From NCBI GenBank assembly GCA_025355465.1, contig JANXZO010000004.1, positions 1 to 62,262 on the forward strand: a DNA stretch of 62,262 nt, written 5' to 3'. This document shows, in pieces, positions 1 to 62,262 of the stretch (position 1 is its first letter; every line of letters begins with the position of its first letter). Source of the stretch: Bacteroidales bacterium. GTDB taxonomy: Bacteria > Bacteroidota > Bacteroidia > Bacteroidales > FEN-979. The notes beneath the pieces were generated by a model, which saw only the letters and a list, made by a program, of their open reading frames with translations, searched no databases and had not been told where the DNA came from. A program made the position numbers and the translations under genes.

Positions 1-69
1 ACCTGTCCCCAGGTTTCGTAACAATAAAATTTGCTTTAATGAGCCCATAGATATCCGTTTTCCTGCCAT
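1..69 (-). CDS. IS21-family transposase IstA, N-terminal fragment cut by the window edge
   Basis: Only 23 codons are visible, beginning MAGKRISMGSLKQILLLRN on the minus strand from an ATG at 69. This matches the usual opening of Bacteroidota IS21 IstA proteins: a short basic start followed by an amphipathic helix that leads into the helix-turn-helix. IstA is the DDE transposase of IS21 elements and works with the ATPase IstB; neither the catalytic domain nor istB falls in the window. The call rests on the opening residues plus the IS21-like end sequence just outside the start. A lone unrelated small ORF is possible but less likely. Confidence 0.55.
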   Translation of the reverse strand, partial: MAGKRISMGSLKQILLLRNLGTG

Positions 70-163
70 TGAGTTTGTCTTTTTAGTTAATCAGAAAGTA
101 GTAAACTATCAGATAAACTAAAATTGTCCTCAGGGGGTCACCTTGCTCCGGAATATACAACTG
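1..163 (-). mobile_element. Left end of an IS21-family element (partial)
   Basis: The first 69 bases encode on the minus strand the start of an IstA-like transposase. The DNA outside that start (about 120-163) carries an AGGGGGTCACCTTGCTCCGG stretch of the kind seen at the ends of Bacteroidota IS21 elements. The element reads out of the window to the left, so only its end is visible. It abuts a decayed abiEii gene, and insertion into that gene is a reasonable inference. The exact outer boundary and the target duplication cannot be fixed without the other end. Confidence 0.6.
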
Positions 164-164
164 G

Positions 165-601
165 CGACTGAAATATCGATTGACGGAATTATCAAAGTCG
201 AAAGAGATCATGAATTTGATGATCCTGAAAAATACAGAAGCAGGCATCAGGCTTCATTATACATCCTACACCCCGGCATTGGAAGGAATAAAGGAGGGTA
301 TTCTCCTGGAAGCGGGATTTGATGTAGTTGCTCCCAACCAGCCTATTGACATTGCTTCCTGGATATTGGGTTATGTGAAATCATCGGCACAGCGGAGTAT
401 CAAGCCCATAAGACAGTGCGCTTTCGTGGTGCCGATAAGGAAATCCCCTTAAGTGAACATCCTGCGTTACTCTTGCCGGATAAAATACTGCGCATGTCAT
501 TTGATAACCAATACAAGAAATCTTCGAAGCTCTATTATAAAAATCAGCCTGATTTTGAGGTGATTTTGGCAGGTATTCAAGAGTATCTTCACCTATTGTA
601 A
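165..601 (+). pseudogene. Decayed AbiEii-family nucleotidyltransferase toxin gene
   Basis: Pieces of an AbiEii/type IV toxin protein are spread over two reading frames. Residues TEISIDGIIKVERD are in one frame (about 165-225). Then AGIRLHYTSYTPALEGIKEG through the PNQPIDIASW segment is in another (about 240-372). From 377 the first frame resumes with IIGTAEYQAHKTVRFRGADK and ends in KSSKLYYKNQPDF and a stop at 601. The two shifts, the absent N-terminal nucleotidyltransferase core and the missing region between the IASW and IIGTAEY segments show a dead gene with an internal deletion. An intact AbiEii is roughly 300 residues; about 135 can be recovered here. AbiEii normally pairs with the antitoxin AbiEi in abortive infection; no partner is visible. 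It abuts an IS21 end on its 5' side. Confidence 0.7.
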
Positions 602-622
602 ATAAGAACAACTAAAAAGATG

Positions 623-650
623 AGGCTGGCCCCGGGCTGCAGCCTTTTTT
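623..650 (+). terminator. Rho-independent terminator after the abiEii remnant
   Basis: A short stem AGGCTG/CAGCCT at 623-628 and 640-645 with a GC-rich loop is followed by a run of six T. It is oriented to end transcription from the decayed toxin gene. Confidence 0.6.
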
Positions 651-679
651 CAATTAATGATATTATATAAACTGTTAAA

Positions 680-741
680 TGGTAAAATGCAAAATGGCGA
701 ATCGGTTTTCACCATTTCGCCATTTCACCATTTCGCTATTT
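680..741. repeat. 8-nt tandem repeat cluster (CCATTTCR units) with inverted arm
   Basis: At 711-741 the unit CCATTTCG/CCATTTCA/CTATTTGT repeats about four times. An inverted copy AAATGGCGAA at 692-701 can pair with TTCGCCATTT at 716-725. The same units recur at 11580-11609 and 25515-25548, always between genes. Confidence 0.7.
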
Positions 742-744
742 GTC

Positions 745-821
745 TGGTAGCGGGATCGAGATTTGAACTCGAGACCTCCGGGTTATGAATCCGACGCTCT
801 AACCAACTGAGCTACCCCGCC
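745..821 (-). tRNA. tRNA-Met (anticodon CAT)
   Basis: Read on the minus strand, the gene starts GGCGGGGTAGCTCAG, has a D-arm, the anticodon loop TTCATAA, the T-arm TCGAG-TTCAAAT-CTCGA and an encoded 3' CCA. The acceptor stem pairs throughout, with G-U at the first and last pairs. The body looks like an elongator Met tRNA. A CAT-reading Ile tRNA (lysidine-modified) cannot be excluded by eye. It has its own promoter at 833-864. Confidence 0.9.
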
Positions 822-832
822 AATTAAGGGTG

Positions 833-864
833 CAAAAGTAAAGAGTTTGTAACTTCTTTCCAAA
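833..864 (-). promoter_or_regulatory. Bacteroidota sigma-70 promoter of tRNA-Met
   Basis: On the minus strand TTTG (864-861) is followed by a 20-nt spacer and the -7 box TACTTTTG (840-833). This fits the Bacteroidota consensus TTTG-N19-21-TAnnTTTG. The start of transcription would fall a few bases before the tRNA. Confidence 0.75.
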
Positions 865-1157
865 TTTACTTTTGGGTTACTTTCCTTGTTTTTTTCTCTA
901 TTTTTTTTATTAGGACTGGGTTTTAACAAGCCATCCCTTTTTGCCCTTGTTAATAACTTATTTTGACATTTTTCCCCTCTATTAAGGCCTGTATTTTAAT
1001 TGCCAAAGAAGGTTTTATATACGAATATAACGTCACTAAGACGTTAATATACAAATATATAAAAATATTTCAGAATAAACAGTAACCTTTGCAAACTCAC
1101 AAATTAACCTCAAGGTAATGTCATAAAATTTCTAACTTATTAACAACCAATACGACG
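865..1157. other. AT-rich intergenic stretch with a 7-bp inverted repeat
   Basis: No gene is visible. The only structure is TAACGTC-ACTAA-GACGTTA at 1028-1046, a perfect 7-bp inverted repeat that could be an operator for the small ORF beginning at 1158. The rest is AT-rich with no clear promoter. Confidence 0.4.
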
Positions 1158-1352
1158 ATGAAAATGAAAAAAAACGCTTTAAAAAAGCTGGAAGCTGCGC
1201 TTCCAAAAGGTAGCGCCGAAGTTCTTCGAAAACGACTTACAATTAAAGGTCGTCCATTCTAAAAACAATACATCTATCGGGTCCTCGATCCTGAGCATAC
1301 GGATTACAACCAATTCATCATTGAAGAAGGGATCTTGCTTGTGGAAGAGTAA
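1158..1352 (+). pseudogene. Small basic protein ORF interrupted by an in-frame TAA
   Basis: From the ATG at 1158 a 64-codon frame encodes a lysine/arginine-rich N-terminal half (residues 1-34, including ALPKGSAEVLRKRL) and a C-terminal half (QYIYRVLDPEHTDYNQFIIE). The two are separated by a single TAA at 1260-1262. The halves read as one continuous small protein of a type common in Bacteroidota, probably nucleic-acid binding, of unknown function. A point mutation at one codon would explain the break; stop-codon readthrough or a base error in the assembly are alternatives. It lies just upstream of an IS3 element, in a decayed region. Confidence 0.55.
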
Positions 1353-1561
1353 AAAGTTCAGAAGAAAGAACTTCATCAGAGGATCCACCTGCTCAGGTGC
1401 AATTTTCACCCGGTACTTACAGGTGGTACCAAATTTAAAATCTGTTTAAAAACCGGAAGTTCTGATTTCTTTCCTAAATTTGTTCTCATGAAAAGTATAA
1501 TACTCCCCAAATTTCAGACCACGAGTTAAGTTGAAAATTTTAACTAATTTAACCGTGGATT

Positions 1562-1849
1562 ATGAAAGCAAAAAGGAGAAAATTTACAGCGGCTTTTAAG
1601 GCCCAGGTAGCCATCGAAGCGCTCAAGGAGCGGGATTCGCTGGCCGATTTAGCAAAACGGTTTGAGGTTCATCCAAACATGATCTCTAAATGGAAGCAGG
1701 AATTTGTCGAACGATCCTCCGAGATCTTTGAAACTGCCCGACCCGAAGAGAACTTTGAAGCCGAAAGAGAGAAGCTATTTGCCAAGATTGGGCGGCTCGA
1801 AGTGGAGCGTGATTGGCTAAAAAAAAATTCAAAAATGGCAGGTCTGTGA
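1562..1849 (+). CDS. IS3-family transposase OrfA
   Basis: The 95-residue product has the helix-turn-helix of the transposase-8 family (RRKFTAAFKAQVAIEALK, then LADLAKRFEVHPNMISKWK) in residues 1-50. A C-terminal leucine-zipper-like coiled coil follows (EREKLFAKIGRLEVERDWL). It binds the element ends. It is in a different frame from OrfB, which overlaps its last 37 bases. A run of nine A at 1819-1827 in the overlap is a classic slippery site for -1 frameshifting to make the OrfAB transposase. Confidence 0.9.
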   Translation: MKAKRRKFTAAFKAQVAIEALKERDSLADLAKRFEVHPNMISKWKQEFVERSSEIFETARPEENFEAEREKLFAKIGRLEVERDWLKKNSKMAGL

Positions 1850-2673
1850 AAGAGATCATGGGTTATATTACTGAGAACAAGGAGATAAGCATCCGAAGCC
1901 AATGTGATCTTGTGGGTGTAAGCCGCAGCAATGTGTATTATCAAACCATTGGTGAATCAGCGGAAAATCTCGAACTCATGCGGTTGATGGATGAGCATTA
2001 TCTGGATCATCCGACCTATGGCGTGCTTCAAATGCAGGATTTTTTATTTTTATGTGGTTTTCTGGCCAATGAAAAGCGGGTTCGCAGGCTGCTTCGGAAG
2101 ATGGGGCTTATGGCAATCTATCCTAAACGGAACCTAAGTAAGCTGGGCTGTGCCAAATATATCCGACCCTATCTGTTAAGGGGTTTGAAAGTCGTGAGAC
2201 CCAATCAGGTCTGGAAGATCGATATAACGTATATACCGATGACAGGCGGGTTTATGTATCTTACTGCAATAATTGACTTGTACAGTCGGCATGTTGTTGG
2301 CTGGGACATTTTCAACACCCTGGATGCAGAGAACACCCTGGAGGTGTTTAAACAAGCTGTAGCGGCCCATGGCAAGCCAGAGATTATCAACTCGGATCAG
2401 GGTAGCCAATTCACCTGTGCTTTATGGACGGAATATGTTGAGAAAGCGGAAATGAAAATCAGCATGGACGGCAAAGGTAGAGCAATCGATAATATTTTCA
2501 TTGAACGGCTTTGGCGCACAGTGAAACAAGATTACGTTTATCTGCACCCGGTTGACAATGGAACGCTGTTGTTTATTGGACTGAAGGGCTTTTTCAACAC
2601 ATACAATAATAGCAAACCACATCAGGGAATCGGTCGGGTAAGTCCTGTTCAGTTGTACAAAGTAGCTGCTTGA
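1813..2673 (+). CDS. IS3-family transposase OrfB (DDE integrase domain)
   Basis: The product is about 286 residues, the usual length. An HTH-21 like N-terminal region leads into the rve integrase core with the DDE triad. The first Asp is in WKIDITYIP, the second in IINSDQGSQFT, and the Glu in DNIFIERLWRTVK. The C-terminus ends in the usual NSKPHQGIG region. The nominal TTG start lies inside orfA, and the protein is probably made mainly as an OrfAB fusion by -1 frameshifting on the A-run at 1819-1827. It looks intact, so the element may be active. Confidence 0.9.
   Translation: MAKKKFKNGRSVKEIMGYITENKEISIRSQCDLVGVSRSNVYYQTIGESAENLELMRLMDEHYLDHPTYGVLQMQDFLFLCGFLANEKRVRRLLRKMGLMAIYPKRNLSKLGCAKYIRPYLLRGLKVVRPNQVWKIDITYIPMTGGFMYLTAIIDLYSRHVVGWDIFNTLDAENTLEVFKQAVAAHGKPEIINSDQGSQFTCALWTEYVEKAEMKISMDGKGRAIDNIFIERLWRTVKQDYVYLHPVDNGTLLFIGLKGFFNTYNNSKPHQGIGRVSPVQLYKVAA
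1819..1827 (+). other. A9 slippery site for programmed -1 frameshifting
   Basis: Nine consecutive A residues occur within the orfA/orfB overlap, where the frames differ by -1. IS3 elements use such A-runs to produce OrfAB. Confidence 0.7.
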
Positions 2674-2713
2674 AAAAGTTATGAACAAAAGAAAAAAGAA
2701 CCAAAAAAGAAAA

Positions 2714-2763
2714 GCTGTTAATAGCGGGCAATAACTCGCAGAGTTATTCTCGCTATTAACAGC
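2714..2763. repeat. Long near-perfect inverted repeat downstream of the IS3 element
   Basis: GCTGTTAATAGCG at 2714-2726 pairs with CGCTATTAACAGC at 2751-2763. Inside it, AATAACTC pairs with GAGTTATT around a GCA loop. No T-run follows, so it is not a standard terminator. It may belong to the IS end or be an independent small palindromic element. Confidence 0.6.
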
Positions 2764-3002
2764 AATAACAACACAAACAACCCTATTAAATTCAATTAAG
2801 AAAAGGCATTCGCTGGTCTAAGAAATGGGGAGTAGTATAAAGTTCTTAAGGCGTTTGTCTGTTTCGCAACTACAAATGTAGCCTTTTGAACTTTTCAACT
2901 TTTTAAATTTGTTCGGACAGTTATGATCATCTCTGCAATCGGCAGGATGTAGGTGGTTTTTGCTAATTTTACAATGCGACAATCCCTTAATACAATCGTT
3001 CA
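2764..3002. other. Intergenic stretch before the glycosyltransferase gene
   Basis: No gene is visible. It holds a 12-bp palindrome (2870-2881). A TAATTTTA stretch about 30 bases before the gene at 3003 might be a degenerate -7 box. Confidence 0.35.
2870..2881. promoter_or_regulatory. BlaI/MecI-like palindrome CTACAAATGTAG
   Basis: The perfect 12-bp palindrome contains TACA-AA-TGTA. BlaI/MecI/CopY-family repressors recognise TACAnnTGTA. No such repressor gene lies in the window, so the assignment is tentative. Confidence 0.35.
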
Positions 3003-3950
3003 ATGAAGGTTCCCGAAGTAAGTGTACTGATGACCGTTTTCAATGGAGAACGTTATATACACGAGACAATCGACAGTGTACTCAGGCAAACCTTAAGTGA
3101 TTTCGAGTTCATTATTATTGATGATGGTTCCAATGATCGTACCCGGGAAATCATTCAAGGGTTCCGGGATTCCCGTATTGTGTATCAATATCAGTCAAAT
3201 GCAGGTGTTGCTGCAGCATCAAATGCAGGCCTTGCGCTTGTTAAAAGTGGTTACGTCGCCAGGATTGATGCAGATGATGTTTGTTTGCCCGAACGACTCC
3301 GGCTGCAATACGATTTTCTGACGCAGAATCCTGATCATGTGTTCTGCGGGAGCAGGCCTGAAATTATGGATCAGGATGGCAACTATATCTTCACACCGCA
3401 TTTGCCGGAAAAGGATGAAGAGATCAGGCCGGTGCTTGAACGCGAGAATTGTTTTGTTCATGCTTCTGCCTTTTTTAGAACGGATGCTGCCAGGAAAATT
3501 GGTGGTTACCCGGAAGCGATCAAATTCTATTTTAATGATTACGTTTTTCTTTACCAGCTTTCAAAGATCGGTAAGGTCTATAATTTTCAGCAACCTCTTG
3601 TCCGATACCGGTTGGTCCCGTTTTCAATAAGTCTCAAGATCCGCGACCAGCGTTACAGGAGTATTCTTAAAAACATCGTCCACAAGGGAACCGCAGAACA
3701 ATCTGAAATAGATTACCTCACCCGCTTTCAGAATGACCATAATCTGAACAAAAAGGACAAGGTCTTTAACTACTATATCCTGCTCGCAAAACTTTACCGG
3801 ATTGAAGCAAACAGTTGGGGGTTGTCATTATTTTACCTACGGAAAGCTTTTCTGGTGAAGCCTTTGGCAATAAGCTACCTGGCATCCGCCATTCTTCAGA
3901 TTATCAATCCGGTACCCATCGTAAAATTTGTAAGAAAAAGATTCTATTGA
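3003..3950 (+). CDS. Family 2 glycosyltransferase
   Basis: The 315-residue cytoplasmic GT-A enzyme opens VSVLMTVFNGERYIHETIDS (nucleotide-sugar binding) and has the FIIIDDGSNDRT loop near residue 40. The DXD-type metal motif RIDADDV is near residue 90. The C-terminal 80 residues are less conserved and acceptor-specific. It transfers a sugar from a nucleotide donor to a polysaccharide or glycolipid acceptor; the sugar cannot be told. It converges with another glycosyltransferase gene that ends 5 bases beyond its stop. The two are not in an operon but may serve the same surface-glycan pathway. Its upstream region carries debris of mobile elements. Confidence 0.9.
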   Translation: MKVPEVSVLMTVFNGERYIHETIDSVLRQTLSDFEFIIIDDGSNDRTREIIQGFRDSRIVYQYQSNAGVAAASNAGLALVKSGYVARIDADDVCLPERLRLQYDFLTQNPDHVFCGSRPEIMDQDGNYIFTPHLPEKDEEIRPVLERENCFVHASAFFRTDAARKIGGYPEAIKFYFNDYVFLYQLSKIGKVYNFQQPLVRYRLVPFSISLKIRDQRYRSILKNIVHKGTAEQSEIDYLTRFQNDHNLNKKDKVFNYYILLAKLYRIEANSWGLSLFYLRKAFLVKPLAISYLASAILQIINPVPIVKFVRKRFY

Positions 3951-3954
3951 GATC

Positions 3955-5088
3955 TTATTTATACAAGGCCAGCCAGGAGGGCAGGTTGGCATTCCAGCTG
4001 CTTAACCGGTATATTGCTTCCGGATTTTTCTTGCATTTATCTTTTTCTGTCTGCAGGTTGTTGAGAACGTACGGAAGCTGATTTCCAATTTCTGTTGGGC
4101 TTTCAACGGTTCGGTAATAGATTCCTGCCTCCTTCAAATCATCGTAAGGAAGCCAGTCTCCGGTGATCAGCAGGTTGCCGGCATACATGTGTTCCTGTGT
4201 GGATGCCGAAAAACTGTCACTCTTCTGAACCTGTATCATAATATCAGGCGCCTTTCTCAGATGAGCATTCTCCTCCTCCGAAAGAAATTGCTGCATCGTT
4301 TTGTATTCAAAGGGAAATGTCTCCAATGCCCTGATCAGTTGCGCCTTGTAGCCAGACTCAGTTCCATAGGTCAACGGAAACAGGAAAAAGAGCTCCTTTT
4401 TTCTTGCCAGCAAATCGCCATTATTTGCGATCGATTGGATCACTGGAATATGCTGCTGGATGGAGTCGTAATTGTAGCCGATACAGATTACCGTTTTGTC
4501 TGGCATAATGTGTAGGATATCTCGACTTTCAATTTGTGTGATGGCGCCGACCTCTTTCAGTTTCTCAAGCGAATTGAACCCAAATCTGCATATTTTCATC
4601 TGTTCTGGTTCGAGCCTGAACGCGTTGCGGATTGAGTCCAATGCCCGGCTGTTGTTGGACGTTATGAAGTCGGCAGATTTGAAGATGTGCCGAAACCATG
4701 GTTTTTTCCAATCCTGGAGTTGGAAGAAGTCACTGCCAAAAACTGTTAAAATAACCCGGGGTGCAAAATTGCGCAGCAAACTTCCGGTAACCATCAGGTC
4801 CTGAATGCAATATAATACATGAGCAACATCATATCTTCCCTGATACGATGTGAGAAATTTTCGCAATTGAATCGGTCGGGTAAAGATGCGATATCGCGAA
4901 AAAGGAGAGGAGGGCCTGCGGACAACTCCGAAAATGTGATCGTACGGCAACACCTCCGGCTTTTTTAATGGAGGGAAAGTTGAAAAGAGATCTATGACCA
5001 GATCCGAGCCAAAATGTAATCGGAGCTGGGAGGCATAGTTGTTTAAATAGATGCTGTTGGGATCACCGATAAGGAGTAAGCGTTTCAT
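3955..5088 (-). CDS. Predicted GT-B type glycosyltransferase
   Basis: The 377-residue product starts MKRLLLIGDPNSIYLNNYA, a typical GT-B N-terminal strand-loop-helix. It has a C-terminal Rossmann half with DIMIQVQKSDSFSASTQEHMYAG, the glycosyltransferase 1/4-family donor-site helix with its conserved acidic residue. The start chosen is the ATG at 5088; the longer GTG form would run into the aldehyde dehydrogenase gene. Donor and acceptor are unknown. It faces the GT2 gene tail to tail and follows the aldehyde dehydrogenase in the same direction with a gap of about 35 bases. Confidence 0.7.
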   Translation of the reverse strand: MKRLLLIGDPNSIYLNNYASQLRLHFGSDLVIDLFSTFPPLKKPEVLPYDHIFGVVRRPSSPFSRYRIFTRPIQLRKFLTSYQGRYDVAHVLYCIQDLMVTGSLLRNFAPRVILTVFGSDFFQLQDWKKPWFRHIFKSADFITSNNSRALDSIRNAFRLEPEQMKICRFGFNSLEKLKEVGAITQIESRDILHIMPDKTVICIGYNYDSIQQHIPVIQSIANNGDLLARKKELFFLFPLTYGTESGYKAQLIRALETFPFEYKTMQQFLSEEENAHLRKAPDIMIQVQKSDSFSASTQEHMYAGNLLITGDWLPYDDLKEAGIYYRTVESPTEIGNQLPYVLNNLQTEKDKCKKNPEAIYRLSSWNANLPSWLALYK

Positions 5089-5123
5089 TTTTAGCAATGT
5101 ATACCGGGTATATTCCCCTTCAT

Positions 5124-6482
5124 TTATTGGATCCACATCGTTTTAATGTTAACGAATTCCATGATGCCTTGCGTTCCTAGTTCACGGCCATACCCCGAAC
5201 GCTTTATTCCGCCAAATGGCAGCCTTGGATCCGATTTGGTCATGCCGTTGACAAACATGGCGCCGGTCTCTATCTTTCGTGCCATCGATTCACCACGCCT
5301 CAGGTCGCGGGTCCACACGCAGCCACCCAGTCCGAAATCAGAGTCGTTGGCCACAGCAATGGCTTCTGCTTCGCTAGCCACGCGGATGATGGTAACTACC
5401 GGACCAAAGGTCTCCTGGCTGTAAACATCCATGCCCTTCACCACATGATCGAGGATTGTGGGTTCAAAATAGTATCCCCGGATATCCGGTCGTTTGCCGC
5501 CTGTAACCAGTTGCGCACCCTGTGCAAGGGAGTCGCTTACCTGGCGTTCTATCTCATCCACCAGATCGGGACGGGCAAGTGGTCCCACCTGGGTTTCGGC
5601 TTCCAGCGGATCGCCCATTTTAAGCTTTTCCAACGCAGCTTTCAATTCCGTCACAAAGTCATCAGCAACATTCTCCATGACAATAAACCGCTTGGCGGCG
5701 ATACAACTCTGACCCTGGTTGAGCATTCGTGCGACGACAGCAGTTTTTACAGCAAGCGCCAGATCTGCATCCTCAAGAACAATGAAAGGATCGGCACCAC
5801 CGAGTTCAAGCACGGTTTTTTTTAAATGCTTTCCGGCAATAGATGCAACGTGACTCCCCGCAGCTTCGCTTCCTGTCAGCGTGGCTGCGGCAATCTTCGG
5901 ATTGGCAATAACCGACTCCACCTGCGATGAAGTGATCAGGAGGGTCCTGAATAAATCGGGAGGAAATCCTGCTTCACGAATGATCTCTTCAATGGCCATA
6001 GCACAGCCGGGCACGTTGGAAGCATGCTTAAGCACAGCTGCATTCCCCGCCATCAGCGCAGGTGCGGCAAACCGGAATACCTGCCAGAAGGGGAAGTTCC
6101 AGGGCATCACAGCCAGCACGATCCCGAGTGGTTGAAAGGTGATAAAACTGCGACTTGCATCAGACTGAATAACCTTGTCATCCAGCATCTCCGCCCCATG
6201 ATCGGCGTAGTAATCGCAAACCCAGGCACACTTTTCTATTTCGCCCATCGACTCCCGAAGTAGTTTACCCATCTCCAGGGTCATCAGCCGGGCTAAGGTC
6301 TCCTTTTTTGTGCGCAATACCTGTGCTGCATTTTTCAATAATTCCGCCCTGCGTTCAAATGATATTTCTTTCCAGGATTGCCAGCATGTATAGGTATGGG
6401 AAATGATGTCGGCTATTTCACGCCCGTCATGCTCCTGATACTCCCGGAACACCTCTCCTGTAGTGGGATTTGTACTTTTCAT
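5124..6482 (-). CDS. NAD(P)-dependent aldehyde dehydrogenase, succinate-semialdehyde type
   Basis: The 452-residue enzyme has the length of the short GabD1/Sad-like group. The NAD-site motif MPWNFPFWQ is near residue 130, the general-base Glu in LELGGADPF and the nucleophile Cys in NQGQSCIAAKRF. The C-terminus has LPFGGIKRSGYGRELG. It oxidises an aldehyde to the acid; succinate semialdehyde is the commonest substrate of this subgroup, but the sequence alone does not fix it. The ATG at 6482 is preferred to an upstream TTG. It follows uvrA by only 8 bases in the same direction and may be co-transcribed, though no functional link is obvious. Confidence 0.85.
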   Translation of the reverse strand: MKSTNPTTGEVFREYQEHDGREIADIISHTYTCWQSWKEISFERRAELLKNAAQVLRTKKETLARLMTLEMGKLLRESMGEIEKCAWVCDYYADHGAEMLDDKVIQSDASRSFITFQPLGIVLAVMPWNFPFWQVFRFAAPALMAGNAAVLKHASNVPGCAMAIEEIIREAGFPPDLFRTLLITSSQVESVIANPKIAAATLTGSEAAGSHVASIAGKHLKKTVLELGGADPFIVLEDADLALAVKTAVVARMLNQGQSCIAAKRFIVMENVADDFVTELKAALEKLKMGDPLEAETQVGPLARPDLVDEIERQVSDSLAQGAQLVTGGKRPDIRGYYFEPTILDHVVKGMDVYSQETFGPVVTIIRVASEAEAIAVANDSDFGLGGCVWTRDLRRGESMARKIETGAMFVNGMTKSDPRLPFGGIKRSGYGRELGTQGIMEFVNIKTMWIQ

Positions 6483-6490
6483 CGCTGAAT

Positions 6491-9316
6491 TCAATTTTCT
6501 ATATTCAATTTTCCTTTGAGATAAAATCCGGTATATGAATTTTCTGCTTTCAAAATTTCTTCGGGTGTCCCTTCAAATACGACATGTCCGCCTTCTTCAC
6601 CCCCCTCTTTACCAAGGTCAATTAGCCAGTCGGCACTCTTTATCACCTCCTGGTTGTGCTCGATCACCAGGATGCTGTGCCCGCTGCCGATCAGCGATTC
6701 AAAGGAGATAAGCAGTTTGTGGATGTCATGAAAATGAAGTCCGGTGGTAGGCTCATCAAAAATAAAAAGTGTAGGCTTTTCGCTGGTTCCCTTCGACAGA
6801 AAAAAAGCGAGTTTGATTCGCTGTGCCTCTCCTCCGGATAGTGTGCTTGAAGATTGCCCGAGGTGAAGGTATCCCAATCCGACATCCTGGAGCGGTTTCA
6901 GCCTGGCCAGGATCCTTTTTTCGTGGGTTGTGGGCTTATTGCTATTTCCGAAAAACTCCATCGCCTCGTCAACGGTCATATCAAGAATGTCGACAACACT
7001 TTTTTCCCGGTATTTGATGTCGAGGACCTCCTCACGGAAACGTTTACCCTTGCAGCTTTCGCAGGGCAGAAAAATATCTGCCATGAACTGCATCTCGATT
7101 TTTACGACGCCATCGCCTTCGCACTCTTCACATCGCCCGCCTTCTATATTAAAAGAAAAATATCCTGGTTTGTACCCGCGTACTTTGGCGAGCTGCTGTT
7201 CGGAAAAAAGGTTGCGGATCTCATCAAAAGCTTTGATATACGTAGCAGGATTGGATCGCGAAGAACGACCAATCGGATTCTGATCCACCATCTCCACGGC
7301 ACCGATCCTTTCAATATCACCGTCGATCAGGTCGAACTTGCCGGTTTTTTCTCCATATCCACCATGGATTTTTTTCAGGGCAGGATAGAGGATGCGCTTG
7401 ATAAGTGAAGTTTTTCCCGAACCACTTACGCCTGTAATTACTGTAAAAATGTGTAACGGTATTTTTACACTGATGTTCTTAAGGTTGTTTTCGCGGGCAC
7501 CCTTTATTTCAATAAACTCTTTCCACTTTCGCCGGCTTTCGGGTATCAAGATGCTGCGTTTTCCGGATAGATATTGACCGGTAAGACTCATTTTATCCTT
7601 TTTCAGTTCCCTGATGTCGCCTTCGAATACAACCTCTCCTCCATTTCGTCCGGCCAGGGGCCCTATGTCAATGATACGGTCTGCAGCGCGGATGATCTCT
7701 TCGTCGTGTTCAACTACGATGACGGTATTGCCCAGGTCGCGCAGCCGAAGCAATACCTTGATGAGTCGCTGTGTGTCCCGCGGATGGAGCCCGATGCTTG
7801 GCTCATCCAGAATGTACATAGAGCCCACCAGGTTGCTGCCAAGTGCCGTGGAAAGGTTTATTCGCTGCGATTCTCCTCCGGAAAGGCTGCCCGAAAGCCG
7901 GTTCAGCGTGAGGTAGCCAAGACCAACATCGTTGAGGACCTCCAACCGGTTGTTGATCTCGGTCAGAAGTCTTTTCGAAAGGGTCTGTTCGTATTCGGTC
8001 AGTTCAAGGTTTCTGCAGAACTGTATCAGTTCCGCAACCGGAGTAAGAACGAGTTCGCTGATCGAGCGCCCGTTTATTTTAACATAAGAGGCATCACTTC
8101 GCAACCGCGTCCCTTTGCAGTCAGGACATGTTGTTTTTCCCCGATAACGCGACATCATCACCCGGTACTGAACCTTGTAGTTCTGGCTTTCGACCCATTC
8201 GAAAAACGCACTCAACCCGTGAAAATGTTCATTGCCGGACCACAACAGCTCCCGTTGGGAAGGTGTAAGTTCGTAAACAGGTTTATGAATGGGGAAATCA
8301 AATTTGTAGGCATGCAGCAGCAGTTCATTTTTCCATTCGCCCATCTTCTCACCACGCCAGCAGGCAACGGCATCTTCGTATATCGAGAGACTTTTATTCG
8401 GAATTACCAGGTCCTCGTCGATGCCAATTATACTGCCATACCCTTCACATGTTTTACAGGCTCCATATGGGTTGTTGAAGCTGAAAAGATTTTCGGATGG
8501 CTCCTCAAAAGTCAATCCGTCTGCCTCGAATTTATTGGAAAAGGTGATCCGTTCTGTATCGCTGTCTGTTTTCTCAACCACACAGTAGCCATGACTTTCA
8601 AAATAGGCTGTCTGCACCGAATCAGCAATCCGTCCGGGTAGTTCTTCATCGTCGCCGGAAACAGAAAAACGATCGACCAGGATAAAGCATTCCTTGTGTT
8701 TCTTTATTTTTTTTCCGCAAATGTCTTCGATCCTGAAAATCTCGCTATCCAGCATCACCCGTGTAAAACCCTGCTGCATGAGAACCCCGCATTTTGTGGC
8801 CAGGTCTCCTTTCTGGGAGGTAAAATCCAGCGGTGCAAATATGTTGATGCGCGTGCCTTCTTTCATCGAAAGGATATAATCCACAACGTCGCTGACCGAA
8901 TCTCTCTTTACCAGCGCACCCGAAACCGGAGAATATGTATTTCCGATGCGGGCATACAATAGTTTGAGATATTCATAGATTTCAGTGGAAGTGCCAACGG
9001 TCGATCTCGGATTCAGCGTATTTACACGCTGTTCAATCGCAATGGCAGGTGCAATGCCTTTGATGTAATCCACGTCGGGCTTGCTCATCCTGCCAAGAAA
9101 TTGCCGTGCATAAGCGCTCAGGCTCTCAACATATCGGCGTTGGCCATCTGCATAAAGGGTGTCGAAGGCAAGCGATGATTTTCCGGAACCTGATAACCCT
9201 GTGATCACGACAAACCGGTTCCTTGGGATTGCGAGGCTTATATTTTTAAGGTTGTTGACCCGTGCACCTTTTATGATGATAAAGTCTTTCGGATCGAGGG
9301 CATCTATATTGACCAT
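6491..9316 (-). CDS. uvrA: Excinuclease ABC subunit A
   Basis: UvrA is the damage-recognition ATPase of nucleotide excision repair; it loads UvrB on damaged DNA as a dimer. The 941-residue product has two ABC modules: Walker [13 protein letters not shown] with signature LSGGESQRI, and Walker [12 protein letters not shown] with signature LSGGEAQRI. It also has three Cys4 zinc modules ([24 protein letters not shown]...CESCKGKRF). The ATG at 9316 is preferred over a TTG ten codons upstream. A TATTTTTG -7-like box lies at 9344-9351 on the minus strand. The length and all motifs are normal. Confidence 0.97.
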
Positions 9317-9401
9317 TTTTGAACTTCTCGGTACTAAGTTTGGCAAAAATATGAAGAAAGACTTGCTTTTTGGATTTTTATATTTATTTTTGCTGTAACA
9401 A

Positions 9402-9420
9402 ATACGGATAAAATCCGTAT
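9402..9420. repeat. Perfect palindrome between uvrA and the sigma-factor gene
   Basis: ATACGGAT-AAA-ATCCGTAT is a perfect 8-bp inverted repeat with a 3-nt centre in the divergent intergenic region. It could be an operator for either gene; there is no T-run. Confidence 0.55.
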
Positions 9421-9524
9421 CAATGCATCACCAGCGCAGCCACCTAACCCCCTGCGCTTAAACATAGGAGGGACCTTATCGACTTGACTTCTACTCTTTT
9501 AGATTAAGACTAAAAAGAGAACCT

Positions 9525-10112
9525 ATGAAAGCGCAAGTCGTCCTTACTGATCAGGAATTAATTGGTCTTTATATTGCCGGACATCAGTCGGCCCTCGAAA
9601 ACCTCATTCTTCGTCATAAAAATCGTGTCTTTGCCTATATCCTTATGATCGTAAAGGATAAGGAACTGGCTGAAGATCTTTTCCAGGATACCTTCATCAA
9701 GGTTATCAATACATTCCGTTCCGGACAATACAAGGAGGAGGGTAAATTCATACAGTGGGTGATGCGTATTGCCCATAATCTTATTATCGATTACTTCAGG
9801 AAATCAAAGAGAATACCCACTGTTGAGAATAGTGATGAGTATGATATTTTTGACAAAGTAAGGATTCCGGTAGATTCTGTTGAAGAGCAGATGATCACAG
9901 ATCAGATCCACAAAGATGTAAAAAAGCTGATCGACTACCTGCCTCGCGAACAGAAGGAGGTGCTGGTCATGAGACATTACGCCGACATGAGTTTCAAGGA
10001 TATTGCCGACGTGACCAACGTAAGTATTAATACAGCGCTGGGCCGGATGAGATATGCGCTGATAAACCTTCGTAAACTCGTGAAAGATAACGAGGTAATC
10101 CTTTCCGCATAG
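9525..10112 (+). CDS. ECF-type RNA polymerase sigma-70 factor
   Basis: The 195-residue sigma factor has region 2 (residues about 25-95, with AEDLFQDTFIKVINTF and FIQWVMRIAHNLIIDYFRK) and region 4 (about 130-190, LPREQKEVLVMRHYADMSFKDIADVTNVSINTALGRMR), and no region 3. No anti-sigma factor is encoded beside it. Instead a 63-residue small protein follows 84 bases downstream and shares the terminator at 10397. In Bacteroidota such stand-alone ECF factors are often constitutively present, but its regulon cannot be read here. The palindrome at 9402-9420 lies upstream. Confidence 0.92.
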   Translation: MKAQVVLTDQELIGLYIAGHQSALENLILRHKNRVFAYILMIVKDKELAEDLFQDTFIKVINTFRSGQYKEEGKFIQWVMRIAHNLIIDYFRKSKRIPTVENSDEYDIFDKVRIPVDSVEEQMITDQIHKDVKKLIDYLPREQKEVLVMRHYADMSFKDIADVTNVSINTALGRMRYALINLRKLVKDNEVILSA

Positions 10113-10196
10113 TTAATAACTTTTTTTTCTCCAGTGTAAAATATCGGGTGTATTATCCCCGTTTCTTAGACATGAAACATGTACTAATACATTTTT

Positions 10197-10388
10197 ATGC
10201 CTATGAAGCGAACCGCTACTTTTTTTCAAGTGACCCCACGGGTCAGTTCAAATCCTTCCGACAAACGGAGGAAGAGAGATGAGATGAATCCCAGTGAATC
10301 GGTGATCCGAAATATTCTCAATTATTCTAAAGCCCTTTCGGTATGTGCAACAAAGGATACCGGAATCATTAACCTGGTGATGAACTAG
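10197..10388 (+). CDS. Small uncharacterised protein co-transcribed with the ECF sigma factor
   Basis: The 63-residue ORF lies between the sigma gene and a strong terminator, in the same direction. Its N-terminal half is basic and polar. The C-terminal half has an amphipathic segment, SESVIRNILNYSKAL. No membrane segment or cysteine motif is present, so it is not a typical anti-sigma factor. I do not recognise a function; a small partner or regulator of the sigma factor is one guess from position only. Confidence 0.6.
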   Translation: MPMKRTATFFQVTPRVSSNPSDKRRKRDEMNPSESVIRNILNYSKALSVCATKDTGIINLVMN

Positions 10389-10396
10389 AAACAAAA

Positions 10397-10423
10397 AACC
10401 CCGCTTTCGGCGGGGTTTTTTTT
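10397..10423. terminator. Bidirectional Rho-independent terminator
   Basis: The stem AACCCCGC/GCGGGGTT with a short loop is flanked by an A-run on the left and a T-run on the right. It can end the sigma-factor transcript on the plus strand and the rplS transcript on the minus strand. Confidence 0.9.
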
Positions 10424-10439
10424 ATGTCCAATGTAAATC

Positions 10440-10796
10440 TTAGTGCCTCTGTTCTTTGATGCGGGCTTTCTTTCCCTGAAGTCCGCGAAGGTAGTAAATA
10501 CGTGCCCTTCTAACCACACCATGTTTGTTTACTTCAATTTTGTCGAGAAACGGCGAAGTGCAGGGGAAAATTCTTTCAACACCAATATTTCCGGAAATTT
10601 TCCTAACGGTAAAAGTCTCGTTTGGCCCCTTTCCCGAACGCTGTAATACCACACCCTGGAAGGTCTGGATACGTTCCTTGTTGCCTTCTTTGATTTTATA
10701 ATGAACGGTAACTGTGTCACCTGCTTTAAAACCAGGCAGTTCCTTCTTCTCGATGCAAGTATCTTCTACAAATTTGATGATTTCCGCTTTGTTCAT
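10440..10796 (-). CDS. rplS: 50S ribosomal protein L19
   Basis: The 118-residue protein of the L19 family sits at the subunit interface of the ribosome. Diagnostic stretches are [39 protein letters not shown] and [11 protein letters not shown]. The length is normal. It lies downstream of trmD in the same direction, as in many bacteria, but a 90-base gap with its own -7 box (10839-10846) suggests separate expression. It ends at the bidirectional terminator. Confidence 0.97.
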
Positions 10797-10838
10797 GGCC
10801 TTCTTGTAATATTGATGTGGTTCCTACTAAAAAGTTTG

Positions 10839-10846
10839 CAAATATA
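10839..10846 (-). promoter_or_regulatory. -7 box of rplS (TATATTTG)
   Basis: It is a match to TAnnTTTG on the minus strand about 43 bases before the rplS start. A good -33 TTTG at standard spacing is not visible. Confidence 0.5.
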
Positions 10847-10886
10847 TCGATTTTTTTGAAACCACCAGCACTGTCAAGGTATTTTT

Positions 10887-11579
10887 TTAGAACGACTTCG
10901 CCTGATCATCTAAAAGCCCGGGCCTTCTCTTTCTTGTGCGTTCAAGGGATTGTTCATGCCGCCATTTTACAATCTCCTTGTCATTTCCCGACAGCAGGAC
11001 ATCCGGAACCTTCATCCCCCGGAATTCTGCAGGACGGGTATAAACGGGTGGTGATAGCAGGTTGTCCTGAAAGGAGTCGGAGAGGGCAGAGGTTTCATCA
11101 TTCAGCACCCCCGGTAATAAGCGTACCACAGCGTCGGTAACCACCATGGCGGCCATCTCGCCGCCAGAAAGCACGTAATCACCAATGCTGATCTCGCGGG
11201 AGATAAACCTTTCACGGATCCTTTCGTCAATTCCTTTGTAATGCCCACAAAGTATAAGAAGATTCTGCTGAAGCGACATCTGGTTGGCGATCCGCTGGGT
11301 CAGCAGTTCACCGTCAGGACTCATATAGATGATGTCATCGTATTTGGTGCGGGATTGTAAATCTTCGAGGCAACGAACCACAGGCTCGACCATCATCACC
11401 ATTCCGGCCCCGCCGCCAAAGCAGTAATCATCAACCTTGTGGTGTTTGTCGGCGGTCCAGTCGCGGACATTATACAGGTTGATATTGACCAATCCTTTCT
11501 CCCTCGCCCGTTTCAGGATAGAATAGTTGAACGGACCCTCAAACATCTCCGGAAACAATGTCAAAATATCAATTTCCAT
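10887..11579 (-). CDS. trmD: tRNA (guanine37-N1)-methyltransferase
   Basis: TrmD methylates G37 of tRNAs next to the anticodon using S-adenosylmethionine, preventing +1 frameshifts. The 230-residue product begins [17 protein letters not shown]. It has the trefoil-knot SAM site ([43 protein letters not shown]) and the C-terminal [23 protein letters not shown] segment. It appears to be the last gene of the long operon that starts with the first hydrogenase. A cluster of 8-nt repeats occupies the 30 bases just upstream of its start. Confidence 0.97.
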
Positions 11580-11609
11580 AATTTCGCCATTTCGCTATTT
11601 CGCCATTTC
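11580..11609. repeat. 8-nt tandem repeat cluster (CCATTTCG/CTATTTCG units)
   Basis: About four copies of the CCATTTCR-type unit fill the whole space between the trmD start and the stop of the upstream MBL-fold gene. The same family occurs at 711-741 and 25515-25548. Confidence 0.7.
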
Positions 11610-12395
11610 CTATATCTCCACTACCAGCCCATCATAGGCCAGCTGAATAAAATCGGGCAACTTCTGGTTTACCTCTTCGTGCAGACCAACAAAATGGCTC
11701 AGATGAGTAAGGAATCCCGCTTCCGGCCTGAGGTCTTTTAGAATGTCTACGGCTTCATTGACAGAAAAATGAGAAATATGTTTGGAGTTTCTGAGTGCAT
11801 TAAGTACGATAATCCGGGAGCCTTTGACTTTTGTGAGTTCGGCTCTCGAAATATAACTTGCGTCGGTTATGTAGGTGAAGTCGCCGATACGGAAACCAAA
11901 CACAGGCAGATTTTCATGAAGTACCTGGATGGGAATGAACTCAACACCCCCAATCTCGAATGGCTCGTTGTCGATAGGATGAATGGTTAGCTGAGGCGCC
12001 CCGAAATAGCGTGATTCGGAAAATATATAGGGAAATTCTGTACGGATTGCATTCATTACAGACGGGGTCCCATAAATGTCAATCTTTTTATTCAGCACGT
12101 AGTTGAATGCCCTTACATCATCCAATCCTGCAATGTGATCACGGTGTTCATGGGTGAAGATAACAGCATCCAGGTTGGCCACGCGTTCGCGCAGCATCTG
12201 TATCCGGAAGTCGGGACCGCAGTCGACCACGAAGGTGCGTCCTGCCGTTTCGATCATTACAGATGTTCTCAGCCGCTTGTCGCGCGGGTCTTCCGAAATA
12301 CATACGGGGCAGTCGCAGGTGATCACCGGAACACCAATGGAAGTTCCCGTGCCCAGGAAGGTTACTTTAATCCGGTCTGTGGTTATTTTTTGCAT
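11610..12395 (-). CDS. MBL-fold metallohydrolase (PhnP-like)
   Basis: The 261-residue enzyme has a metallo-beta-lactamase fold. The metal-binding HxHxDH is in FTHEHRDHIAGLDD near residue 82, with further ligands in DCGPDF and later His residues (SKHISHF, FLTHLSHF). The segment ITCDCPVCISEDPRDKRLRTS is the cysteine-containing N-terminal signature of the PhnP-like cyclic phosphodiesterase group. The in vivo substrate is unknown. Its start overlaps the ribF stop by one base (TGATG), so the two are translationally coupled. Confidence 0.88.
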   Translation of the reverse strand: MQKITTDRIKVTFLGTGTSIGVPVITCDCPVCISEDPRDKRLRTSVMIETAGRTFVVDCGPDFRIQMLRERVANLDAVIFTHEHRDHIAGLDDVRAFNYVLNKKIDIYGTPSVMNAIRTEFPYIFSESRYFGAPQLTIHPIDNEPFEIGGVEFIPIQVLHENLPVFGFRIGDFTYITDASYISRAELTKVKGSRIIVLNALRNSKHISHFSVNEAVDILKDLRPEAGFLTHLSHFVGLHEEVNQKLPDFIQLAYDGLVVEI

Positions 12396-13324
12396 CAGAA
12401 GATAAGTTCATCAACCTGATCGCGGTCAATGAGCAGTTGTTTTTTTAGTTCATCGGTCGTTTGAAGGATCTTTTCCTCCCTGATCCGTTTGTGAAAAAGC
12501 AGGGTTACTATTTGCCCGTCTATGCTTCCATAGTTCTCAAGAAGATGCACTTCAACCAATGTTTCAAGGGGCGACGCTTTATTCTTACGAATAAAACACA
12601 TGGCCCTCGAGAAGCTGTCGTCACCAATCACTGTTGCTGCATACACGCCATTGGCCGGCACCAGTTTGCAATCCTCTTCAATCTTTACCGAATAGCATGG
12701 AAAGCCTATTTCTTCCAGGGTTTGACTGCTTTTTGTCACAGGTCCCATTACAATATACTGGTGGTCGAGGTATGCATTTGCCTTTTGAATGTTGCCGTCG
12801 AGCAATGCTTTCCTGATCTTGGTGCTGCTTACCGATTCGTTGTGGATGTCCTGCTCGGGAATCTCGAAAACCTCGAAGTCATATTCCTTTCCAAGGCTCA
12901 TCAGGGCTTCATAATCTCCTTCCCGGTTATGCCCGAAATGGTGGTTGAATCCAATAACAATCTTGCTTGCATGCAATTTGCTCAACAGAATATCCCTGAC
13001 AAAATCAACGGAGCTGATTTGGGCAAACTCCAGGGTGAACTCAATAATGATCAGGTTATCGAGCCCTGCCTTCTGAAGCAATGCGATTTTCTCCCGCTGA
13101 GAATTGATTAACTGAAGATCTTTTCCAATGGTATCGGGGTAAAGAACCTTTCGGGGATGCGGATGGAAGGTGATCAGGACAGTTTCTCCTCCGGTTTCGG
13201 CGGCGAGTTTCCGGAGATGCTGAAGTATTACCTTATGGCCAATGTGAACGCCATCAAACGAACCGGTTGTGACCACCGCATTTCGGATATGGCCGACCTG
13301 GTCAAAATCATGAAAAATTTTCAC
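12395..13324 (-). CDS. ribF: Bifunctional riboflavin kinase/FAD synthetase
   Basis: RibF makes FMN and then FAD from riboflavin. The 309-residue product has the N-terminal adenylyltransferase domain (TGSFDGVHIGHKVIL with the HxGH motif, then GFNHHFGHNREGD). The C-terminal riboflavin kinase domain has NGVYAATV and LENYGSIDGQIVTLLFHKRIREE. It sits 12 bases after rex in what looks like the long hydrogenase operon; FMN is the flavin of the HydB subunits, a plausible but unproven reason for co-expression. No FMN riboswitch is seen upstream, since the gene is internal to an operon. Confidence 0.95.
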   Translation of the reverse strand: MKIFHDFDQVGHIRNAVVTTGSFDGVHIGHKVILQHLRKLAAETGGETVLITFHPHPRKVLYPDTIGKDLQLINSQREKIALLQKAGLDNLIIIEFTLEFAQISSVDFVRDILLSKLHASKIVIGFNHHFGHNREGDYEALMSLGKEYDFEVFEIPEQDIHNESVSSTKIRKALLDGNIQKANAYLDHQYIVMGPVTKSSQTLEEIGFPCYSVKIEEDCKLVPANGVYAATVIGDDSFSRAMCFIRKNKASPLETLVEVHLLENYGSIDGQIVTLLFHKRIREEKILQTTDELKKQLLIDRDQVDELIF

Positions 13325-13336
13325 TTGCCGAGCTTT

Positions 13337-13978
13337 CTACTTAAACCGTTCGTCATTCTTTTTTGCGAAGAAGGCGACTTTTTCGAGTGATGTGATCATA
13401 TCGTACTCCTCAAGGTAAACATAAGGGGGCACGTTCAATGGTTTTGGAGTGAAGTTAAGAATCCCTTTGACTCCCGCCAGCACCATGGTTTCGGCTATTT
13501 CCGGCGCCTGTTCTGAAGGAACGGAGATGATCCCGATGGAGATATTGTTTTGCTTAATGATCTCGGAGACCTGATTGATATGATAACATGCCACGCCATC
13601 ATATACCCTGTTGATCTTCTCCGGGTTGATGTCGAATGCAGCGATGATAGCGAGTTTCGAACGTTTTCCTTTGAAGTAGCTGATGATGGCTTTGCCAAGA
13701 TTACCCAGTCCGACAACAGCCACCCGCTGACCTTTCTCTGAGTCAATGATCCGGCCAATAAGATCTATCAGTTCTTTGATATCATAACCCTTACGAAGGT
13801 TTCCCGAATAGCCGATCAGCATCAGGTCGCGTCGTACCTGTACCGGAGTTATATGCAGCATCTGAGCAATCTCATGCGAGAAAACGTGGGTCTTCTCCTT
13901 TGACAGAATCATCAGTAAAGCACGGCGATACTGGCTTAACCGCTCAACGGTCTTGTGTGGAAGGTTTTTTATGAACAT
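13337..13978 (-). CDS. rex: Redox-sensing transcriptional repressor Rex
   Basis: Rex is a homodimeric repressor that leaves DNA when NADH binds, so it reads the NADH/NAD ratio and controls fermentation and hydrogenase genes. The 213-residue protein has the N-terminal winged helix (residues 1-80: RRALLMILSKEKTHVFSHEIAQ, TPVQVRRDLMLIGYSGN, KGYDIKEL). The Rossmann NADH domain has VAVVGLGNLGKAII. The C-terminal domain-swapped helix includes YDMITSLEKVAFFAKK. Its start overlaps the upstream receiver-kinase gene by 10 bases, so it belongs to the first hydrogenase operon. Rex-like operators lie upstream of all three hydrogenase operons. Confidence 0.95.
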   Translation of the reverse strand: MFIKNLPHKTVERLSQYRRALLMILSKEKTHVFSHEIAQMLHITPVQVRRDLMLIGYSGNLRKGYDIKELIDLIGRIIDSEKGQRVAVVGLGNLGKAIISYFKGKRSKLAIIAAFDINPEKINRVYDGVACYHINQVSEIIKQNNISIGIISVPSEQAPEIAETMVLAGVKGILNFTPKPLNVPPYVYLEEYDMITSLEKVAFFAKKNDERFK

Positions 13979-15105
13979 GGTTTATTGTCAGTTGGAATTC
14001 TTATAACAAATGTACTGCCCTGGTCCGGAATGCTGCTTACTTCAATCCTGCCTCCGTAATTGTCGATGAGCTTTTTAACAATCGAAAGTCCGAGTCCGCT
14101 GCCGGCTATATGTTTGGTTTTATCACTTTTAATCCGTACAAAATCATCGAAGATTTTATCGATATCGGAAGGGCTCATCCCAATACCGGTGTCCACCACG
14201 CTTATCTCGATACAGTTTCCGTTCGGTACGATGCTAACATCCACAGAGCCGCCGTCATTGTTGTATTTAATCGCGTTTGATATCAGGTTGTTGAACACGA
14301 TTTCAATCTCTTCAGCATCCCCGGGAATAAGAATCGGTTCATTGCTGTGAAGATTTAACGAAACTTCCCGCTGAATGGCGTAGGGACGCATGGTATCCAT
14401 GGCCGTTCGTGCCAAACCGGTGAGGTCGACCTCCGTAATGGTTCGCTTCGCCTTCCCTGATTCGACGCGGGTAAGGTCCAGCAAATCGAGAATGAGGTGG
14501 CGCATCCCCTTGATGCGATCAAGAGAACGGTCGATCATCACATCGTAATCCTCAATTTTATTGCCCATCTGCCGCTCCCTGATCATCTTCAAGTATCCCT
14601 CAACAGCGCTGAGAGGAGCCTTCAGCTCATGCGATAACACGGAAAGGAAGGTGAATCTTATCTGTTTCCCCGTATCCTGAAGTTTGTTGGTCATCTTTTT
14701 CAGGAATACCCTTTTTGTAATGTTCTCTATCGAGGATTTGAGTTCCTGCGGGGTAAACGGTTTGGGAATAAAATCGTAGGCGCCGTCGCTGGTGGCTTTT
14801 ACCGCAAGTTCCAGCGATGCGTAGGAGGTGATCATGACCACGATGATGTTCAGCTGTCGCTTTTTAATATATTCGAGAACTTCAATTCCCTGAATGCCCG
14901 GAAGTTTGTTGTCGAGTAGCAGAATGTCAGGCTTAAGCGCCTCCACAATCTCAATTCCGATTTCTCCGGTAGCAGCTTCAAGTACCTCGAAATCAAACGC
15001 TTCATCCATAAATGGATAGTCTACCCTGAAATTTCGCAGGATACGGCTCACACCGCTCCGTATTCCGGGTTCATCATCAACAACAAGTATCTTCAGCGTG
15101 GACAT
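13969..15105 (-). CDS. Response regulator-histidine kinase hybrid (REC-HisKA-HATPase)
   Basis: The 378-residue cytoplasmic protein has an N-terminal receiver (ILVVDDEPGIRSG, phospho-acceptor Asp in DILLLDNKLPG, Lys in FIPKPFTPQEL). It then has a dimerisation/phosphoacceptor domain with the His in FLSVLSHELKAPLSA and an ATPase domain (NLISNAIKYN, DTGIGMSPSD, GSGLGLSIVKKL). There is no membrane segment, so the input is phosphorylation of the receiver. It follows a receiver-only gene and the hydrogenase-like sensor kinase, and overlaps rex. This suggests a relay starting at the hydrogenase-like sensor; the final target is not apparent. Confidence 0.92.
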   Translation of the reverse strand: MSTLKILVVDDEPGIRSGVSRILRNFRVDYPFMDEAFDFEVLEAATGEIGIEIVEALKPDILLLDNKLPGIQGIEVLEYIKKRQLNIIVVMITSYASLELAVKATSDGAYDFIPKPFTPQELKSSIENITKRVFLKKMTNKLQDTGKQIRFTFLSVLSHELKAPLSAVEGYLKMIRERQMGNKIEDYDVMIDRSLDRIKGMRHLILDLLDLTRVESGKAKRTITEVDLTGLARTAMDTMRPYAIQREVSLNLHSNEPILIPGDAEEIEIVFNNLISNAIKYNNDGGSVDVSIVPNGNCIEISVVDTGIGMSPSDIDKIFDDFVRIKSDKTKHIAGSGLGLSIVKKLIDNYGGRIEVSSIPDQGSTFVIRIPTDNKPCS

Positions 15106-15153
15106 GTTTATTATTTCACATCAAAAATAAGCGGAAAAACAGACAAAACAACA

Positions 15154-15558
15154 TTAGCTGTTATTTTTTAACAGTAATTTGTCGATTTCCTCCTTCAATC
15201 TCTCAGACCTGATTCCCTTGTCAAGAAAACAGTCCGCTTTGATCCATTTGCGATTGTTTTCATCGTTAATATCAAAGCTGATACCTGTTTCAGCGGCCAC
15301 TCCGGTAGCGATAATGATGGGTAATCCGGGATATTTTTTTTTCATTTTATAGCACAGGATGAAGCCACTGTCTTCGTTTTCCATCATAAGGTCGAGGATG
15401 GCGAGATCGGGTTTTGTTTTCTCAATCAGTTCCTCGGCCTCCTTCTGGCCTTCGGCCGTAATGGTTTTGAATCCGAATTTTTCAACCCTGGCCTGGAGCT
15501 GGAAGAGGTAATCGGAGTCATCGTCAACGATAAGGATAGTGTAATCGGCAGGTCTCAT
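15154..15558 (-). CDS. Stand-alone response regulator receiver protein
   Basis: The 134-residue single receiver domain has the acidic pair in ILIVDDDSDY, the phospho-acceptor Asp in DLAILDLMMENEDSGF, the T/S position in ATGVAAETGI and the Lys in DCFLDKGIRSE. There is no output domain. Between the switch T/S and the Lys there is an insertion (DINDENNRKWIKA) that is longer than usual. It lies between two kinase genes, with gaps of 33 and 48 bases, and probably acts as a phosphorelay intermediate or a protein-interaction switch. Confidence 0.9.
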   Translation of the reverse strand: MRPADYTILIVDDDSDYLFQLQARVEKFGFKTITAEGQKEAEELIEKTKPDLAILDLMMENEDSGFILCYKMKKKYPGLPIIIATGVAAETGISFDINDENNRKWIKADCFLDKGIRSERLKEEIDKLLLKNNS

Positions 15559-15591
15559 ATTTTATGTTTTCAGGATTTACTGGAATTCCAA

Positions 15592-17577
15592 TTAGCTGGT
15601 CCCTCTTGGGATGGTGATCTTGAAAGTAGTACCGGTTGGTCCGGCTTCCGGTTCTGCATTTGAATCAACATGAATCTTCCCTTTGTGCATCTTCACAATG
15701 CCATAGATTAACGCAAGTCCGAGCCCGGTCCCTTTACCTATTTCCTTGGTGGTAAAGAATGGCGTAAAGAGCTTATCGATATGTTCTTTACGTATGCCTG
15801 AGCCGGTGTCGGTAACGATGAACTCAATTTCTGAAGCATCTCCCTTCACGCCGAGTGTCAGCGTTCCTCCCCCCGCCATCGCTTCAATAGCGTTCTTTTC
15901 CAGGTTTGTCAAGACCTGCATCATCTGGTCGATGTCGAGCCGGGCCTGTGGATCGGCGATAGCCGGTTCGAAAATGATCTTAATATTTTCGGGTATTATG
16001 ATAGAGTTAAGACTGTGCTGAGCGAACCTGATAACATCTGTTTCATTCATGTTCACCTGGTTCTTTCGTGCGAAGTTCAGCAATCCGCTAACGATCTTCT
16101 TGCAACGTTCCGCCTGTTCAACAATCAGTTTGAGGTCCTCACGAACAGCATCGTTTTCGGGCGCCTCATCCATCAGGATATTGCTGTACATGGTGATTAC
16201 TCCCAGCGGGTTGTTCAACTCATGTGCGATACCTGCCGATAGCTGACCCATATGGGCCAGCTTCTCCGATTGCTTTAGTGCCGCTTTGGCTTTGGCGAGT
16301 TTTTCATTGGATATATTCAGACTGCTGACCGATTCATGAAGCTTTTCGATGGAATAGGGGAGGCACATCTCTGTTTCTGCAAGCCCTTTCACGATGGCTC
16401 CGGCATGGTCAACGCAGGTGTCATACCCACAGGCCCCACAATTCAGATGATCCTGAGATGCAAATTTACCCATCTCTTCCAGTGCCCGCTGTACTTCACT
16501 GTTGCCGGGAGGTTCGAGCCGTCTGTCTTCAGGGGAAAAGTGCTGGGAAAGGTCTGTTCCGCGGCATGCGGCAATCTCTTTCTCCCATGCTGACCTGTCT
16601 CCGTTCCTGATTTTCTCTTTTACGTAGGCTCCTACGGCATTGCTTCTGGCAAAACGTTTGCCGCCGGGAGTCGCACCAGGCCCCATGATACAGCCGTCGC
16701 AGCAGAGTAACATGAGGTTCTTGTTGCGGATGAAGCCCTCTTCAAATTCCTTGATGGCTTCCTTAAAATTCACCCGGCCTTCTGCAATGATGACATTTTC
16801 TTCAGGAATGCTCTCTTTGCTGTTCGCCGTGAAATACAACCCGCGGCTGATCGGGAAGATTGCTCCCATACTACTTTGCGGAGGGTCGAAATCGGTGGCT
16901 TCAGAATTCTCCGGAGTGATATTAAATTCCCTGAACATCTCTCGTAGTTCGCGAAATGTAAGTACTTCGTCCACCTCCTCGGATTCAGCCTTCTTGGCAA
17001 AGCAGGGTCCGATGAAAACAGTACGCAGATCTTCTCCGTGTCGCGATTTCAGAACACGTGTCATCGCTACCATTGGGGAAACAATCGGCGCCAGGTCGGC
17101 CACGAGTTCGGGATGATAATGCCGGATGTAGTAGACAATAGCCGGGCAATCGGAGGAAATAAGACCCCCCGACGATGAAGCGCTTATTTGCTTCTGGTAT
17201 TCTGCCGCTACGATATCAGCGCCAAACGACACCTCCGTGACGAGGTTAAAACCAATTTTTCTGATCATCCCCACCAGAATCCGGGGGTCGCTGAACTCTT
17301 CAAATTCTGCAGGAAAGCTAGGGGCAATACAGGCAGCGATCTGCAGGCCGGATTTCAGCAGTTTCACCACGGGGTCCACCGACCTGAGGGGGATTTTGGC
17401 ACCCTGACTGCAAACTTTAACACAATTCCCGCAACCGATACATCGATCGTTTAGTACTTCTGCCTGCCCATTGATGATTTTGATGGCCTTGACAGGGCAT
17501 TCTCTCACACAGGTGAAGCAAACCCGGCATCGGTCCTTCAGCGTAAATACGAGTTGCCGGTTATAGGAGTGGCTCAT
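15592..17577 (-). CDS. [FeFe]-hydrogenase-like sensor histidine kinase (HsfB type)
   Basis: The 661-residue soluble sensor has two N-terminal [4Fe-4S] ferredoxin motifs (CRVCFTCVRECP, CIGCGNCVKVCS). A hydrogenase large-subunit H-domain follows at about 70-370, with motifs SSDCPAI (L1), GPCFAKKAE (L2) and CCDGCIMGPG (L3). Next is a CxxC-type Fe-S module (CGACGYDTC) near 395. Then come HisKA (EKLAHMGQLSAGIAHELNNPLG) and an HATPase domain (NLEKNAIEAM, GKGTGLGLALIYGI). The proton-shuttle cysteine of catalytic enzymes is Asp here, as expected for a sensor rather than a turnover enzyme. It overlaps hydA1 by 4 bases and precedes two receiver proteins and rex. H2 or redox sensing is inferred. Confidence 0.88.
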   Translation of the reverse strand: MSHSYNRQLVFTLKDRCRVCFTCVRECPVKAIKIINGQAEVLNDRCIGCGNCVKVCSQGAKIPLRSVDPVVKLLKSGLQIAACIAPSFPAEFEEFSDPRILVGMIRKIGFNLVTEVSFGADIVAAEYQKQISASSSGGLISSDCPAIVYYIRHYHPELVADLAPIVSPMVAMTRVLKSRHGEDLRTVFIGPCFAKKAESEEVDEVLTFRELREMFREFNITPENSEATDFDPPQSSMGAIFPISRGLYFTANSKESIPEENVIIAEGRVNFKEAIKEFEEGFIRNKNLMLLCCDGCIMGPGATPGGKRFARSNAVGAYVKEKIRNGDRSAWEKEIAACRGTDLSQHFSPEDRRLEPPGNSEVQRALEEMGKFASQDHLNCGACGYDTCVDHAGAIVKGLAETEMCLPYSIEKLHESVSSLNISNEKLAKAKAALKQSEKLAHMGQLSAGIAHELNNPLGVITMYSNILMDEAPENDAVREDLKLIVEQAERCKKIVSGLLNFARKNQVNMNETDVIRFAQHSLNSIIIPENIKIIFEPAIADPQARLDIDQMMQVLTNLEKNAIEAMAGGGTLTLGVKGDASEIEFIVTDTGSGIRKEHIDKLFTPFFTTKEIGKGTGLGLALIYGIVKMHKGKIHVDSNAEPEAGPTGTTFKITIPRGTS

Positions 17578-19295
17578 GTTTCTTCTGCCTTGATTCTTTC
17601 CGTATGCAGGAATTGACGGTTACGTTCGCTGTTGGGCTTTGAAAGGAACTTTTCGTAAATGTCGGTGATGATCGGATTCTTATGTGCCACCTTGATCATC
17701 TCCTCGTCATCTACGTCATATAAAGCTTTCATCCTGGTCTTCAGCTTCTTCTCGTCGGAGTCAATCAGTTGCCCGCCACCATTGATGCACCCGAAAGGGC
17801 AGGCCATCACCTCTACGATCTGATAATCGCAACGGCCGGCTTCGATATCATCCAGCAGGGCTTTCGCATTGGCCAGTCCATTCACGGCAACGACATTCAG
17901 AAATTGTTTTCCTATTTTGACTCTCGCCTCCTTGCGGTTTTTTAAACCTCTGAGATCGTTGATCTTTATAGGACTCATCTCCTGACTTGTCATGTTAAAA
18001 TATACAGTCCGAAGCAAACCTTCCAGAGACCCGCCGGAAATCCCAAACAGCATTCCTGCGGAGCTTCGCATACTGAATGCAGTGTCTGTCGGCTCAGGTT
18101 CCAATGTTTTAAAGTCAATGCCAAGAATTTTGATCAACTTCACCAGTTCGCGGGTGGTGATAACCGCATCTACATATTTTGACTTAGTCTCCTTCTGGCG
18201 ATCAAGTTCGGCCTCATGTTTTTTTGATGTACAAGGCATCACGGAAACCACAAAGACATTTTCGGATTTTTGACCGGCCGAGCTGGTGATGTAGCTTTTG
18301 ATTATCCTGCCCATCATCTGCTGTGGCGACCGCGTTGAGGAGAGGTGGCTGATGTACCGTGGGCGCTGGTCTTCAATATATTTCACCCATGAAGGACAGG
18401 AGCTGGTAAACAGTGGAAGCCTTTCCTTGCTGCCGAAGCGCTCATTGAATTCAGCAGCCGCTTCCATGATGACAAGATCACTGGCCATAGAAACGTCAAA
18501 TGCCTGTCTGAATCCCATATCCTTGAATGCCGTCCGAACCAGGTTTGGGATGTCTTTGCTTGCTTTAAGATTGAATTCTTCGGCAATGGATGCAGCTACC
18601 GTAGGAGAAAACTGGATGATGGTATAAAGCTCCGGGTTGTTCAATGCTTCGATAACGGTTTGCAGACCCGGTTTCTCGGTAAGGGCAGCCGTAGGACATG
18701 CCATGATGCACTGGCCGCATTTTACACAGCCGGAGAAGTTAAGTCCTTTGTTGTATGTCGTCCCGATCCGGCTGTCGCTGCCGCGACCAATCACATCAAT
18801 GGCGCTCACGCCCATCACCTCATCGCAAACCCTGATACAGTGGCCACAAAGGATGCACTTGGCAGGGTTTCGTTCAATGCTGGAACATGCACGATCCACC
18901 TGAACATTCTGGCGTTTGGTACGGTAGTTTCGTTCACGGATGTTGAGTTCAGCTGCAAGATCCTGCAATTCGCAGGTGCCGTTACGGTCGCAATACAAAC
19001 AGTCGTCGGGATGGCTGGCAAGGAGTAGTTCAACAAGGGTCTTCCGTGCCTTCAGAACGCGCGGCGAATGGGTTTTGATCTTCATCCACTCCTCCACCGG
19101 GTGTGAACAAGCCGGCACCAGACTGTCAATTCCATCCACTTCAACAATACACATCCGGCATCCGCCGGTTGGGGAAAAGCCAGGCATATAGCAAAGTGTT
19201 GGCACTTTTACCCCCACCCGGTCAAGCACCTCCATGATGGTTTCTCCCCGTTTTGCTGATACTTGCTGGCCGTTAATTTCAATATCAAAAAGCAT
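17574..19295 (-). CDS. hydA: NAD-linked [FeFe] hydrogenase catalytic subunit HydA, copy 1
   Basis: The 573-residue catalytic subunit has an N-terminal [2Fe-2S] domain (C35, C46, C49, C63), a His-Cys3 [4Fe-4S] site (H95, C99, C102, C108) and two [4Fe-4S] motifs (C147-C157, C190-C200). The H-cluster domain has L1 TSSCPSW at 297-303, L2 MPCTSKKHE near 353 and L3 VMACPFGCINGGGQ. A short small-subunit-like tail (HKNPIITDIYEKFL) follows. L1 has Ser at position 299, where catalytic enzymes have the proton-transfer Cys. The tail lacks the GEKSHxLLHTHY end seen in the other two copies. The start is set at ATG 19295, 7 bases after hydB1; an upstream in-frame extension overlaps hydB1 and is not homologous. 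It may be slow, biased or regulatory. Confidence 0.93.
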   Translation of the reverse strand: MLFDIEINGQQVSAKRGETIMEVLDRVGVKVPTLCYMPGFSPTGGCRMCIVEVDGIDSLVPACSHPVEEWMKIKTHSPRVLKARKTLVELLLASHPDDCLYCDRNGTCELQDLAAELNIRERNYRTKRQNVQVDRACSSIERNPAKCILCGHCIRVCDEVMGVSAIDVIGRGSDSRIGTTYNKGLNFSGCVKCGQCIMACPTAALTEKPGLQTVIEALNNPELYTIIQFSPTVAASIAEEFNLKASKDIPNLVRTAFKDMGFRQAFDVSMASDLVIMEAAAEFNERFGSKERLPLFTSSCPSWVKYIEDQRPRYISHLSSTRSPQQMMGRIIKSYITSSAGQKSENVFVVSVMPCTSKKHEAELDRQKETKSKYVDAVITTRELVKLIKILGIDFKTLEPEPTDTAFSMRSSAGMLFGISGGSLEGLLRTVYFNMTSQEMSPIKINDLRGLKNRKEARVKIGKQFLNVVAVNGLANAKALLDDIEAGRCDYQIVEVMACPFGCINGGGQLIDSDEKKLKTRMKALYDVDDEEMIKVAHKNPIITDIYEKFLSKPNSERNRQFLHTERIKAEET

Positions 19296-19302
19296 TTCAG
19301 TT

Positions 19303-21252
19303 TTATTTAAAATAAATGGCACTGAACTTACAACTTTCAAAGCATATCCCACAGCCGGTGCACTTCGATTCCACGATAAAATGAGGCATTTTGAGTGAAC
19401 CGATAATGGCATTTTCCGGGCAACGCTTCTGACAGACATTGCAACCATTACAGAGGTCAACGTCGATAAAAAAGGTCCGCAGGTCGTGACAAACCCCAGC
19501 CCTGCATTTCCGGTCGAAAATATGCTCTTCATATTCATCTCGGAACCATTTCAGGGAGGAGAGGACCGGATTGGATGCGTTCTGACCAAGTCCGCACAAC
19601 GAGGTGTCGCGTATTACTTCGGCGAGGTTTTCCAATTGAACAACCCCTTTAAACCGTTCCAGGGTTTCATGCGAAGACTCCTCTTTCGGTCGCCTCGTAA
19701 TCCCTTCGAGGATTTCGAGCATCCTCTTGGTTCCTTCCCTGCAGGGGATGCATTTACCGCAACTTTCCTTCTGCAGGAAATTCAGGAAGTACTTTGAGAG
19801 ACTTACCATGCAGGTCTCCTCATCGAGAATGATAAATCCACCAAGTCCGACCGGAGCCCCGATCTCTTTCAGCGATTCAAAGCCGATCTCGGTTCCGGTT
19901 TCGGAAGGATAGATAAAAACACCCGATGGACCACCGATCTGCACTGCTTTCAGTGCCTTTCCACTTTTTATCCCTCCGGCAATTTCGGTCACGATTTCGT
20001 TGATCGTGATGCCCATCGGGATTTCGATGAAACCGGTATGAAGGGATTTGCCGGCAATGCTGAAAACCTTGGTCCCTTTACTCTCTTTTGTTCCGATTGT
20101 TTTAAACCATTGGGGCCCATTTTCCATTATGGCGGGTACGTTCGCCAGGGTCTCAACATTGTTTACGATCGTAGGATGGCCGAAAAGTCCTTTCTCAGCC
20201 GGGTAGGGTGGTTTGGCCTGTGGAACTCCGCGCCGTCCTTCAAGACTGGCGATGAGTGCGGTTTCCTCACCGCAAACGAAGGCTCCTGCACCCTGCCGCA
20301 ACAGGATGTTCAGGTTAAACCCGCTGCCAAAAATATTCTCTCCGATAAATCCATACTCTCTGGCCTGCAACAGCGCATTCTCAAGGATCTTCAGCGATTG
20401 TTCATAATCAGACCGAACATAGATATAGGCATTATTTGCCCCGATTGCATAAGCTGCGATGATCACCCCCTCAATCACCCGGTGAGGATCGGCTTCGATG
20501 ATGGCGCGGTCCATAAATGCTCCGGGATCACTCTCGTCGGCATTGCAGACGAGGTATTTCTGGTCGCTGCCCATGTTAAAGGCAATCCTCCATTTCCTGC
20601 CGGTGGGATACCCTCCGCCACCACGTCCGCGCAGTTCACTCAGCTCAATGATCTCACAAGCTTTATCTGCAGTATAATTCAACACTGTTTTATAAAGGGA
20701 CTTGTAGCCTCCGCGTGCCAGGTAGTCATCAATCGAATACGGAGAGAAGATCCCGGCATGCCGGAGAATGTTACGATGTTGGCGGGCAAAAAATGGTAAC
20801 TGGTCCACATACGGTATGTTTGGCCAGTCTTCGTGCCCGCTAACCTTGTATTGTCCGAGTACCGTATCTTCAATAAGCGTGCGGTGGAAGGCAGAATTCA
20901 ACAGGTCTTCCACCTTCTCTTCTGTGGCATTTCTAAAGGAAATTCTTGCTTTGCCGGGTAGTTGCACATCGAGAACAGGTTCAGCAGAGCAAAGTCCGTT
21001 GCAGCCTACGCGCACCAGGTCAACCTCCAGCTTGTTTTCAAGGATATGCCGCTCCACCGCTGCATATGTTTGCGCAGCGCCGGCGATGAGTCCGCAACTG
21101 CCCATGCCAACATAAATTACCGGGCGAACTATTTTCTCACGCCTTAGGTCCGCCAGCCGGTCGGCCGTGCTTTTGTCAAAAATGCCCGAGTAGCTCTTCA
21201 ACACCTTTTCGATAAGGAATTCTTTTGCAGGGAGTGTGGTCGGCGAAGGCAT
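19303..21252 (-). CDS. hydB: NAD-linked [FeFe] hydrogenase flavoprotein subunit HydB, copy 1 (full length)
   Basis: The 649-residue NuoF-like subunit carries FMN and the NAD(H) site. Residues 1-130 are a thioredoxin-like [2Fe-2S] domain (GMGSCGLIAG, RVGCNGLCSAEP). The middle has the FMN/NADH motifs (LRGRGGGGYPTGRKW, GAGAFVCGEETALIASLEG) and the [4Fe-4S] site (ESCGKCIPCREG with SLCGLGQNA). The C-terminus adds two ferredoxin motifs (CNGCNVCQKRCP, CTGCGICFESC). This full set is the arrangement of bifurcating HydB proteins. It starts 1 base after hydC1 and ends 7 bases before hydA1. Confidence 0.95.
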   Translation of the reverse strand: MPSPTTLPAKEFLIEKVLKSYSGIFDKSTADRLADLRREKIVRPVIYVGMGSCGLIAGAAQTYAAVERHILENKLEVDLVRVGCNGLCSAEPVLDVQLPGKARISFRNATEEKVEDLLNSAFHRTLIEDTVLGQYKVSGHEDWPNIPYVDQLPFFARQHRNILRHAGIFSPYSIDDYLARGGYKSLYKTVLNYTADKACEIIELSELRGRGGGGYPTGRKWRIAFNMGSDQKYLVCNADESDPGAFMDRAIIEADPHRVIEGVIIAAYAIGANNAYIYVRSDYEQSLKILENALLQAREYGFIGENIFGSGFNLNILLRQGAGAFVCGEETALIASLEGRRGVPQAKPPYPAEKGLFGHPTIVNNVETLANVPAIMENGPQWFKTIGTKESKGTKVFSIAGKSLHTGFIEIPMGITINEIVTEIAGGIKSGKALKAVQIGGPSGVFIYPSETGTEIGFESLKEIGAPVGLGGFIILDEETCMVSLSKYFLNFLQKESCGKCIPCREGTKRMLEILEGITRRPKEESSHETLERFKGVVQLENLAEVIRDTSLCGLGQNASNPVLSSLKWFRDEYEEHIFDRKCRAGVCHDLRTFFIDVDLCNGCNVCQKRCPENAIIGSLKMPHFIVESKCTGCGICFESCKFSAIYFK

Positions 21253-21253
21253 A

Positions 21254-21718
21254 TTATTCAGTTTTTTCTTTAATCGTACGAATGATCCGCGTCAGATCGT
21301 CGGGGGTTACCATGGGATAATAGGTATCGTTTACTTTTAACACCGGCGCCTGGTTGCAGGCTCCAAGACAATTTACAATCTCAAGACTGAACCTCCGGTC
21401 ACGTGATGTGCTGCCTGCTTTGATCTTGAGTTGTTTCTCAATCTCATTGAGATAGGTAGAAGCCCCAAAAAGGTGACAAGTAGTGCCATGACAGATCTGT
21501 ACATGAAAATGTCCGGCTCTGCGAAACCTGAATTGATCGTAAAACGCCGCTACCCCATAAATTTTGTTCACCGGGAGGTTCAGATATTTCCCGATTTTCT
21601 CCACGGCCTCTTCCGTGAGATATCCTTGTTCCTTCTGTACCTCCTGCAAAATGGGAATCAACCCGTCTTTCTTTTCAGGGGTATACCTGGGAAGGATTTT
21701 TTCAACTATTTCTTCCAT
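21254..21718 (-). CDS. hydC: NAD-linked [FeFe] hydrogenase subunit HydC (NuoE-like), copy 1
   Basis: The 154-residue thioredoxin-like [2Fe-2S] protein is of the 24 kDa NuoE family. A helical N-terminus (LIPILQEVQKEQGYL, IYGVAAFYDQF) precedes the cluster ligands CHGTTC and CLGAC. It passes electrons between HydB and HydA. The ATG at 21718 is chosen over a TTG two codons upstream. It is the first gene of the long hyd1 operon. A -7 box (21746-21753) and a Rex-like palindrome (21783-21800) lie upstream, in the space shared with the divergent sensor gene at 21895. Confidence 0.93.
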   Translation of the reverse strand: MEEIVEKILPRYTPEKKDGLIPILQEVQKEQGYLTEEAVEKIGKYLNLPVNKIYGVAAFYDQFRFRRAGHFHVQICHGTTCHLFGASTYLNEIEKQLKIKAGSTSRDRRFSLEIVNCLGACNQAPVLKVNDTYYPMVTPDDLTRIIRTIKEKTE

Positions 21719-21745
21719 ATGCAAATCCCAAAGCCTTTATTCAGA

Positions 21746-21753
21746 CAAAAATA
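21746..21753 (-). promoter_or_regulatory. -7 box of the hyd1 operon (TATTTTTG)
   Basis: It is a match to TAnnTTTG on the minus strand, 28 bases before the hydC1 start. The -33 region is T-rich without a clear TTTG. Confidence 0.5.
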
Positions 21754-21782
21754 AGCTAATAATTCATATAAAAAAGAATTAC

Positions 21783-21800
21783 CTGTGAAATATTTATCAA
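21783..21800. promoter_or_regulatory. Rex-like operator upstream of the hyd1 operon
   Basis: CTGTGAAATATTTATCAA matches the Rex consensus TTGTGAAATATTTCACAA at 15 of 18 positions. It lies about 30 bases upstream of the hydC1 -7 box and also upstream of the divergent sensor gene. Confidence 0.5.
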
Positions 21801-21881
21801 TGTGAATCAATAAACAGAAACCCAAATTGAATTTTAACGTAAAAACTTTCACTAAACAGACTGGTTCACGAGATATATTGC

Positions 21882-21889
21882 TACTTTTG
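21882..21889 (+). promoter_or_regulatory. -7 box (TACTTTTG) immediately before the hydrogenase-like sensor gene
   Basis: TACTTTTG fits TAnnTTTG but ends only 5 bases before the ATG at 21895, which would make the mRNA leaderless or nearly so. Confidence 0.4.
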
Positions 21890-21894
21890 ATACA

Positions 21895-23760
21895 ATGAAG
21901 ACACCGCTGTTCCAGATTCATGAGGAGACTTGTATAAAGTGCAATTCCTGTGTTAGGATATGCCCTGTAAAAGCCATCCGGGTGGATGTTAACACTGAAT
22001 TTCCGGCCATTATCGATGCACGGTGTATCGGATGTGGCAGCTGTTACCGTGCCTGCTCGCCGGGAGCCATTACTTACCGGAGTTCTGTGGATGAGGCCAA
22101 GGGGATACTCTCTTCAGGCAGCAACGTGGCGGCGATCTGCGATCCCACTATCTCCGGCGAATTTCATGACATTACCGACTATCGGAAATTTGTTGAAATG
22201 ATCAAACAATTAGGCTTTGACTATGTAAGTGAAGTCTCTTTTGCAGTGGATATTGTAGCCGGAAAATACAAGGATCTGTTTGAAAATTTCAACGGCAAAT
22301 ACCACATCACGGCAAATTGTCCGGCCGTCGTTGCATTCGTCGAGAAATATCATCCCGACCTCATCACAAACCTGGCTCCGGTTGTGTCACCGATGATCGC
22401 CGCTGCCAGAGTTGTCAGACAGAAGTACGGACAGGATATCAAAGTCATTTATTTCGGTCCGTGTATTGCCGCCAAAGAAGAAGCCTTACGGTATGAAGGG
22501 GATGCCCGCGTTGATTCTGTGCTGACATTTGTTGAACTCCGGAACCTCTTTACAGAATTCAATATTCGCGAAAGCCAGGTGGAATTTGCGGAATTTGATG
22601 AGCCACTTGGCCATAAAGGCTCGCTTTACCCGATAAGCAATGGCATACTCCAGACAGCCGGGATCAATGAAGATCTGCTAACCGGCGAGGTGATCACCAT
22701 CGAAGGGCGGAACAACATGCTGGATGCCGCACGTGAATTCGACTCCAGGATCGACATCATACGACGCCATTTCAATATTTTTTATGATGAAGGTTGTTTG
22801 ATGGGGCCGGGGACTTCTCCGGGCGGTGAGAAGTTTCTCAGGATGTCGCTGGTTACCGACTATGCCAACAAAAGACTGAAATCCTTCGACAAAGAGCGGT
22901 GGGACGAGGAGATCAGATCTTTCGCCAACCTTGATTTGTCCTGCCACTTCACAGCGGATGATCAGCGATTGCCAATACCGCCGAGCGAAGAGATCGAAGA
23001 GGTACTCAAGATGATCAACCGCGAAGGCCAGATGCACAATGAGATAGGATGCGAAGCCTGCGGCTATGTCAATTGCCGTGAATTTGCCATTGCCATCGTG
23101 CAAGGTCTTGCAACCACCGAGATGTGTCATGTCTTCAGCGGGCGTAACCGTCAGGAATACATCAAGACCCTTCGGTCGACCAACGAAAAACTGGCTAAAA
23201 CGAAAACCGCACTCAAAGATTCGGAAGAGCGGGCGAAGAGAGAGCAGGAGGCACAAAAGGAGTCGGGCGACATTATTTCGTCCATGTTCCAGAAATTACT
23301 TTCAGGAGTGGTCATCATCGATGACAACATGCGGGTCATAAAATCAAACACGGCATTTGTGAGAATCCTTGGAGAAGAGGCGGCCCTGGTGGATGAAGTG
23401 ATCCCGGGGTTGATCGGAGCTGACCTTAAAACTTTGCTTCCTGTGCATTTTTACAAAATGTTCTCCTATGTATTGTCCTCCGATGAAACGATTGAGAACA
23501 AGGATGTCGTATTCGGTGACAATAAACTGAGTGTTTCCATATTTCCAATTCGCAGCCACAAATATGTTGGGGGCATCCTTCGCGACATGTATGTCCCTGA
23601 GGTAAGAAAAGAGCAGATCGTCAACCGGCTTTCGGAGGTGATCGATGAGAATTTTGATATGGTTCAGAAGATCGCTTACCTTCTTGGAGAGGGGGCCGCA
23701 AAAACTGAGCAGATGCTGAATTCAATCATTGAATCGCATCGCAACCCGACCAAAAAATAA
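21895..23760 (+). CDS. [FeFe]-hydrogenase-like sensor protein with PAS-like C-terminal region
   Basis: The 621-residue soluble protein has two [4Fe-4S] motifs (CIKCNSCVRICP, CIGCGSCYRACS) and then the hydrogenase large-subunit domain. The L1-like motif is TANCPAV and L2 is GPCIAAKEE; the L3 region YDEGCLMGPG lacks the first of the two expected cysteines. An Fe-S module (CEACGYVNC) lies near residue 385. A coiled-coil segment (TKTALKDSEERAKREQE) leads into a PAS-like domain (about 465-580: MFQKLLSGVVIIDDNMRVIKSN). There is no kinase domain; the next gene, 11 bases on, is a PP2C-type phosphatase that probably acts as its output. It is divergent from the hyd1 operon. A gas- or redox-sensing role is inferred. 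Confidence 0.87.
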   Translation: MKTPLFQIHEETCIKCNSCVRICPVKAIRVDVNTEFPAIIDARCIGCGSCYRACSPGAITYRSSVDEAKGILSSGSNVAAICDPTISGEFHDITDYRKFVEMIKQLGFDYVSEVSFAVDIVAGKYKDLFENFNGKYHITANCPAVVAFVEKYHPDLITNLAPVVSPMIAAARVVRQKYGQDIKVIYFGPCIAAKEEALRYEGDARVDSVLTFVELRNLFTEFNIRESQVEFAEFDEPLGHKGSLYPISNGILQTAGINEDLLTGEVITIEGRNNMLDAAREFDSRIDIIRRHFNIFYDEGCLMGPGTSPGGEKFLRMSLVTDYANKRLKSFDKERWDEEIRSFANLDLSCHFTADDQRLPIPPSEEIEEVLKMINREGQMHNEIGCEACGYVNCREFAIAIVQGLATTEMCHVFSGRNRQEYIKTLRSTNEKLAKTKTALKDSEERAKREQEAQKESGDIISSMFQKLLSGVVIIDDNMRVIKSNTAFVRILGEEAALVDEVIPGLIGADLKTLLPVHFYKMFSYVLSSDETIENKDVVFGDNKLSVSIFPIRSHKYVGGILRDMYVPEVRKEQIVNRLSEVIDENFDMVQKIAYLLGEGAAKTEQMLNSIIESHRNPTKK

Positions 23761-23771
23761 CCCTTCCCGCA

Positions 23772-24956
23772 GTGGATGAAAAGTTCTATATCGAGGTCAA
23801 TTGTCAGCAGAAATGCCATGGCGATGCCAGGATTTGCGGGGATGTATTCATCTCCCGGCGAATCATGGAGGAGGGGCGCATCATTGTTGTCCTTTCCGAC
23901 GGACTTGGCCACGGGATCAAGGCGAATATGCTCGGAACCCTCACTGCTACCATGGCGGTAAATTTCGTTCAGGAACACAAAGAGGTGCAGAAGATTGCCG
24001 AGATCATCATGAATACCCTTCCCCTCGACAGTGTGAAGCAGCTGAACTATTCCACTTTTACCGTTGTCGAAATCGATGTTGACGGGGAGGTGAGGATCCT
24101 TGAATACGATAACCCGAAAACAATCATTTTGCGCGGTTCGCATATTATTGAACCAGCATGGAATTGCGTCTTGCTGGAGGGAGAGAAAAACAAAGGCAAA
24201 GATGTGCTTACCACGGTCTTCAGACCGCAGAAGGAGGATCGAATTGTTTTCGTTTCTGATGGTGTCGTGCAATCGGGCCTGGGAAGCGACAGGTTTCCCA
24301 TGGGATTCGGACCGGAAAATCTTGAAAGTCTTGTTACAGAGGCAGTTCGTGAAGAACATAACATCTCGGCGGTAAAACTTGCAGGAAAGGTGATCGATAA
24401 AGCCAACTACAACGATAATTACCACCCGAAGGACGACATCAGTTGTGCTGTGATTTACTTCAGGGAACCCCGCAAGTTAATGATCTGTTCCGGTCCGCCT
24501 CATAATCCTGAACACGACAGTATGTATGTCGAAATTCTGAAACAGTTCAAGGGAATGAAGATCATATGTGGCGCTACCACCGGTGATATGGTTGCCCGTG
24601 AGTGGGGAACTGTAATCCGTGATACTGCTGAAATGCCTGATCCGGAACTCCCGCCGGTATCTTATATGGATGGTGTCGACCTCATCACGGAAGGCATTCT
24701 TACCCTCAGTAAAGTAAGTGAGCTGCTGAAAAAATACAACAACAATTACAAATTGGGAAAGGGGCCTGCCGATCAGATCGTAAGGTACATACTCGACTGC
24801 GACGAGATCCATTTTCTTGTCGGAACAAGTATCAATGTAGCCCATCAGGATCCGACTCTGCCTGTGGAGCTCGAACTCAGAAGAACTGTTGTTCACCGGA
24901 TCGTCCGCACACTCGATGAAAAATTCCTGAAAGAGACTTCAATGCGGTTTTATTAA
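23772..24956 (+). CDS. SpoIIE-family (PP2C-type) protein phosphatase linked to hydrogenase sensor
   Basis: The 394-residue product starts at a GTG. Residues 1-235 form a PP2C/SpoIIE domain: CGDVFISRR, the metal-binding DGLGHGIKANM, SDGVVQSGLG, and HPKDDISCAVIYF. The last 155 residues (from KLMICSGPPHN to the end) form a separate domain found with such hydrogenase-linked phosphatases. This part has CSGPPHN and GATTGDMVAREWG, and I cannot assign it a function. There is no anti-sigma or anti-anti-sigma gene nearby, so the dephosphorylated partner is unknown. It follows the PAS-type sensor in an apparent two-gene unit. Confidence 0.85.
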   Translation: MDEKFYIEVNCQQKCHGDARICGDVFISRRIMEEGRIIVVLSDGLGHGIKANMLGTLTATMAVNFVQEHKEVQKIAEIIMNTLPLDSVKQLNYSTFTVVEIDVDGEVRILEYDNPKTIILRGSHIIEPAWNCVLLEGEKNKGKDVLTTVFRPQKEDRIVFVSDGVVQSGLGSDRFPMGFGPENLESLVTEAVREEHNISAVKLAGKVIDKANYNDNYHPKDDISCAVIYFREPRKLMICSGPPHNPEHDSMYVEILKQFKGMKIICGATTGDMVAREWGTVIRDTAEMPDPELPPVSYMDGVDLITEGILTLSKVSELLKKYNNNYKLGKGPADQIVRYILDCDEIHFLVGTSINVAHQDPTLPVELELRRTVVHRIVRTLDEKFLKETSMRFY

Positions 24957-24990
24957 AAAAAAAGCCCGTGACATTTTTAGTGCCACGGAC
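24953..24990 (-). terminator. Terminator of the hyd2 operon
   Basis: On the minus strand, the stem CCGTGGCA/TGTCACGG (one mismatch) is followed by a long U-run (A-run 24953-24963 on the plus strand). It lies 30 bases after the hydC2 stop. Confidence 0.8.
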
Positions 24991-25020
24991 CCACCATCAA
25001 ACGTATTAACCAAAAAACGC

Positions 25021-25500
25021 TTAATTGTTGTATTCACTCAAAATATCCTGAACCCCGTCAGGAGAAACTCTGCCATAAACTTTTTCGCCGACCATCACTA
25101 CCGGGGCAAGCCCGCAGGCGCCAACGCAACGGAGACAACTCAGAGAAAATTTTCCGTCCGCTGTCGTTTCACCAACCTGAATTTTCAGCTGCCGTCTGAA
25201 CTCTTCCAGCACCTTCTCGGCACCCCGCACATAGCAGGCTGTTCCAAGGCAAATAGAGATTGGATGCTGCCCTTTCGGGATCATGGTGAAAAACGAATAA
25301 AAGGTCACCACCCCGTAAACATGGGCAACCGATGCATTCAGCTCCTTTGCGATCACCTCCTGAACCTCTGCAGGCAAGTATCCGAAAATGCTCTGCGCCT
25401 TATGGAGAACATTGATCAGTTCGCCTTTTTCGTTGTTAAAGGATTTACAAACGTCCTTTAACTCCTGCAGTTTTTTATCCGATAATTTAATCTTTGCCAT
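25021..25500 (-). CDS. hydC: NAD-linked [FeFe] hydrogenase subunit HydC (NuoE-like), copy 2
   Basis: The 159-residue NuoE-like [2Fe-2S] protein has the helical start ELINVLHKAQSIFGYLP, then VYGVVTFYSFF and cluster ligands CLGTAC and CVGAC. It is the last gene of the second hydrogenase operon (HydB N-terminal protein, HydB, HydA, HydC), the reverse of the order in operon 1. The short gap to hydA2 is filled with CCATTTCR-type repeats. A terminator follows at 24953-24990. Confidence 0.93.
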   Translation of the reverse strand: MAKIKLSDKKLQELKDVCKSFNNEKGELINVLHKAQSIFGYLPAEVQEVIAKELNASVAHVYGVVTFYSFFTMIPKGQHPISICLGTACYVRGAEKVLEEFRRQLKIQVGETTADGKFSLSCLRCVGACGLAPVVMVGEKVYGRVSPDGVQDILSEYNN

Positions 25501-25514
25501 TTGATTTTTCTTTT

Positions 25515-25548
25515 TTTCGCTATTTTACCATTTCACCATTTCGCTATT
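25515..25548. repeat. 8-nt tandem repeat cluster between hydA2 and hydC2
   Basis: Units CTATTTTA-CCATTTCA-CCATTTCG-CTATTCCT run through the gap and slightly into the end of hydA2. They are the same family as at 711-741 and 11580-11609. Confidence 0.65.
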
Positions 25549-27316
25549 CCTCAATAAAATCCCCGACACTCTTGTCGAAATAGTGGGTGTGAAGCAGGTG
25601 GTGTGACTTTTCGCCAAGGGGTTTACCGAGAAATTCGCGGTAAAGTTCCTGAATGAATGGATTTTCATGTGATTTACGGATGGGCTTACCAGAATCTTCT
25701 CGGTAAATGGCGGCAGAACGTTGTTTGATGATCTCGGAATTTCCATGATGGTAGGGCTGACCCCCTCCGCCGATACATCCGCCGGGACATGCCATAATTT
25801 CGATGGCATGGAATTGGCTTTTACCCGCCCTTATATCCTCCAGAAGTTTACGTGCGTTGCCAAGTCCGTGGGCAATTCCGATATTGATGGGTAACCCATC
25901 AAAATCGAGGGTTGCATGACGAATATTTTCAAGACCCCGCAGCTCAGTGAAATCTACTTTTTCTAACTTTTTTCCGGTATACAGTTCATATGCTGTACGA
26001 CATGCGGCTTCAATCACTCCGCCGGTAGCGCCGAAGATAACGGCAGCGCCTGTTGATGCTCCCAGCGGATTATCAAAATCCTCTTCGGGCAGCGCGTTGA
26101 AGTCGATGTTCGACTGTTTTATCAGATGGGCAAGTTCGCGGGTTGATAAGGAATAGTTCACATCCGGGTCCCCGTTTACCTTGAATTCTTCACGCTGACA
26201 TTCATACTTTTTGGCAAGACATGGCATGATCGAAACCACGATCATATTTTTCCGGTCGATACCCAGTTTTTTTGCAAAATATTCTTTGGCAACAGGGCCG
26301 AACATTTGTTGCGGAGACTTCGCGGTTGATGGAATGTCCAGCATTTCCGGAAAATTGTGTTCAAAGAAGTTGACCCAGCCCGGACAGCATGATGTGAGGA
26401 TGGGTAATTTTACCTCCTTGTCACCCTTAAGGTAACGGGTAAGACGGTCGAGTAATTCGCTTCCTTCTTCCATAATAGTCAGGTCGGCAGCAAAGTCGGT
26501 GTCGAACACGTAGTCAAAACCTAGTCGTCTGAGTGCTGCGACCATCTTACCCGTTACAAGGGTGCCTGGTTCGAGGCCAAATTCTTCGCCCAGGGCGGCC
26601 CTGACGGCAGGTGCTGTTTGAACAACAACTGTTTTAGCAGGGTCAGCAAGTGAATTGATCACATTGCGAGAGTGGTCAACTTCGGTCAGGGCACCGGTAG
26701 GACAAACAGATACACATTGTCCGCAGTAAGTACAGGTAGATTTTTCGAGATTCATTTCGAATGCCGGAGCTACCACTGCCATAAAACCTCTGTTGACGGC
26801 AGAAAGCGCACCTACCGTCTGAACATCATTGCACATCATTTCGCACCTTCGGCACATGATGCATTTATCAACATCCCGGATGATGGCAGGCGAAGTGTCC
26901 TTGCGGTATTTCGACTGCTCTCCCGCGTAGGGTATTTCACGAACGCCAAGTTGCTGTGCCATGCTCTGGAGCTCACAATTTCCATTTTTGGAACAGGTCA
27001 GGCATTCGGCAGGATGATCGGAGAGAATTAGCTCCAGCACGGTTCTTCGTGCGTTCAGCACCCTGATGTTGTGTGTAAAAACTTCCATACCCTCGGCTAC
27101 CATTGTATTGCAGGCAGGTGCGAGATTCCGTCTGCCCCTGACCTCCACCACGCAAACGCGGCATCCGCCCGGACGGTTTTCAATGTTCATGTCCTTCAGT
27201 TCGAAGTAACAAAGGGTAGGTATATCGATGCCAACTGTTTTGGCTGCTTTTAAAAGCGTTGTGTTTTCAGGAACCTCGACGTGTTTACCGTCAATGATCA
27301 GCTTTACCATATTCAT
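25544..27316 (-). CDS. hydA: NAD-linked [FeFe] hydrogenase catalytic subunit HydA, copy 2 (canonical motifs)
   Basis: The 590-residue catalytic subunit has an N-terminal [2Fe-2S] domain (TLCYF, GGCRVC, PACN), a His-Cys3 site (HPAECLTCSKNGNC) and two [4Fe-4S] motifs (CIMCRRCEMMC, CTYCGQCVSVCP). The H-domain has canonical L1 TSCCPGW, L2 MPCLAKKYE and L3 IMACPGGCIGGGGQP. The small-subunit tail ends HENPFIQELYREFLGKPLGEKS and LLHTHYF. All ligands of the H-cluster [4Fe-4S] site and the proton-shuttle Cys are present. This copy is the best candidate for the main bifurcating or H2-evolving enzyme. It is preceded by hydB2 and followed by hydC2. Confidence 0.96.
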   Translation of the reverse strand: MNMVKLIIDGKHVEVPENTTLLKAAKTVGIDIPTLCYFELKDMNIENRPGGCRVCVVEVRGRRNLAPACNTMVAEGMEVFTHNIRVLNARRTVLELILSDHPAECLTCSKNGNCELQSMAQQLGVREIPYAGEQSKYRKDTSPAIIRDVDKCIMCRRCEMMCNDVQTVGALSAVNRGFMAVVAPAFEMNLEKSTCTYCGQCVSVCPTGALTEVDHSRNVINSLADPAKTVVVQTAPAVRAALGEEFGLEPGTLVTGKMVAALRRLGFDYVFDTDFAADLTIMEEGSELLDRLTRYLKGDKEVKLPILTSCCPGWVNFFEHNFPEMLDIPSTAKSPQQMFGPVAKEYFAKKLGIDRKNMIVVSIMPCLAKKYECQREEFKVNGDPDVNYSLSTRELAHLIKQSNIDFNALPEEDFDNPLGASTGAAVIFGATGGVIEAACRTAYELYTGKKLEKVDFTELRGLENIRHATLDFDGLPINIGIAHGLGNARKLLEDIRAGKSQFHAIEIMACPGGCIGGGGQPYHHGNSEIIKQRSAAIYREDSGKPIRKSHENPFIQELYREFLGKPLGEKSHHLLHTHYFDKSVGDFIEE

Positions 27317-27331
27317 AGCGTTCCTTCCTCC

Positions 27332-28792
27332 TTAATTGATAATGATTGCATTGAATTTGCATTTATCCATGCAGGCTCCGCATTTGATGCACTTCGACTG
27401 GTCGATGAAATGAACCTGTTTGCGTTCACCGCTGATGGCATCAACCGGGCAATTTCGTGCACACAGTGTACATCCGATACATTTGTCAGCCACAACCAGG
27501 TATTGCATCAGCGATTTACACACTTTTGAGCGACATTTTTTGCCGGTAACGTGTTCATGGTACTCTTCCGGAAAATTGTCAATGGTGGAAAGCACCGGGT
27601 TGGGGGAGGATTGTCCCAATCCGCAGAGCGAGGTCTCCTTTATTACGGTTCCCAGGTTTCGCAGTTTATCGATGTCATCCATCGTACCATTTCCCTGAGT
27701 AATCTTCTCCAGCAATTCAAAAAGGCGCTTGTTTCCGATGCGGCAGGGTGAGCATTTTCCACAGGATTCTTCTACCGTGAATTCCAGATAGAACTTGGCG
27801 ATCGCTACCATGCAATCATCCTCATCCATCACGATCAAACCACCCGATCCCATCATGGAGCCGGCGGCGATCAGGTTATCGTAGTCAATGGGTGTGTCGA
27901 GATGTTTCACCGTGAGGCAACCGCCCGACGGACCGCCGGTTTGTGCGGCCTTGAATGCCTTGCCATACTGAATACCTCCGCCAATTTCATAAATTACTTC
28001 ACGGAGGGTAGTTCCCATGGGAACTTCAATGAGTCCGACATTGTTTATCTTTCCGGCCAGAGCGAACACTTTCGTGCCTTTTGACTTCTCTGTTCCGATC
28101 GATGAAAACCACTTCCAGCCTTTATTGATAATGATGGGTATATTGGCAAACGTTTCTACGTTGTTGACATTGGTTGGTTTTTTCAGATAACCTTCAACCG
28201 AGGGAAAAGGGGGTTTTACCGTTGGTTCGCCACGTAAACCTTCCATGGAATGAATCAGGGCCGTCTCCTCACCGCAAACAAAAGCACCGGCTCCATAACG
28301 GATGTCAATATCGAAGTTGAATCCGGTACCCAGGATGTTTTCTCCCAGAAGGCCCATGGAACGCGACTGACCCATGGCAGTTTTCAGCCTTTCAACAGCC
28401 AGCGGATATTCGGCCCGAATGTATATGAGACCCCTGGAGGCTCCGGTGCAGTATCCGTTGATCGTCATTGCCTCGAGCACCACGTGGGGGTCACCCTCAA
28501 GGATCGACCGGTCCATAAAAGCACCGGGATCCCCTTCGTCGGCATTGCATACAACATATTTTTGGTCGGCCACTACATTGCGGGTAATCTCCCATTTTAT
28601 GCCGGCAGGGAATCCGCCTCCACCGCGGCCGCGAAGTCCGGATTTCTTTAAAATCTCAATTACAGCCTCGGGTGACAGGTCAGTTAACACGCTGGCAAGG
28701 GCCATATAGCCGTCGCGGGCGATATAATCCTCGATCCGCTCTGGGTCAATGACACCGCAATTACGTAAGGCAATTCTTATTTGTTTTGCCAT
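27332..28792 (-). CDS. hydB: NAD-linked [FeFe] hydrogenase flavoprotein subunit HydB, copy 2
   Basis: The 486-residue NuoF-like subunit has FMN/NADH motifs (LRGRGGGGFPAGIKWEI, GAGAFVCGEETALIHSMEG), the [4Fe-4S] site (ESCGKCSPCRIG, SLCGLGQSS) and two C-terminal ferredoxin motifs (CIGCTLCARNCP, CIKCGACMDKCKF). The N-terminal thioredoxin-like [2Fe-2S] domain of copy 1 is missing here and is encoded by the separate gene just upstream. A split HydB of this sort keeps all the clusters thought to be needed for bifurcation. It lies 19 bases after that gene and 15 bases before hydA2. Confidence 0.95.
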   Translation of the reverse strand: MAKQIRIALRNCGVIDPERIEDYIARDGYMALASVLTDLSPEAVIEILKKSGLRGRGGGGFPAGIKWEITRNVVADQKYVVCNADEGDPGAFMDRSILEGDPHVVLEAMTINGYCTGASRGLIYIRAEYPLAVERLKTAMGQSRSMGLLGENILGTGFNFDIDIRYGAGAFVCGEETALIHSMEGLRGEPTVKPPFPSVEGYLKKPTNVNNVETFANIPIIINKGWKWFSSIGTEKSKGTKVFALAGKINNVGLIEVPMGTTLREVIYEIGGGIQYGKAFKAAQTGGPSGGCLTVKHLDTPIDYDNLIAAGSMMGSGGLIVMDEDDCMVAIAKFYLEFTVEESCGKCSPCRIGNKRLFELLEKITQGNGTMDDIDKLRNLGTVIKETSLCGLGQSSPNPVLSTIDNFPEEYHEHVTGKKCRSKVCKSLMQYLVVADKCIGCTLCARNCPVDAISGERKQVHFIDQSKCIKCGACMDKCKFNAIIIN

Positions 28793-28811
28793 GGGGCTCT
28801 AAATTTCTCTT

Positions 28812-29201
28812 TTATGCTGTTTCATAATTTATTTGAATGCTACCCTCGATCTCTTCTCCTTTGCGGATAAAGTGCTCGATGATCTCATCGGCTTTTTTGA
28901 GGTTCACATATCCAAAAATTACAGGACTCTTCCCCGGAATTGTGATCTCAATCGTAGGTTCCGCATAACAAAATCCCATACAACCTACCTGGGTTACTTT
29001 GGCCGGGATATTCCGCTTGCTTAATTCATCCTTCATAAATTCAAAGACGGGTTTTGAACCTGAGGCAATGCCGCATGTCGCCATGGTTACCTTCACCTGG
29101 ATTGTGCTGAGCGGACTGTTTGCCTGTGACAATGCTGCTCCTTTTTCTTTTAACGCCTCCCTGAGTTCCATCAGTGCGTTCGCGGTTTCCAGTTTTGCCA
29201 T
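28812..29201 (-). CDS. Thioredoxin-like [2Fe-2S] ferredoxin (detached HydB N-terminal domain)
   Basis: The 129-residue protein corresponds to the first domain of HydB copy 1. The cluster-binding cysteines lie in TMATCGIASGSKP and TQVGCMGFCYAEP. A helical N-terminal segment rich in Ala/Leu/Glu precedes them. It resembles HndB-type small subunits of NAD(P)-linked hydrogenases and should bind one [2Fe-2S] cluster, joining HydABC as a fourth subunit. It is the first gene of the hyd2 operon, with a clear promoter (29278-29308) and Rex-like palindromes upstream. Confidence 0.9.
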   Translation of the reverse strand: MAKLETANALMELREALKEKGAALSQANSPLSTIQVKVTMATCGIASGSKPVFEFMKDELSKRNIPAKVTQVGCMGFCYAEPTIEITIPGKSPVIFGYVNLKKADEIIEHFIRKGEEIEGSIQINYETA

Positions 29202-29277
29202 AACTATTGTGTTGAAATTCAGTGCCTGACAGTTTTTTTACCGGGTAAATATGCCAACGGCCTTATTATGTTGCATG

Positions 29278-29308
29278 CAAAATTATGGTCTTTCTCACTA
29301 ATCTGCAA
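29278..29308 (-). promoter_or_regulatory. Promoter of the hyd2 operon
   Basis: On the minus strand, TTG (29308-29306) is followed by a 20-nt spacer and TAATTTTG (29285-29278), which fits the Bacteroidota promoter consensus. The leader is about 75 bases. Confidence 0.65.
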
Positions 29309-29315
29309 GCATTTT

Positions 29316-29349
29316 ATGTTATTTATTTCACAATGTTAATAAAATCACA
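29316..29349. promoter_or_regulatory. Tandem Rex-like palindromes upstream of the hyd2 promoter
   Basis: ATGTTATTTATTTCACAA (29316-29333) has a perfect right half TTCACAA and an imperfect left half. TGTTAATAAAATCACA (29334-29349) adjoins it. They lie just upstream of the -33 element. Confidence 0.4.
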
Positions 29350-29438
29350 GAAAAAAACTTTTACGTGGTCAGTGAGACCGCTGGAAAGTGATTTTAAATA
29401 TTTATAAATGAGCGTGGTAAGAGAAGGGGATAGTTTCC

Positions 29439-30134
29439 TTAGGTGAAAATAATCCGGAAACCATTGCCATGGATATTGACAATTTCGACAGTAGGATCGG
29501 CTTTCAGACATTTTCTCAGGCGCGCAATGAAAACATCCATGCTTCTTCCATTAAAATAGTTGTCTGTACCCCATATTTTTTCCAGGGCATCCTTCCGGAG
29601 AAGTATACCATCTTTGGCATTGCATAGCATTCTGAGCAATTTTGCCTCTTTGGGCGAAAGTTGAAAGGTTTCCGATTTTCCTGTCAATGTCCGGAGGTTG
29701 AAATTGAAAACCAGCGTGCCTACAGTAAATTCATTCTGGTTGTTCTCAGTTTCGGTTTTCTGTGAACTGCGTTTCAGGATAGCCTTGATTTTGAATAGCA
29801 GGACTTCTGAATCAAAGGGTTTGGTTATATAATCATCAGCTCCTGTTTTGAACCCTTCGAGCATATCGTCCTTCAGCGACTTGGCTGTCAGAAAAATGAA
29901 GGGAACTTCCGGATTGCTTTTCTTGATTTCCCGTGCCAGCGCAAATCCATCCATCTCGGGCATCATTACATCGAGGATGCAGATATCGAAGAGCTCCGAT
30001 TGGAAGGCTGACAACCCCTGTTTGCCATCAGTTTTTAAGACCACCTCAAAATCATTCAGTTCCAGGTATGATTTCATGATTGAACCGAAATTCGGATCGT
30101 CTTCTACCAGCAAAATTTTCGTCTTCAAGCTCAT
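29439..30134 (-). CDS. OmpR-family response regulator (RprY-like)
   Basis: The 231-residue transcription factor has a receiver domain (ILLVEDDPNF, Asp in DICILDVMMPEMDGF, Lys in DYITKPFDSEV) in residues 1-120. The C-terminal winged helix has FQLSPKEAKLLRMLC and RSMDVFIARLRKCL. It resembles RprY of Bacteroides. The ATG at 30134 follows a good ribosome-binding site (GGAGGATGTG). It is 57 bases downstream of its kinase gene. Phased TTAAC repeats at 32022-32058, between the kinase gene and a secreted-protein gene, are its likely operator. It stands between hydrogenase operons 2 and 3, but no direct link to hydrogen metabolism is shown. Confidence 0.93.
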   Translation of the reverse strand: MSLKTKILLVEDDPNFGSIMKSYLELNDFEVVLKTDGKQGLSAFQSELFDICILDVMMPEMDGFALAREIKKSNPEVPFIFLTAKSLKDDMLEGFKTGADDYITKPFDSEVLLFKIKAILKRSSQKTETENNQNEFTVGTLVFNFNLRTLTGKSETFQLSPKEAKLLRMLCNAKDGILLRKDALEKIWGTDNYFNGRSMDVFIARLRKCLKADPTVEIVNIHGNGFRIIFT

Positions 30135-30191
30135 CACATCCTCCTGCTATAATTTTATATTGATTATCTGACCGCTGAACCCTTGCATTTT

Positions 30192-31982
30192 TCACGCCCC
30201 ACTCTTCAGTATCGCTTTGTCTGCCAATACTGGCAGACCGATCTCAAACCGGCTGCCTTTTCCAACCTCACTCTTCAGGCTGATCTCGCCATGATGCGCA
30301 AGAACGATGGCCTTAACATAACTAAGTCCGAGCCCGAATCCCTTAATGTTGTGAATGTTTCCGCTGGTTACGCGGAAAAATTTATCGAAGGCTTTGTGCT
30401 GTGCTTCCTGGCTCATACCCATGCCCCGATCGGCTACCCCGAAAAAGAATTTTCCCGCGCGGTTGAAACTGAAAACAGTAATTTCCGGTTTGATAATGGA
30501 ATATTTATTGGCATTGTCGAGCAGGTTAAGCAGCACATTCCGGATGTGATCTTCGTCTGCATCTACCAAGGTTTCCGTGGCTTCCAGACGGTTTATGATA
30601 ATCCCTTCACGTTGTTGAATCTGAAGCCGGTAATGTTCAACAGCCTTTTCGATCATGTAGTGCATGTCGACCGGCCTTGGACGAAGTTTGAAATCGCGGC
30701 TGTCGAGCAGGGCCATCTGTAGAATCTGCTCAACACGCGCATTCATCCTGTTATTCTCCTCCTTGATGATTCTGGTGAAATTCTTAATCTTATCCGGTTC
30801 GGCAATTACTTTCGCATTATTGATCGAGTCGGCTGCAATGGAAATTGTAGCGATCGGCGTCTTAAATTCGTGGGTCATGTTATTGATAAAATCGGTCTTG
30901 ATATCCGAAATCTTTTTCTGACGGATCATCACCACAATGCTGGCACCGGAGGTGAGGATGATGATGAGGGTAAACAGCACCGAACCCAGGAGCAGGATGG
31001 CCAGTGATTTAAATAAAGCGGATTTCTGCCCGGGAAAGTATACCACCAGCAGGTCTGGTTTACCGAAAATATCGTTTGGAAAAAGTGATACCTTATGGGA
31101 ATCGGAATTATATTCCTTTTTATACCCGGCGGATTGGATTGGTGCAGGATTCGATTCATTGGACGGAGTCAGAACCGCAAATTCGAAGGGAATGTCTATT
31201 CCTTTATTGGCAAACGATTCCTGAAGGGTCGCTTGAAGATTCTTCTTGTTAATGCGTTGCTGAAGAGGTGCAGGTCGGGTTTCAAGTTCCATTGCCATTT
31301 GTTTGATCACATTCTCGATCCTCTTTGCTTTCTTATCAAGTCGTCTGATGCTGCTGTCAACGGCACGTTGCCTGCTGGTACCCTGGGGATGGTAAACAAC
31401 AGGTCGGTCAACAATCACACTTTCTTCTGTCAGTTGCGATTGTTCATCCGGCGACAGGAATTGCCGGTCAAAGGCCCTGCGGTTTAGTTCGATGATCGAG
31501 TCGAGCTGGCCGACCTGATCGTTCCATTCAAAATTCAATGCATATCCTTCATGAAAGCATTGCTGCATTTGTATCGTCATGGAGTCATTCATGCCTTGAC
31601 CCGGAACAACATCAACACGGTACGAATACTGCATTACACTCCCAGGATGGTGCTGCTGCTGTTTTCTGGACACCATCGGACAAGCCTCGCTCTGCGCAAG
31701 AAGTGAGTCAAGCCGGTTTTTCATCATGCAGGAGGTGTCGCTGGTGAACGCCTGAACAATTGACATAATACTGTCACCTTCAAAGTTCCGGCTGATAAAA
31801 TGCATGTTTTCCCGCGTCTCCATTTTGTTAACTGCACTGCCAAGCGCATCGTTAACACTTCTGTTGAACTGCGCCTCCTTGACTTGCAATGCATTTCTGA
31901 TCCAGAAAAACTGTACTGTAATGATGCCGGCCAATGATATGCATATTCCGGTAATAAGTATGTACAGCAGTTTTTTATTCAT
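30192..31982 (-). CDS. Membrane sensor histidine kinase (RprX-like)
   Basis: The 596-residue kinase has a first membrane helix (residues 5-28, ILITGICISLAGIITVQFFW), a large periplasmic domain of about 280 residues and a second helix near 335-355 (SLAILLLGSVLFTLIIILTSG). It then has HisKA (DFINNMTHEFKTPIATISIAAD) and HATPase (LLNLLDNANKYS, DRGMGMS, GFGLGLSYVKAI) domains. The periplasmic part has MCM- and histidine/glutamine-rich patches (a RKQQQHHPG stretch, SCMMKNR) but no known ligand fold that I recognise. It pairs with the response regulator at 29439-30134. Its promoter region is shared with the divergent gene at 32115. Confidence 0.93.
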   Translation of the reverse strand: MNKKLLYILITGICISLAGIITVQFFWIRNALQVKEAQFNRSVNDALGSAVNKMETRENMHFISRNFEGDSIMSIVQAFTSDTSCMMKNRLDSLLAQSEACPMVSRKQQQHHPGSVMQYSYRVDVVPGQGMNDSMTIQMQQCFHEGYALNFEWNDQVGQLDSIIELNRRAFDRQFLSPDEQSQLTEESVIVDRPVVYHPQGTSRQRAVDSSIRRLDKKAKRIENVIKQMAMELETRPAPLQQRINKKNLQATLQESFANKGIDIPFEFAVLTPSNESNPAPIQSAGYKKEYNSDSHKVSLFPNDIFGKPDLLVVYFPGQKSALFKSLAILLLGSVLFTLIIILTSGASIVVMIRQKKISDIKTDFINNMTHEFKTPIATISIAADSINNAKVIAEPDKIKNFTRIIKEENNRMNARVEQILQMALLDSRDFKLRPRPVDMHYMIEKAVEHYRLQIQQREGIIINRLEATETLVDADEDHIRNVLLNLLDNANKYSIIKPEITVFSFNRAGKFFFGVADRGMGMSQEAQHKAFDKFFRVTSGNIHNIKGFGLGLSYVKAIVLAHHGEISLKSEVGKGSRFEIGLPVLADKAILKSGA

Positions 31983-32021
31983 GGCACAAAAATATATAAA
32001 GGATTCGCGGGAAAAAACAAA

Positions 32022-32058
32022 TTAACGTTTCATTAACCAACTTTAACGTTTCATTAAC
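32022..32058. promoter_or_regulatory. Phased TTAAC operator array of the two-component system
   Basis: TTAACGTTTCATTAAC occurs twice (32022-32037 and 32043-32058). Four TTAAC units therefore start at 32022, 32033, 32043 and 32054, about one helical turn apart. The last unit sits where the -33 element of the 32115 gene should be. This is the layout expected for an OmpR-family activator. Confidence 0.65.
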
Positions 32059-32080
32059 ATCTACAGCGACTTACACGGCT

Positions 32081-32088
32081 TAGATTTG
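32081..32088 (+). promoter_or_regulatory. -7 box (TAGATTTG) of the gene at 32115
   Basis: It is a match to TAnnTTTG with no TTTG at -33; the TTAAC array overlaps that position. It looks like an activator-dependent promoter. Confidence 0.6.
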
Positions 32089-32114
32089 CATCGCTAACCA
32101 AACCAGACACAACG

Positions 32115-32603
32115 ATGAAAAACTTTTCAATCTTCAGAAAGTCATTTACAATAATTACGCTGTCAGCCGTGCTTACGATCTTCATTACCCATCCTGCCTG
32201 TTCACAGGACAAGCCAAAAGAGGATGGAAAAAAGACGGTTAAAATTAAGGTCATTACCAGCGATAACGGGAAAACCAAGGCGGTAGATACAACTTTCTCC
32301 ACAAGTTTAATGCTTGACTCAAAGGAGGTAGAGGAGATGTTGAAGGGGGTGCAAGGTTGCATGAACGATTCGCTTAAAAAATGCATGGCGAAGGTTATCA
32401 TGATCGGAGGAAAAGAGGTTGATGCCCCGGATTGCAATATGCGCTTCATGCATTCTGGTTTCGGGGAAGCGACGCTGTCCGACCTGATCGGATACATTCC
32501 CATGTCACGGGTGAAGGGCTACACTGTTAAGGACACCAAAAACGGAAAGCGAATCGTCATTGATGTTGAAGATGCCCCCCTGATGGAGCGTCACGACAAT
32601 TAG
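32115..32603 (+). CDS. Secreted protein of unknown function, probable target of the adjacent two-component system
   Basis: The 162-residue product has a signal peptide (KSFTIITLSAVLTIFITHPACSQ) with a Cys near the cleavage point that could be a lipid attachment site. The mature part is charged, with three further cysteines (GCMNDSLKKCMAK, APDCNMRF) and several Met. I do not recognise a family. It is divergent from the kinase gene, separated by the phased TTAAC array and a -7 box with no -33. That implies activation by the OmpR-type regulator. The periplasmic part of the kinase carries similar Cys/Met patches, so both might face the same stress. It ends at its own terminator. Confidence 0.75.
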   Translation: MKNFSIFRKSFTIITLSAVLTIFITHPACSQDKPKEDGKKTVKIKVITSDNGKTKAVDTTFSTSLMLDSKEVEEMLKGVQGCMNDSLKKCMAKVIMIGGKEVDAPDCNMRFMHSGFGEATLSDLIGYIPMSRVKGYTVKDTKNGKRIVIDVEDAPLMERHDN

Positions 32604-32657
32604 TAAAATTAAAATCAATTCGTTCTTTATACCATATATTCGTTAGTAAATGCGCAA

Positions 32658-32690
32658 AAGCTGTCGGTTGATTACCGGCAGCTTTTTTTT
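32658..32690 (+). terminator. Terminator of the secreted-protein gene
   Basis: The stem AAGCTGtCGG/CCGgCAGCTT with loop TTGATTA is followed by a run of T. Confidence 0.9.
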
Positions 32691-32692
32691 GC

Positions 32693-32724
32693 AAAAAAAA
32701 AGGCCACCATCCGGGTAGCCTTTT
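32693..32724 (-). terminator. Terminator of the hyd3 operon
   Basis: On the minus strand, a stem AAGGCtACC/GGTgGCCTT is followed by a U-run (A-run on the plus strand), 16 bases past the hydA3 stop. Together with the opposite terminator it insulates the two converging units. Confidence 0.85.
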
Positions 32725-32739
32725 GCGGGTAGTGTTCCA

Positions 32740-34533
32740 TTAGTACCTCTTTCGGGGTGTGTAGTGAGTATGGAGTAGTTCATGGGATTTATGTCCGAGT
32801 GGTTTTTCTAGAAACTCAGTATAGAGTGCAGCTACTTCCGGATTTTCATGAGATTTGCGTATGGACATCCCCATATCTTCAGCATAAATTGCCTCTTTGC
32901 GTTTTGCACGTATTTCGGGATTTGTTGGTATCGGTTGACCTCCTCCACCAAGGCATCCGCCGGGGCAGGCCATGATTTCAATGAAGTGGTAGTTTGCTTT
33001 ACCATCGCGAACATTTTGCATAACCGTTTTGGCATGTGCCAAACCATTGGCTACAACACATTTAAGTTCAACGCCTTCCAGGAAGTTCCAAGCCGGAACG
33101 GTTCTTTCGATGAGTACTGAAGCTTCCCGAACTTCACCTTCCGTTCCCCTTACAGGGGTGATGTTGAGTCCGTCGAAGGGAACCTCGCGACCGGTTACGA
33201 TTTCATAGGCTGTGCGCAGAGCAGCTTCCATAACACCGCCTGTGGATCCGAAAATTACAGCGGCACCTGAAGAAACCCCCATAAAACTGTCGAATTTTTC
33301 CTCGGGCAGGGCTTCAAATTCCAAGCCGGCCTGTTTGATCATAATGCCGAGTTCGCGGGTTGTCAGTACAAAGTCAACATCTTTATATCCACTTGAACGC
33401 ATTTCCGGGCGGTTGGCCTCAAACTTTTTGGCAGTGCAGGGCATGATGGAGACCGACACAATATTTTTCGGATCCAGCTTCCGCTTCTGGGCGTAATAGG
33501 TTTTGGCCAGGGCACCAAACATCTGCTGGGGCGACTTGCAGGTAGAAAGGTTGGGAAGAAATTCCGGGAACGTATGTTCGATGAATTTTATCCAGCCGGG
33601 CGAACAGGAGGTAGCCATGGGCAGCGCAATGGAAGGATCTTTATCAACCAGCGCCTTTTTCAGACGGGTGAGCAATTCATGACCCTCTTCAATAATGGTA
33701 AGGTCGGCCGTGAAATCAGTATCCAGTACGGCATTAAAACCCAGTCGCTTCAGCGCTGCAACCATCCTGCCGGTAACGATCTTCCCGGAAGGCATTCCCA
33801 GTGCTTCTCCAAGTGCGATACGAACAGCAGGTGCAGTTTGTACCACAACATGTTTATTGGGGTCATAAATGGCATCCCAAACCTGGTCGATATAATTGCG
33901 TTCGATGAGGGCGCCGGTCGGACAGCGGTTTACGCATTGGCCGCAGTTGGTGCATACCACCTCTAAAAGAGAATGTTCGAAAAAGGTAGAGATCTTCATT
34001 TTATCTCCCTTGTGCGCTACCCCCAGCGCGCTTACGCTCTGGAGCTCTTCGCAGGTGCGCACACAGCGCTGGCAGCGAATGCAGCGGCTGTCGTCCTTGA
34101 TAATGGCCGAATTGAACATGTCGATCGTGTACTTTTTATCAGGTACCAGGTCGAGAAACATGTGGTCGCCGGTAAGCATCTGGGAAGCCAGGCCCTGAAG
34201 CTCGCAGTTACCGTTTTTGTAGCATTTGGTACAGTCTGCATTGTGCTCAGAAAGCAGCAGCTCAACAATGTGTTTGCGGGCAAGACGTACCTTCATGCTG
34301 TTGGTGTGAATCACCATTCCTTCTGAAACGGGCATGGCGCAGGAAGCAGGGAGGGTTTTCACCTTCTCCTGTTCTACAACACACACCCTGCAATTACCAG
34401 CTACGCATAGGTCTTCATGGTAACACAGAGTCGGGATATGGATATTGAGGCTTCTTGCAGCTTCGAGGATGGTTTTACCTTCGTCAACAGCTACGTTGAT
34501 GCCGTCTATCGTCAGGTTTACTTTATTTGCCAT
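32740..34533 (-). CDS. hydA: NAD-linked [FeFe] hydrogenase catalytic subunit HydA, copy 3 (TSCSP variant)
   Basis: The 597-residue catalytic subunit has [2Fe-2S] ligands (TLCYHEDLC, GNCRVC, ASCA), the His-Cys3 site (HNADCTKCYKNGNC) and two [4Fe-4S] motifs (CIRCQRCVRTC, CTNCGQCVNRCP). The H-domain has L1 TSCSPGW, L2 MPCTAKKFE and L3 IMACPGGCLGGGGQP. The tail is HENPEVAALYTEFLEKPLGHKS plus LLHTHY. In L1 the second Cys, an H-cluster [4Fe-4S] ligand in well-studied enzymes, is Ser. I recall TSCSP as a natural variant class, so this is probably a clade trait rather than damage. It is the last gene of operon 3. Confidence 0.95.
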   Translation of the reverse strand: MANKVNLTIDGINVAVDEGKTILEAARSLNIHIPTLCYHEDLCVAGNCRVCVVEQEKVKTLPASCAMPVSEGMVIHTNSMKVRLARKHIVELLLSEHNADCTKCYKNGNCELQGLASQMLTGDHMFLDLVPDKKYTIDMFNSAIIKDDSRCIRCQRCVRTCEELQSVSALGVAHKGDKMKISTFFEHSLLEVVCTNCGQCVNRCPTGALIERNYIDQVWDAIYDPNKHVVVQTAPAVRIALGEALGMPSGKIVTGRMVAALKRLGFNAVLDTDFTADLTIIEEGHELLTRLKKALVDKDPSIALPMATSCSPGWIKFIEHTFPEFLPNLSTCKSPQQMFGALAKTYYAQKRKLDPKNIVSVSIMPCTAKKFEANRPEMRSSGYKDVDFVLTTRELGIMIKQAGLEFEALPEEKFDSFMGVSSGAAVIFGSTGGVMEAALRTAYEIVTGREVPFDGLNITPVRGTEGEVREASVLIERTVPAWNFLEGVELKCVVANGLAHAKTVMQNVRDGKANYHFIEIMACPGGCLGGGGQPIPTNPEIRAKRKEAIYAEDMGMSIRKSHENPEVAALYTEFLEKPLGHKSHELLHTHYTPRKRY

Positions 34534-34566
34534 ATATTGTAGTGCTATTTTCAGGTTAATGTTAAA

Positions 34567-35733
34567 TTAGTAAATCATCTCTTCCTTGAAGTTGTTCACG
34601 ATGGAGGAGAATGAGTTTGCGACCGACTGGCCAAGTCCGCATTTAGCAGTAATCTTCATGCTTTCGCTTAGTTTCATCAGCTGATCGAGGTAAGCTGCTT
34701 TTTTCTCACCTTTTTTCACGGCAACGATCCCTTTGAGCAACTGCTGGCATCCAACACGGCAGGGAGTACATTGTCCGCAGGACTCCTCCTGAAAAAATTC
34801 GAGGTAATTATGGAGCACGTTGTACATAGATCTCGAACTGTTGAAAATCATCATCGAGCCGCCGGTGGGTACTCCTTCAAACCCGATTACCGTATCCTTG
34901 AATTTTTTGCGGGGGACGCAAAAACCCGAGGCTCCGCCGACCTGTACTGCCTTGGTGTCGCCATCACCGAATTCATCCACGAAACGGTCGAGGGGCATGC
35001 CCAGCTCCAGTTCATAAATTCCCGGGATAGGCGTATCACCTGATACAGAGAAGACTTTTGATCCGCGCGAATCGGTGGTCCCGAGTTTTTTATATTGATC
35101 AGGTCCCAGACGCATGATCATCATGACATTGACGAAGGTCTCCACATTGTTGATCACGGTCGGTTTTTTCATGAAACCACTGGTAGTCGGGTAGGGGGGC
35201 TTGTTGCGTGGCTCACCGCGACCGCCTTCCATCGATTCAAACAAGGCGCTCTCTTCGCCGCATATATAAGCTCCGCTTCCCAGCCTGATTTCGATCGTGA
35301 AATCAAATCCAAGTTTTTTTGCGTGCTCATGGTAGATATCAAGTTCACGGTTCAGGTCATTTAACATGAAGCGGTACTCTCCACGAAGGTACATGTACCC
35401 TTTTTTCGATCCGATTACCTTGCCACAAATAGCCATTCCCGAAAAAACTTTCCTGGGAACACGCAACAGGATTTCCCGATCTTTAAAAGTGCCGGGTTCA
35501 CCTTCATCGGCGTTGCAGATAACATATTTTTCCTCCGAAGTGGTTTCGGCAGTGTATTTCCATTTCATGGCTGTGGGAAAACCTGCTCCACCGCGACCAC
35601 GAAGTCCTGAATCAAGAATGTCTTTCAGGATGGCATCATTGGTACGTGCCAGTGTATCGGCAAGTATTTTGTACTTTACATTCGAATATTCTCCGAAAAT
35701 TAAGTCAACTCTTTTTAGGGATTGATCTGACAT
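34567..35733 (-). CDS. hydB: Hydrogenase flavoprotein subunit HydB, copy 3 (short, NuoF-like core only)
   Basis: The 388-residue NuoF-like protein has the FMN/NADH motifs (LRGRGGAGFPTAMKW, GSGAYICGEESALFESMEG) and the [4Fe-4S] site (ESCGQCTPCRVG, AKCGLGQSV). It has neither the N-terminal thioredoxin-like domain nor the two C-terminal ferredoxin motifs, and no separate gene for them is nearby. It ends soon after the NuoF core, in NFKEEMIY. Loss of the C-terminal clusters argues against ferredoxin-based bifurcation and for simple NADH:H2 exchange. That is an inference from families known to me, not shown here. It lies between hydC3 (24-base gap) and hydA3 (33-base gap). Confidence 0.93.
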   Translation of the reverse strand: MSDQSLKRVDLIFGEYSNVKYKILADTLARTNDAILKDILDSGLRGRGGAGFPTAMKWKYTAETTSEEKYVICNADEGEPGTFKDREILLRVPRKVFSGMAICGKVIGSKKGYMYLRGEYRFMLNDLNRELDIYHEHAKKLGFDFTIEIRLGSGAYICGEESALFESMEGGRGEPRNKPPYPTTSGFMKKPTVINNVETFVNVMMIMRLGPDQYKKLGTTDSRGSKVFSVSGDTPIPGIYELELGMPLDRFVDEFGDGDTKAVQVGGASGFCVPRKKFKDTVIGFEGVPTGGSMMIFNSSRSMYNVLHNYLEFFQEESCGQCTPCRVGCQQLLKGIVAVKKGEKKAAYLDQLMKLSESMKITAKCGLGQSVANSFSSIVNNFKEEMIY

Positions 35734-35757
35734 ATTCTTATCCTTTATATTTTGGCG

Positions 35758-36222
35758 TTACTTAGTAATGTAGTCGCTGATAATGTCGTGTATCTTTTCT
35801 GTCGTTAGTCCGCTGAATGGAATTTCGTTGATGAGCATCGCCGGCCCTTCATGACACCATCCCAGGCAGTTGGTCTCCAGCAAGGTGAACTTTTTGTTAG
35901 GCGTCGTTTCGCCCACCTTTATCTTCAGCATATCCTCCAGCGTCTGAATGATGGTTTTCTTTCCATGCATGTCGCAGGTGATGGTCTTACAAACCCTGAT
36001 CACAAATTTTCCGCGGGGTTCCGTGTCCAGGAACGAATAAAAAGTCGCCGTTCCGAAAACCTGTGCTGCCGAAAGGTCAAGTTCCTTGGCAATGTCGGTC
36101 ATGCAGGTGTCGGAGAGGAAGTTCTGTCTTTCAACCACCCCTTGCAGAATGGGTAGCAAACTGGATCTTTCACGTCCGTATTTGTTCGCTAATTCCTTAA
36201 TCAATTCTGAACATTCAGCCAT
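35758..36222 (-). CDS. hydC: Hydrogenase subunit HydC (NuoE-like), copy 3
   Basis: The 154-residue NuoE-like [2Fe-2S] protein has a helical N-terminus (SLLPILQGVVERQNFL), then VFGTATFYSFLD and ligands CKTITC and CLGWC. It is the first gene of operon 3 (hydC, hydB, hydA), the same order as operon 1. Upstream, a -7 box is bracketed by two strong Rex-like palindromes (36278-36295 and 36323-36340). Confidence 0.93.
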   Translation of the reverse strand: MAECSELIKELANKYGRERSSLLPILQGVVERQNFLSDTCMTDIAKELDLSAAQVFGTATFYSFLDTEPRGKFVIRVCKTITCDMHGKKTIIQTLEDMLKIKVGETTPNKKFTLLETNCLGWCHEGPAMLINEIPFSGLTTEKIHDIISDYITK

Positions 36223-36277
36223 ATAAAATGTTTTAAAAAGTTGAAATATAGTATTTTAATTATAGTCCGTGTTGCTT

Positions 36278-36295
36278 GTGTTAAATAATTAACAG
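36278..36295. promoter_or_regulatory. Rex-like operator 1 of the hyd3 operon
   Basis: GTGTTAAATAATTAACAG matches the anaerobe Rex consensus TTGTTAAnnnnTTAACAA at all but the outermost base on each side. It lies just downstream of the predicted transcription start of hydC3. Confidence 0.65.
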
Positions 36296-36305
36296 AATGC
36301 CGTTA

Positions 36306-36313
36306 CAAAAATA
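36306..36313 (-). promoter_or_regulatory. -7 box of the hyd3 operon (TATTTTTG)
   Basis: It is a match to TAnnTTTG on the minus strand, about 85 bases before hydC3, between the two Rex-like palindromes. Confidence 0.6.
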
Positions 36314-36322
36314 CCATTATTC

Positions 36323-36340
36323 TTGTTATTTAATTAACAG
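36323..36340. promoter_or_regulatory. Rex-like operator 2 of the hyd3 operon
   Basis: TTGTTATTTAATTAACAG matches TTGTTAAnnnnTTAACAA at all but two positions. It covers the expected -33 region of the hydC3 promoter, 45 bases centre to centre from operator 1. Confidence 0.65.
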
Positions 36341-36394
36341 TTGTTCTGTTTTTTATTTTAAACATTCAATTTATAGTCAGTCTAAATATCTGCA

Positions 36395-36419
36395 TTGATC
36401 TGCTGAATTCGTATTTTTG
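36395..36419 (+). promoter_or_regulatory. Probable truA promoter
   Basis: The -7 box TATTTTTG (36412-36419) lies 19 bases before the truA ATG. A TTG at 36395 is closer than the usual spacing, so only the -7 box is convincing. Confidence 0.45.
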
Positions 36420-36438
36420 CACTCTTTCCGGTTTACAG

Positions 36439-37212
36439 ATGCAACAGTACAGGTATTTTATGAAGCTTGCCTATGATGGAACGAACTATCATGGCTGGCA
36501 AAGACAACCCAATGGCTCGTCGGTTCAGCAAACCCTGGAAGAATCGATGCGCCTGATCTGGAAAAGGGATATATCGCTCACGGGTGCAGGTCGCACCGAT
36601 GCCGGAGTTCACGCCGGGGAATACTATGTTCATTTTGATCTTACAGAGGATATTCCACAGACCAGCCTTGATAAATTTGCATTTAATCTGAATAGTTTTC
36701 TTCCGCACGATATTGCAATCCGGTCGATTTTTCCTGTAGCACCTGCACTGCATGCACGGTTCAGCGCAACCTCCCGAACGTATAAATATTACGTTTCAAG
36801 ATTCAAATCTCCTTTTCGCAACCAATACAGCTATTATTTGTTCGGCGACCTGGATGTAGCGCTTATGAATGAGGGTGCCAGGTTGATCATGCAGACGGAA
36901 GATTTCACCTCTTTCTCGAAAGTTGATACAGATACAATCACGAATATTTGCCGGGTTACCCAGGCCCACTGGGAATTTGCCGGAGAGGAGCTTGTATTTA
37001 CAATAACTGCAAACAGGTTCCTGCGAAATATGGTGAGAGCCGTCGTCGGAACACTTTTGAACCTGGGCCGAAATCGAATCGACCTTGATGATCTGTCGCG
37101 TATCATCGAGCGCAAAAACCGTTGTGAGGCCGGTGATTCTGCTCCTGCGCGAGGACTTCACCTTGTGCAAATCGATTATCCTCAGGGAGCCTTTCAATTT
37201 ACGGCGCAATAG
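36439..37212 (+). CDS. truA: tRNA pseudouridine(38-40) synthase
   Basis: TruA converts uridines 38-40 of the anticodon stem to pseudouridine. The 257-residue product opens YFMKLAYDGTNYHGWQRQPNG. It has the catalytic Asp in GAGRTDAGVHA near residue 54, ARFSATSRTYKYYV near 110 and FLRNMVRAVVGTLL near 195. The length is normal. It is a single-gene unit, divergent from the hyd3 operon and convergent with the transketolase genes. Confidence 0.96.
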   Translation: MQQYRYFMKLAYDGTNYHGWQRQPNGSSVQQTLEESMRLIWKRDISLTGAGRTDAGVHAGEYYVHFDLTEDIPQTSLDKFAFNLNSFLPHDIAIRSIFPVAPALHARFSATSRTYKYYVSRFKSPFRNQYSYYLFGDLDVALMNEGARLIMQTEDFTSFSKVDTDTITNICRVTQAHWEFAGEELVFTITANRFLRNMVRAVVGTLLNLGRNRIDLDDLSRIIERKNRCEAGDSAPARGLHLVQIDYPQGAFQFTAQ

Positions 37213-37226
37213 GGGGAACCCCGCCG

Positions 37227-38186
37227 TTATTTCCTGATCAAAACCTTGAGACAGCTTTGAACGATTGCTTCCGCTTTCATACCATATTTTGCCATCAGTT
37301 CAGCCGGACGACCCGATTCTCCGAACCGGTCGTTCATCCCGATAAACTCCATGGGCACCGGGCAGTTTCTGACAATCACTTCAGAAACCGCGCCTCCGAG
37401 GCCGCCGGTTACCTGGTGCTCTTCGGCAGTAACGATGGCTCCGGTTTCGCGGGCAGCCTCAACAATCGCCTTCTCATCGATCGGCTTGATGGTATGAAAA
37501 TTCAGTACCCTGGCAGAAACTCCCCTGTTTCTGAGGATCGTGGCAGCCTGAAGCGACTCCCAAACCAGGTGGCCGGCGGCCATGATGGTGAGATCATTCC
37601 CCTCCTGAAGAAACTGGGCCTTTCCCGGTAGCAGGACCTGGTCCTCATCAGTAAAGTCGGGCATTGCTTCACGGCCGAAGCGAAGGTACACAGGCCCCGG
37701 TATCCTATCTATGGCAAATAACAGGGCGAGCTTTGTTTGCGTCGCATCGCAGGGAGAGAGTACCGTTATATTCGGCAATGAACGCATGATTGCAATATCT
37801 TCGAGTGCCTGGTGTGTTGCGCCGTCTGGTCCCACAGAAACGCCGGCATGTGCTCCTCCGATAATCACATGAAGGTTATTATAGCAAACCGAAACACGAA
37901 TCTGGTCAGCCGCCCGCAAGGCTGCAAACACCCCATAGGTCGAAAATACGGGTATTTTTCCTTCGAGGGCCATGCCTGCCGCAACTCCAACGCAATTTTG
38001 TTCGGCGATCCCAAGAGAGAAGAATCTTGCCGGAAACGCCTCGGCAAAAAGGTTTACACCAACAGAGGTTGTAATATCAGCTCCGATGGCGACAACCTTT
38101 GCATTCCGTCGTCCCGCTTCCAGCAACCCTTCGCCGAAACCTGTCTTGGTAGCCTTATCCCCCTTATTTGTGTACCTGATCGACAT
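37227..38186 (-). CDS. Transketolase C-terminal half (pyrimidine-binding and C domains)
   Basis: The 319-residue protein corresponds to the C-terminal half of transketolase/DXS-like enzymes. ATKTGFGEGLLEAGRRN starts the Pyr domain; GIAEQNCVGVAAGMAL carries the conserved Glu that activates thiamine diphosphate. VYLRFGREAMPD and the C-terminal VTAEEHQVTGGLGGAVSE domain follow. It must pair with the N-terminal half encoded 30 bases upstream, giving a split enzyme of the pentose phosphate pathway. The ATG at 38186 is chosen over a TTG seven codons upstream. Split transketolases are common in anaerobes. Confidence 0.93.
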   Translation of the reverse strand: MSIRYTNKGDKATKTGFGEGLLEAGRRNAKVVAIGADITTSVGVNLFAEAFPARFFSLGIAEQNCVGVAAGMALEGKIPVFSTYGVFAALRAADQIRVSVCYNNLHVIIGGAHAGVSVGPDGATHQALEDIAIMRSLPNITVLSPCDATQTKLALLFAIDRIPGPVYLRFGREAMPDFTDEDQVLLPGKAQFLQEGNDLTIMAAGHLVWESLQAATILRNRGVSARVLNFHTIKPIDEKAIVEAARETGAIVTAEEHQVTGGLGGAVSEVIVRNCPVPMEFIGMNDRFGESGRPAELMAKYGMKAEAIVQSCLKVLIRK

Positions 38187-38216
38187 TATCCCTCTATATT
38201 TACTCAAACCACACCT

Positions 38217-39074
38217 CTACCTTAATGCCCCGCCACTCTTATCTAACTCCGCCAAAAATTCTTCCACCTGGTCAATGGCCGGAACTTTCCCATGCCATCG
38301 ATAATTCCCTTCGATGCCCGGAACTCCCTTTCCCATCAACGTTTTGGCGATAATTACGGAGGGTTTTGACCTGACCATGGAAACCAGCTGAAAGGTATTC
38401 AACAGGTCAGGGATGGAATTTCCGTCGCAAATAAATACCTCCCAACCGAAACTCTTCCATTTCTCTTCAAGGGGCTCCAACCTCATTACATTCTCTGTTG
38501 GTCCGTCTATCTGCATTCCGTTTCGGTCGACGATGGCAGTCAGGTTTGAAAGGTCGTAGTGTGCCGCCGACATAGCCGACTCCCAGATAGATCCTTCCTG
38601 AAGTTCACCATCACCATGGATGGAGTAAATACGATGATTTTTACTGTCCATTCTGGCGGCTAATGCCATTCCTACGGCAACGGAGAGTCCTTGTCCGAGG
38701 GAGCCCGCCGAAAGTTCGATGCCGGGCAAACTATGATCTCTTGCGGGATGTCCCTGTAACCGGCTGCCGAGTTTGCGAAGTGTCATCAGTTCTTCAACCG
38801 GAAAATAGCCTGAATGTGCGAGGGTTGCGTATAAAACCGGAGCAACATGTCCGATCGAGAGGATCAGCCTGTCGCGATCTGGCAGCAACGGATGATCCGG
38901 ATCGTGTTTGAGAATTGAATGATAAAGTACTGTAAAAACATCGGCCAGGCCCAGCGAACCGCCAAGATGACCTGATCCGGCTTCGGCCAGACTCGTGATA
39001 ACCATCCTCCGGATTGCTCTTGCAAATTCTGACAGAATTCCGGGATCGGTTACCTTTTCGCAGACCATCATCAA
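38217..39074 (-). CDS. Transketolase N-terminal half (thiamine diphosphate-binding domain)
   Basis: The 285-residue product has HLGGSLGLADVFTVLYHS, the LSIGHVAPVLYATLAHSGY region, SLGQGLSVAVGMALAA and the ThDP/metal motif GDGELQEGSIWESAMSAAHYDLSN with NGMQIDG. It binds the diphosphate of ThDP and forms the active site with the C-terminal half. Its start overlaps the LolA-like gene by 4 bases (ATGA), so it is translationally coupled to it. Confidence 0.93.
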   Translation of the reverse strand: MMMVCEKVTDPGILSEFARAIRRMVITSLAEAGSGHLGGSLGLADVFTVLYHSILKHDPDHPLLPDRDRLILSIGHVAPVLYATLAHSGYFPVEELMTLRKLGSRLQGHPARDHSLPGIELSAGSLGQGLSVAVGMALAARMDSKNHRIYSIHGDGELQEGSIWESAMSAAHYDLSNLTAIVDRNGMQIDGPTENVMRLEPLEEKWKSFGWEVFICDGNSIPDLLNTFQLVSMVRSKPSVIIAKTLMGKGVPGIEGNYRWHGKVPAIDQVEEFLAELDKSGGALR

Positions 39075-39706
39075 CGCATATCAATAACCTCTACCCCGGG
39101 GAATTTTGCTGCATCAAACGTGAAATCAGCATTGGTGACAGGGCTATCGGTTACAAAAGTCTTGATTTTATAGGTAAAGGTATTCCCGCTTTTATCGAAA
39201 AGGATAAAACTTTTTATCTGCTTTTTTGCCTTGTCAATTCCCAGAATCGCTTTATTGAAATTCTTTGAGGTATTGGGGATCAGTTCCACTGATTCAATTG
39301 CCGGATCTGCATTTTTATCTTTGATGATCTTTGATTTATAGTTGGAGTTGTACGAGGTCAGTAATTTGGAGGGGGTGAGTGCATCGTCTTTGTTATCCAA
39401 TGAGTTAACCTGAACTTCGTTGGATTCCTTCAGGTAGGTCCAGATGGTCTTCCCATCGCAGATAACGGTTTGTCCGGCAGCAGTCATCCTATATTTATCT
39501 CCGGACAGCCAGAGTGTGCCGGTCTTCTCTTCATTGATCCTGGCTTTGGCATTAACCATGGTATAGGAAAAGTCGACCTTTATTGATTTATAGGCTTTGG
39601 TCTTGTTGCTCACCTCCTCCAGTAAGGCGCTGGCCTTCTGATCTTTGGTCTGACTAAAGCCCACCAGTGTGAGAATCATAAAAGTTGCTGCAAATATGTT
39701 TTTCAT
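39071..39706 (-). CDS. LolA-like outer-membrane lipoprotein carrier
   Basis: The 211-residue product has a signal peptide (NIFAATFMILTLVGFSQ) followed by a LolA/LolB-type half-barrel: KAYKSIKVDFSYTM, EKTGTLWLSGDKYRMTAAGQTVICDGKTIWTY broken into strands, and FILFDKSGNTFTYKI. It is predicted to be periplasmic and to carry lipoproteins to the outer membrane. It follows ftsK, as LolA genes often do in Bacteroidota and Proteobacteria, and overlaps the transketolase half by 4 bases. Identity with E. coli LolA is expected to be low. Confidence 0.85.
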   Translation of the reverse strand: MKNIFAATFMILTLVGFSQTKDQKASALLEEVSNKTKAYKSIKVDFSYTMVNAKARINEEKTGTLWLSGDKYRMTAAGQTVICDGKTIWTYLKESNEVQVNSLDNKDDALTPSKLLTSYNSNYKSKIIKDKNADPAIESVELIPNTSKNFNKAILGIDKAKKQIKSFILFDKSGNTFTYKIKTFVTDSPVTNADFTFDAAKFPGVEVIDMR

Positions 39707-39747
39707 CTTTCTTATTGTTTTAAATGGTAATTCCCGGCTCCGGATAA

Positions 39748-42243
39748 TTAGTTTTCACCAAGCAGACTGAGGTGTTCCTCAAGTGCTGAAAGGTCTTTAA
39801 ACCTGACTTCACGTGCTTTTGATCCTTCAAACTGTCCAACGATTCCGGCTGCTTCAAGTTGGTCAATGATACGTCCTGCACGGTTATAACCCAGTTTCAG
39901 TTTCCGCTGGATCAGAGAGGTGGATCCATGCTGGTGCTGCACTACAAGTCTCGCCGCCTCAGCGAAGAATTCATCCTTCTCGTTAGGATCAAACTCTTTG
40001 GATGATGCCCCTGTTTCTTCATCATAGTATTCAGGCAGGGCATAGGCTTCAGGAAAACCGCGTTGTGAACCGATAAACTCTGTCACCTTTTCAATTTCAG
40101 GCGTGTCGACAAAGGCGCACTGCAACCTGATGAGGTCGCTTCCGGTTGAAAGCAGCATGTCGCCGCGTCCGATCAGCTGGTCAGCGCCGGAGGAGTCGAG
40201 GATGGTGCGCGAATCAATTTTGGAGATCACCCGGAATGCGATACGGGCAGGGAAGTTCGCCTTGATCGTACCGGTAATGATATTTACGCTGGGGCGCTGT
40301 GTAGCAATGATAAGGTGAATGCCTGTGGCCCGGGCGAGCTGGGCAAGACGTGTAAGCGGGGTCTCAATCTCCCGACCGGCTGTCATGATCAGGTCGGCAA
40401 ATTCATCGATAACGATGATGATGTAGGGAAGAAAATGGTGACCATCGTTGGGATTCAGTTTCCTTGAAAAGAATTTCTCATTATATTCTTTTATGTTCCT
40501 GACCTGGGCATCACGCAGGAGGTCATACCGGGTGTCCATCTCAATATTCAGTGAATTCAGGGTACGGATTACCTTTTTGGTATCAGTGATAATAGCCTCT
40601 TCTGCATCCGGTAGTTTGGCGAGAAAATGCCTTTCAATTTTTGTATAGAGGGTAAGTTCCACCTTCTTCGGATCGATCATTACGAATTTGATCTGTGAAG
40701 GATGCTTTTTGTAAAGCAGTGAGGTGATAATGGTGTTGAGTCCGACTGATTTCCCTTGTCCGGTAGCTCCAGCCATGAGCAGGTGAGGCATTTTGGCCAG
40801 GTCAGAGATATAGGTTTCGTTGGAGATGGTCTTTCCGAGAACAAACGGGAGTTCAAAAGTAGTGGATTTGAACTTGTCGGTACCGAGTAATGATTTAATT
40901 GAAACGATCTCCGGGTTCTGGTTAGGAACTTCTATTCCGATGGTCCCCTTTCCTGGAATCGGGGCGATGATGCGGATACCCATGGCTGCAAGGCTAAGTG
41001 CAATATCGTCTTCCAGGTTTTTAATGCGCGAAATGCGGATCCCGGCATCAGGGACAATCTCATACAGGGTGACTGCAGGTCCGATGGTGGCTTTGATTTT
41101 CTGGATACGGATATCGTAATTCGACAGGGTTTGAACGATCTTGTCCTTGTTGGCTTCGAGTTCCTCCTTTCTCACATTGAGCGATTCACCGCCGTAATCG
41201 GCAAGCAGGTCGAGGGGCGGAAATTTGTAATGGGAGAGATCCAGCGTAGGATCATAACGGGTTTCCAATGTCTGGTGGCCGGTGTTACCAGCGCCGGTAA
41301 TCTCTTCAACGGGGGTTTCAATCTGAAGTTCAATACCGGACGCAGGTTCTTCCTCTGGTTTTTTCACCGCCGGAATTTCAAGGTCTATTACATTATTCCC
41401 GGTGTTGGGTTCCTCCACTATTTCAACGCCTGCCGTATTTTCCAAGGGTTTGGGTTCCTCCATTAACTGGTTAAAGTCAACAACAGTTTCGGCAGGAATT
41501 TCAACCGGCATCTTCTTTTTTATCCAGCGGAAGGGGATGTTGAAGCTCAGAATCAGGAAAGCGAAAAGGAGGAAGCCAAGTAGCATACCCAGCCCGGAGG
41601 TGCCAAGAAATTCAATGAGCCAGAGGTTCATCTGGAACCCATAGACTCCGCTAAGCAGGTCATCACCTGGTACGAAAAGACCCAGTGTGATCGGAATCCA
41701 GATAATTCCGAAAAAGCAGTATTCCAGAGTTTTCCATACCGGGAATATCGCCAGGTGGAAAAACTGTTTCATGCCTGTATTGAAGCAAACAACGACAAAT
41801 AAAAATGATGCTACCCCAAACCATTTGGAGATAAATAGGTAACCGGTGAGCGCTCCCAACTTACCCATCCAGTTTTCGGCCGGTACCTTATTGTCGAAGA
41901 AAGCATTGACCGAAAAATGTTTGAAAACAGTGTCAGTGAAACTGAAATCTGCTTTCCAGGTTATCAGGTAGGAGGTGAATGAAAACAGAAGGTAGAAGGC
42001 AAACAGCAGATAAAAGAGACCTAAAACCCTGAATCGCTGCTCGGATTTCGCAATCTCCTGTTCGGATCTGACGCGCTTTACCGTTGGCGGTTTTACAGGT
42101 TTCTCCTTCTTTTCTTTCTCCTTCTTTTCCCTTGTTCTCTTTTCCTTTTTGTCGCTTGCCGGCAGACCTTCATCAGGGATATTCTCCGCGTTCTGATCGC
42201 CTTTAAAGGCGTTGGTTCTTAAAGGGTTATTTTGTTTTACCAT
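39748..42243 (-). CDS. ftsK: DNA translocase FtsK/SpoIIIE
   Basis: The 831-residue membrane motor clears chromosomal DNA from the division septum. A long basic N-terminus (KKEKRTREKKEKEKKEK) precedes four membrane helices (about residues 75-235). A Pro/Glu-rich linker (about 245-340) follows. The motor domain has Walker A MAGATGQGKSVGLN, Walker B IIVIDEFADLIM and the ATQRPSVNIITG segment. The C-terminal winged-helix gamma domain (STSLIQRKLKLGYNRAGRIIDQLEAAGIVG) reads KOPS-like sequences. The order ftsK, lolA-like, transketolase is in one direction. Confidence 0.95.
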   Translation of the reverse strand: MVKQNNPLRTNAFKGDQNAENIPDEGLPASDKKEKRTREKKEKEKKEKPVKPPTVKRVRSEQEIAKSEQRFRVLGLFYLLFAFYLLFSFTSYLITWKADFSFTDTVFKHFSVNAFFDNKVPAENWMGKLGALTGYLFISKWFGVASFLFVVVCFNTGMKQFFHLAIFPVWKTLEYCFFGIIWIPITLGLFVPGDDLLSGVYGFQMNLWLIEFLGTSGLGMLLGFLLFAFLILSFNIPFRWIKKKMPVEIPAETVVDFNQLMEEPKPLENTAGVEIVEEPNTGNNVIDLEIPAVKKPEEEPASGIELQIETPVEEITGAGNTGHQTLETRYDPTLDLSHYKFPPLDLLADYGGESLNVRKEELEANKDKIVQTLSNYDIRIQKIKATIGPAVTLYEIVPDAGIRISRIKNLEDDIALSLAAMGIRIIAPIPGKGTIGIEVPNQNPEIVSIKSLLGTDKFKSTTFELPFVLGKTISNETYISDLAKMPHLLMAGATGQGKSVGLNTIITSLLYKKHPSQIKFVMIDPKKVELTLYTKIERHFLAKLPDAEEAIITDTKKVIRTLNSLNIEMDTRYDLLRDAQVRNIKEYNEKFFSRKLNPNDGHHFLPYIIIVIDEFADLIMTAGREIETPLTRLAQLARATGIHLIIATQRPSVNIITGTIKANFPARIAFRVISKIDSRTILDSSGADQLIGRGDMLLSTGSDLIRLQCAFVDTPEIEKVTEFIGSQRGFPEAYALPEYYDEETGASSKEFDPNEKDEFFAEAARLVVQHQHGSTSLIQRKLKLGYNRAGRIIDQLEAAGIVGQFEGSKAREVRFKDLSALEEHLSLLGEN

Positions 42244-42249
42244 GAGGTG

Positions 42250-42933
42250 CTATTCCATTCCACCACCAAACTTGCTTCTCAGTTCCTCTTTCGTGGTTAA
42301 CGTATAATCGGCAGGGATTTCGAACTCTTTGGCCGGGATATTCTTTTTTTCAACAGTGGAAGCCGTGAATTTCATGCTGATCTGGGGCGTTACCATTGAA
42401 AATTCAAGCAGGGCGCCATCAATATCCTTGTAAAGAGGGTTGTCGAAGTTTGCCAGTTTTGAACCGAGTTCGCTACAATAATACACCTCGAAGGTAATTT
42501 TTTTTCCGTCATCATCCGAGGTCACGATGGCCTTTTTGCAGGTATAACCGGCAATCATGCGAGACTCACTGGTGAGTTCCACTGTCGATTTGGGTTCCTT
42601 GGAATTTTCCTTTTCAATCTCTTCAGCAGACTGCTTGATTGCGTATTTCTGTCCCATCATATTGATAAGGGCTACTTTACTTTTTTCAGTGTAATCCGAA
42701 ATTTCCACCTGGCTTCCCATGTTGGTTTGATATTCGGTTTTCGCCTTGTTACCTTTGATCATCACCGTGACGATCTTCGGAAACATGGCCAGCTGACTTT
42801 CAGTAAATTTGCTGTCGGGATAGGAAATTTTATACGTGATAACGCCTTCAAAAGGCTTGCCTGCAAATGTGTTATTGGCAGTTAGGATGACTGTACAGAC
42901 TACAGCCGCGAAAAACAGGATAAATTTTTTCAT
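42250..42933 (-). CDS. Secreted DUF4412/GLPGLI-like protein
   Basis: The 227-residue product has a signal peptide (KKFILFFAAVVCTVILTANNTFA). Its body begins FEGVITYKISYPDSKF, and GYTCKKAIVTSDDDGKKITFEVYYC is typical of DUF4412/GLPGLI-type proteins of Bacteroidota. The function of the family is unknown; it is probably periplasmic or outer-membrane associated. It lies 6 bases upstream of ftsK in the same direction, so co-transcription is likely. Confidence 0.75.
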   Translation of the reverse strand: MKKFILFFAAVVCTVILTANNTFAGKPFEGVITYKISYPDSKFTESQLAMFPKIVTVMIKGNKAKTEYQTNMGSQVEISDYTEKSKVALINMMGQKYAIKQSAEEIEKENSKEPKSTVELTSESRMIAGYTCKKAIVTSDDDGKKITFEVYYCSELGSKLANFDNPLYKDIDGALLEFSMVTPQISMKFTASTVEKKNIPAKEFEIPADYTLTTKEELRSKFGGGME

Positions 42934-43005
42934 GGGCGATGGTTAGTGACTTATTAAATAATTTGTTGTTGGGGTTAAAAGCCGGCAGAACCCAGACAAA
43001 TTTAA

Positions 43006-44520
43006 CTATTTTACAATTCTCAGTAACTTGCTCCAGCGTATTTTTCCATCAAAAAGCGACTTGTTTGGATCCAGCGAGAGCCATACGAACACTGCTTTAC
43101 CGACTACATGATCTTCGGGTACAAAACCCCAGTAGCGGGAGTCGGCTGAATTGTGACGGTTGTCGCCCATCATCCAGTAATAGTTCATTTTGAAGGTGTA
43201 GCTGTCAGCTTCTTTTCCGTTAATGAAAAATTTTCCATTGCTTATTGCCAGCTTGTTTCCTTCAAACACGGTAATAATTCGTTTGTAGAAGTTGATGTTC
43301 TCCATGGTTAATTTAACGGTTGCTCCGGCTTTTGGCACCCATACCGGTCCGAAGTTGTCTACATTCCATGGGTGGAGCGAATCGAATGGGAAGATGTCCG
43401 CGTCCCAGGCGCCTTTGGGTTTGACGATGGGTTCGATGGAAACCACATTGGAATATTGCTTCAGTTTGCCGGCAGCGGCTTCTGAGAGGGTAAGCTCGTA
43501 AGTTCCATTGTTATCTGTGGCAATGTTTTCAGTAATATCAATCTTTTCCAGATTTTTCTGGTTGATGGGACTTCCGTCGGTTTTGACAAGATACTTGAAC
43601 TGCCGGTTTCCTGGATTCTGTTCTTCCTTGCCATTGATAAAAACTTTCCTGTCGATGATCTGTATAGTATCGCCTGCAATTCCGATACAGCGCTTGATGA
43701 AGTTTTCGCGTTTGTCGGGCGGCCTGGCTATGATGTCCCCAAAATATTGCTTGTTATTCCACACGGCATCGCGGCCAAACTGGCGCAGAAGCTGGTAGTA
43801 ACTGATGTTGCTCTGAAACTTTGTGCTGAGCGTATCACCATCCGGATAATTGAAAACAACAACGTCCATATTTCTTACCGGCGAAAGTCCGGGAAAACGG
43901 TAATAGGGGAGGTTGATCCACTCAAGGTAAGATTTGGTGCTCTCTGTAAGCGGCAGAGTATGGTGCACAAAGGGGAATGAGAGCGGAGTGTTGGGAACTT
44001 TAGGTCCGTAACTTAATTTGCTCACAAAAAGGTAATCCCCAACCAAAAGGGTCTTCTCCATGGAAGAAGTCGGAATGGTATATGCTTCAATCAGAAAGAT
44101 GCGGATAATGCTGGCGGCGATAACGGCAAAGATGATGGCGTCAACCCATTCGCGGGTGGCCGACTTTATTACAGGTGGCTGTTTTGTGGGATCGGCATAT
44201 TTTTCCTTCGGAGAGAATGCGAGATAGGGAAGATAGAAAAACGGAAAAAGGACGCCCAGCGCCTGGTCTAACAATCCATGCTTTTTAAAACATTTCAAAA
44301 CTTCAACGATCATCAGGAGGATAACGAAGACGTTTATGAAGGGGACAAGCAGGAAGATGTACCACCAGAGGGGCTTTTTAATGATCCGGAGCCAGATATA
44401 AAAATTGTAAAAGGGTATCAGTACTTTCCATCCCTGCTCACCGGCTTTGGTAAATACTCCCCATAACCCTGCCATGGTGAGCAATACAAAGAGTAGGGTA
44501 ACAATCATATAAATGTTCAT
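43006..44520 (-). CDS. lepB: Signal peptidase I with N-terminal membrane extension
   Basis: The 504-residue membrane protease of family S26 removes signal peptides. Residues 1-105 form a DUF5684-like multi-helix region (YMIVTLLFVLLTMAGLWGVF, WYIFLLVPFINVFVILLMIV, LGVLFPFFYLPYLA). A further helix (AIIFAVIAASIIRIFLIEAY) precedes the catalytic Ser in TIPTSSMEKTLLVGDYLFV. The catalytic Lys is in NFIKRCIGIAGDTI, and the C-terminal box is YYWMMGDNRHNSADSRYWGFV. The large insertion between box D and box E is usual in Bacteroidota. It follows dapB by 49 bases. Confidence 0.95.
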   Translation of the reverse strand: MNIYMIVTLLFVLLTMAGLWGVFTKAGEQGWKVLIPFYNFYIWLRIIKKPLWWYIFLLVPFINVFVILLMIVEVLKCFKKHGLLDQALGVLFPFFYLPYLAFSPKEKYADPTKQPPVIKSATREWVDAIIFAVIAASIIRIFLIEAYTIPTSSMEKTLLVGDYLFVSKLSYGPKVPNTPLSFPFVHHTLPLTESTKSYLEWINLPYYRFPGLSPVRNMDVVVFNYPDGDTLSTKFQSNISYYQLLRQFGRDAVWNNKQYFGDIIARPPDKRENFIKRCIGIAGDTIQIIDRKVFINGKEEQNPGNRQFKYLVKTDGSPINQKNLEKIDITENIATDNNGTYELTLSEAAAGKLKQYSNVVSIEPIVKPKGAWDADIFPFDSLHPWNVDNFGPVWVPKAGATVKLTMENINFYKRIITVFEGNKLAISNGKFFINGKEADSYTFKMNYYWMMGDNRHNSADSRYWGFVPEDHVVGKAVFVWLSLDPNKSLFDGKIRWSKLLRIVK

Positions 44521-44569
44521 ACGCGCTGTTTGTGTGTGATAGTCAAACGAAAAATATTCGGTTTTCTTA

Positions 44570-45304
44570 TTACCAGTTGGTTATTTTTTCGGAGGAGAGA
44601 AGGTCTTTCATTTCAAAATATCCTTTTCGCCCCGGGAGCCACTCGGCAGCCATGACAGCGCCCAACGCAAATCCCTTGCGGCTCTTCGCAGAATGTAAGA
44701 TCGATATGCTGTCGTCTTCGGATTCATATTTCACCTGGTGGGTGCCGGGAACATTCTCGGTACGGTACGATTTTATACTCAGCTCCTCGGGGTTTTCCAC
44801 AGGCTCATTCACCCATTTCTCCTTTCGCTCCGAGTTCCTGATGATGTCGTTGGCCAAAACTATGGCAGTGCCGCTGGGAGCATCCTGTTTATGAATATGA
44901 TGGGTCTCTTCGATCGAGATCTCGTAATCGCCCCATCGCGACATCAGTCTGGCAAGGTACCTGTTGAGTTCAAAAAAGAGATTCACACCTACACTGAAAT
45001 TCGGTGAATAGAACAATGTCTGGTTCCGCTCAGCGCAATCCTGTTGTATTTTTTCGTTTTCCTCATGCCAGCCGGTAGTTCCGGTTACGATGGGTAGTCC
45101 TGCATCAAAACAGTGGTAAATGTTATCGACAATGCTGTCGGGCGTTGAAAAATCGATGGCCACATCTGCCTCATTCAGCCGGTGCCCGTCCCGTTCCCAG
45201 TCCTCCAGGTGATTGATAACAAGTACAATTACATGACCTCGTTTGATGGCCAGCTTTTCAATTTCCTGTCCCATCTTACCATATCCCAAAAGCGCTATTT
45301 TCAT
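44570..45304 (-). CDS. dapB: 4-hydroxy-tetrahydrodipicolinate reductase
   Basis: DapB catalyses the NAD(P)H-dependent second step of the lysine/diaminopimelate branch. The 244-residue product has the Rossmann motif IALLGYGKMGQEI and GTTGWHEENEKI. The catalytic and substrate region is ISIEETHHIHKQDAPSGTA, with His-His and Lys. It ends in MAAEWLPGRKGYFEMKDLL. The length is slightly shorter than in E. coli, as usual for Bacteroidota. It is in the parA-parB-DUF5683-dapB-lepB run. Confidence 0.96.
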   Translation of the reverse strand: MKIALLGYGKMGQEIEKLAIKRGHVIVLVINHLEDWERDGHRLNEADVAIDFSTPDSIVDNIYHCFDAGLPIVTGTTGWHEENEKIQQDCAERNQTLFYSPNFSVGVNLFFELNRYLARLMSRWGDYEISIEETHHIHKQDAPSGTAIVLANDIIRNSERKEKWVNEPVENPEELSIKSYRTENVPGTHQVKYESEDDSISILHSAKSRKGFALGAVMAAEWLPGRKGYFEMKDLLSSEKITNW

Positions 45305-45323
45305 AAAGGCACGATGATTATTA

Positions 45324-45893
45324 TTAGAAATTCAGACTTAGTTTGATACCTGCTGAAGTTTGATTGTTGTAGCCAAACGACTGAAATGATGGTCCCAATT
45401 TCACTGCCAGGCGATCGGAAATGTTAAAAGTTGAAAGATGTGCGTCCACTGTGGCATCAAGAATTTGCAATGCATACCAAACCGCTGTGATCAGGCAGCT
45501 GATCTCCAGGTTTCGCTGGTAATATTCGCGGGCTGATAACAGTTCATCTTTTGTGTATTTCGATGTCAGGTAAGCATAATTCCCGTTTATGCTGCCGCCC
45601 ACTGATTCGATATAGGCGCATTTGAAGTTGAGGTATTCGGTGGCATTGAAAATGATAAAGTAGGTCATGATGCCCAGTCCGGCGTAAACGACCGGGATCT
45701 TCCAATATTTTCGGTTGTACAGTTGTCCCAGTCCGGGAAGGCATGCCGACATGATGGTGGCCTTGGTGGGGGAGTGTTCTTTTTCCCGGATCGAGTCGGC
45801 CAGTTCAATGATGGTGGTATCAGCCTGTGCATGACTCTTCACAGGAAAAAGGAAAAGTGCTGTGAGGAAGAACAGGGGAAGGAGGTGCTTCAT
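45324..45893 (-). CDS. DUF5683-domain membrane protein
   Basis: The 189-residue product has a signal peptide (LLPLFFLTALFLFPVKSHA) and a DUF5683 body: SACLPGLGQLYNRKYWKIPVVYAGLGIMTY broken into a loop and a membrane helix, then FNATEYLNFKCAY, and a second helix around LEISCLITAVWYALQILDATVDAHL. The family is widespread in Bacteroidota with no known function. It starts one base before parB's stop region and is co-transcribed with parB and dapB. Confidence 0.85.
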   Translation of the reverse strand: MKHLLPLFFLTALFLFPVKSHAQADTTIIELADSIREKEHSPTKATIMSACLPGLGQLYNRKYWKIPVVYAGLGIMTYFIIFNATEYLNFKCAYIESVGGSINGNYAYLTSKYTKDELLSAREYYQRNLEISCLITAVWYALQILDATVDAHLSTFNISDRLAVKLGPSFQSFGYNNQTSAGIKLSLNF

Positions 45894-46787
45894 TTAGGAT
45901 TCAAATTTGGAAAGTATCCTTTCGAAATCCTCGTCAGATTTGAAATTGATCACGATACTGCCTTTCCCTTTGCTGTTGACCTTTACCTCAACAGGACATT
46001 GAAGCCGGGCACTCAGCTGCGATTTGGCCTTTTCGAGATGAAGCGGCAGTTTTCCGGGCAGTGGAGACGGTTTGACGTTTTTTGGAAACAGCTGTTCACG
46101 AACCATCTCTTCAACCTGGCGCACAGAGAGTTTTTGCTCGAGTATACGTTGCAGGATCAACAGTTGTGATTTTTCATCATTCACGTTGATAATGGCCCGT
46201 GCATGGCCCATGGTGATCAATGTATCACGCACCGCCAGCTGGATCTCGCCCGGAAGTTTAAGCAACCGGATGTAGTTGGCAACGGTAGAACGGTCTTTGC
46301 CAACTTTCTGACTGAGTTCTTCCTGTTTGATCTTGCACTCTTCAAGCAGCCGTTGGAAACTGATGGCGATTTCGAGCGGGTTGAGCTCTGCCCGCTGAAT
46401 GTTTTCCACAAGTGCCATTTCCAGCATCTGCTCGTCGTTCGCCAGTCTCACATAGGCTGGCACCTCGGTAAGACCTGCTATTTTTGATGCTTTCAAACGG
46501 CGTTCTCCGGCAATAATCTGGTATTTGTTGTGGCTCAGTTTCCTGATGGTAAGCGGCTGAATAATGCCTTGTTGCTGGATCGAAATTGCCAGTTCCGCGA
46601 GTTCCGGTTCGCTGAAATGGGTTCTGGGTTGAAATGGGTTTGGCTCGATCTGAGCGATCGGGATATGGGTTATGGAACCGGCCGGATAATCTGACGATAT
46701 CTCATAAGAACTTTGGGTCTCCGGATTGTCGAGCAGGGCGCTCAGTCCACGTCCCAGGGCTTTTTTTTTGCCTTGAATATCAGACAT
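45894..46787 (-). CDS. parB: Chromosome-partitioning protein ParB
   Basis: The 297-residue ParB/Spo0J CTPase binds parS and loads onto the origin region. It has the N-terminal GKKKALGRGLSALLD motif, the CTP-binding and arginine-patch segment NPFQPRTHFSEPELAELAISI with YQIIAGERRLKASKIAG, and a helix-turn-helix (LSQKVGKDRSTVANYIRLLKLP). A C-terminal dimerisation domain follows. The ATG at 46787 overlaps parA by 8 bases; an upstream TTG form is rejected. No parS site was spotted in the window. Confidence 0.95.
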   Translation of the reverse strand: MSDIQGKKKALGRGLSALLDNPETQSSYEISSDYPAGSITHIPIAQIEPNPFQPRTHFSEPELAELAISIQQQGIIQPLTIRKLSHNKYQIIAGERRLKASKIAGLTEVPAYVRLANDEQMLEMALVENIQRAELNPLEIAISFQRLLEECKIKQEELSQKVGKDRSTVANYIRLLKLPGEIQLAVRDTLITMGHARAIINVNDEKSQLLILQRILEQKLSVRQVEEMVREQLFPKNVKPSPLPGKLPLHLEKAKSQLSARLQCPVEVKVNSKGKGSIVINFKSDEDFERILSKFES

Positions 46788-47583
46788 TGATCTCTTTTTC
46801 TGCGTTGGTAAGCTTGGTAAGGTCGTTCTTCTGTAAAATCTCACGGGCAAAATTAAGATAGTTGATCGCCCCTGTGCTGTTGATGTCGTGCATCATAATG
46901 CTGATACCGAAACTCGGAGCTTCGCTCAGCTTGGTATTTCGGTTGATAATGGTACGGAACACCATCTGCTGAAAATGCGTCTTCACTTCATCTACAACCT
47001 GCTTCGCAAGGTTTAGGCGGTTGTCGTACATGGTAAGCAGGATCCCTTCAATGTCGAGTGCGGGATTCAGCCTGGTTTGTACAATTTTAATGGTGTTTAA
47101 CAGTTTACCCAGCCCTTCCAGCGCAAAATACTCACATTGCACCGGGATGATGACCGAATCGGCCGCCGTTAGCGAATTCACCGTGATGAGTCCGAGTGAA
47201 GGAGAACAGTCGATGATGATGAAATCGTAGTTGTCCCGGATCATACTGATCACTTTCCGCATCATCTTTTCGCGGTTGGGAAGGTTTATCATTTCGATTT
47301 CGGCGCCAACAAGGTCGATATGGGCTGGCAGGAGATCAAGAAAAGGGGTGGTCGTGTTCAGTATGATGTTTTTGGGGTCAACGTCGTCGATGATGCACTC
47401 ATAAATGCTGGTTTTGATGTTGCGCGGATCGAAACCCACACCCGACGTAGAATTGGCCTGGGGATCCGCATCAATGATCAGCGTCTTATGTTCCAGAACA
47501 GCGAGACCTGCGGCCAGGTTTATCGCCGTGGTGGTTTTTCCGACTCCACCTTTTTGATTAGCTATTGCAATTACTTTCCCCAT
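46780..47583 (-). CDS. parA: Chromosome-partitioning ATPase ParA
   Basis: The 267-residue deviant-Walker ATPase has KGGVGKTTTAINLAAGLA at the N-terminus, then DADPQANSTSGVG, the Walker B region IIIDCSPSLGLIT and PVQCEYFALEGLGKLL. It forms gradients on the nucleoid that move ParB-parS complexes. The ATG at 47583 is used; a GTG form 7 codons upstream lacks support. It is the first gene of the parA-parB-DUF5683-dapB-lepB run. Confidence 0.96.
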   Translation of the reverse strand: MGKVIAIANQKGGVGKTTTAINLAAGLAVLEHKTLIIDADPQANSTSGVGFDPRNIKTSIYECIIDDVDPKNIILNTTTPFLDLLPAHIDLVGAEIEMINLPNREKMMRKVISMIRDNYDFIIIDCSPSLGLITVNSLTAADSVIIPVQCEYFALEGLGKLLNTIKIVQTRLNPALDIEGILLTMYDNRLNLAKQVVDEVKTHFQQMVFRTIINRNTKLSEAPSFGISIMMHDINSTGAINYLNFAREILQKNDLTKLTNAEKEINV

Positions 47584-47697
47584 GCTGCTTTTATTCAAGG
47601 CCACAAAAATACACCGAAATAACGATCCCGTAAAGAATGTTGAAAAGTTTTAAAAATAATCAAACCCCAGGGAGCAGGGGCTTGAAAAGCGGGAGGG

Positions 47698-48120
47698 CTA
47701 CTTTATTTCACCTTCCGAGATGAGATCTTCGAATTCGAGGGATGAATGAACAACTTTAACCTCTTTGTCATCGAAATCGCAGGCAGGAACTGCATCTGCT
47801 TCTGCCCGGAGCGGAGCCTGACCAGTCTTGATAAACTCAATGGCATCGCTCAATCCATTGCTGAATTTCTCGAAGTCTTCCTTATACAGGAAAAGTTTAT
47901 GCTTTTCGTAAAAAAACTTTCCCTGTTCGTTGTTAAATCTGCGTTTACTTTCTGTGATGGTAAGATAAAATTCTTCACCTACCGTAGCTTTTACATCGAA
48001 AAAGTAGGTTCTTTTGCCTGCCCTTATGGCACGTGAAAAAATTTCCCCCCGTTCTTTTTCCTGTTTTTCAGTATCTTCCATTTCCAAGTAGTGATTGTTT
48101 TGTGGAATAAAATCCATCAT
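47698..48120 (-). CDS. DUF3276/PUR-alpha-like nucleic-acid-binding protein
   Basis: The 140-residue product has one PUR-type repeat: EIFSRAIRAGKRTYFFDVKA, then EEFYLTITESKRRF and KLFLYKEDFEKFSNGLSDAI. The tail is acidic. PUR-alpha-like bacterial proteins bind single-stranded DNA or RNA; the physiological role in Bacteroidota is unknown. The start may lie at a later Met (residue 14) since the first 13 residues are not conserved-looking. It is divergent from nusB, with a good promoter at 48132-48161. Confidence 0.88.
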   Translation of the reverse strand: MMDFIPQNNHYLEMEDTEKQEKERGEIFSRAIRAGKRTYFFDVKATVGEEFYLTITESKRRFNNEQGKFFYEKHKLFLYKEDFEKFSNGLSDAIEFIKTGQAPLRAEADAVPACDFDDKEVKVVHSSLEFEDLISEGEIK

Positions 48121-48131
48121 TTCGCTGAACG

Positions 48132-48161
48132 CAAAAATAAAAATATTATTTGAAAACCAAA
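48132..48161 (-). promoter_or_regulatory. Promoter of the DUF3276 gene
   Basis: On the minus strand, TTTG (48161-48158) is followed by an 18-nt spacer and TATTTTTG (48139-48132). Confidence 0.6.
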
Positions 48162-48179
48162 TTTTATTTCTGAATTCCG

Positions 48180-48187
48180 TAGCTTTG
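48180..48187 (+). promoter_or_regulatory. -7 box of nusB (TAGCTTTG)
   Basis: It matches TAnnTTTG about 50 bases before the nusB start. No good -33 TTTG is at standard spacing. Confidence 0.5.
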
Positions 48188-48235
48188 CAGCCCTTTTAAC
48201 GAATCATCTACCATGTTCTTTTTCATACGATCCAT

Positions 48236-49198
48236 ATGTTAGGCAGACGTCATTTCCGGATTAAAGTATTACAGTCCCTGTACGCCTATTTCCAGGGCGG
48301 GGAGGCCAGGCTGGAAGTGGCAGAGAAGAACCTGCTGCTAAGCATCGATAAAGTTTACGAATTATATTTCCTGCAACTCTCATTTCTGCTTGAGGTCATC
48401 CATTTTTATAAGTTCAGGATGGAGGAATCTAAAGGCAAATTTTACCCCACCGATGAGGAGTTAAACCCAAATCAGAAACTTCTTGAAAACAAGGTGATTG
48501 TCAAACTTCAGCAGAACCAGGAACTGGCCGCCATGGTTGCACGGTACAAAATTTCCTGGACCGAGGAGCAGGAGATGGTGCGAAAGATCCAGCAAAAGCT
48601 AAAAACCAGCAAGGATCTTGCGGAATACCTCAATTCCGGTGTTGATTCCTTCGAGGAGGATCAGGAGTTTGTAGGAAAACTGTTCCGTAAGTTCATTGCC
48701 AAGTCGGGCGATCTTGAGTACTATTGCGAAGAACGAAGCATCCACTGGGCCGATGATTATGATGTTGCTGCTGTTTTTGTGCTTAAGACCATCAAACTGA
48801 TAACTGAACAGTTCCAGGAACGCGATTCCCTGCCGGCGCTTTTAACAAGGGATTCAAATTCCGATGCCGCCGACGACCGTCGTTTCCTGCTTGACCTTTT
48901 TCGGAAAACATTGAACCACAGCGAAGAGTTTGAGAAACTTATCGATACACGTACCCAAAACTGGGAGTTGGAAAGAATTGCCCTCACCGACATCATCCTC
49001 ATCAAAATGGCCCTTACTGAATTTCTGCACTTTTCACAGATCCCGGTAAAGGTAACGCTGAATGAATATATCGAAATTTCGAAAGAGTTCAGCTCGGTGA
49101 AAAGCAAATCATTTATCAACGGTATCCTCGATAAGCTGGTGACAGATCTTACGGAAAAAAAGAAAATAAAAAAGACAGGCCGGGGGTTAATGACCTGA
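48236..49198 (+). CDS. nusB: Transcription antitermination protein NusB (long Bacteroidota form)
   Basis: NusB binds boxA of rRNA leaders with NusE to prevent premature termination. The 320-residue product is about twice the E. coli length, normal for Bacteroidota. It has a short LGRRHFRIKVLQSLYAYFQ start, then a long helical insertion. The recognisable C-terminal half has NWELERIALTDIILIKMALTEF, IPVKVTLNEYIEISKEFSS and KSFINGILDKL. The C-terminus is lysine-rich. It is followed by porQ in the same direction. Confidence 0.93.
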   Translation: MLGRRHFRIKVLQSLYAYFQGGEARLEVAEKNLLLSIDKVYELYFLQLSFLLEVIHFYKFRMEESKGKFYPTDEELNPNQKLLENKVIVKLQQNQELAAMVARYKISWTEEQEMVRKIQQKLKTSKDLAEYLNSGVDSFEEDQEFVGKLFRKFIAKSGDLEYYCEERSIHWADDYDVAAVFVLKTIKLITEQFQERDSLPALLTRDSNSDAADDRRFLLDLFRKTLNHSEEFEKLIDTRTQNWELERIALTDIILIKMALTEFLHFSQIPVKVTLNEYIEISKEFSSVKSKSFINGILDKLVTDLTEKKKIKKTGRGLMT

Positions 49199-49287
49199 CC
49201 ATTTTCTGCCTGCTGAAGGAATCTTACGGCGGGTAAAATAATTTGAGTGTACATACGTTTATAGAAGATCAAACCAAAAGCGAGATT

Positions 49288-50358
49288 GTGCGAAATCTAC
49301 CCCTTAAACTTCTGCTTATCGTTGCATTTGTTCCGGCTTTCGGGAGCCTCTCTTTTTCCCAGATCGGCGGCAGTCATACGTACGAATTTCTTAACCTATC
49401 CAACAGTGCCAGGGTGGCTGGTCTCGGTGGCAATTTCCTGGCCATCAAGGACAATGACATGACGCTTACCCTGGCGAATCCTTCGCTGATCACGCCGGAG
49501 ATGCACAATAACCTGGCATTTAGTTTTGTGAATTATTTTACCGGTCCGAATTACGGGTATGTGATGTACTCCCGCACCTTTAAAAATGCCGGTAGTTTTG
49601 TGGGAACCTTTCAGTTTATTGACTATGGCAAGTTCACGGAAACTGATGCTTCGGGAAATACCTACGGCAGTTTTGGTGCTTCTGAATATGCGCTGAGCAT
49701 CGGTTGGGCACGTAAACTTTCTCCGGTATTTTTTATCGGGGCCAATGCGAAGCTGATCTATTCCCAACTTGAATCCTACAAATCCTTTGGGATTGCTGTG
49801 GATGTTGCCGGAACGTACTGTGCTAAGGACGAATCATTTACCGCATCGCTTATCGGAAGGAACATCGGCGCTCAGATCGTGACCTACCGCCCCGGTAACA
49901 GAGAATCTCTTCCATTTGAGCTTCAGATTGGATTATCTCAGAAACTTAAGCACATCCCGGTACGTTTTTCTGAGTTGATTACCCATCTTGAGCGATGGGA
50001 CCTGACCTATACCGATCCCAGCGACCCGGCAAACCAAAAGGATCCGATTACCGGCGAGACAAAAGAGAAGACCGGGGCCGGAAAGTTTGCCGATCAGCTT
50101 ATGCGGCACATCGTACTTGGGGCTGAAATTACCATTGCAAAGACATTCTCCATCAGAATAGGCTATAATTATCAGCGGAGACAGGAGCTTAAGCTGTACA
50201 GCAAACCCGCGCTGGCTGGTTTTTCGCTTGGATTCGGCCTCCGTGTAAAGATGTTCGATATCAGTTATACTCGGGCTACTTTCCAGGCCGGAAGTCCAAA
50301 CCCCAACTATTTTACCGTAGCCGTGAACCTCCAGCAATTTTCCAAGAAGAAGGAATAA
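49288..50358 (+). CDS. porQ: Type IX secretion system-associated protein PorQ
   Basis: The product is about 356 residues, with a signal peptide (LPLKLLLIVAFVPAFGSLSFSQ) and an outer-membrane beta-barrel body of the PorP/PorQ type: YEFLNLSNSARVAGLGGNFLA near the start, ALSIGWARKLSPVFFIGANAK and IRIGYNYQRRQELKL. It ends in the aromatic FTVAVNLQQF strand. PorQ takes part in type IX secretion with PorU/PorZ. The start is uncertain: a TTG at 49243 would add 15 residues; the GTG at 49288 gives a cleaner signal peptide. The neighbours nusB and ispH do not share this function. Confidence 0.85.
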   Translation: MRNLPLKLLLIVAFVPAFGSLSFSQIGGSHTYEFLNLSNSARVAGLGGNFLAIKDNDMTLTLANPSLITPEMHNNLAFSFVNYFTGPNYGYVMYSRTFKNAGSFVGTFQFIDYGKFTETDASGNTYGSFGASEYALSIGWARKLSPVFFIGANAKLIYSQLESYKSFGIAVDVAGTYCAKDESFTASLIGRNIGAQIVTYRPGNRESLPFELQIGLSQKLKHIPVRFSELITHLERWDLTYTDPSDPANQKDPITGETKEKTGAGKFADQLMRHIVLGAEITIAKTFSIRIGYNYQRRQELKLYSKPALAGFSLGFGLRVKMFDISYTRATFQAGSPNPNYFTVAVNLQQFSKKKE

Positions 50359-50373
50359 GGAGATGCATTTTCC

Positions 50374-51252
50374 ATGAATGTCGTGATTGACCATCAGTCG
50401 GGTTTTTGTTTCGGTGTGGAAAATGCCGTGGACATTGCGGAATGCGAATTACGCACACACGGTACCCTTTTTTGCCTGGGCGATATTGTGCACAATGAAC
50501 AGGAGGTTGATCGCCTTCAAAAAATGGGGCTCCGGATAATAAGCCACGAAACCCTGAAGGAACTGCACAACACAAGGGTATTGATCCGTGCCCACGGAGA
50601 ACCTCCGGCAACCTATGAACTTGCCTTGAAAAATAACATTGAACTGGTGGATGCTTCCTGTTCAATCGTACTTAAACTTCAGCGACGGGTTAAGGATGCC
50701 TTTTCCGAAATGAAGTCGGTGAACGGACAAGTTGTTATCTACGGAAAGAAAGGGCATGCCGAAGTTGCCGGCCTTACTGGCCAGACAAATGATGAGGCAA
50801 TTGTGGTGAGCAGTGAAGCCGACCTGGAAGGTATTGATTTTTCACGTCCCGTGCGGTTGTTTAGTCAAACCACCAAAAACATCGGGAGTTTTCATGAAAT
50901 AATCCGGGAGATCGGAAGCCGGATGAAGTCTGCCAATCCTGAAATGCCGGCAGACTTTGTATGGAAAGACAGTATCTGCCGGCAAGTATCCAACCGTGCC
51001 GGACAATTGCGCAGTTTTGCGAAGAGTTATGATGTGGTTATCTTTGTAAGCGGAAAGAAGAGCTCCAATGGTATGGCTTTATTCAATGTTTGCCTTGAAG
51101 AGAACTTGCGGACATATTTTGTTTCCAACCCGGGTGAACTGAAAATGGAGTGGTTTGACGGGTACCATAATACGGGTGTTTGCGGTGCCACCTCCACCCC
51201 GGACTGGCTGATGCAGGAGATAGCCGGTGAAATTAAGAAAATCAGCCCGTGA
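50374..51252 (+). CDS. ispH: 4-hydroxy-3-methylbut-2-enyl diphosphate reductase
   Basis: IspH catalyses the last step of the MEP isoprenoid pathway, making IPP and DMAPP with a [4Fe-4S] cluster. The three cluster cysteines are in GFCFGV, DASCSIV and DSICRQVSNRA. The catalytic Glu-Thr region is SQTTKNIGSFHEI, and the substrate loop is SGKKSSNGMALF. The length of 292 is normal. Its stop is 2 bases before the recF start, so coupling is likely. Confidence 0.96.
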   Translation: MNVVIDHQSGFCFGVENAVDIAECELRTHGTLFCLGDIVHNEQEVDRLQKMGLRIISHETLKELHNTRVLIRAHGEPPATYELALKNNIELVDASCSIVLKLQRRVKDAFSEMKSVNGQVVIYGKKGHAEVAGLTGQTNDEAIVVSSEADLEGIDFSRPVRLFSQTTKNIGSFHEIIREIGSRMKSANPEMPADFVWKDSICRQVSNRAGQLRSFAKSYDVVIFVSGKKSSNGMALFNVCLEENLRTYFVSNPGELKMEWFDGYHNTGVCGATSTPDWLMQEIAGEIKKISP

Positions 51253-51253
51253 G

Positions 51254-52354
51254 ATGTATCTGAAAAGACTCGCCCTTACCAACTTCAAAAACTACGGACA
51301 GTCCGATTTTACTTTCTCGGAAAGGATAAACTGCTTTGTTGGCAACAACAGTGTAGGGAAAACCAACCTGCTGGATGCCGTTCATTATCTCTCCTTCTGC
51401 AAAAGTTACTTTACCAGCAATGATGCCCAGAATATCCGTCACGGCGAGGAGTTTTTTGCAATAAACGGAACCTACTTCCGCGGGTCGGAAATCCCGGAGC
51501 AGGTACAGTGTATCCAGAAGAAAAATACCCGTAAGCACTTTTCCCTAAACAGGAAAGAGTATGACAGGCTCGCCGACCACATTGGAAATTTTCCCTTGGT
51601 GATGATCTCCCCGTATGACAACGACCTGATCAATGAAGGCAGCGACGTGCGCCGGAAGTACACCGACAGCGTGATCTGCCAGTTTGACAAGCTTTACCTG
51701 GATGATCTGATCAATTATAATAAATCGCTGGCACAACGGAATGCCTTGTTGAAATCGTTTGCAGATGGCCGTTATTTTGATCTTGCAGCCCTTGAAATCT
51801 GGGATGAACAGCTGGTCGCTCTGGGTCAGCGTATCTACGACCGGAGAAAAGAGTTCCTTGCGCAGTTTATACCGGTATTCCGTCACTACTTCGCGTATAT
51901 TAGCGGGGCCAGTGAAACTGTCGATATCCGGTATACCTCGCAACTTGAAACCGGCGCCTTTCGCGATCTTCTCTCGGATGCCCGTAAACGCGACCAGGCG
52001 GCTCAATATTCAACAACCGGGATACATAAGGACGATCTTGAATTTGCAATCGGTGGTTATCCGGTGAAAAAATTTGGTTCACAGGGGCAGCAGAAATCCT
52101 TTGTGATCGCCATAAAGCTGGCGCAATTCGAATATACCAGAAAAATAAAGGGGTTTAAGCCGATCCTTCTGCTCGATGATATATTCGATAAACTCGATGA
52201 CCTTCGTGTTCAGCAACTGATTAAACTTGTTGGCGACCACAGCTTCGGCCAGGTTTTTCTTACAGATACCTCGGAAACACGCATGCGGTCAATCTTTGAT
52301 GCCATGGATATTGACCATTTAATTTTTGAAATATCAGCCCGCGATAAGGGTTAA
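51254..52354 (+). CDS. recF: DNA replication/repair protein RecF
   Basis: RecF is an SMC-like ATPase that helps load RecA at gaps. The 366-residue product starts MYLKRLALTNFKNYGQSDF. It has Walker A VGNNSVGKTNLLDAVHYLS, a signature region FGSQGQQKSFVIAIKLAQF and Walker B KPILLLDDIFDKLDDLR. The ATG at 51254 is preferred over a start inside ispH. A DUF721 gene follows 14 bases downstream. Confidence 0.95.
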   Translation: MYLKRLALTNFKNYGQSDFTFSERINCFVGNNSVGKTNLLDAVHYLSFCKSYFTSNDAQNIRHGEEFFAINGTYFRGSEIPEQVQCIQKKNTRKHFSLNRKEYDRLADHIGNFPLVMISPYDNDLINEGSDVRRKYTDSVICQFDKLYLDDLINYNKSLAQRNALLKSFADGRYFDLAALEIWDEQLVALGQRIYDRRKEFLAQFIPVFRHYFAYISGASETVDIRYTSQLETGAFRDLLSDARKRDQAAQYSTTGIHKDDLEFAIGGYPVKKFGSQGQQKSFVIAIKLAQFEYTRKIKGFKPILLLDDIFDKLDDLRVQQLIKLVGDHSFGQVFLTDTSETRMRSIFDAMDIDHLIFEISARDKG

Positions 52355-52368
52355 GACGTTAATTCATT

Positions 52369-52674
52369 GTGAAATTTGCGACCTTGAAGAAACCAGCTGA
52401 AAAACCGCTCAAAGCAGTCATCGAAGAGTTTTTGAAAACTTTCAGGCTGGAGGACAAGCTTACCGAGACGAGGGTGATCCAATCGTGGGAGAAGGTAGTT
52501 GGAGCCCTGGTGGCAAAACACACCACAAGGTTGTCTATGCGGAACAAAATATTATATGTTAAGCTCGACTCGGCAGCATTGCGCAATGAACTGATGTTTG
52601 CCCGTGAAAAGATTGTGAAGGCGCTGAATAAGGAGGCCGGAACGAATATGCTCTCAGAAATTGTCTTTAACTGA
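52369..52674 (+). CDS. DUF721 (DciA-like) protein
   Basis: The 101-residue product starts at a GTG. It has LKAVIEEFLKTFRLEDKLTETRVIQSWEKVVG, then HTTRLSMRNKILYVKLDSAALRNEL, typical of DUF721. Members related to DciA assist loading of the replicative helicase; that role is not proven for this family member. It is co-transcribed with recF, consistent with a DNA-metabolism role. Confidence 0.85.
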   Translation: MKFATLKKPAEKPLKAVIEEFLKTFRLEDKLTETRVIQSWEKVVGALVAKHTTRLSMRNKILYVKLDSAALRNELMFAREKIVKALNKEAGTNMLSEIVFN

Positions 52675-52688
52675 CAGGTAAACAACGA

Positions 52689-53300
52689 CTATTTCACCAG
52701 GCAGGAGAGCAGCTTTTTGTCTTCGATGTAGGCTTCCAGCTTGTCGCCGGGTTTCACCGGACCCACACCGGCAGGTGTTCCTGTGAAGATCAGGTCTCCT
52801 GTACGCAGGGTCATGAATTCTGAAATGGCGCTGATGATCTCGTCGAAAGGATATAGCATCAATCCTGAATTACCGCGTTGAACCGTACTTCCGTTCTTGT
52901 CGAGGTGAAAATTGATGTTGCCGGCATCCGGAAAATTTTCTTTCGGTAGAAATTGTCCGATAGGAGCCGAATTATCGAACCCCTTGGCGATCGCCCACGG
53001 CAACCCTTTTTGTTTGGCTTCATCCTGCAGGTCACGTGCGGTAAGGTCCAATCCGATACCAATCTCGCTGTAATAGGTGTGTGCAAACCGTTTTTGAATT
53101 TTTTTCCCCACCTTGCAAACTTTCAGTACAAGCTCTGCTTCATAATGGATATTTGAGGAGAAGGCAGGGTAGTAAAATGGCCGGTTGCGGATGAGCAATG
53201 CGGTGTCAGGTTTAAGAAAGAACACCGGTTTGGATGGAACCTGGTTATTCAACTCCTTGATATGGTCGACGTAATTTCGTCCGATGCAGACAATCTTCAT
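52689..53300 (-). CDS. Fumarylacetoacetate hydrolase-family protein
   Basis: The 203-residue product has a FAH-type fold: KIVCIGRNYVDHIKEL, FFLKPDTALL, the metal-binding YEAELVL, GIGLDLTARDLQDEAKQKGLPWAIAKGFD broken by loops, and TPAGVGPVKPGDKLEAYIE. Such short members include acylpyruvases and oxaloacetate decarboxylases; the substrate is unknown. It is one base group away from the exonuclease gene in the same direction. Confidence 0.85.
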   Translation of the reverse strand: MKIVCIGRNYVDHIKELNNQVPSKPVFFLKPDTALLIRNRPFYYPAFSSNIHYEAELVLKVCKVGKKIQKRFAHTYYSEIGIGLDLTARDLQDEAKQKGLPWAIAKGFDNSAPIGQFLPKENFPDAGNINFHLDKNGSTVQRGNSGLMLYPFDEIISAISEFMTLRTGDLIFTGTPAGVGPVKPGDKLEAYIEDKKLLSCLVK

Positions 53301-53302
53301 GG

Positions 53303-54133
53303 TTAAAACAGTTCAAGTTTTACCGAATCGTTATTAAATCCCTTTAACTTTATGGTGGTGATCACCTTCTTCGTGGAGATCGGAAAATCTCCCTTCATCA
53401 TCCAATCGTAGTAGGATGGCTCATTGCGGAATACCTGTTCAACCGGTTTCCCTTTGTGTTTCCCAAAATTAAAAACCTCAACATTGGTGTCATTATAGAT
53501 AATGTGACCCACCAGATCGACCCATTTCGACGAAAACGAAAATTCGCTGAGGGCTTTAACGTCGTTCACCACAGGTTCCACAATGTTCCCTTTACGGTCC
53601 TTGACAGACACATTGTGATATTTATCGAGCTGAGCCTTTAAAATTTCGTAGGTTGCCACTGTATCAGCCTCAGCACTGTGGGCATTGACAAGTTCCTTGC
53701 CGCAATAGAATTTGTAGGCAGCAAAAAGGTTTCTGGGCTCCATCTTGTGGAAGATGTTCTGCACATCGATAAACCGGCGCCCTTTCAGGTCGAATTCGAT
53801 GTCGGCACGATAAAATTCCTCCGCAAGCAGTGGTATGTCGAAATGGTTAGAGTTGTAGCCGGCCAGGTCGCAATTCTCCATAAATCTGACAAGTTCATGG
53901 CCGACCTGTTTGAAAGTGGGGCAATCCTTTACATCCTCATCGGTGATGCCATGAATAGCGATAACCTCTTTGGGAATAGGCATCTCCGGGTTTATCCGAA
54001 GGGTCATTACCTGGGTCGTGCCATCTGTGTTTGCACGCATGATACAAATTTCCACGATACGGTCGGTGGCTACTTTGATGCCGGTGGTTTCGAGGTCAAG
54101 AAAAGCCAGCGGCCTGTTGAGATTCAGTTCCAT
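53303..54133 (-). CDS. DnaQ-like 3'-5' exonuclease
   Basis: The 276-residue product is of the DEDDh family: FLDLETTGIKVATDRIVEI (Exo I, Asp and Glu), GYNSNHFDIPLLAEEF (Exo II, Asp) and NAHSAEADTVATYEIL (Exo III, His and Asp). A C-terminal extension of about 90 residues (KWVDLVGHIIYNDTNVEVFNFGKHKG) resembles the added domain seen in Bacteroidota exonucleases. It may proofread replication or trim RNA; the sequence does not tell. It ends right before the E2 gene's stop. Confidence 0.88.
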   Translation of the reverse strand: MELNLNRPLAFLDLETTGIKVATDRIVEICIMRANTDGTTQVMTLRINPEMPIPKEVIAIHGITDEDVKDCPTFKQVGHELVRFMENCDLAGYNSNHFDIPLLAEEFYRADIEFDLKGRRFIDVQNIFHKMEPRNLFAAYKFYCGKELVNAHSAEADTVATYEILKAQLDKYHNVSVKDRKGNIVEPVVNDVKALSEFSFSSKWVDLVGHIIYNDTNVEVFNFGKHKGKPVEQVFRNEPSYYDWMMKGDFPISTKKVITTIKLKGFNNDSVKLELF

Positions 54134-55468
54134 TTAAACGAGTTGATTACTGTCGAAATTTTCAAGATACCGGGCAATGCGGGCAAGAAATTGTCCGCCC
54201 AGGGAGCCGTCGATGACCCGGTGATCGTAGGTAACCGAGATGATCATCATGGGGCGGATTCCGATCATGTCTCCTTCGGATGTCTCGATCACCACAGGGC
54301 GTTTTTTGATCGCACCCACGGCAACTATGGCCGTTTGCGGCTGGTTAATAATCGGGGTTCCCATGAGTGTTCCAAACGATCCCAGGTTGGTCAGTGAAAT
54401 GGTGCCTCCGGTAATTTCATCGGGAACGAGTTTGCTGGTTCTCGACCGTTCAGCCAGGTCGTTTACATGCTTTACCAACCCAATCATGTTCTTCTGGTCT
54501 GCATTACGGATTACGGGTACAATGAGATTGTAATTGGGCAGTGCTACAGCCATGCCGATGTTGATGTTTTTATGTACGATGATTTTGGGTCCGTCCACCG
54601 ATACATTCACCATGGGGAAATCACGGACGGCTTTGGCAATCGCTTCGATAAAGATAGGGGTGAAGGTGAGTTTCTCTCGCTCTTTTTTCAGGAACGCATC
54701 TTTGTTTTTCTCTCTCCACTGAACAGCCTTGCTCATGTCGATTTCCATGAAAGAGGTCACATGCGCCGACGTCTGCACCGACCTTACCATGTGGTTGGCA
54801 ATTAGTTGTCTGATGCGGTCCATCTCCACGATGTGGTCCTCGCCGGGAACTATCTGCTGAGCATTGCCGGGAACTACCTGCTGAATATTGCCGGGAACCG
54901 GGGGCGTTGCTGTTGCAGGTAAAGCAGCGACGGTAAATTCAGTAACGGGCAATATCCCAACTTTCCTGTTCGCTAAAAAATCAAGGATATCCTGTTTTGT
55001 TACCCGATCTCCTTTTCCACTTCCGGTAATGGTATCCAATTCCCGGAAGGAGATATTTTCCTGTTGTGCGATACTTCGTACCAGGGGGGAATAGAATCTC
55101 GTAACTCCGGGTCCGTTGTCTTCTTCCGGCGTGGTTTCCGGTGCTTTTTCCAGGTGTATTTCCGGAGCCGTAGCCACTGCTGGTGTAGCGGTGCTCACGG
55201 TAACCGGAACTGACTTTTCCTGTTCTCCTGCAATTTCAATAATGGCAAACACTTTCCCAACGGGGATCATGTCACCTTCCTGATAGATTTTCCTGATTAA
55301 CTTTCCTGACACCGGAGATGGAATTTCCGAATCGACCTTGTCGGTTGCAATCTCAACCACAGGATCTTCCTCGTTAATCATCTCCCCTTCGTTTTTCAGC
55401 CATTTTGTGATGGTGGCTTCTATTATGCCTTCTCCAAGTTTCGGTACCAATAATTCATAATTTGCCAT
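54134..55468 (-). CDS. 2-oxo acid dehydrogenase E2 (dihydrolipoamide acyltransferase)
   Basis: The 444-residue product has a lipoyl domain (residues 1-80, lipoyl Lys in IATDKVDSEIPSPVSG) and a peripheral-subunit-binding domain (VRSIAQQENISFRELD, TGSGKGDRVTKQDILDFL). A linker with a short PGNxQQxV repeat precedes the catalytic domain, whose active-site motif is SVTYDHRVIDGSLGGQFL. It transfers acyl groups to CoA in a branched-chain or pyruvate-type complex. E1 and E3 are not in the window. The start is the ATG at 55468, with a -7 box at 55492-55499. Confidence 0.9.
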   Translation of the reverse strand: MANYELLVPKLGEGIIEATITKWLKNEGEMINEEDPVVEIATDKVDSEIPSPVSGKLIRKIYQEGDMIPVGKVFAIIEIAGEQEKSVPVTVSTATPAVATAPEIHLEKAPETTPEEDNGPGVTRFYSPLVRSIAQQENISFRELDTITGSGKGDRVTKQDILDFLANRKVGILPVTEFTVAALPATATPPVPGNIQQVVPGNAQQIVPGEDHIVEMDRIRQLIANHMVRSVQTSAHVTSFMEIDMSKAVQWREKNKDAFLKKEREKLTFTPIFIEAIAKAVRDFPMVNVSVDGPKIIVHKNINIGMAVALPNYNLIVPVIRNADQKNMIGLVKHVNDLAERSRTSKLVPDEITGGTISLTNLGSFGTLMGTPIINQPQTAIVAVGAIKKRPVVIETSEGDMIGIRPMMIISVTYDHRVIDGSLGGQFLARIARYLENFDSNQLV

Positions 55469-55491
55469 AGGAGCATGAATTAGCAATCGAA

Positions 55492-55499
55492 CAAATATA
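55492..55499 (-). promoter_or_regulatory. -7 box of the E2 gene (TATATTTG)
   Basis: It matches TAnnTTTG on the minus strand, 24 bases before the ATG and just outside the 3' end of the upstream glycosyltransferase gene. Confidence 0.45.
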
Positions 55500-55505
55500 A
55501 TATTT

Positions 55506-57473
55506 TTACCATCTTCCAAGTTCTCTGAAACCCTTCAGGATAATATTCAGGTCGTTGGTGAGTTTGTAATCCCTGGCATAAAGCAGGTTTAGGCGGTTGT
55601 TGGTCTCTTCCGGAATGTTCTGGTTTTTGAATGCATCCAAGGGATTAAGTACCCCTTTTTTTGTTTCCGGCAATCGCTGGATCTCTGGTTCTGTAAGGTT
55701 CGTATAACCTACCCAGGATTTTAGAGAAAGGAGCACGGCAAAGATATTATGAAACAGCCCGAAGGGTTTTTTCACCAGGAACATGGCTACCGGATAAAAC
55801 CCGAGCAGCGCAACTCCTACTGCCAGGTCAAGCATCCGTTTGTTGCGCCGGTTCGATCGCTTGGTGATGGCATTGATGTCGATCACATAAAGATCTCCGG
55901 AGGTGTTTATCGAATTGCTGCCAATAATAGACAAACTCTCCGGTGGCGCGATTTTATAATCAACCAGGTCGCCTTTCAGCTCCGACATTTTATCGATGAT
56001 CACCTGGGCCGGTACATCCTTGGCACAGAAAATAACTTCGTCAATCTTGTGAATGGTAATGATTTCCTTTATCTGTCCGAGGTGTCCGATAAATCCGTTG
56101 GTGTTGTTGCGGTGGTGGTGATAACTTACAAGTCCGATAAAAGCTGGATTCATGCCGGTTTGCTGAAGAAGATCAGAGACCCGTTCCGACTCCTCTTTTT
56201 CTCCCACAATGATAAAACGTTTGTTCTTATCGGTGTTAAGTCTGTAACCGCTGAGGTTCGTGAGATGCAGCAGGAATCTCATTCCGAGCATGATGGCTGT
56301 TCCCCATATCGCACCAAGGATGATCAGGGCACGGGAAAAACGATAGTGTTCATTCAGCAGGCTGTAAAGCAGCAGGATGATGATGGTTCCCACCAGCATT
56401 CCCTGGAAGGTCCGCAGAAGGCGGATCGGCTTGTCATAACCGCTGCTGAGGTACACACAAAGCAGCCAGATGAGGATGTATACAGGAACGGCGATTTGAA
56501 GGAATGCAGTCGGATAGTGGCCGCCATCGGGGAAAATAAAATTATGTTCCCAGTAACCGGTAATAAAGTAAATGCCAGCGAAGATCACCATGGCATCTGC
56601 CAGCGGAAGCAGGATCCGGGAGATAAAGCGTATCGCCAGCGAGATAAAAGCCCGGAGGTAGATTGCGAAATTGATCATCATGGAATAGGTACGCGCATTC
56701 TCCTTAGAAAAGTGTTTGTTGGCAAAAACAATCATGGCACTGTAGAACATGAACACGTAGTTCACACTGCTTTTTTTTGTACTCTCTCCTTTATAATGGA
56801 TGATCCTGGTTCCCGGATAATAGTAGTTTTTATAGCCAGCCTTGGTGATGCGATAGCTTAGGTCAACATCCTCTCCATACATGAAAAATGATTCATCCAG
56901 TAAGCCGATCTCCTGAAGTACAGACTTTCTGAGCAACATAAAAGCTCCGGCGAGCACATCGATTTCGTGGGTTTTTTCTTTGTCAAGAAAGCCGAGGTGG
57001 TATTTTCCAAAGATTCTTGATTTTGGAAACAGCGATGAAAACCCGAAAATTTTGAAAAATGCAACGGATGGAGAAGGAAGTCCCCGTTTGCTTTCGGGCA
57101 GGAATTTTCCTTTGCCGTCCAGCATCTTCACACCAAGTCCGCCGGCTTCCGGATGTTCATCCATGAACTGAACCACCTTACGCAGGGTGTCATCTTCAAC
57201 AATGGTATCGGGGTTCAGCAACAGAACGTATTCACCCTTCGACTTACGGATTGCCTGATTATTGGCTTTTGAGAAACCTGTATTTTCTTTGTTTTCAATC
57301 AGGTACACATCAGGGAATTTCTCTTTGACCATCCTGATGGAGCCGTCTACCGAGTTGTTGTCGACCACAAACACCTCCGCTTCGAGTCCAAGGCAGGCAC
57401 TCTGCACAGAATGCAGGCATTGCTCGAGGAAATACTTAACGTTGTAGTTTACGATAACAACAGACAGCTTCAT
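55506..57473 (-). CDS. GT2 glycosyltransferase fused to a sugar-transferase-like membrane region
   Basis: The 655-residue product has residues 1-240 as a family 2 glycosyltransferase (LSVVIVNYNVKYFLEQCL, EVFVVDNNSVDGSIRMV, GEYVLLLNPDTIVEDDTL, DESFFMYGEDVDLSYR). Several membrane helices follow (about 255-400). Then comes a CoA-binding-like Rossmann region (RFIIVGEKEESERVSDLLQQ) like that of WcaJ-type polyprenyl-phosphate sugar transferases. A short segment RRNKRMLDLAVGVALLGFYP marks where a phosphosugar transferase domain would start, but the catalytic part is not recognisable. It probably acts in surface-glycan assembly at the inner membrane. Confidence 0.82.
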   Translation of the reverse strand: MKLSVVIVNYNVKYFLEQCLHSVQSACLGLEAEVFVVDNNSVDGSIRMVKEKFPDVYLIENKENTGFSKANNQAIRKSKGEYVLLLNPDTIVEDDTLRKVVQFMDEHPEAGGLGVKMLDGKGKFLPESKRGLPSPSVAFFKIFGFSSLFPKSRIFGKYHLGFLDKEKTHEIDVLAGAFMLLRKSVLQEIGLLDESFFMYGEDVDLSYRITKAGYKNYYYPGTRIIHYKGESTKKSSVNYVFMFYSAMIVFANKHFSKENARTYSMMINFAIYLRAFISLAIRFISRILLPLADAMVIFAGIYFITGYWEHNFIFPDGGHYPTAFLQIAVPVYILIWLLCVYLSSGYDKPIRLLRTFQGMLVGTIIILLLYSLLNEHYRFSRALIILGAIWGTAIMLGMRFLLHLTNLSGYRLNTDKNKRFIIVGEKEESERVSDLLQQTGMNPAFIGLVSYHHHRNNTNGFIGHLGQIKEIITIHKIDEVIFCAKDVPAQVIIDKMSELKGDLVDYKIAPPESLSIIGSNSINTSGDLYVIDINAITKRSNRRNKRMLDLAVGVALLGFYPVAMFLVKKPFGLFHNIFAVLLSLKSWVGYTNLTEPEIQRLPETKKGVLNPLDAFKNQNIPEETNNRLNLLYARDYKLTNDLNIILKGFRELGRW

Positions 57474-57526
57474 GGACGGCGGTGAGAATTGACGGTAAAG
57501 TTAAGGTTAATCATCCAAATTCAAAA

Positions 57527-58111
57527 CTAAATAGCGCCGGCCTCCATCATCAGAATAACCTGTTCAATGGCCTGGTCTTCGCCGGCAGGATCGTAGGTTT
57601 GCTTAAGGTCATAGCCAAAAATTCGTGCCATGGTTTGCCATATAAATGCAGAGAATCCTCCACGAAGGTCCTTTACGATGTCAAATGTTGAATTTCCGGT
57701 TTCGCGATATATCAGTTTGATCAGGATTTTTCCCTGCGAAAATGTAAGGTCTTTGATCTCATCTCCGAACTGGGCTTCAAGCTCATTCTGGGCCTTCTTG
57801 ATAAAAATTTTTCGTGCTTTTTCAGTGGGAATGGTATCCAGGATATCCCGGTAATGCCTTAGTTTCTCGCCGGCCAGTTTGGCGTACGGGTAGACCTTTT
57901 TTACATTTCGTACCAGTTTGTCATATCGGACCTGTTGCCGGTGATTTTCAATTTTTACCGTTGGGAAGATGACCGCTGCCCGCATGTCAACCAGCCCGAC
58001 AGTGTCGCCATTGATGACTTTGGCGGGCAGCACGATCCGCGCCGTATCCTGCGAAAAGGATGTGGTGAAAATTAGCAGAAAGATGAAGATGGTCGGTATG
58101 CCTTTATTCAT
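57527..58111 (-). CDS. DUF4294-domain secreted protein
   Basis: The product is about 194 residues, with a signal peptide (KGIPTIFIFLLIFTTSFSQ). The DUF4294 body has MRAAVIFPTVKIENHRQQVRY, KVYPYAKLAGEKLRHY and SQGKILIKLIYRETGNSTFDIVK. The function is unknown; the family is restricted mostly to Bacteroidota. The second Met (58111) gives a better signal peptide than the ATG at 58135. It lies between clpX and a membrane glycosyltransferase, all in one direction. Confidence 0.82.
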   Translation of the reverse strand: MNKGIPTIFIFLLIFTTSFSQDTARIVLPAKVINGDTVGLVDMRAAVIFPTVKIENHRQQVRYDKLVRNVKKVYPYAKLAGEKLRHYRDILDTIPTEKARKIFIKKAQNELEAQFGDEIKDLTFSQGKILIKLIYRETGNSTFDIVKDLRGGFSAFIWQTMARIFGYDLKQTYDPAGEDQAIEQVILMMEAGAI

Positions 58112-58166
58112 CCGCAACCCGGTTAATTTGTCCATTCAATAAACGGGATTAGTGCCGGGTTTATTA

Positions 58167-59402
58167 TCAGGCGACTTTGAGTCGGGCGATGCTGGTCTTT
58201 TGAAATTTATCTTCGACAAATCCCTTCGTAATCCGAAGAGATTTTGAAGTTCCACTCGATGGCATTTCAAACATCGGGTCTATGAGAATACCTTCCACGA
58301 TCGACCGCAGACCCCGAGCCCCCAGTTTGAATTCAATCGATTTATCAACGATGAAATCCAGGGCATCGTTTTCAAAGATGAGTTTGATGTTATCGAGTTC
58401 GAATAGCTTTGTGTATTGCTTTACCAGTGAATTCTTTGGTTCGGTAAGAATCCTTCGCAATATGGTACGGTCGAGCGACTGCATATAGGTAACGATGGGC
58501 AGCCTTCCTACCAGTTCGGGTATAAGTCCGAATGCCTTCAGGTCGACCGGTGAGATATATTGCAGCAGATTATCTTTATCGTACTGGTGATGTTTTTTGT
58601 CAGTCTTGAATCCGATCCTGTTGGTTTGCAGGCGGTTGGCTATTTTCTTGTCGATCCCATCGAAAGCCCCTCCGGTAATGAAAAGGATGTTTTGGGTGTT
58701 GATCTGGATCATCTTCTGTTCGGGGTGTTTGCGCCCGCCCTGGGGTGGAACGTTCACGATGGCTCCCTCAAGCATTTTCAACAGGGCCTGTTGTACTCCT
58801 TCACCACTTACATCGCGGGTGATGGAAGGATTATCGCTCTTCCGGGCGATTTTATCGATTTCATCGATAAATATTATTCCCCGTTCAGCGGCAGCAACAT
58901 TGTAGTCGGCTACCTGAAGGAGCCTTGCCAGGATACTTTCAACATCCTCGCCAACATATCCGGCTTCGGTCAGCGCAGTAGCGTCGGCAATACAAAACGG
59001 AACATTGAGCATACGCGCAACTGACCGTGCAAGAAGTGTTTTACCGGTGCCGGTTTCTCCTACAATGACGATATTTGACTTTTCGATCTCAACATCGTCG
59101 GCAGTTGCCTCCTTTGCGTGGGAAACCCTTTTGTAATGGTTGTAAACTGCTACTGCGATAACCCTTTTTGCATCCTCCTGACCGATCACATATTGGTCAA
59201 GATAGCGCTTGATTTCTGCAGGTTTCAGGACGTTATAGTCGGGTAGGGATTTGTGTTTATCGGCAGCCAGTTCTTCCTGAAGAATAATCTGTGCCTGCTG
59301 AACACAATTCTCACAAATATGTGCGTCCAGTCCCGCAATCAGAATGGTTGAATCCTGTTTCGGACGACCGCAGAACGAACACTTTTCGCCTGATTTTGCC
59401 AT
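58167..59402 (-). CDS. clpX: ATP-dependent Clp protease ATP-binding subunit ClpX
   Basis: ClpX unfolds substrates and feeds them to ClpP. The 411-residue product has an N-terminal zinc domain ([14 protein letters not shown]) and Walker [16 protein letters not shown]. Pore motif [12 protein letters not shown] and Walker [15 protein letters not shown] follow. IGF-type loop residues ([11 protein letters not shown]) and the sensor-2 [10 protein letters not shown] complete it. It starts 9 bases after clpP in the tig-clpP-clpX order. Confidence 0.97.
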
Positions 59403-59411
59403 TTAGTTGAG

Positions 59412-60086
59412 TTAACTATCTTTTTTCGAACGGACAAGGATCTCGTCGATCATTCCGTAATTGTGGGCCTCTTCGCTGGTCATCCAGTAGTCGCGGTCAG
59501 CATCTTTAAGGATTCGCTTGTAAGGCTGACCGGAATGGGTAGCTATAATTTCATAGAGTTCCCGCTTAAGTTTCTGTATCTCCCGTGCTGTGATGTCAAT
59601 GTCGGAGGCCTGACCTTCGGCACTGCCCATCGGCTGGTGAATGAGAACACGTGAATGCCTGAGCGCGGTTCGCTTTCCCTTGGCCCCTGCACACAACAGG
59701 ATGGCGCCCATCGAGGCGGCCATACCGGTACAGATGGTGGCAACCTCGGGGTTGATATACTGCATGGTGTCGTAAATGCCCAATCCGGCATAAACCGACC
59801 CGCCCGGTGTGTTAAGATAGATCTGGATGTCTTTCCTTGAATCCACAGACTCAAGGAAGAGCAACTGTGCCTGAATGATATTGGCTACATAATCATCAAT
59901 GGGGACACCCAGAAAAATGATCCTGTCCATCATCAGCCGTGAAAACACGTCCATGGTGGCAATGTTGAGCTGGCGTTCCTCAATGATGGTCGGTGAAATA
60001 TAGTTTGAGGAGATCGATTTATACTTTTCAAGGGTCAGACTGCTGATCCCTTTATGTCTGATGGCATATTTCGAAAATTCGTCCAT
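59412..60086 (-). CDS. clpP: ATP-dependent Clp protease proteolytic subunit ClpP
   Basis: The 224-residue serine protease forms the tetradecameric barrel. Catalytic Ser is in CTGMAASMGAILL, His in RHSRVLIHQPMG and Asp in DADRDYWMTSEEA. The N-terminus is slightly extended before IIEERQLNIATMDVFSRLMM. It lies 23 bases after tig. Confidence 0.97.
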   Translation of the reverse strand: MDEFSKYAIRHKGISSLTLEKYKSISSNYISPTIIEERQLNIATMDVFSRLMMDRIIFLGVPIDDYVANIIQAQLLFLESVDSRKDIQIYLNTPGGSVYAGLGIYDTMQYINPEVATICTGMAASMGAILLCAGAKGKRTALRHSRVLIHQPMGSAEGQASDIDITAREIQKLKRELYEIIATHSGQPYKRILKDADRDYWMTSEEAHNYGMIDEILVRSKKDS

Positions 60087-60109
60087 AATGCAAAGTTTTA
60101 AAACGATGA

Positions 60110-61396
60110 TTAATGATTGTGGTCGTGCTCGTGTTCGTGATTGTGATCATGCTCGTGTTCATGCTCGTGTTCATGATCGTGATGGTGTTCATGCTCGTGT
60201 TCGTGATCATGTTCATGGCTGTGGTCGTGCGGTGGCATGGCCGAAGCAAGTTTAGCATATTCCTCATAACTCACCTCATTCGGGATGATCGTGAGGTTGT
60301 TCTTAAACAGATCCATGAGTTTGCCGTTGTAGAGCTGATCATTGATGCGCTGAACCTGTTCTTTATTGTGCATAAATGCATCCACAATGGATTCGTACCT
60401 TTTCTGCATCTCCGCATCGATCTCGCCCATATTCATCTGGCGCAGCATATAAGTTCGGATATAATTCCGGATATCTTCATCGGAAACACTGATATTGTTT
60501 TCGAGGATCAACCTGTTCTCAATAAGCTGCCACTTCATCGACTCCTTGAAGGAATCGTAATTCTTCTCGATCTCCTCCGGGGTATATTTGCCTTCGTTGT
60601 TTTCGAGCAGCCAGCGTTTCATAAAGGCATCGGGCAGCTGAACTTCGGTATTTTTTACCAGTGCCTCAGAGACCTTATTATACAGGAGCTTATCGGTTTC
60701 TGCGGAAAAACTTACGCTGGCATCTTTCCGGACCTGATCACGGAAAGCCTCTTCCGTTTCCAGGTTCAGACCGGGATAAACCATGTTGTAGAATTCCGTA
60801 TTCATTTCGGCCGGCTCCACTTCGGGTTCCTTTTTCTCAACCGTGCCACCTTCTTCAACAGATTCTACAATTTCTGCGGACGGATCGGTCTCCCCGGCTT
60901 CTGTAGCCACGGCGATTTCAGATGCGACAGGTTTCCCAAATCGTTTGCGTGTGTCCTCAATATATTTGTCGATCATTTCATCCTCGATGCGGATGACATA
61001 ATTTTCGACTTCCAGACTTTGATTGAAAGGGATTTCAAACACCGGTGATAATCCTAGGTCGAAATAAAAATCGAATGACGACTGTGTTTCAAAATCAACG
61101 GCCTCGTTTTTTTCCAGGTTTGGAAGCGGGTTTCCCAGGATGTCCAGCTTTTCGTCACGGATATAGTTCATCAGGCTGTCGGATAATAGTTTGTTTACTA
61201 CATCCGCGAGCATTGCCTTTCCGTACATCTTTTTAATCATTCCGGTAGGGACATGACCGGGTCTGAATCCAGGAATGTTGGCTTTTCGTTTATAATCAGC
61301 TATTTGTTTCTCAACAGCTTCCTGGTAATCTGCCGGGCCGATCTCGATTTTCAACAAGGCGGTGAGTTCTCCGGTACTCTCTTTTGTGATGTTCAT
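60110..61396 (-). CDS. tig: Trigger factor with histidine-rich C-terminal tail
   Basis: Trigger factor is the ribosome-bound chaperone that meets nascent chains. The 428-residue product has an N-terminal ribosome-binding domain (GFRPGHVPTGMIKKMYG). In place of a full FKBP-type domain there is a Glu-rich stretch (about 160-200). The C-terminal chaperone region follows. The last 42 residues (from MPPHDHSHEH on) hold 21 His alternating with Asp/Glu, a probable metal-binding tail. It is the first gene of tig-clpP-clpX. tRNA-Leu lies just upstream in the same direction. Confidence 0.93.
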   Translation of the reverse strand: MNITKESTGELTALLKIEIGPADYQEAVEKQIADYKRKANIPGFRPGHVPTGMIKKMYGKAMLADVVNKLLSDSLMNYIRDEKLDILGNPLPNLEKNEAVDFETQSSFDFYFDLGLSPVFEIPFNQSLEVENYVIRIEDEMIDKYIEDTRKRFGKPVASEIAVATEAGETDPSAEIVESVEEGGTVEKKEPEVEPAEMNTEFYNMVYPGLNLETEEAFRDQVRKDASVSFSAETDKLLYNKVSEALVKNTEVQLPDAFMKRWLLENNEGKYTPEEIEKNYDSFKESMKWQLIENRLILENNISVSDEDIRNYIRTYMLRQMNMGEIDAEMQKRYESIVDAFMHNKEQVQRINDQLYNGKLMDLFKNNLTIIPNEVSYEEYAKLASAMPPHDHSHEHDHEHEHEHHHDHEHEHEHEHDHNHEHEHDHNH

Positions 61397-61468
61397 TGCA
61401 ATTTCGTTATTTGTTTGTAACTCCGTGCTTCACGCCGGAAGATTTCACCGGAATGAAGCATGGTGGTG

Positions 61469-61550
61469 TGCGGATGAAGGGACTCGAACCCCCACGTCTT
61501 ACGACACAAGATCCTAAGTCTTGCGCGGCTACCAATTACGCCACATCCGC
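61469..61550 (-). tRNA. tRNA-Leu (anticodon TAG)
   Basis: The 82-nt gene has acceptor GCGGATG/CATCCGC, anticodon TAG in the loop of GACTTAGGATC, a variable arm (TGTCGTAAGACGT) as in class II tRNAs, and T-arm GGGGGTTCGAGTCCC. CCA is not directly encoded. It has its own -7 box at 61577-61584. Confidence 0.93.
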
Positions 61551-61576
61551 ATAAAGGCCCCGCTAAAACGGGAGCG

Positions 61577-61584
61577 CAAAGTTA
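61577..61584 (-). promoter_or_regulatory. -7 box of tRNA-Leu (TAACTTTG)
   Basis: It matches TAnnTTTG on the minus strand, 26 bases before the tRNA. The -33 region is weak. Confidence 0.6.
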
Positions 61585-61615
61585 CAAAATAAATCAATAC
61601 AGTGTTTAATGGCTG

Positions 61616-62113
61616 CTAAAGCACACTCAGAGCCGCATTGTAGTTGGGTTCCTGCACAATATCGGGTACCTGTTCGGTGTAAATTACCTTGCCGTTTTCG
61701 TCAACCACAACCACCGCGCGTGAAAATAATCCTGCCAGTGGACCATCGGTGATAATTACTCCGTAATCGCGGCCGAAATCATTGTTCCTCAACTCGGAGC
61801 CTGAAATTACATTGGTAATTCCTTCGGTGGTGCAAAAACGTCCGTGGGCGAATGGGAGGTCCTTCGAAACACAAATCACCACGGTATTGCTCATCTTCCC
61901 TGCTTCAACATTGAACTTTCTCACTGAAGTTGCACAAACAGCAGTATCAAGACTCGGGAAAATGTTAAGGACAATTTTCCTGCCCGCAAAGTCTTTGCGT
62001 GAAAAATCTGACAAGTCGGGCTTTGTTAACAGGAAATCAGGAGCCTGGGTGCCCTTTTCAGGAAGTGCGGAGATGGTGTGAATAGGATTGCCGTTTAATG
62101 AGATTGTTGCCAT
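61616..62113 (-). CDS. tpx: Thiol peroxidase
   Basis: The 165-residue atypical 2-Cys peroxiredoxin reduces peroxides with thioredoxin. The peroxidatic Cys is in DTAVCATSVRKFN and the resolving Cys in FAHGRFCTTEG. FPSLDTAVC and YTEQVPDIVQEPNYNAAL are typical of Tpx. Its presence in an anaerobe with many Fe-S enzymes is expected. A -7 box is at 62139-62146. Confidence 0.96.
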   Translation of the reverse strand: MATISLNGNPIHTISALPEKGTQAPDFLLTKPDLSDFSRKDFAGRKIVLNIFPSLDTAVCATSVRKFNVEAGKMSNTVVICVSKDLPFAHGRFCTTEGITNVISGSELRNNDFGRDYGVIITDGPLAGLFSRAVVVVDENGKVIYTEQVPDIVQEPNYNAALSVL

Positions 62114-62138
62114 AAATTTTTATTTTATCAGGTTTCTG

Positions 62139-62146
62139 CAAAATTA
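62139..62146 (-). promoter_or_regulatory. -7 box of tpx (TAATTTTG)
   Basis: It matches TAnnTTTG on the minus strand, 26 bases before the tpx start. Confidence 0.5.
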
Positions 62147-62262
62147 ATGAATTGAAATTAGTACTGATGCGTTAAAATTCGAGTGTTAGTAAATTGTATT
62201 GTTCTTTGACATTTTGATTGACCTGATTGTCTGTAAGTAGTTCTTTCAGTGGTGTTTTATCA

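Follow-up and report, generated by a model that had tools for sequence, protein, structure and literature searches.

The window analysed here, a stretch of 62,262 nucleotides in full, carries the leftward hydrogenase operon hyd3 together with the hydrogenase operons hyd1 and hyd2. The first gene of hyd3, hydC (36222 to 35758, reverse strand), encodes a NuoE-like protein of the [2Fe-2S] thioredoxin-like type (PF01257, E 1.3e-43) and is followed by hydB (34567..35733, reverse strand), a short form of the NuoF-like subunit without the C-terminal ferredoxin domain that matches PF01512 and PF10589 only, and by hydA (32740..34533, reverse strand), the [FeFe]-hydrogenase catalytic subunit (PF02906, E 2.4e-94). 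A divergent ORF starting at 36439 resembles truA, as judged from its sequence. At a distance from the operon, an ORF at 1813-2673 reads like an insertion-sequence transposase, as judged from its translation.

The promoter of hyd3 contains the box TATTTTTG (36306..36313, reverse strand), which we take to be a -7 box of the Bacteroidota type, TAnnTTTG. It lies between two 18-bp palindromes, both read with hyd3 on the reverse strand and hereafter referred to as the putative Rex operators O1 (upstream, 36323..36340) and O2 (downstream, 36278..36295). In the sense of hyd3 the order is CTGTTAATTAAATAACAA (O1), 9 nt, TATTTTTG, 10 nt and CTGTTAATTATTTAACAC (O2); O1 starts 27 nt before the box and lies over the -33 region, while O2 starts 18 nt past the start of the box, approximately at the start of transcription. 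The two palindromes, their centre-to-centre distance of 45 bp and the box between them had been described in the first-pass annotation and were recovered exactly as described. Its statement that each palindrome matches TTGTTAAnnnnTTAACAA at 16 of 18 positions holds as regards the two mismatches in each, but counts four N as matches; against the 14 specified positions of the Rex-type pattern TTGTTAANNNNTTAACAA, the agreement is 12 of 14 bases. An AT-rich element resembling TATATATTAACAATTTAAAA, common to many relatives, is partly kept in the window just upstream of hydC (36222-36262).

Type of the hyd3 hydrogenase

Four marks of the non-bifurcating, NADH-dependent [FeFe]-hydrogenases are given, in Thermotoga maritima numbering, in section 17 of PMC7311640: T or S at position 232 together with K, S or A at 234 of HydB, absence of the GGPSG motif at 427-431, absence of extra Fe-S domains and Y in place of F at 367. 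The T. maritima residues A232 and M234 and position 427 were located in the chain 7p5h_B. HydB of hyd3 reads GTFK where hyd1 and hyd2 read GAFM, in agreement with the mark at 232 and 234, and carries GGASG where the other two carry GGPSG. It has no extra Fe-S domains, whereas Fer4 domains are present in hyd1 and hyd2, a feature which according to the same section of PMC7311640 is not diagnostic when taken alone. HydB of hyd3 also reads GAY against GAF in hyd1 and hyd2; that F, however, is residue 312 in 7p5h_B, where residue 367 is V. Thus, hyd3 shows three of the four marks published for enzymes that do not bifurcate and use NADH only, and its sequence suggests that it probably makes H2 from NADH alone. 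Such an enzyme would be well suited to control by an NADH sensor. The presence of bifurcating marks together with Rex-type sites at hyd2 indicates that this control would not be limited to hyd3.

The Rex protein encoded in the window

The proposed regulator is encoded by rex (13337..13978, reverse strand), which lies in the same window at a distance of 22 kb from O1 and O2 and is the sole match to PF06971 found in the genome (E 1.8e-13 at 13823-13963; the genome is 98.8% complete). The protein scores above the NCBIfam cut-offs for NF003995 (201 bits vs 126) and NF003996 (184 vs 138), and the Rex chains 5zz5, 2vt2 and 3keo of the PDB align to residues 4-206 of its 213 (best E 7.1e-33). It possesses the winged-helix N-terminal domain and the NAD(H)-binding domain with GxGNLG that are expected of a Rex protein. 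In the segment 13337-17577, rex is preceded by genes for a response regulator-kinase hybrid and for a histidine kinase that carries a [FeFe]-hydrogenase-like domain; a match to the hybrid was obtained in the DNA retrieved around rex at 44 of 56 loci, a count that may include cross-hits to other kinases.

Frequency of the motif in the window and in the genomes

The first-pass annotation held that its reading would fall if the motif were equally frequent at random in the AT-rich intergenic DNA of this genome. At up to three mismatches, 7 matches were found in the window against a mean of 4.16 in shuffled sequences, and 16 of the 100 shuffles reached 7; by motif alone, therefore, there is no excess of palindromes in the window over the shuffles. 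One match, at 25433-25450, was set aside as it falls within hydC of hyd2 (coding sequence 25021-25500). The loose pattern TTGTTANNNNNNTAACAA (up to two mismatches) is likewise not enriched in the genome, with 203 matches forward vs 359 for the reversed control. Loose counts being uninformative, a stricter pattern and conservation were used in their place. The strict pattern TGTKAANNNNNTMACA, which was picked after the sites of the relatives were known, has 13 forward and 14 reverse matches at 21 distinct places in the genome, against 2 and 4 for the control, the same pattern read backwards. In total, the strict pattern is commoner than its control (27 vs 6). In all the 41 genomes of the family that were scanned, this genome included, the forward count of the motif exceeded that of the forward control.

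Conservation upstream of hydC in relatives

Upstream regions of hydC were collected from named genomes, using the best 80 of 91 qualifying loci; the 80 regions comprise 79 loci and the window, the locus L045 being left out as its contig starts at the gene. The loci L097-L126 were left out of the footprinting because their DNA extends only some 1.5 kb upstream of hydA and does not reach the hydC promoter.

In the nearest group of 15 relatives both sites occur at the same places. When these 15 promoters were aligned with that of the window, O1, O2 and TAnnTTTG were found to be kept in 16 of 16 sequences with a mean pairwise identity of 0.67; since the flanks have diverged to this extent while the sites and the box have been kept, the conservation counts in favour of Rex operators. 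O2 of the relatives is mostly TTGTTAATnTTTTCACAA. Their sites mix TTGTTAA and TTCACAA halves, and the downstream site has the TTCACAA half of the Rex consensus TTGTGAANNNNTTCACAA given in PMC6391272.

Across the wider set of the best 80 of 91 loci, at least one TGTKA-N6-TMACA is present in 63 of the 80 regions (shuffle mean 0.275, maximum 2) and none in the remaining 17. A pair spaced by 44-46 bp occurs in 19 of the 80 and in none of 200 shuffles; three of these pairs belong to the distant loci L088, L090 and L092, which are without the TAnnTTTG box. Other layouts in the same 80 regions are a pair spaced by 17 bp (11 regions), a lone site 26-28 nt before the box (18), a lone site 11-15 nt after the box (5) and a lone site with the box in neither position (10). 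In the paired loci the distances between site and box are kept (27-29 before and 16-18 after), and the spacings 44, 45 and 46 all occur. The 45-bp pair was also searched for in genomes of the family, where it was found at 21 places in 18 of 43 genomes, the reversed control being found in one genome; 16 of the 21 places resemble hyd3 promoters by eye. Such conservation of the sites in front of orthologous operons goes far beyond what chance would give.

Association between the motif and Rex in other genomes

Among the genomes bearing the hydC loci (best 80 of 91), a Rex gene was detected in 26 of 30 and in 43 of 50. A site is present upstream of hydC in 57 of 68 genomes with Rex, compared with 5 of 11 without detected Rex (Fisher p 0.010, uncorrected for kinship). 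The contrary cases, namely 11 of the 68 with Rex and without a site and 5 of the 11 without Rex and with a site, are mostly metagenome-assembled genomes by their titles, for which completeness is not given.

The association was also examined in an order-wide sample of 148 genomes, each at least 90% complete, in the form of the log2 ratio of motif to control. Its median is 0.49 in the 67 genomes with the class of Rex present here and -0.64 in the 54 genomes without Rex (p 3.8e-8); it is -0.66 in 22 genomes with a better-scoring class of Rex and 0.79 in 5 genomes with weak matches, the classes having been split by the PF06971 E-value after the data were known. A twofold excess of the motif was observed in 20 of 67, 2 of 54, 2 of 22 and 2 of 5 genomes of these four groups, respectively. 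The difference persists when each family is represented by a single genome and the Rex classes are pooled (67 vs 42, p 1.6e-6). The association between the motif and Rex across the order is a shift, not a rule. The motif is not enriched in the 22 genomes of the order-wide sample that carry the better-scoring class; in these, Rex may recognise a different motif or control few genes.

Interpretation of the paired sites and alternative readings

From the sites, their conservation, the promoter geometry, the presence of Rex and the link between motif and Rex from genome to genome, all of which were computed here, we infer binding, repression, a response to NADH and the direction of the hydrogenase. 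The protein that binds O1 and O2 is very probably Rex. It is highly probable that the two sites serve as operators at which this NADH/NAD+-sensing repressor occludes the hyd3 promoter and that NADH relieves the repression. When NAD+ dominates, Rex dimers would occupy O1, over the -33 region, together with O2, over the transcription start, positions from which either would block RNA polymerase, and the polymerase would be kept off the hyd3 promoter, each operator acting by occlusion. On accumulation of NADH, Rex would leave and hyd3 would be made, its hydrogenase then reoxidising NADH through production of H2. The presence of two operators probably tightens the repression and steepens the response. 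Production of H2 by hyd3 is thus probably switched on as NADH builds up, as far as can be predicted from sequence.

The palindromes could be regarded as chance products of AT-rich intergenic DNA, a reading with which the lack of enrichment of the loose motif in both the window and the genome agrees; the conservation in relatives and the enrichment of the strict motif refute it as far as sequence can, leaving it a practically negligible probability. The sites could also belong to a regulator of the CRP/FNR family. The classic CRP site is TGTGA-N6-TCACA, in which the spacing of the half sites is identical, and the fifth base is G in 33 of the 182 half sites upstream of hydC. However, of the 91 sites there, 59 have T/T at the two variable positions, 31 are mixed and a single one is G/G, and neither O1 nor O2 has G at the variable position of its half sites. 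The rarity of G/G, together with the enrichment of the motif in step with the presence of Rex, which a CRP regulator leaves unexplained, argues against a binder of the CRP type; moreover, the hyd3 sites cover the promoter instead of lying upstream of it. Assignment of the sites to this family is hence considered unlikely.

A somewhat different alternative retains Rex but lets it activate hyd3, or repress at one site and activate at the other. In Caldicellulosiruptor bescii, activation has been proposed for a Rex site located 45 bp ahead of the MBH hydrogenase start (PMC8579813), and deletion of rex in the same species did not raise the Hyd operon, with log2 changes of -0.13 to -0.38, although the authors still propose repression (PMC6391272). 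As that deletion left the Hyd operon slightly lower, repression at hyd3 is not to be assumed by analogy. The location of O1 over the -33 region and of O2 at the start nevertheless speaks against activation, sites that overlap promoter elements or lie downstream of them being taken as repressing in PMC8579813, and we regard an activating role as quite improbable. A further variant, compatible with the Rex reading, is that the 45-bp spacing has been chosen to let a pair of Rex dimers form a DNA loop or bind cooperatively while facing each other. The occurrence of a spacing of 44-46 bp in 19 of the 80 loci (best 80 of 91), including the distant L088, L090 and L092, would fit this variant. On the other hand, 45 bp would correspond to approximately 4.3 helical turns at 10.5 bp per turn, a non-integral number; DNA loops this short are stiff; and the 18 loci with a single upstream site use that site alone, at the same position. 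The quantity that is conserved is the distance of each site to the box, with spacings of 44, 45 and 46 bp all occurring, and since each site is fixed relative to the box, the 45-bp spacing follows and looping is not needed. Looping or face-to-face cooperativity thus has a small probability. As regards the first-pass annotation, its identification of Rex and its bracketing of the promoter are well supported by the Rex gene in the window, the footprint in relatives, the neighbours of the other copies and the link of enrichment to Rex over 148 genomes, whereas its suggestion of looping or dimer-dimer cooperativity found no support here.

Comparison with known systems

Rex sites at hydrogenase operons are already known in Clostridia (PMC5886521, PMC6391272 and PMC8579813), and iron and NiFe hydrogenase operons are among the predicted Rex targets in that class in PMC5886521. 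The same paper gives Rex operators of the adhE gene of Thermoanaerobacterium saccharolyticum with near-identical sequences, such as TTGTTAATAAATTAACAC, two sites being predicted upstream of the one gene. These two are about 120 bp apart by the distances listed there, while the hyd3 sites are 45 bp apart with the box between them, in an organism of a different phylum with another type of promoter. In C. bescii, Rex sites likewise lie upstream of hyd operons, gel-shift tests are reported for them and repression is proposed (PMC6391272 and PMC8579813). The Hyd enzyme of C. bescii is bifurcating and was not raised in the rex deletion, whereas hyd3 carries two predicted operators at a single promoter and resembles an NADH-only enzyme. 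With the non-bifurcating NADH-dependent hydrogenases, as characterised in the literature, hyd3 shares T or S at 232 and K, S or A at 234 of HydB, the absence of GGPSG and fewer Fe-S domains, and differs in its host, a Bacteroidales-type organism.

The paired sites at hyd3 are genuine, and the evidence supports them well as a new example of an already known form of regulation. No Rex regulon of the Bacteroidales-type group was found in the open-access literature searched, though an earlier prediction may exist in a review of Rex (Ravcheev 2012). For the control of H2 production by NADH in a large, mostly uncultured group of anaerobes, the present results supply a motif, the promoter architecture and a list of predicted targets, and they yield the prediction that Rex sites bracket the promoter of whichever hydrogenase is most suitable for disposing of NADH.

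Tandem operators spaced by 17 bp

Upstream of hyd2, two Rex-type operators are arranged in tandem at 17 bp centre to centre (29316..29350, reverse strand); they precede the nearest TAnnTTTG box by about 48-65 nt and do not cover a promoter. The order-wide sample contains 52 such tandems (TGTKA-N6-TMACA-N-TGTKA-N6-TMACA), distributed over 28 of its 148 genomes, the control being absent from all 148. They are present in 27 of the 94 genomes with a Rex match (including G267, in which the match is below the cut-off) vs 1 of the 54 without (one-sided Fisher p 1.2e-5). Neighbouring genes were inspected at one place per genome, that is, 28 of the 52, and comprise 4 glutamate dehydrogenases, 7 hydC-like genes, 8 DRTGG-like genes, 6 first genes of the hyd2 type, 2 cases near pheT and 1 unclear case; these labels come from Pfam for 10 of the 28 loci, with one protein each, and from the first residues for the remainder. 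In the Pfam analysis the second gene was scanned in L212, L214 gave no match and the match in L222 was below the cut-off. The tandems near pheT (L228 and L229) belong to two genomes of one family, and that of L228 (G246) is without a detected rex.

It may be speculated, with considerable reservation, that anaerobic bacteria of the Bacteroidales type possess a Rex network of their own in which the operator layout (single, 45-bp bracketing pair or 17-bp pair) sets the NADH threshold, and that the nearly contiguous 17-bp pairs, which recur in several families at the promoters of hydrogenases and glutamate dehydrogenase, point to a packed dimer-dimer complex. No description of a packed Rex dimer-dimer complex or of paired Rex operators was found in the open-access literature searched, and the recurring 17-bp pair poses a concrete structural question.

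Predicted Rex regulon of the genome

A scan of the genome, of the kind which the first-pass annotation had proposed with a derived matrix in order to see whether fermentation genes score, was carried out with the strict pattern; 15 of the 21 motif places (L127-L147) lie upstream of redox or central-carbon genes and adjoin their operons. These include two places at hyd3, two at hyd2 and one at malic enzyme; two glutamate dehydrogenases (GDH), of which one has a [NiFe]-hydrogenase small-subunit gene as its divergent neighbour; a multihaem cytochrome, VorB (site 341 nt upstream) and sulfide:quinone reductase (SQR); HdrC, NuoA, a CitE-like lyase and a Fer2/pyridine-nucleotide oxidoreductase; and pyruvate:ferredoxin oxidoreductase, whose site (L130) is 51 nt upstream given a later start codon. 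Among the other places, L136 and L145 lie inside ORFs, L137 falls in the last part of an acpS-like gene and precedes an AMP-binding enzyme by 75 nt, and L128, L131 and L147 adjoin genes with no clear link to redox.

At six genes, namely GDH, HdrC, NuoA, the CitE-like lyase, a CoA-binding protein (L131) and pyruvate:ferredoxin oxidoreductase, a TAnnTTTG box begins 8-19 nt ahead of the start of the site, the kind of placement also seen for O2. In contrast, the sites of malic enzyme and SQR precede the nearest TAnnTTTG box by about 90 nt and do not cover a promoter, and no such box was found near the sites of the second GDH, the multihaem cytochrome and VorB. A weak Rex-like match, TTGATAAATATTTCACAG (21783-21800, reverse strand, three mismatches), falls in the gap that separates hyd1 from a divergently oriented [FeFe]-hydrogenase-like gene and precedes a TATTTTTG box by about 47 nt.
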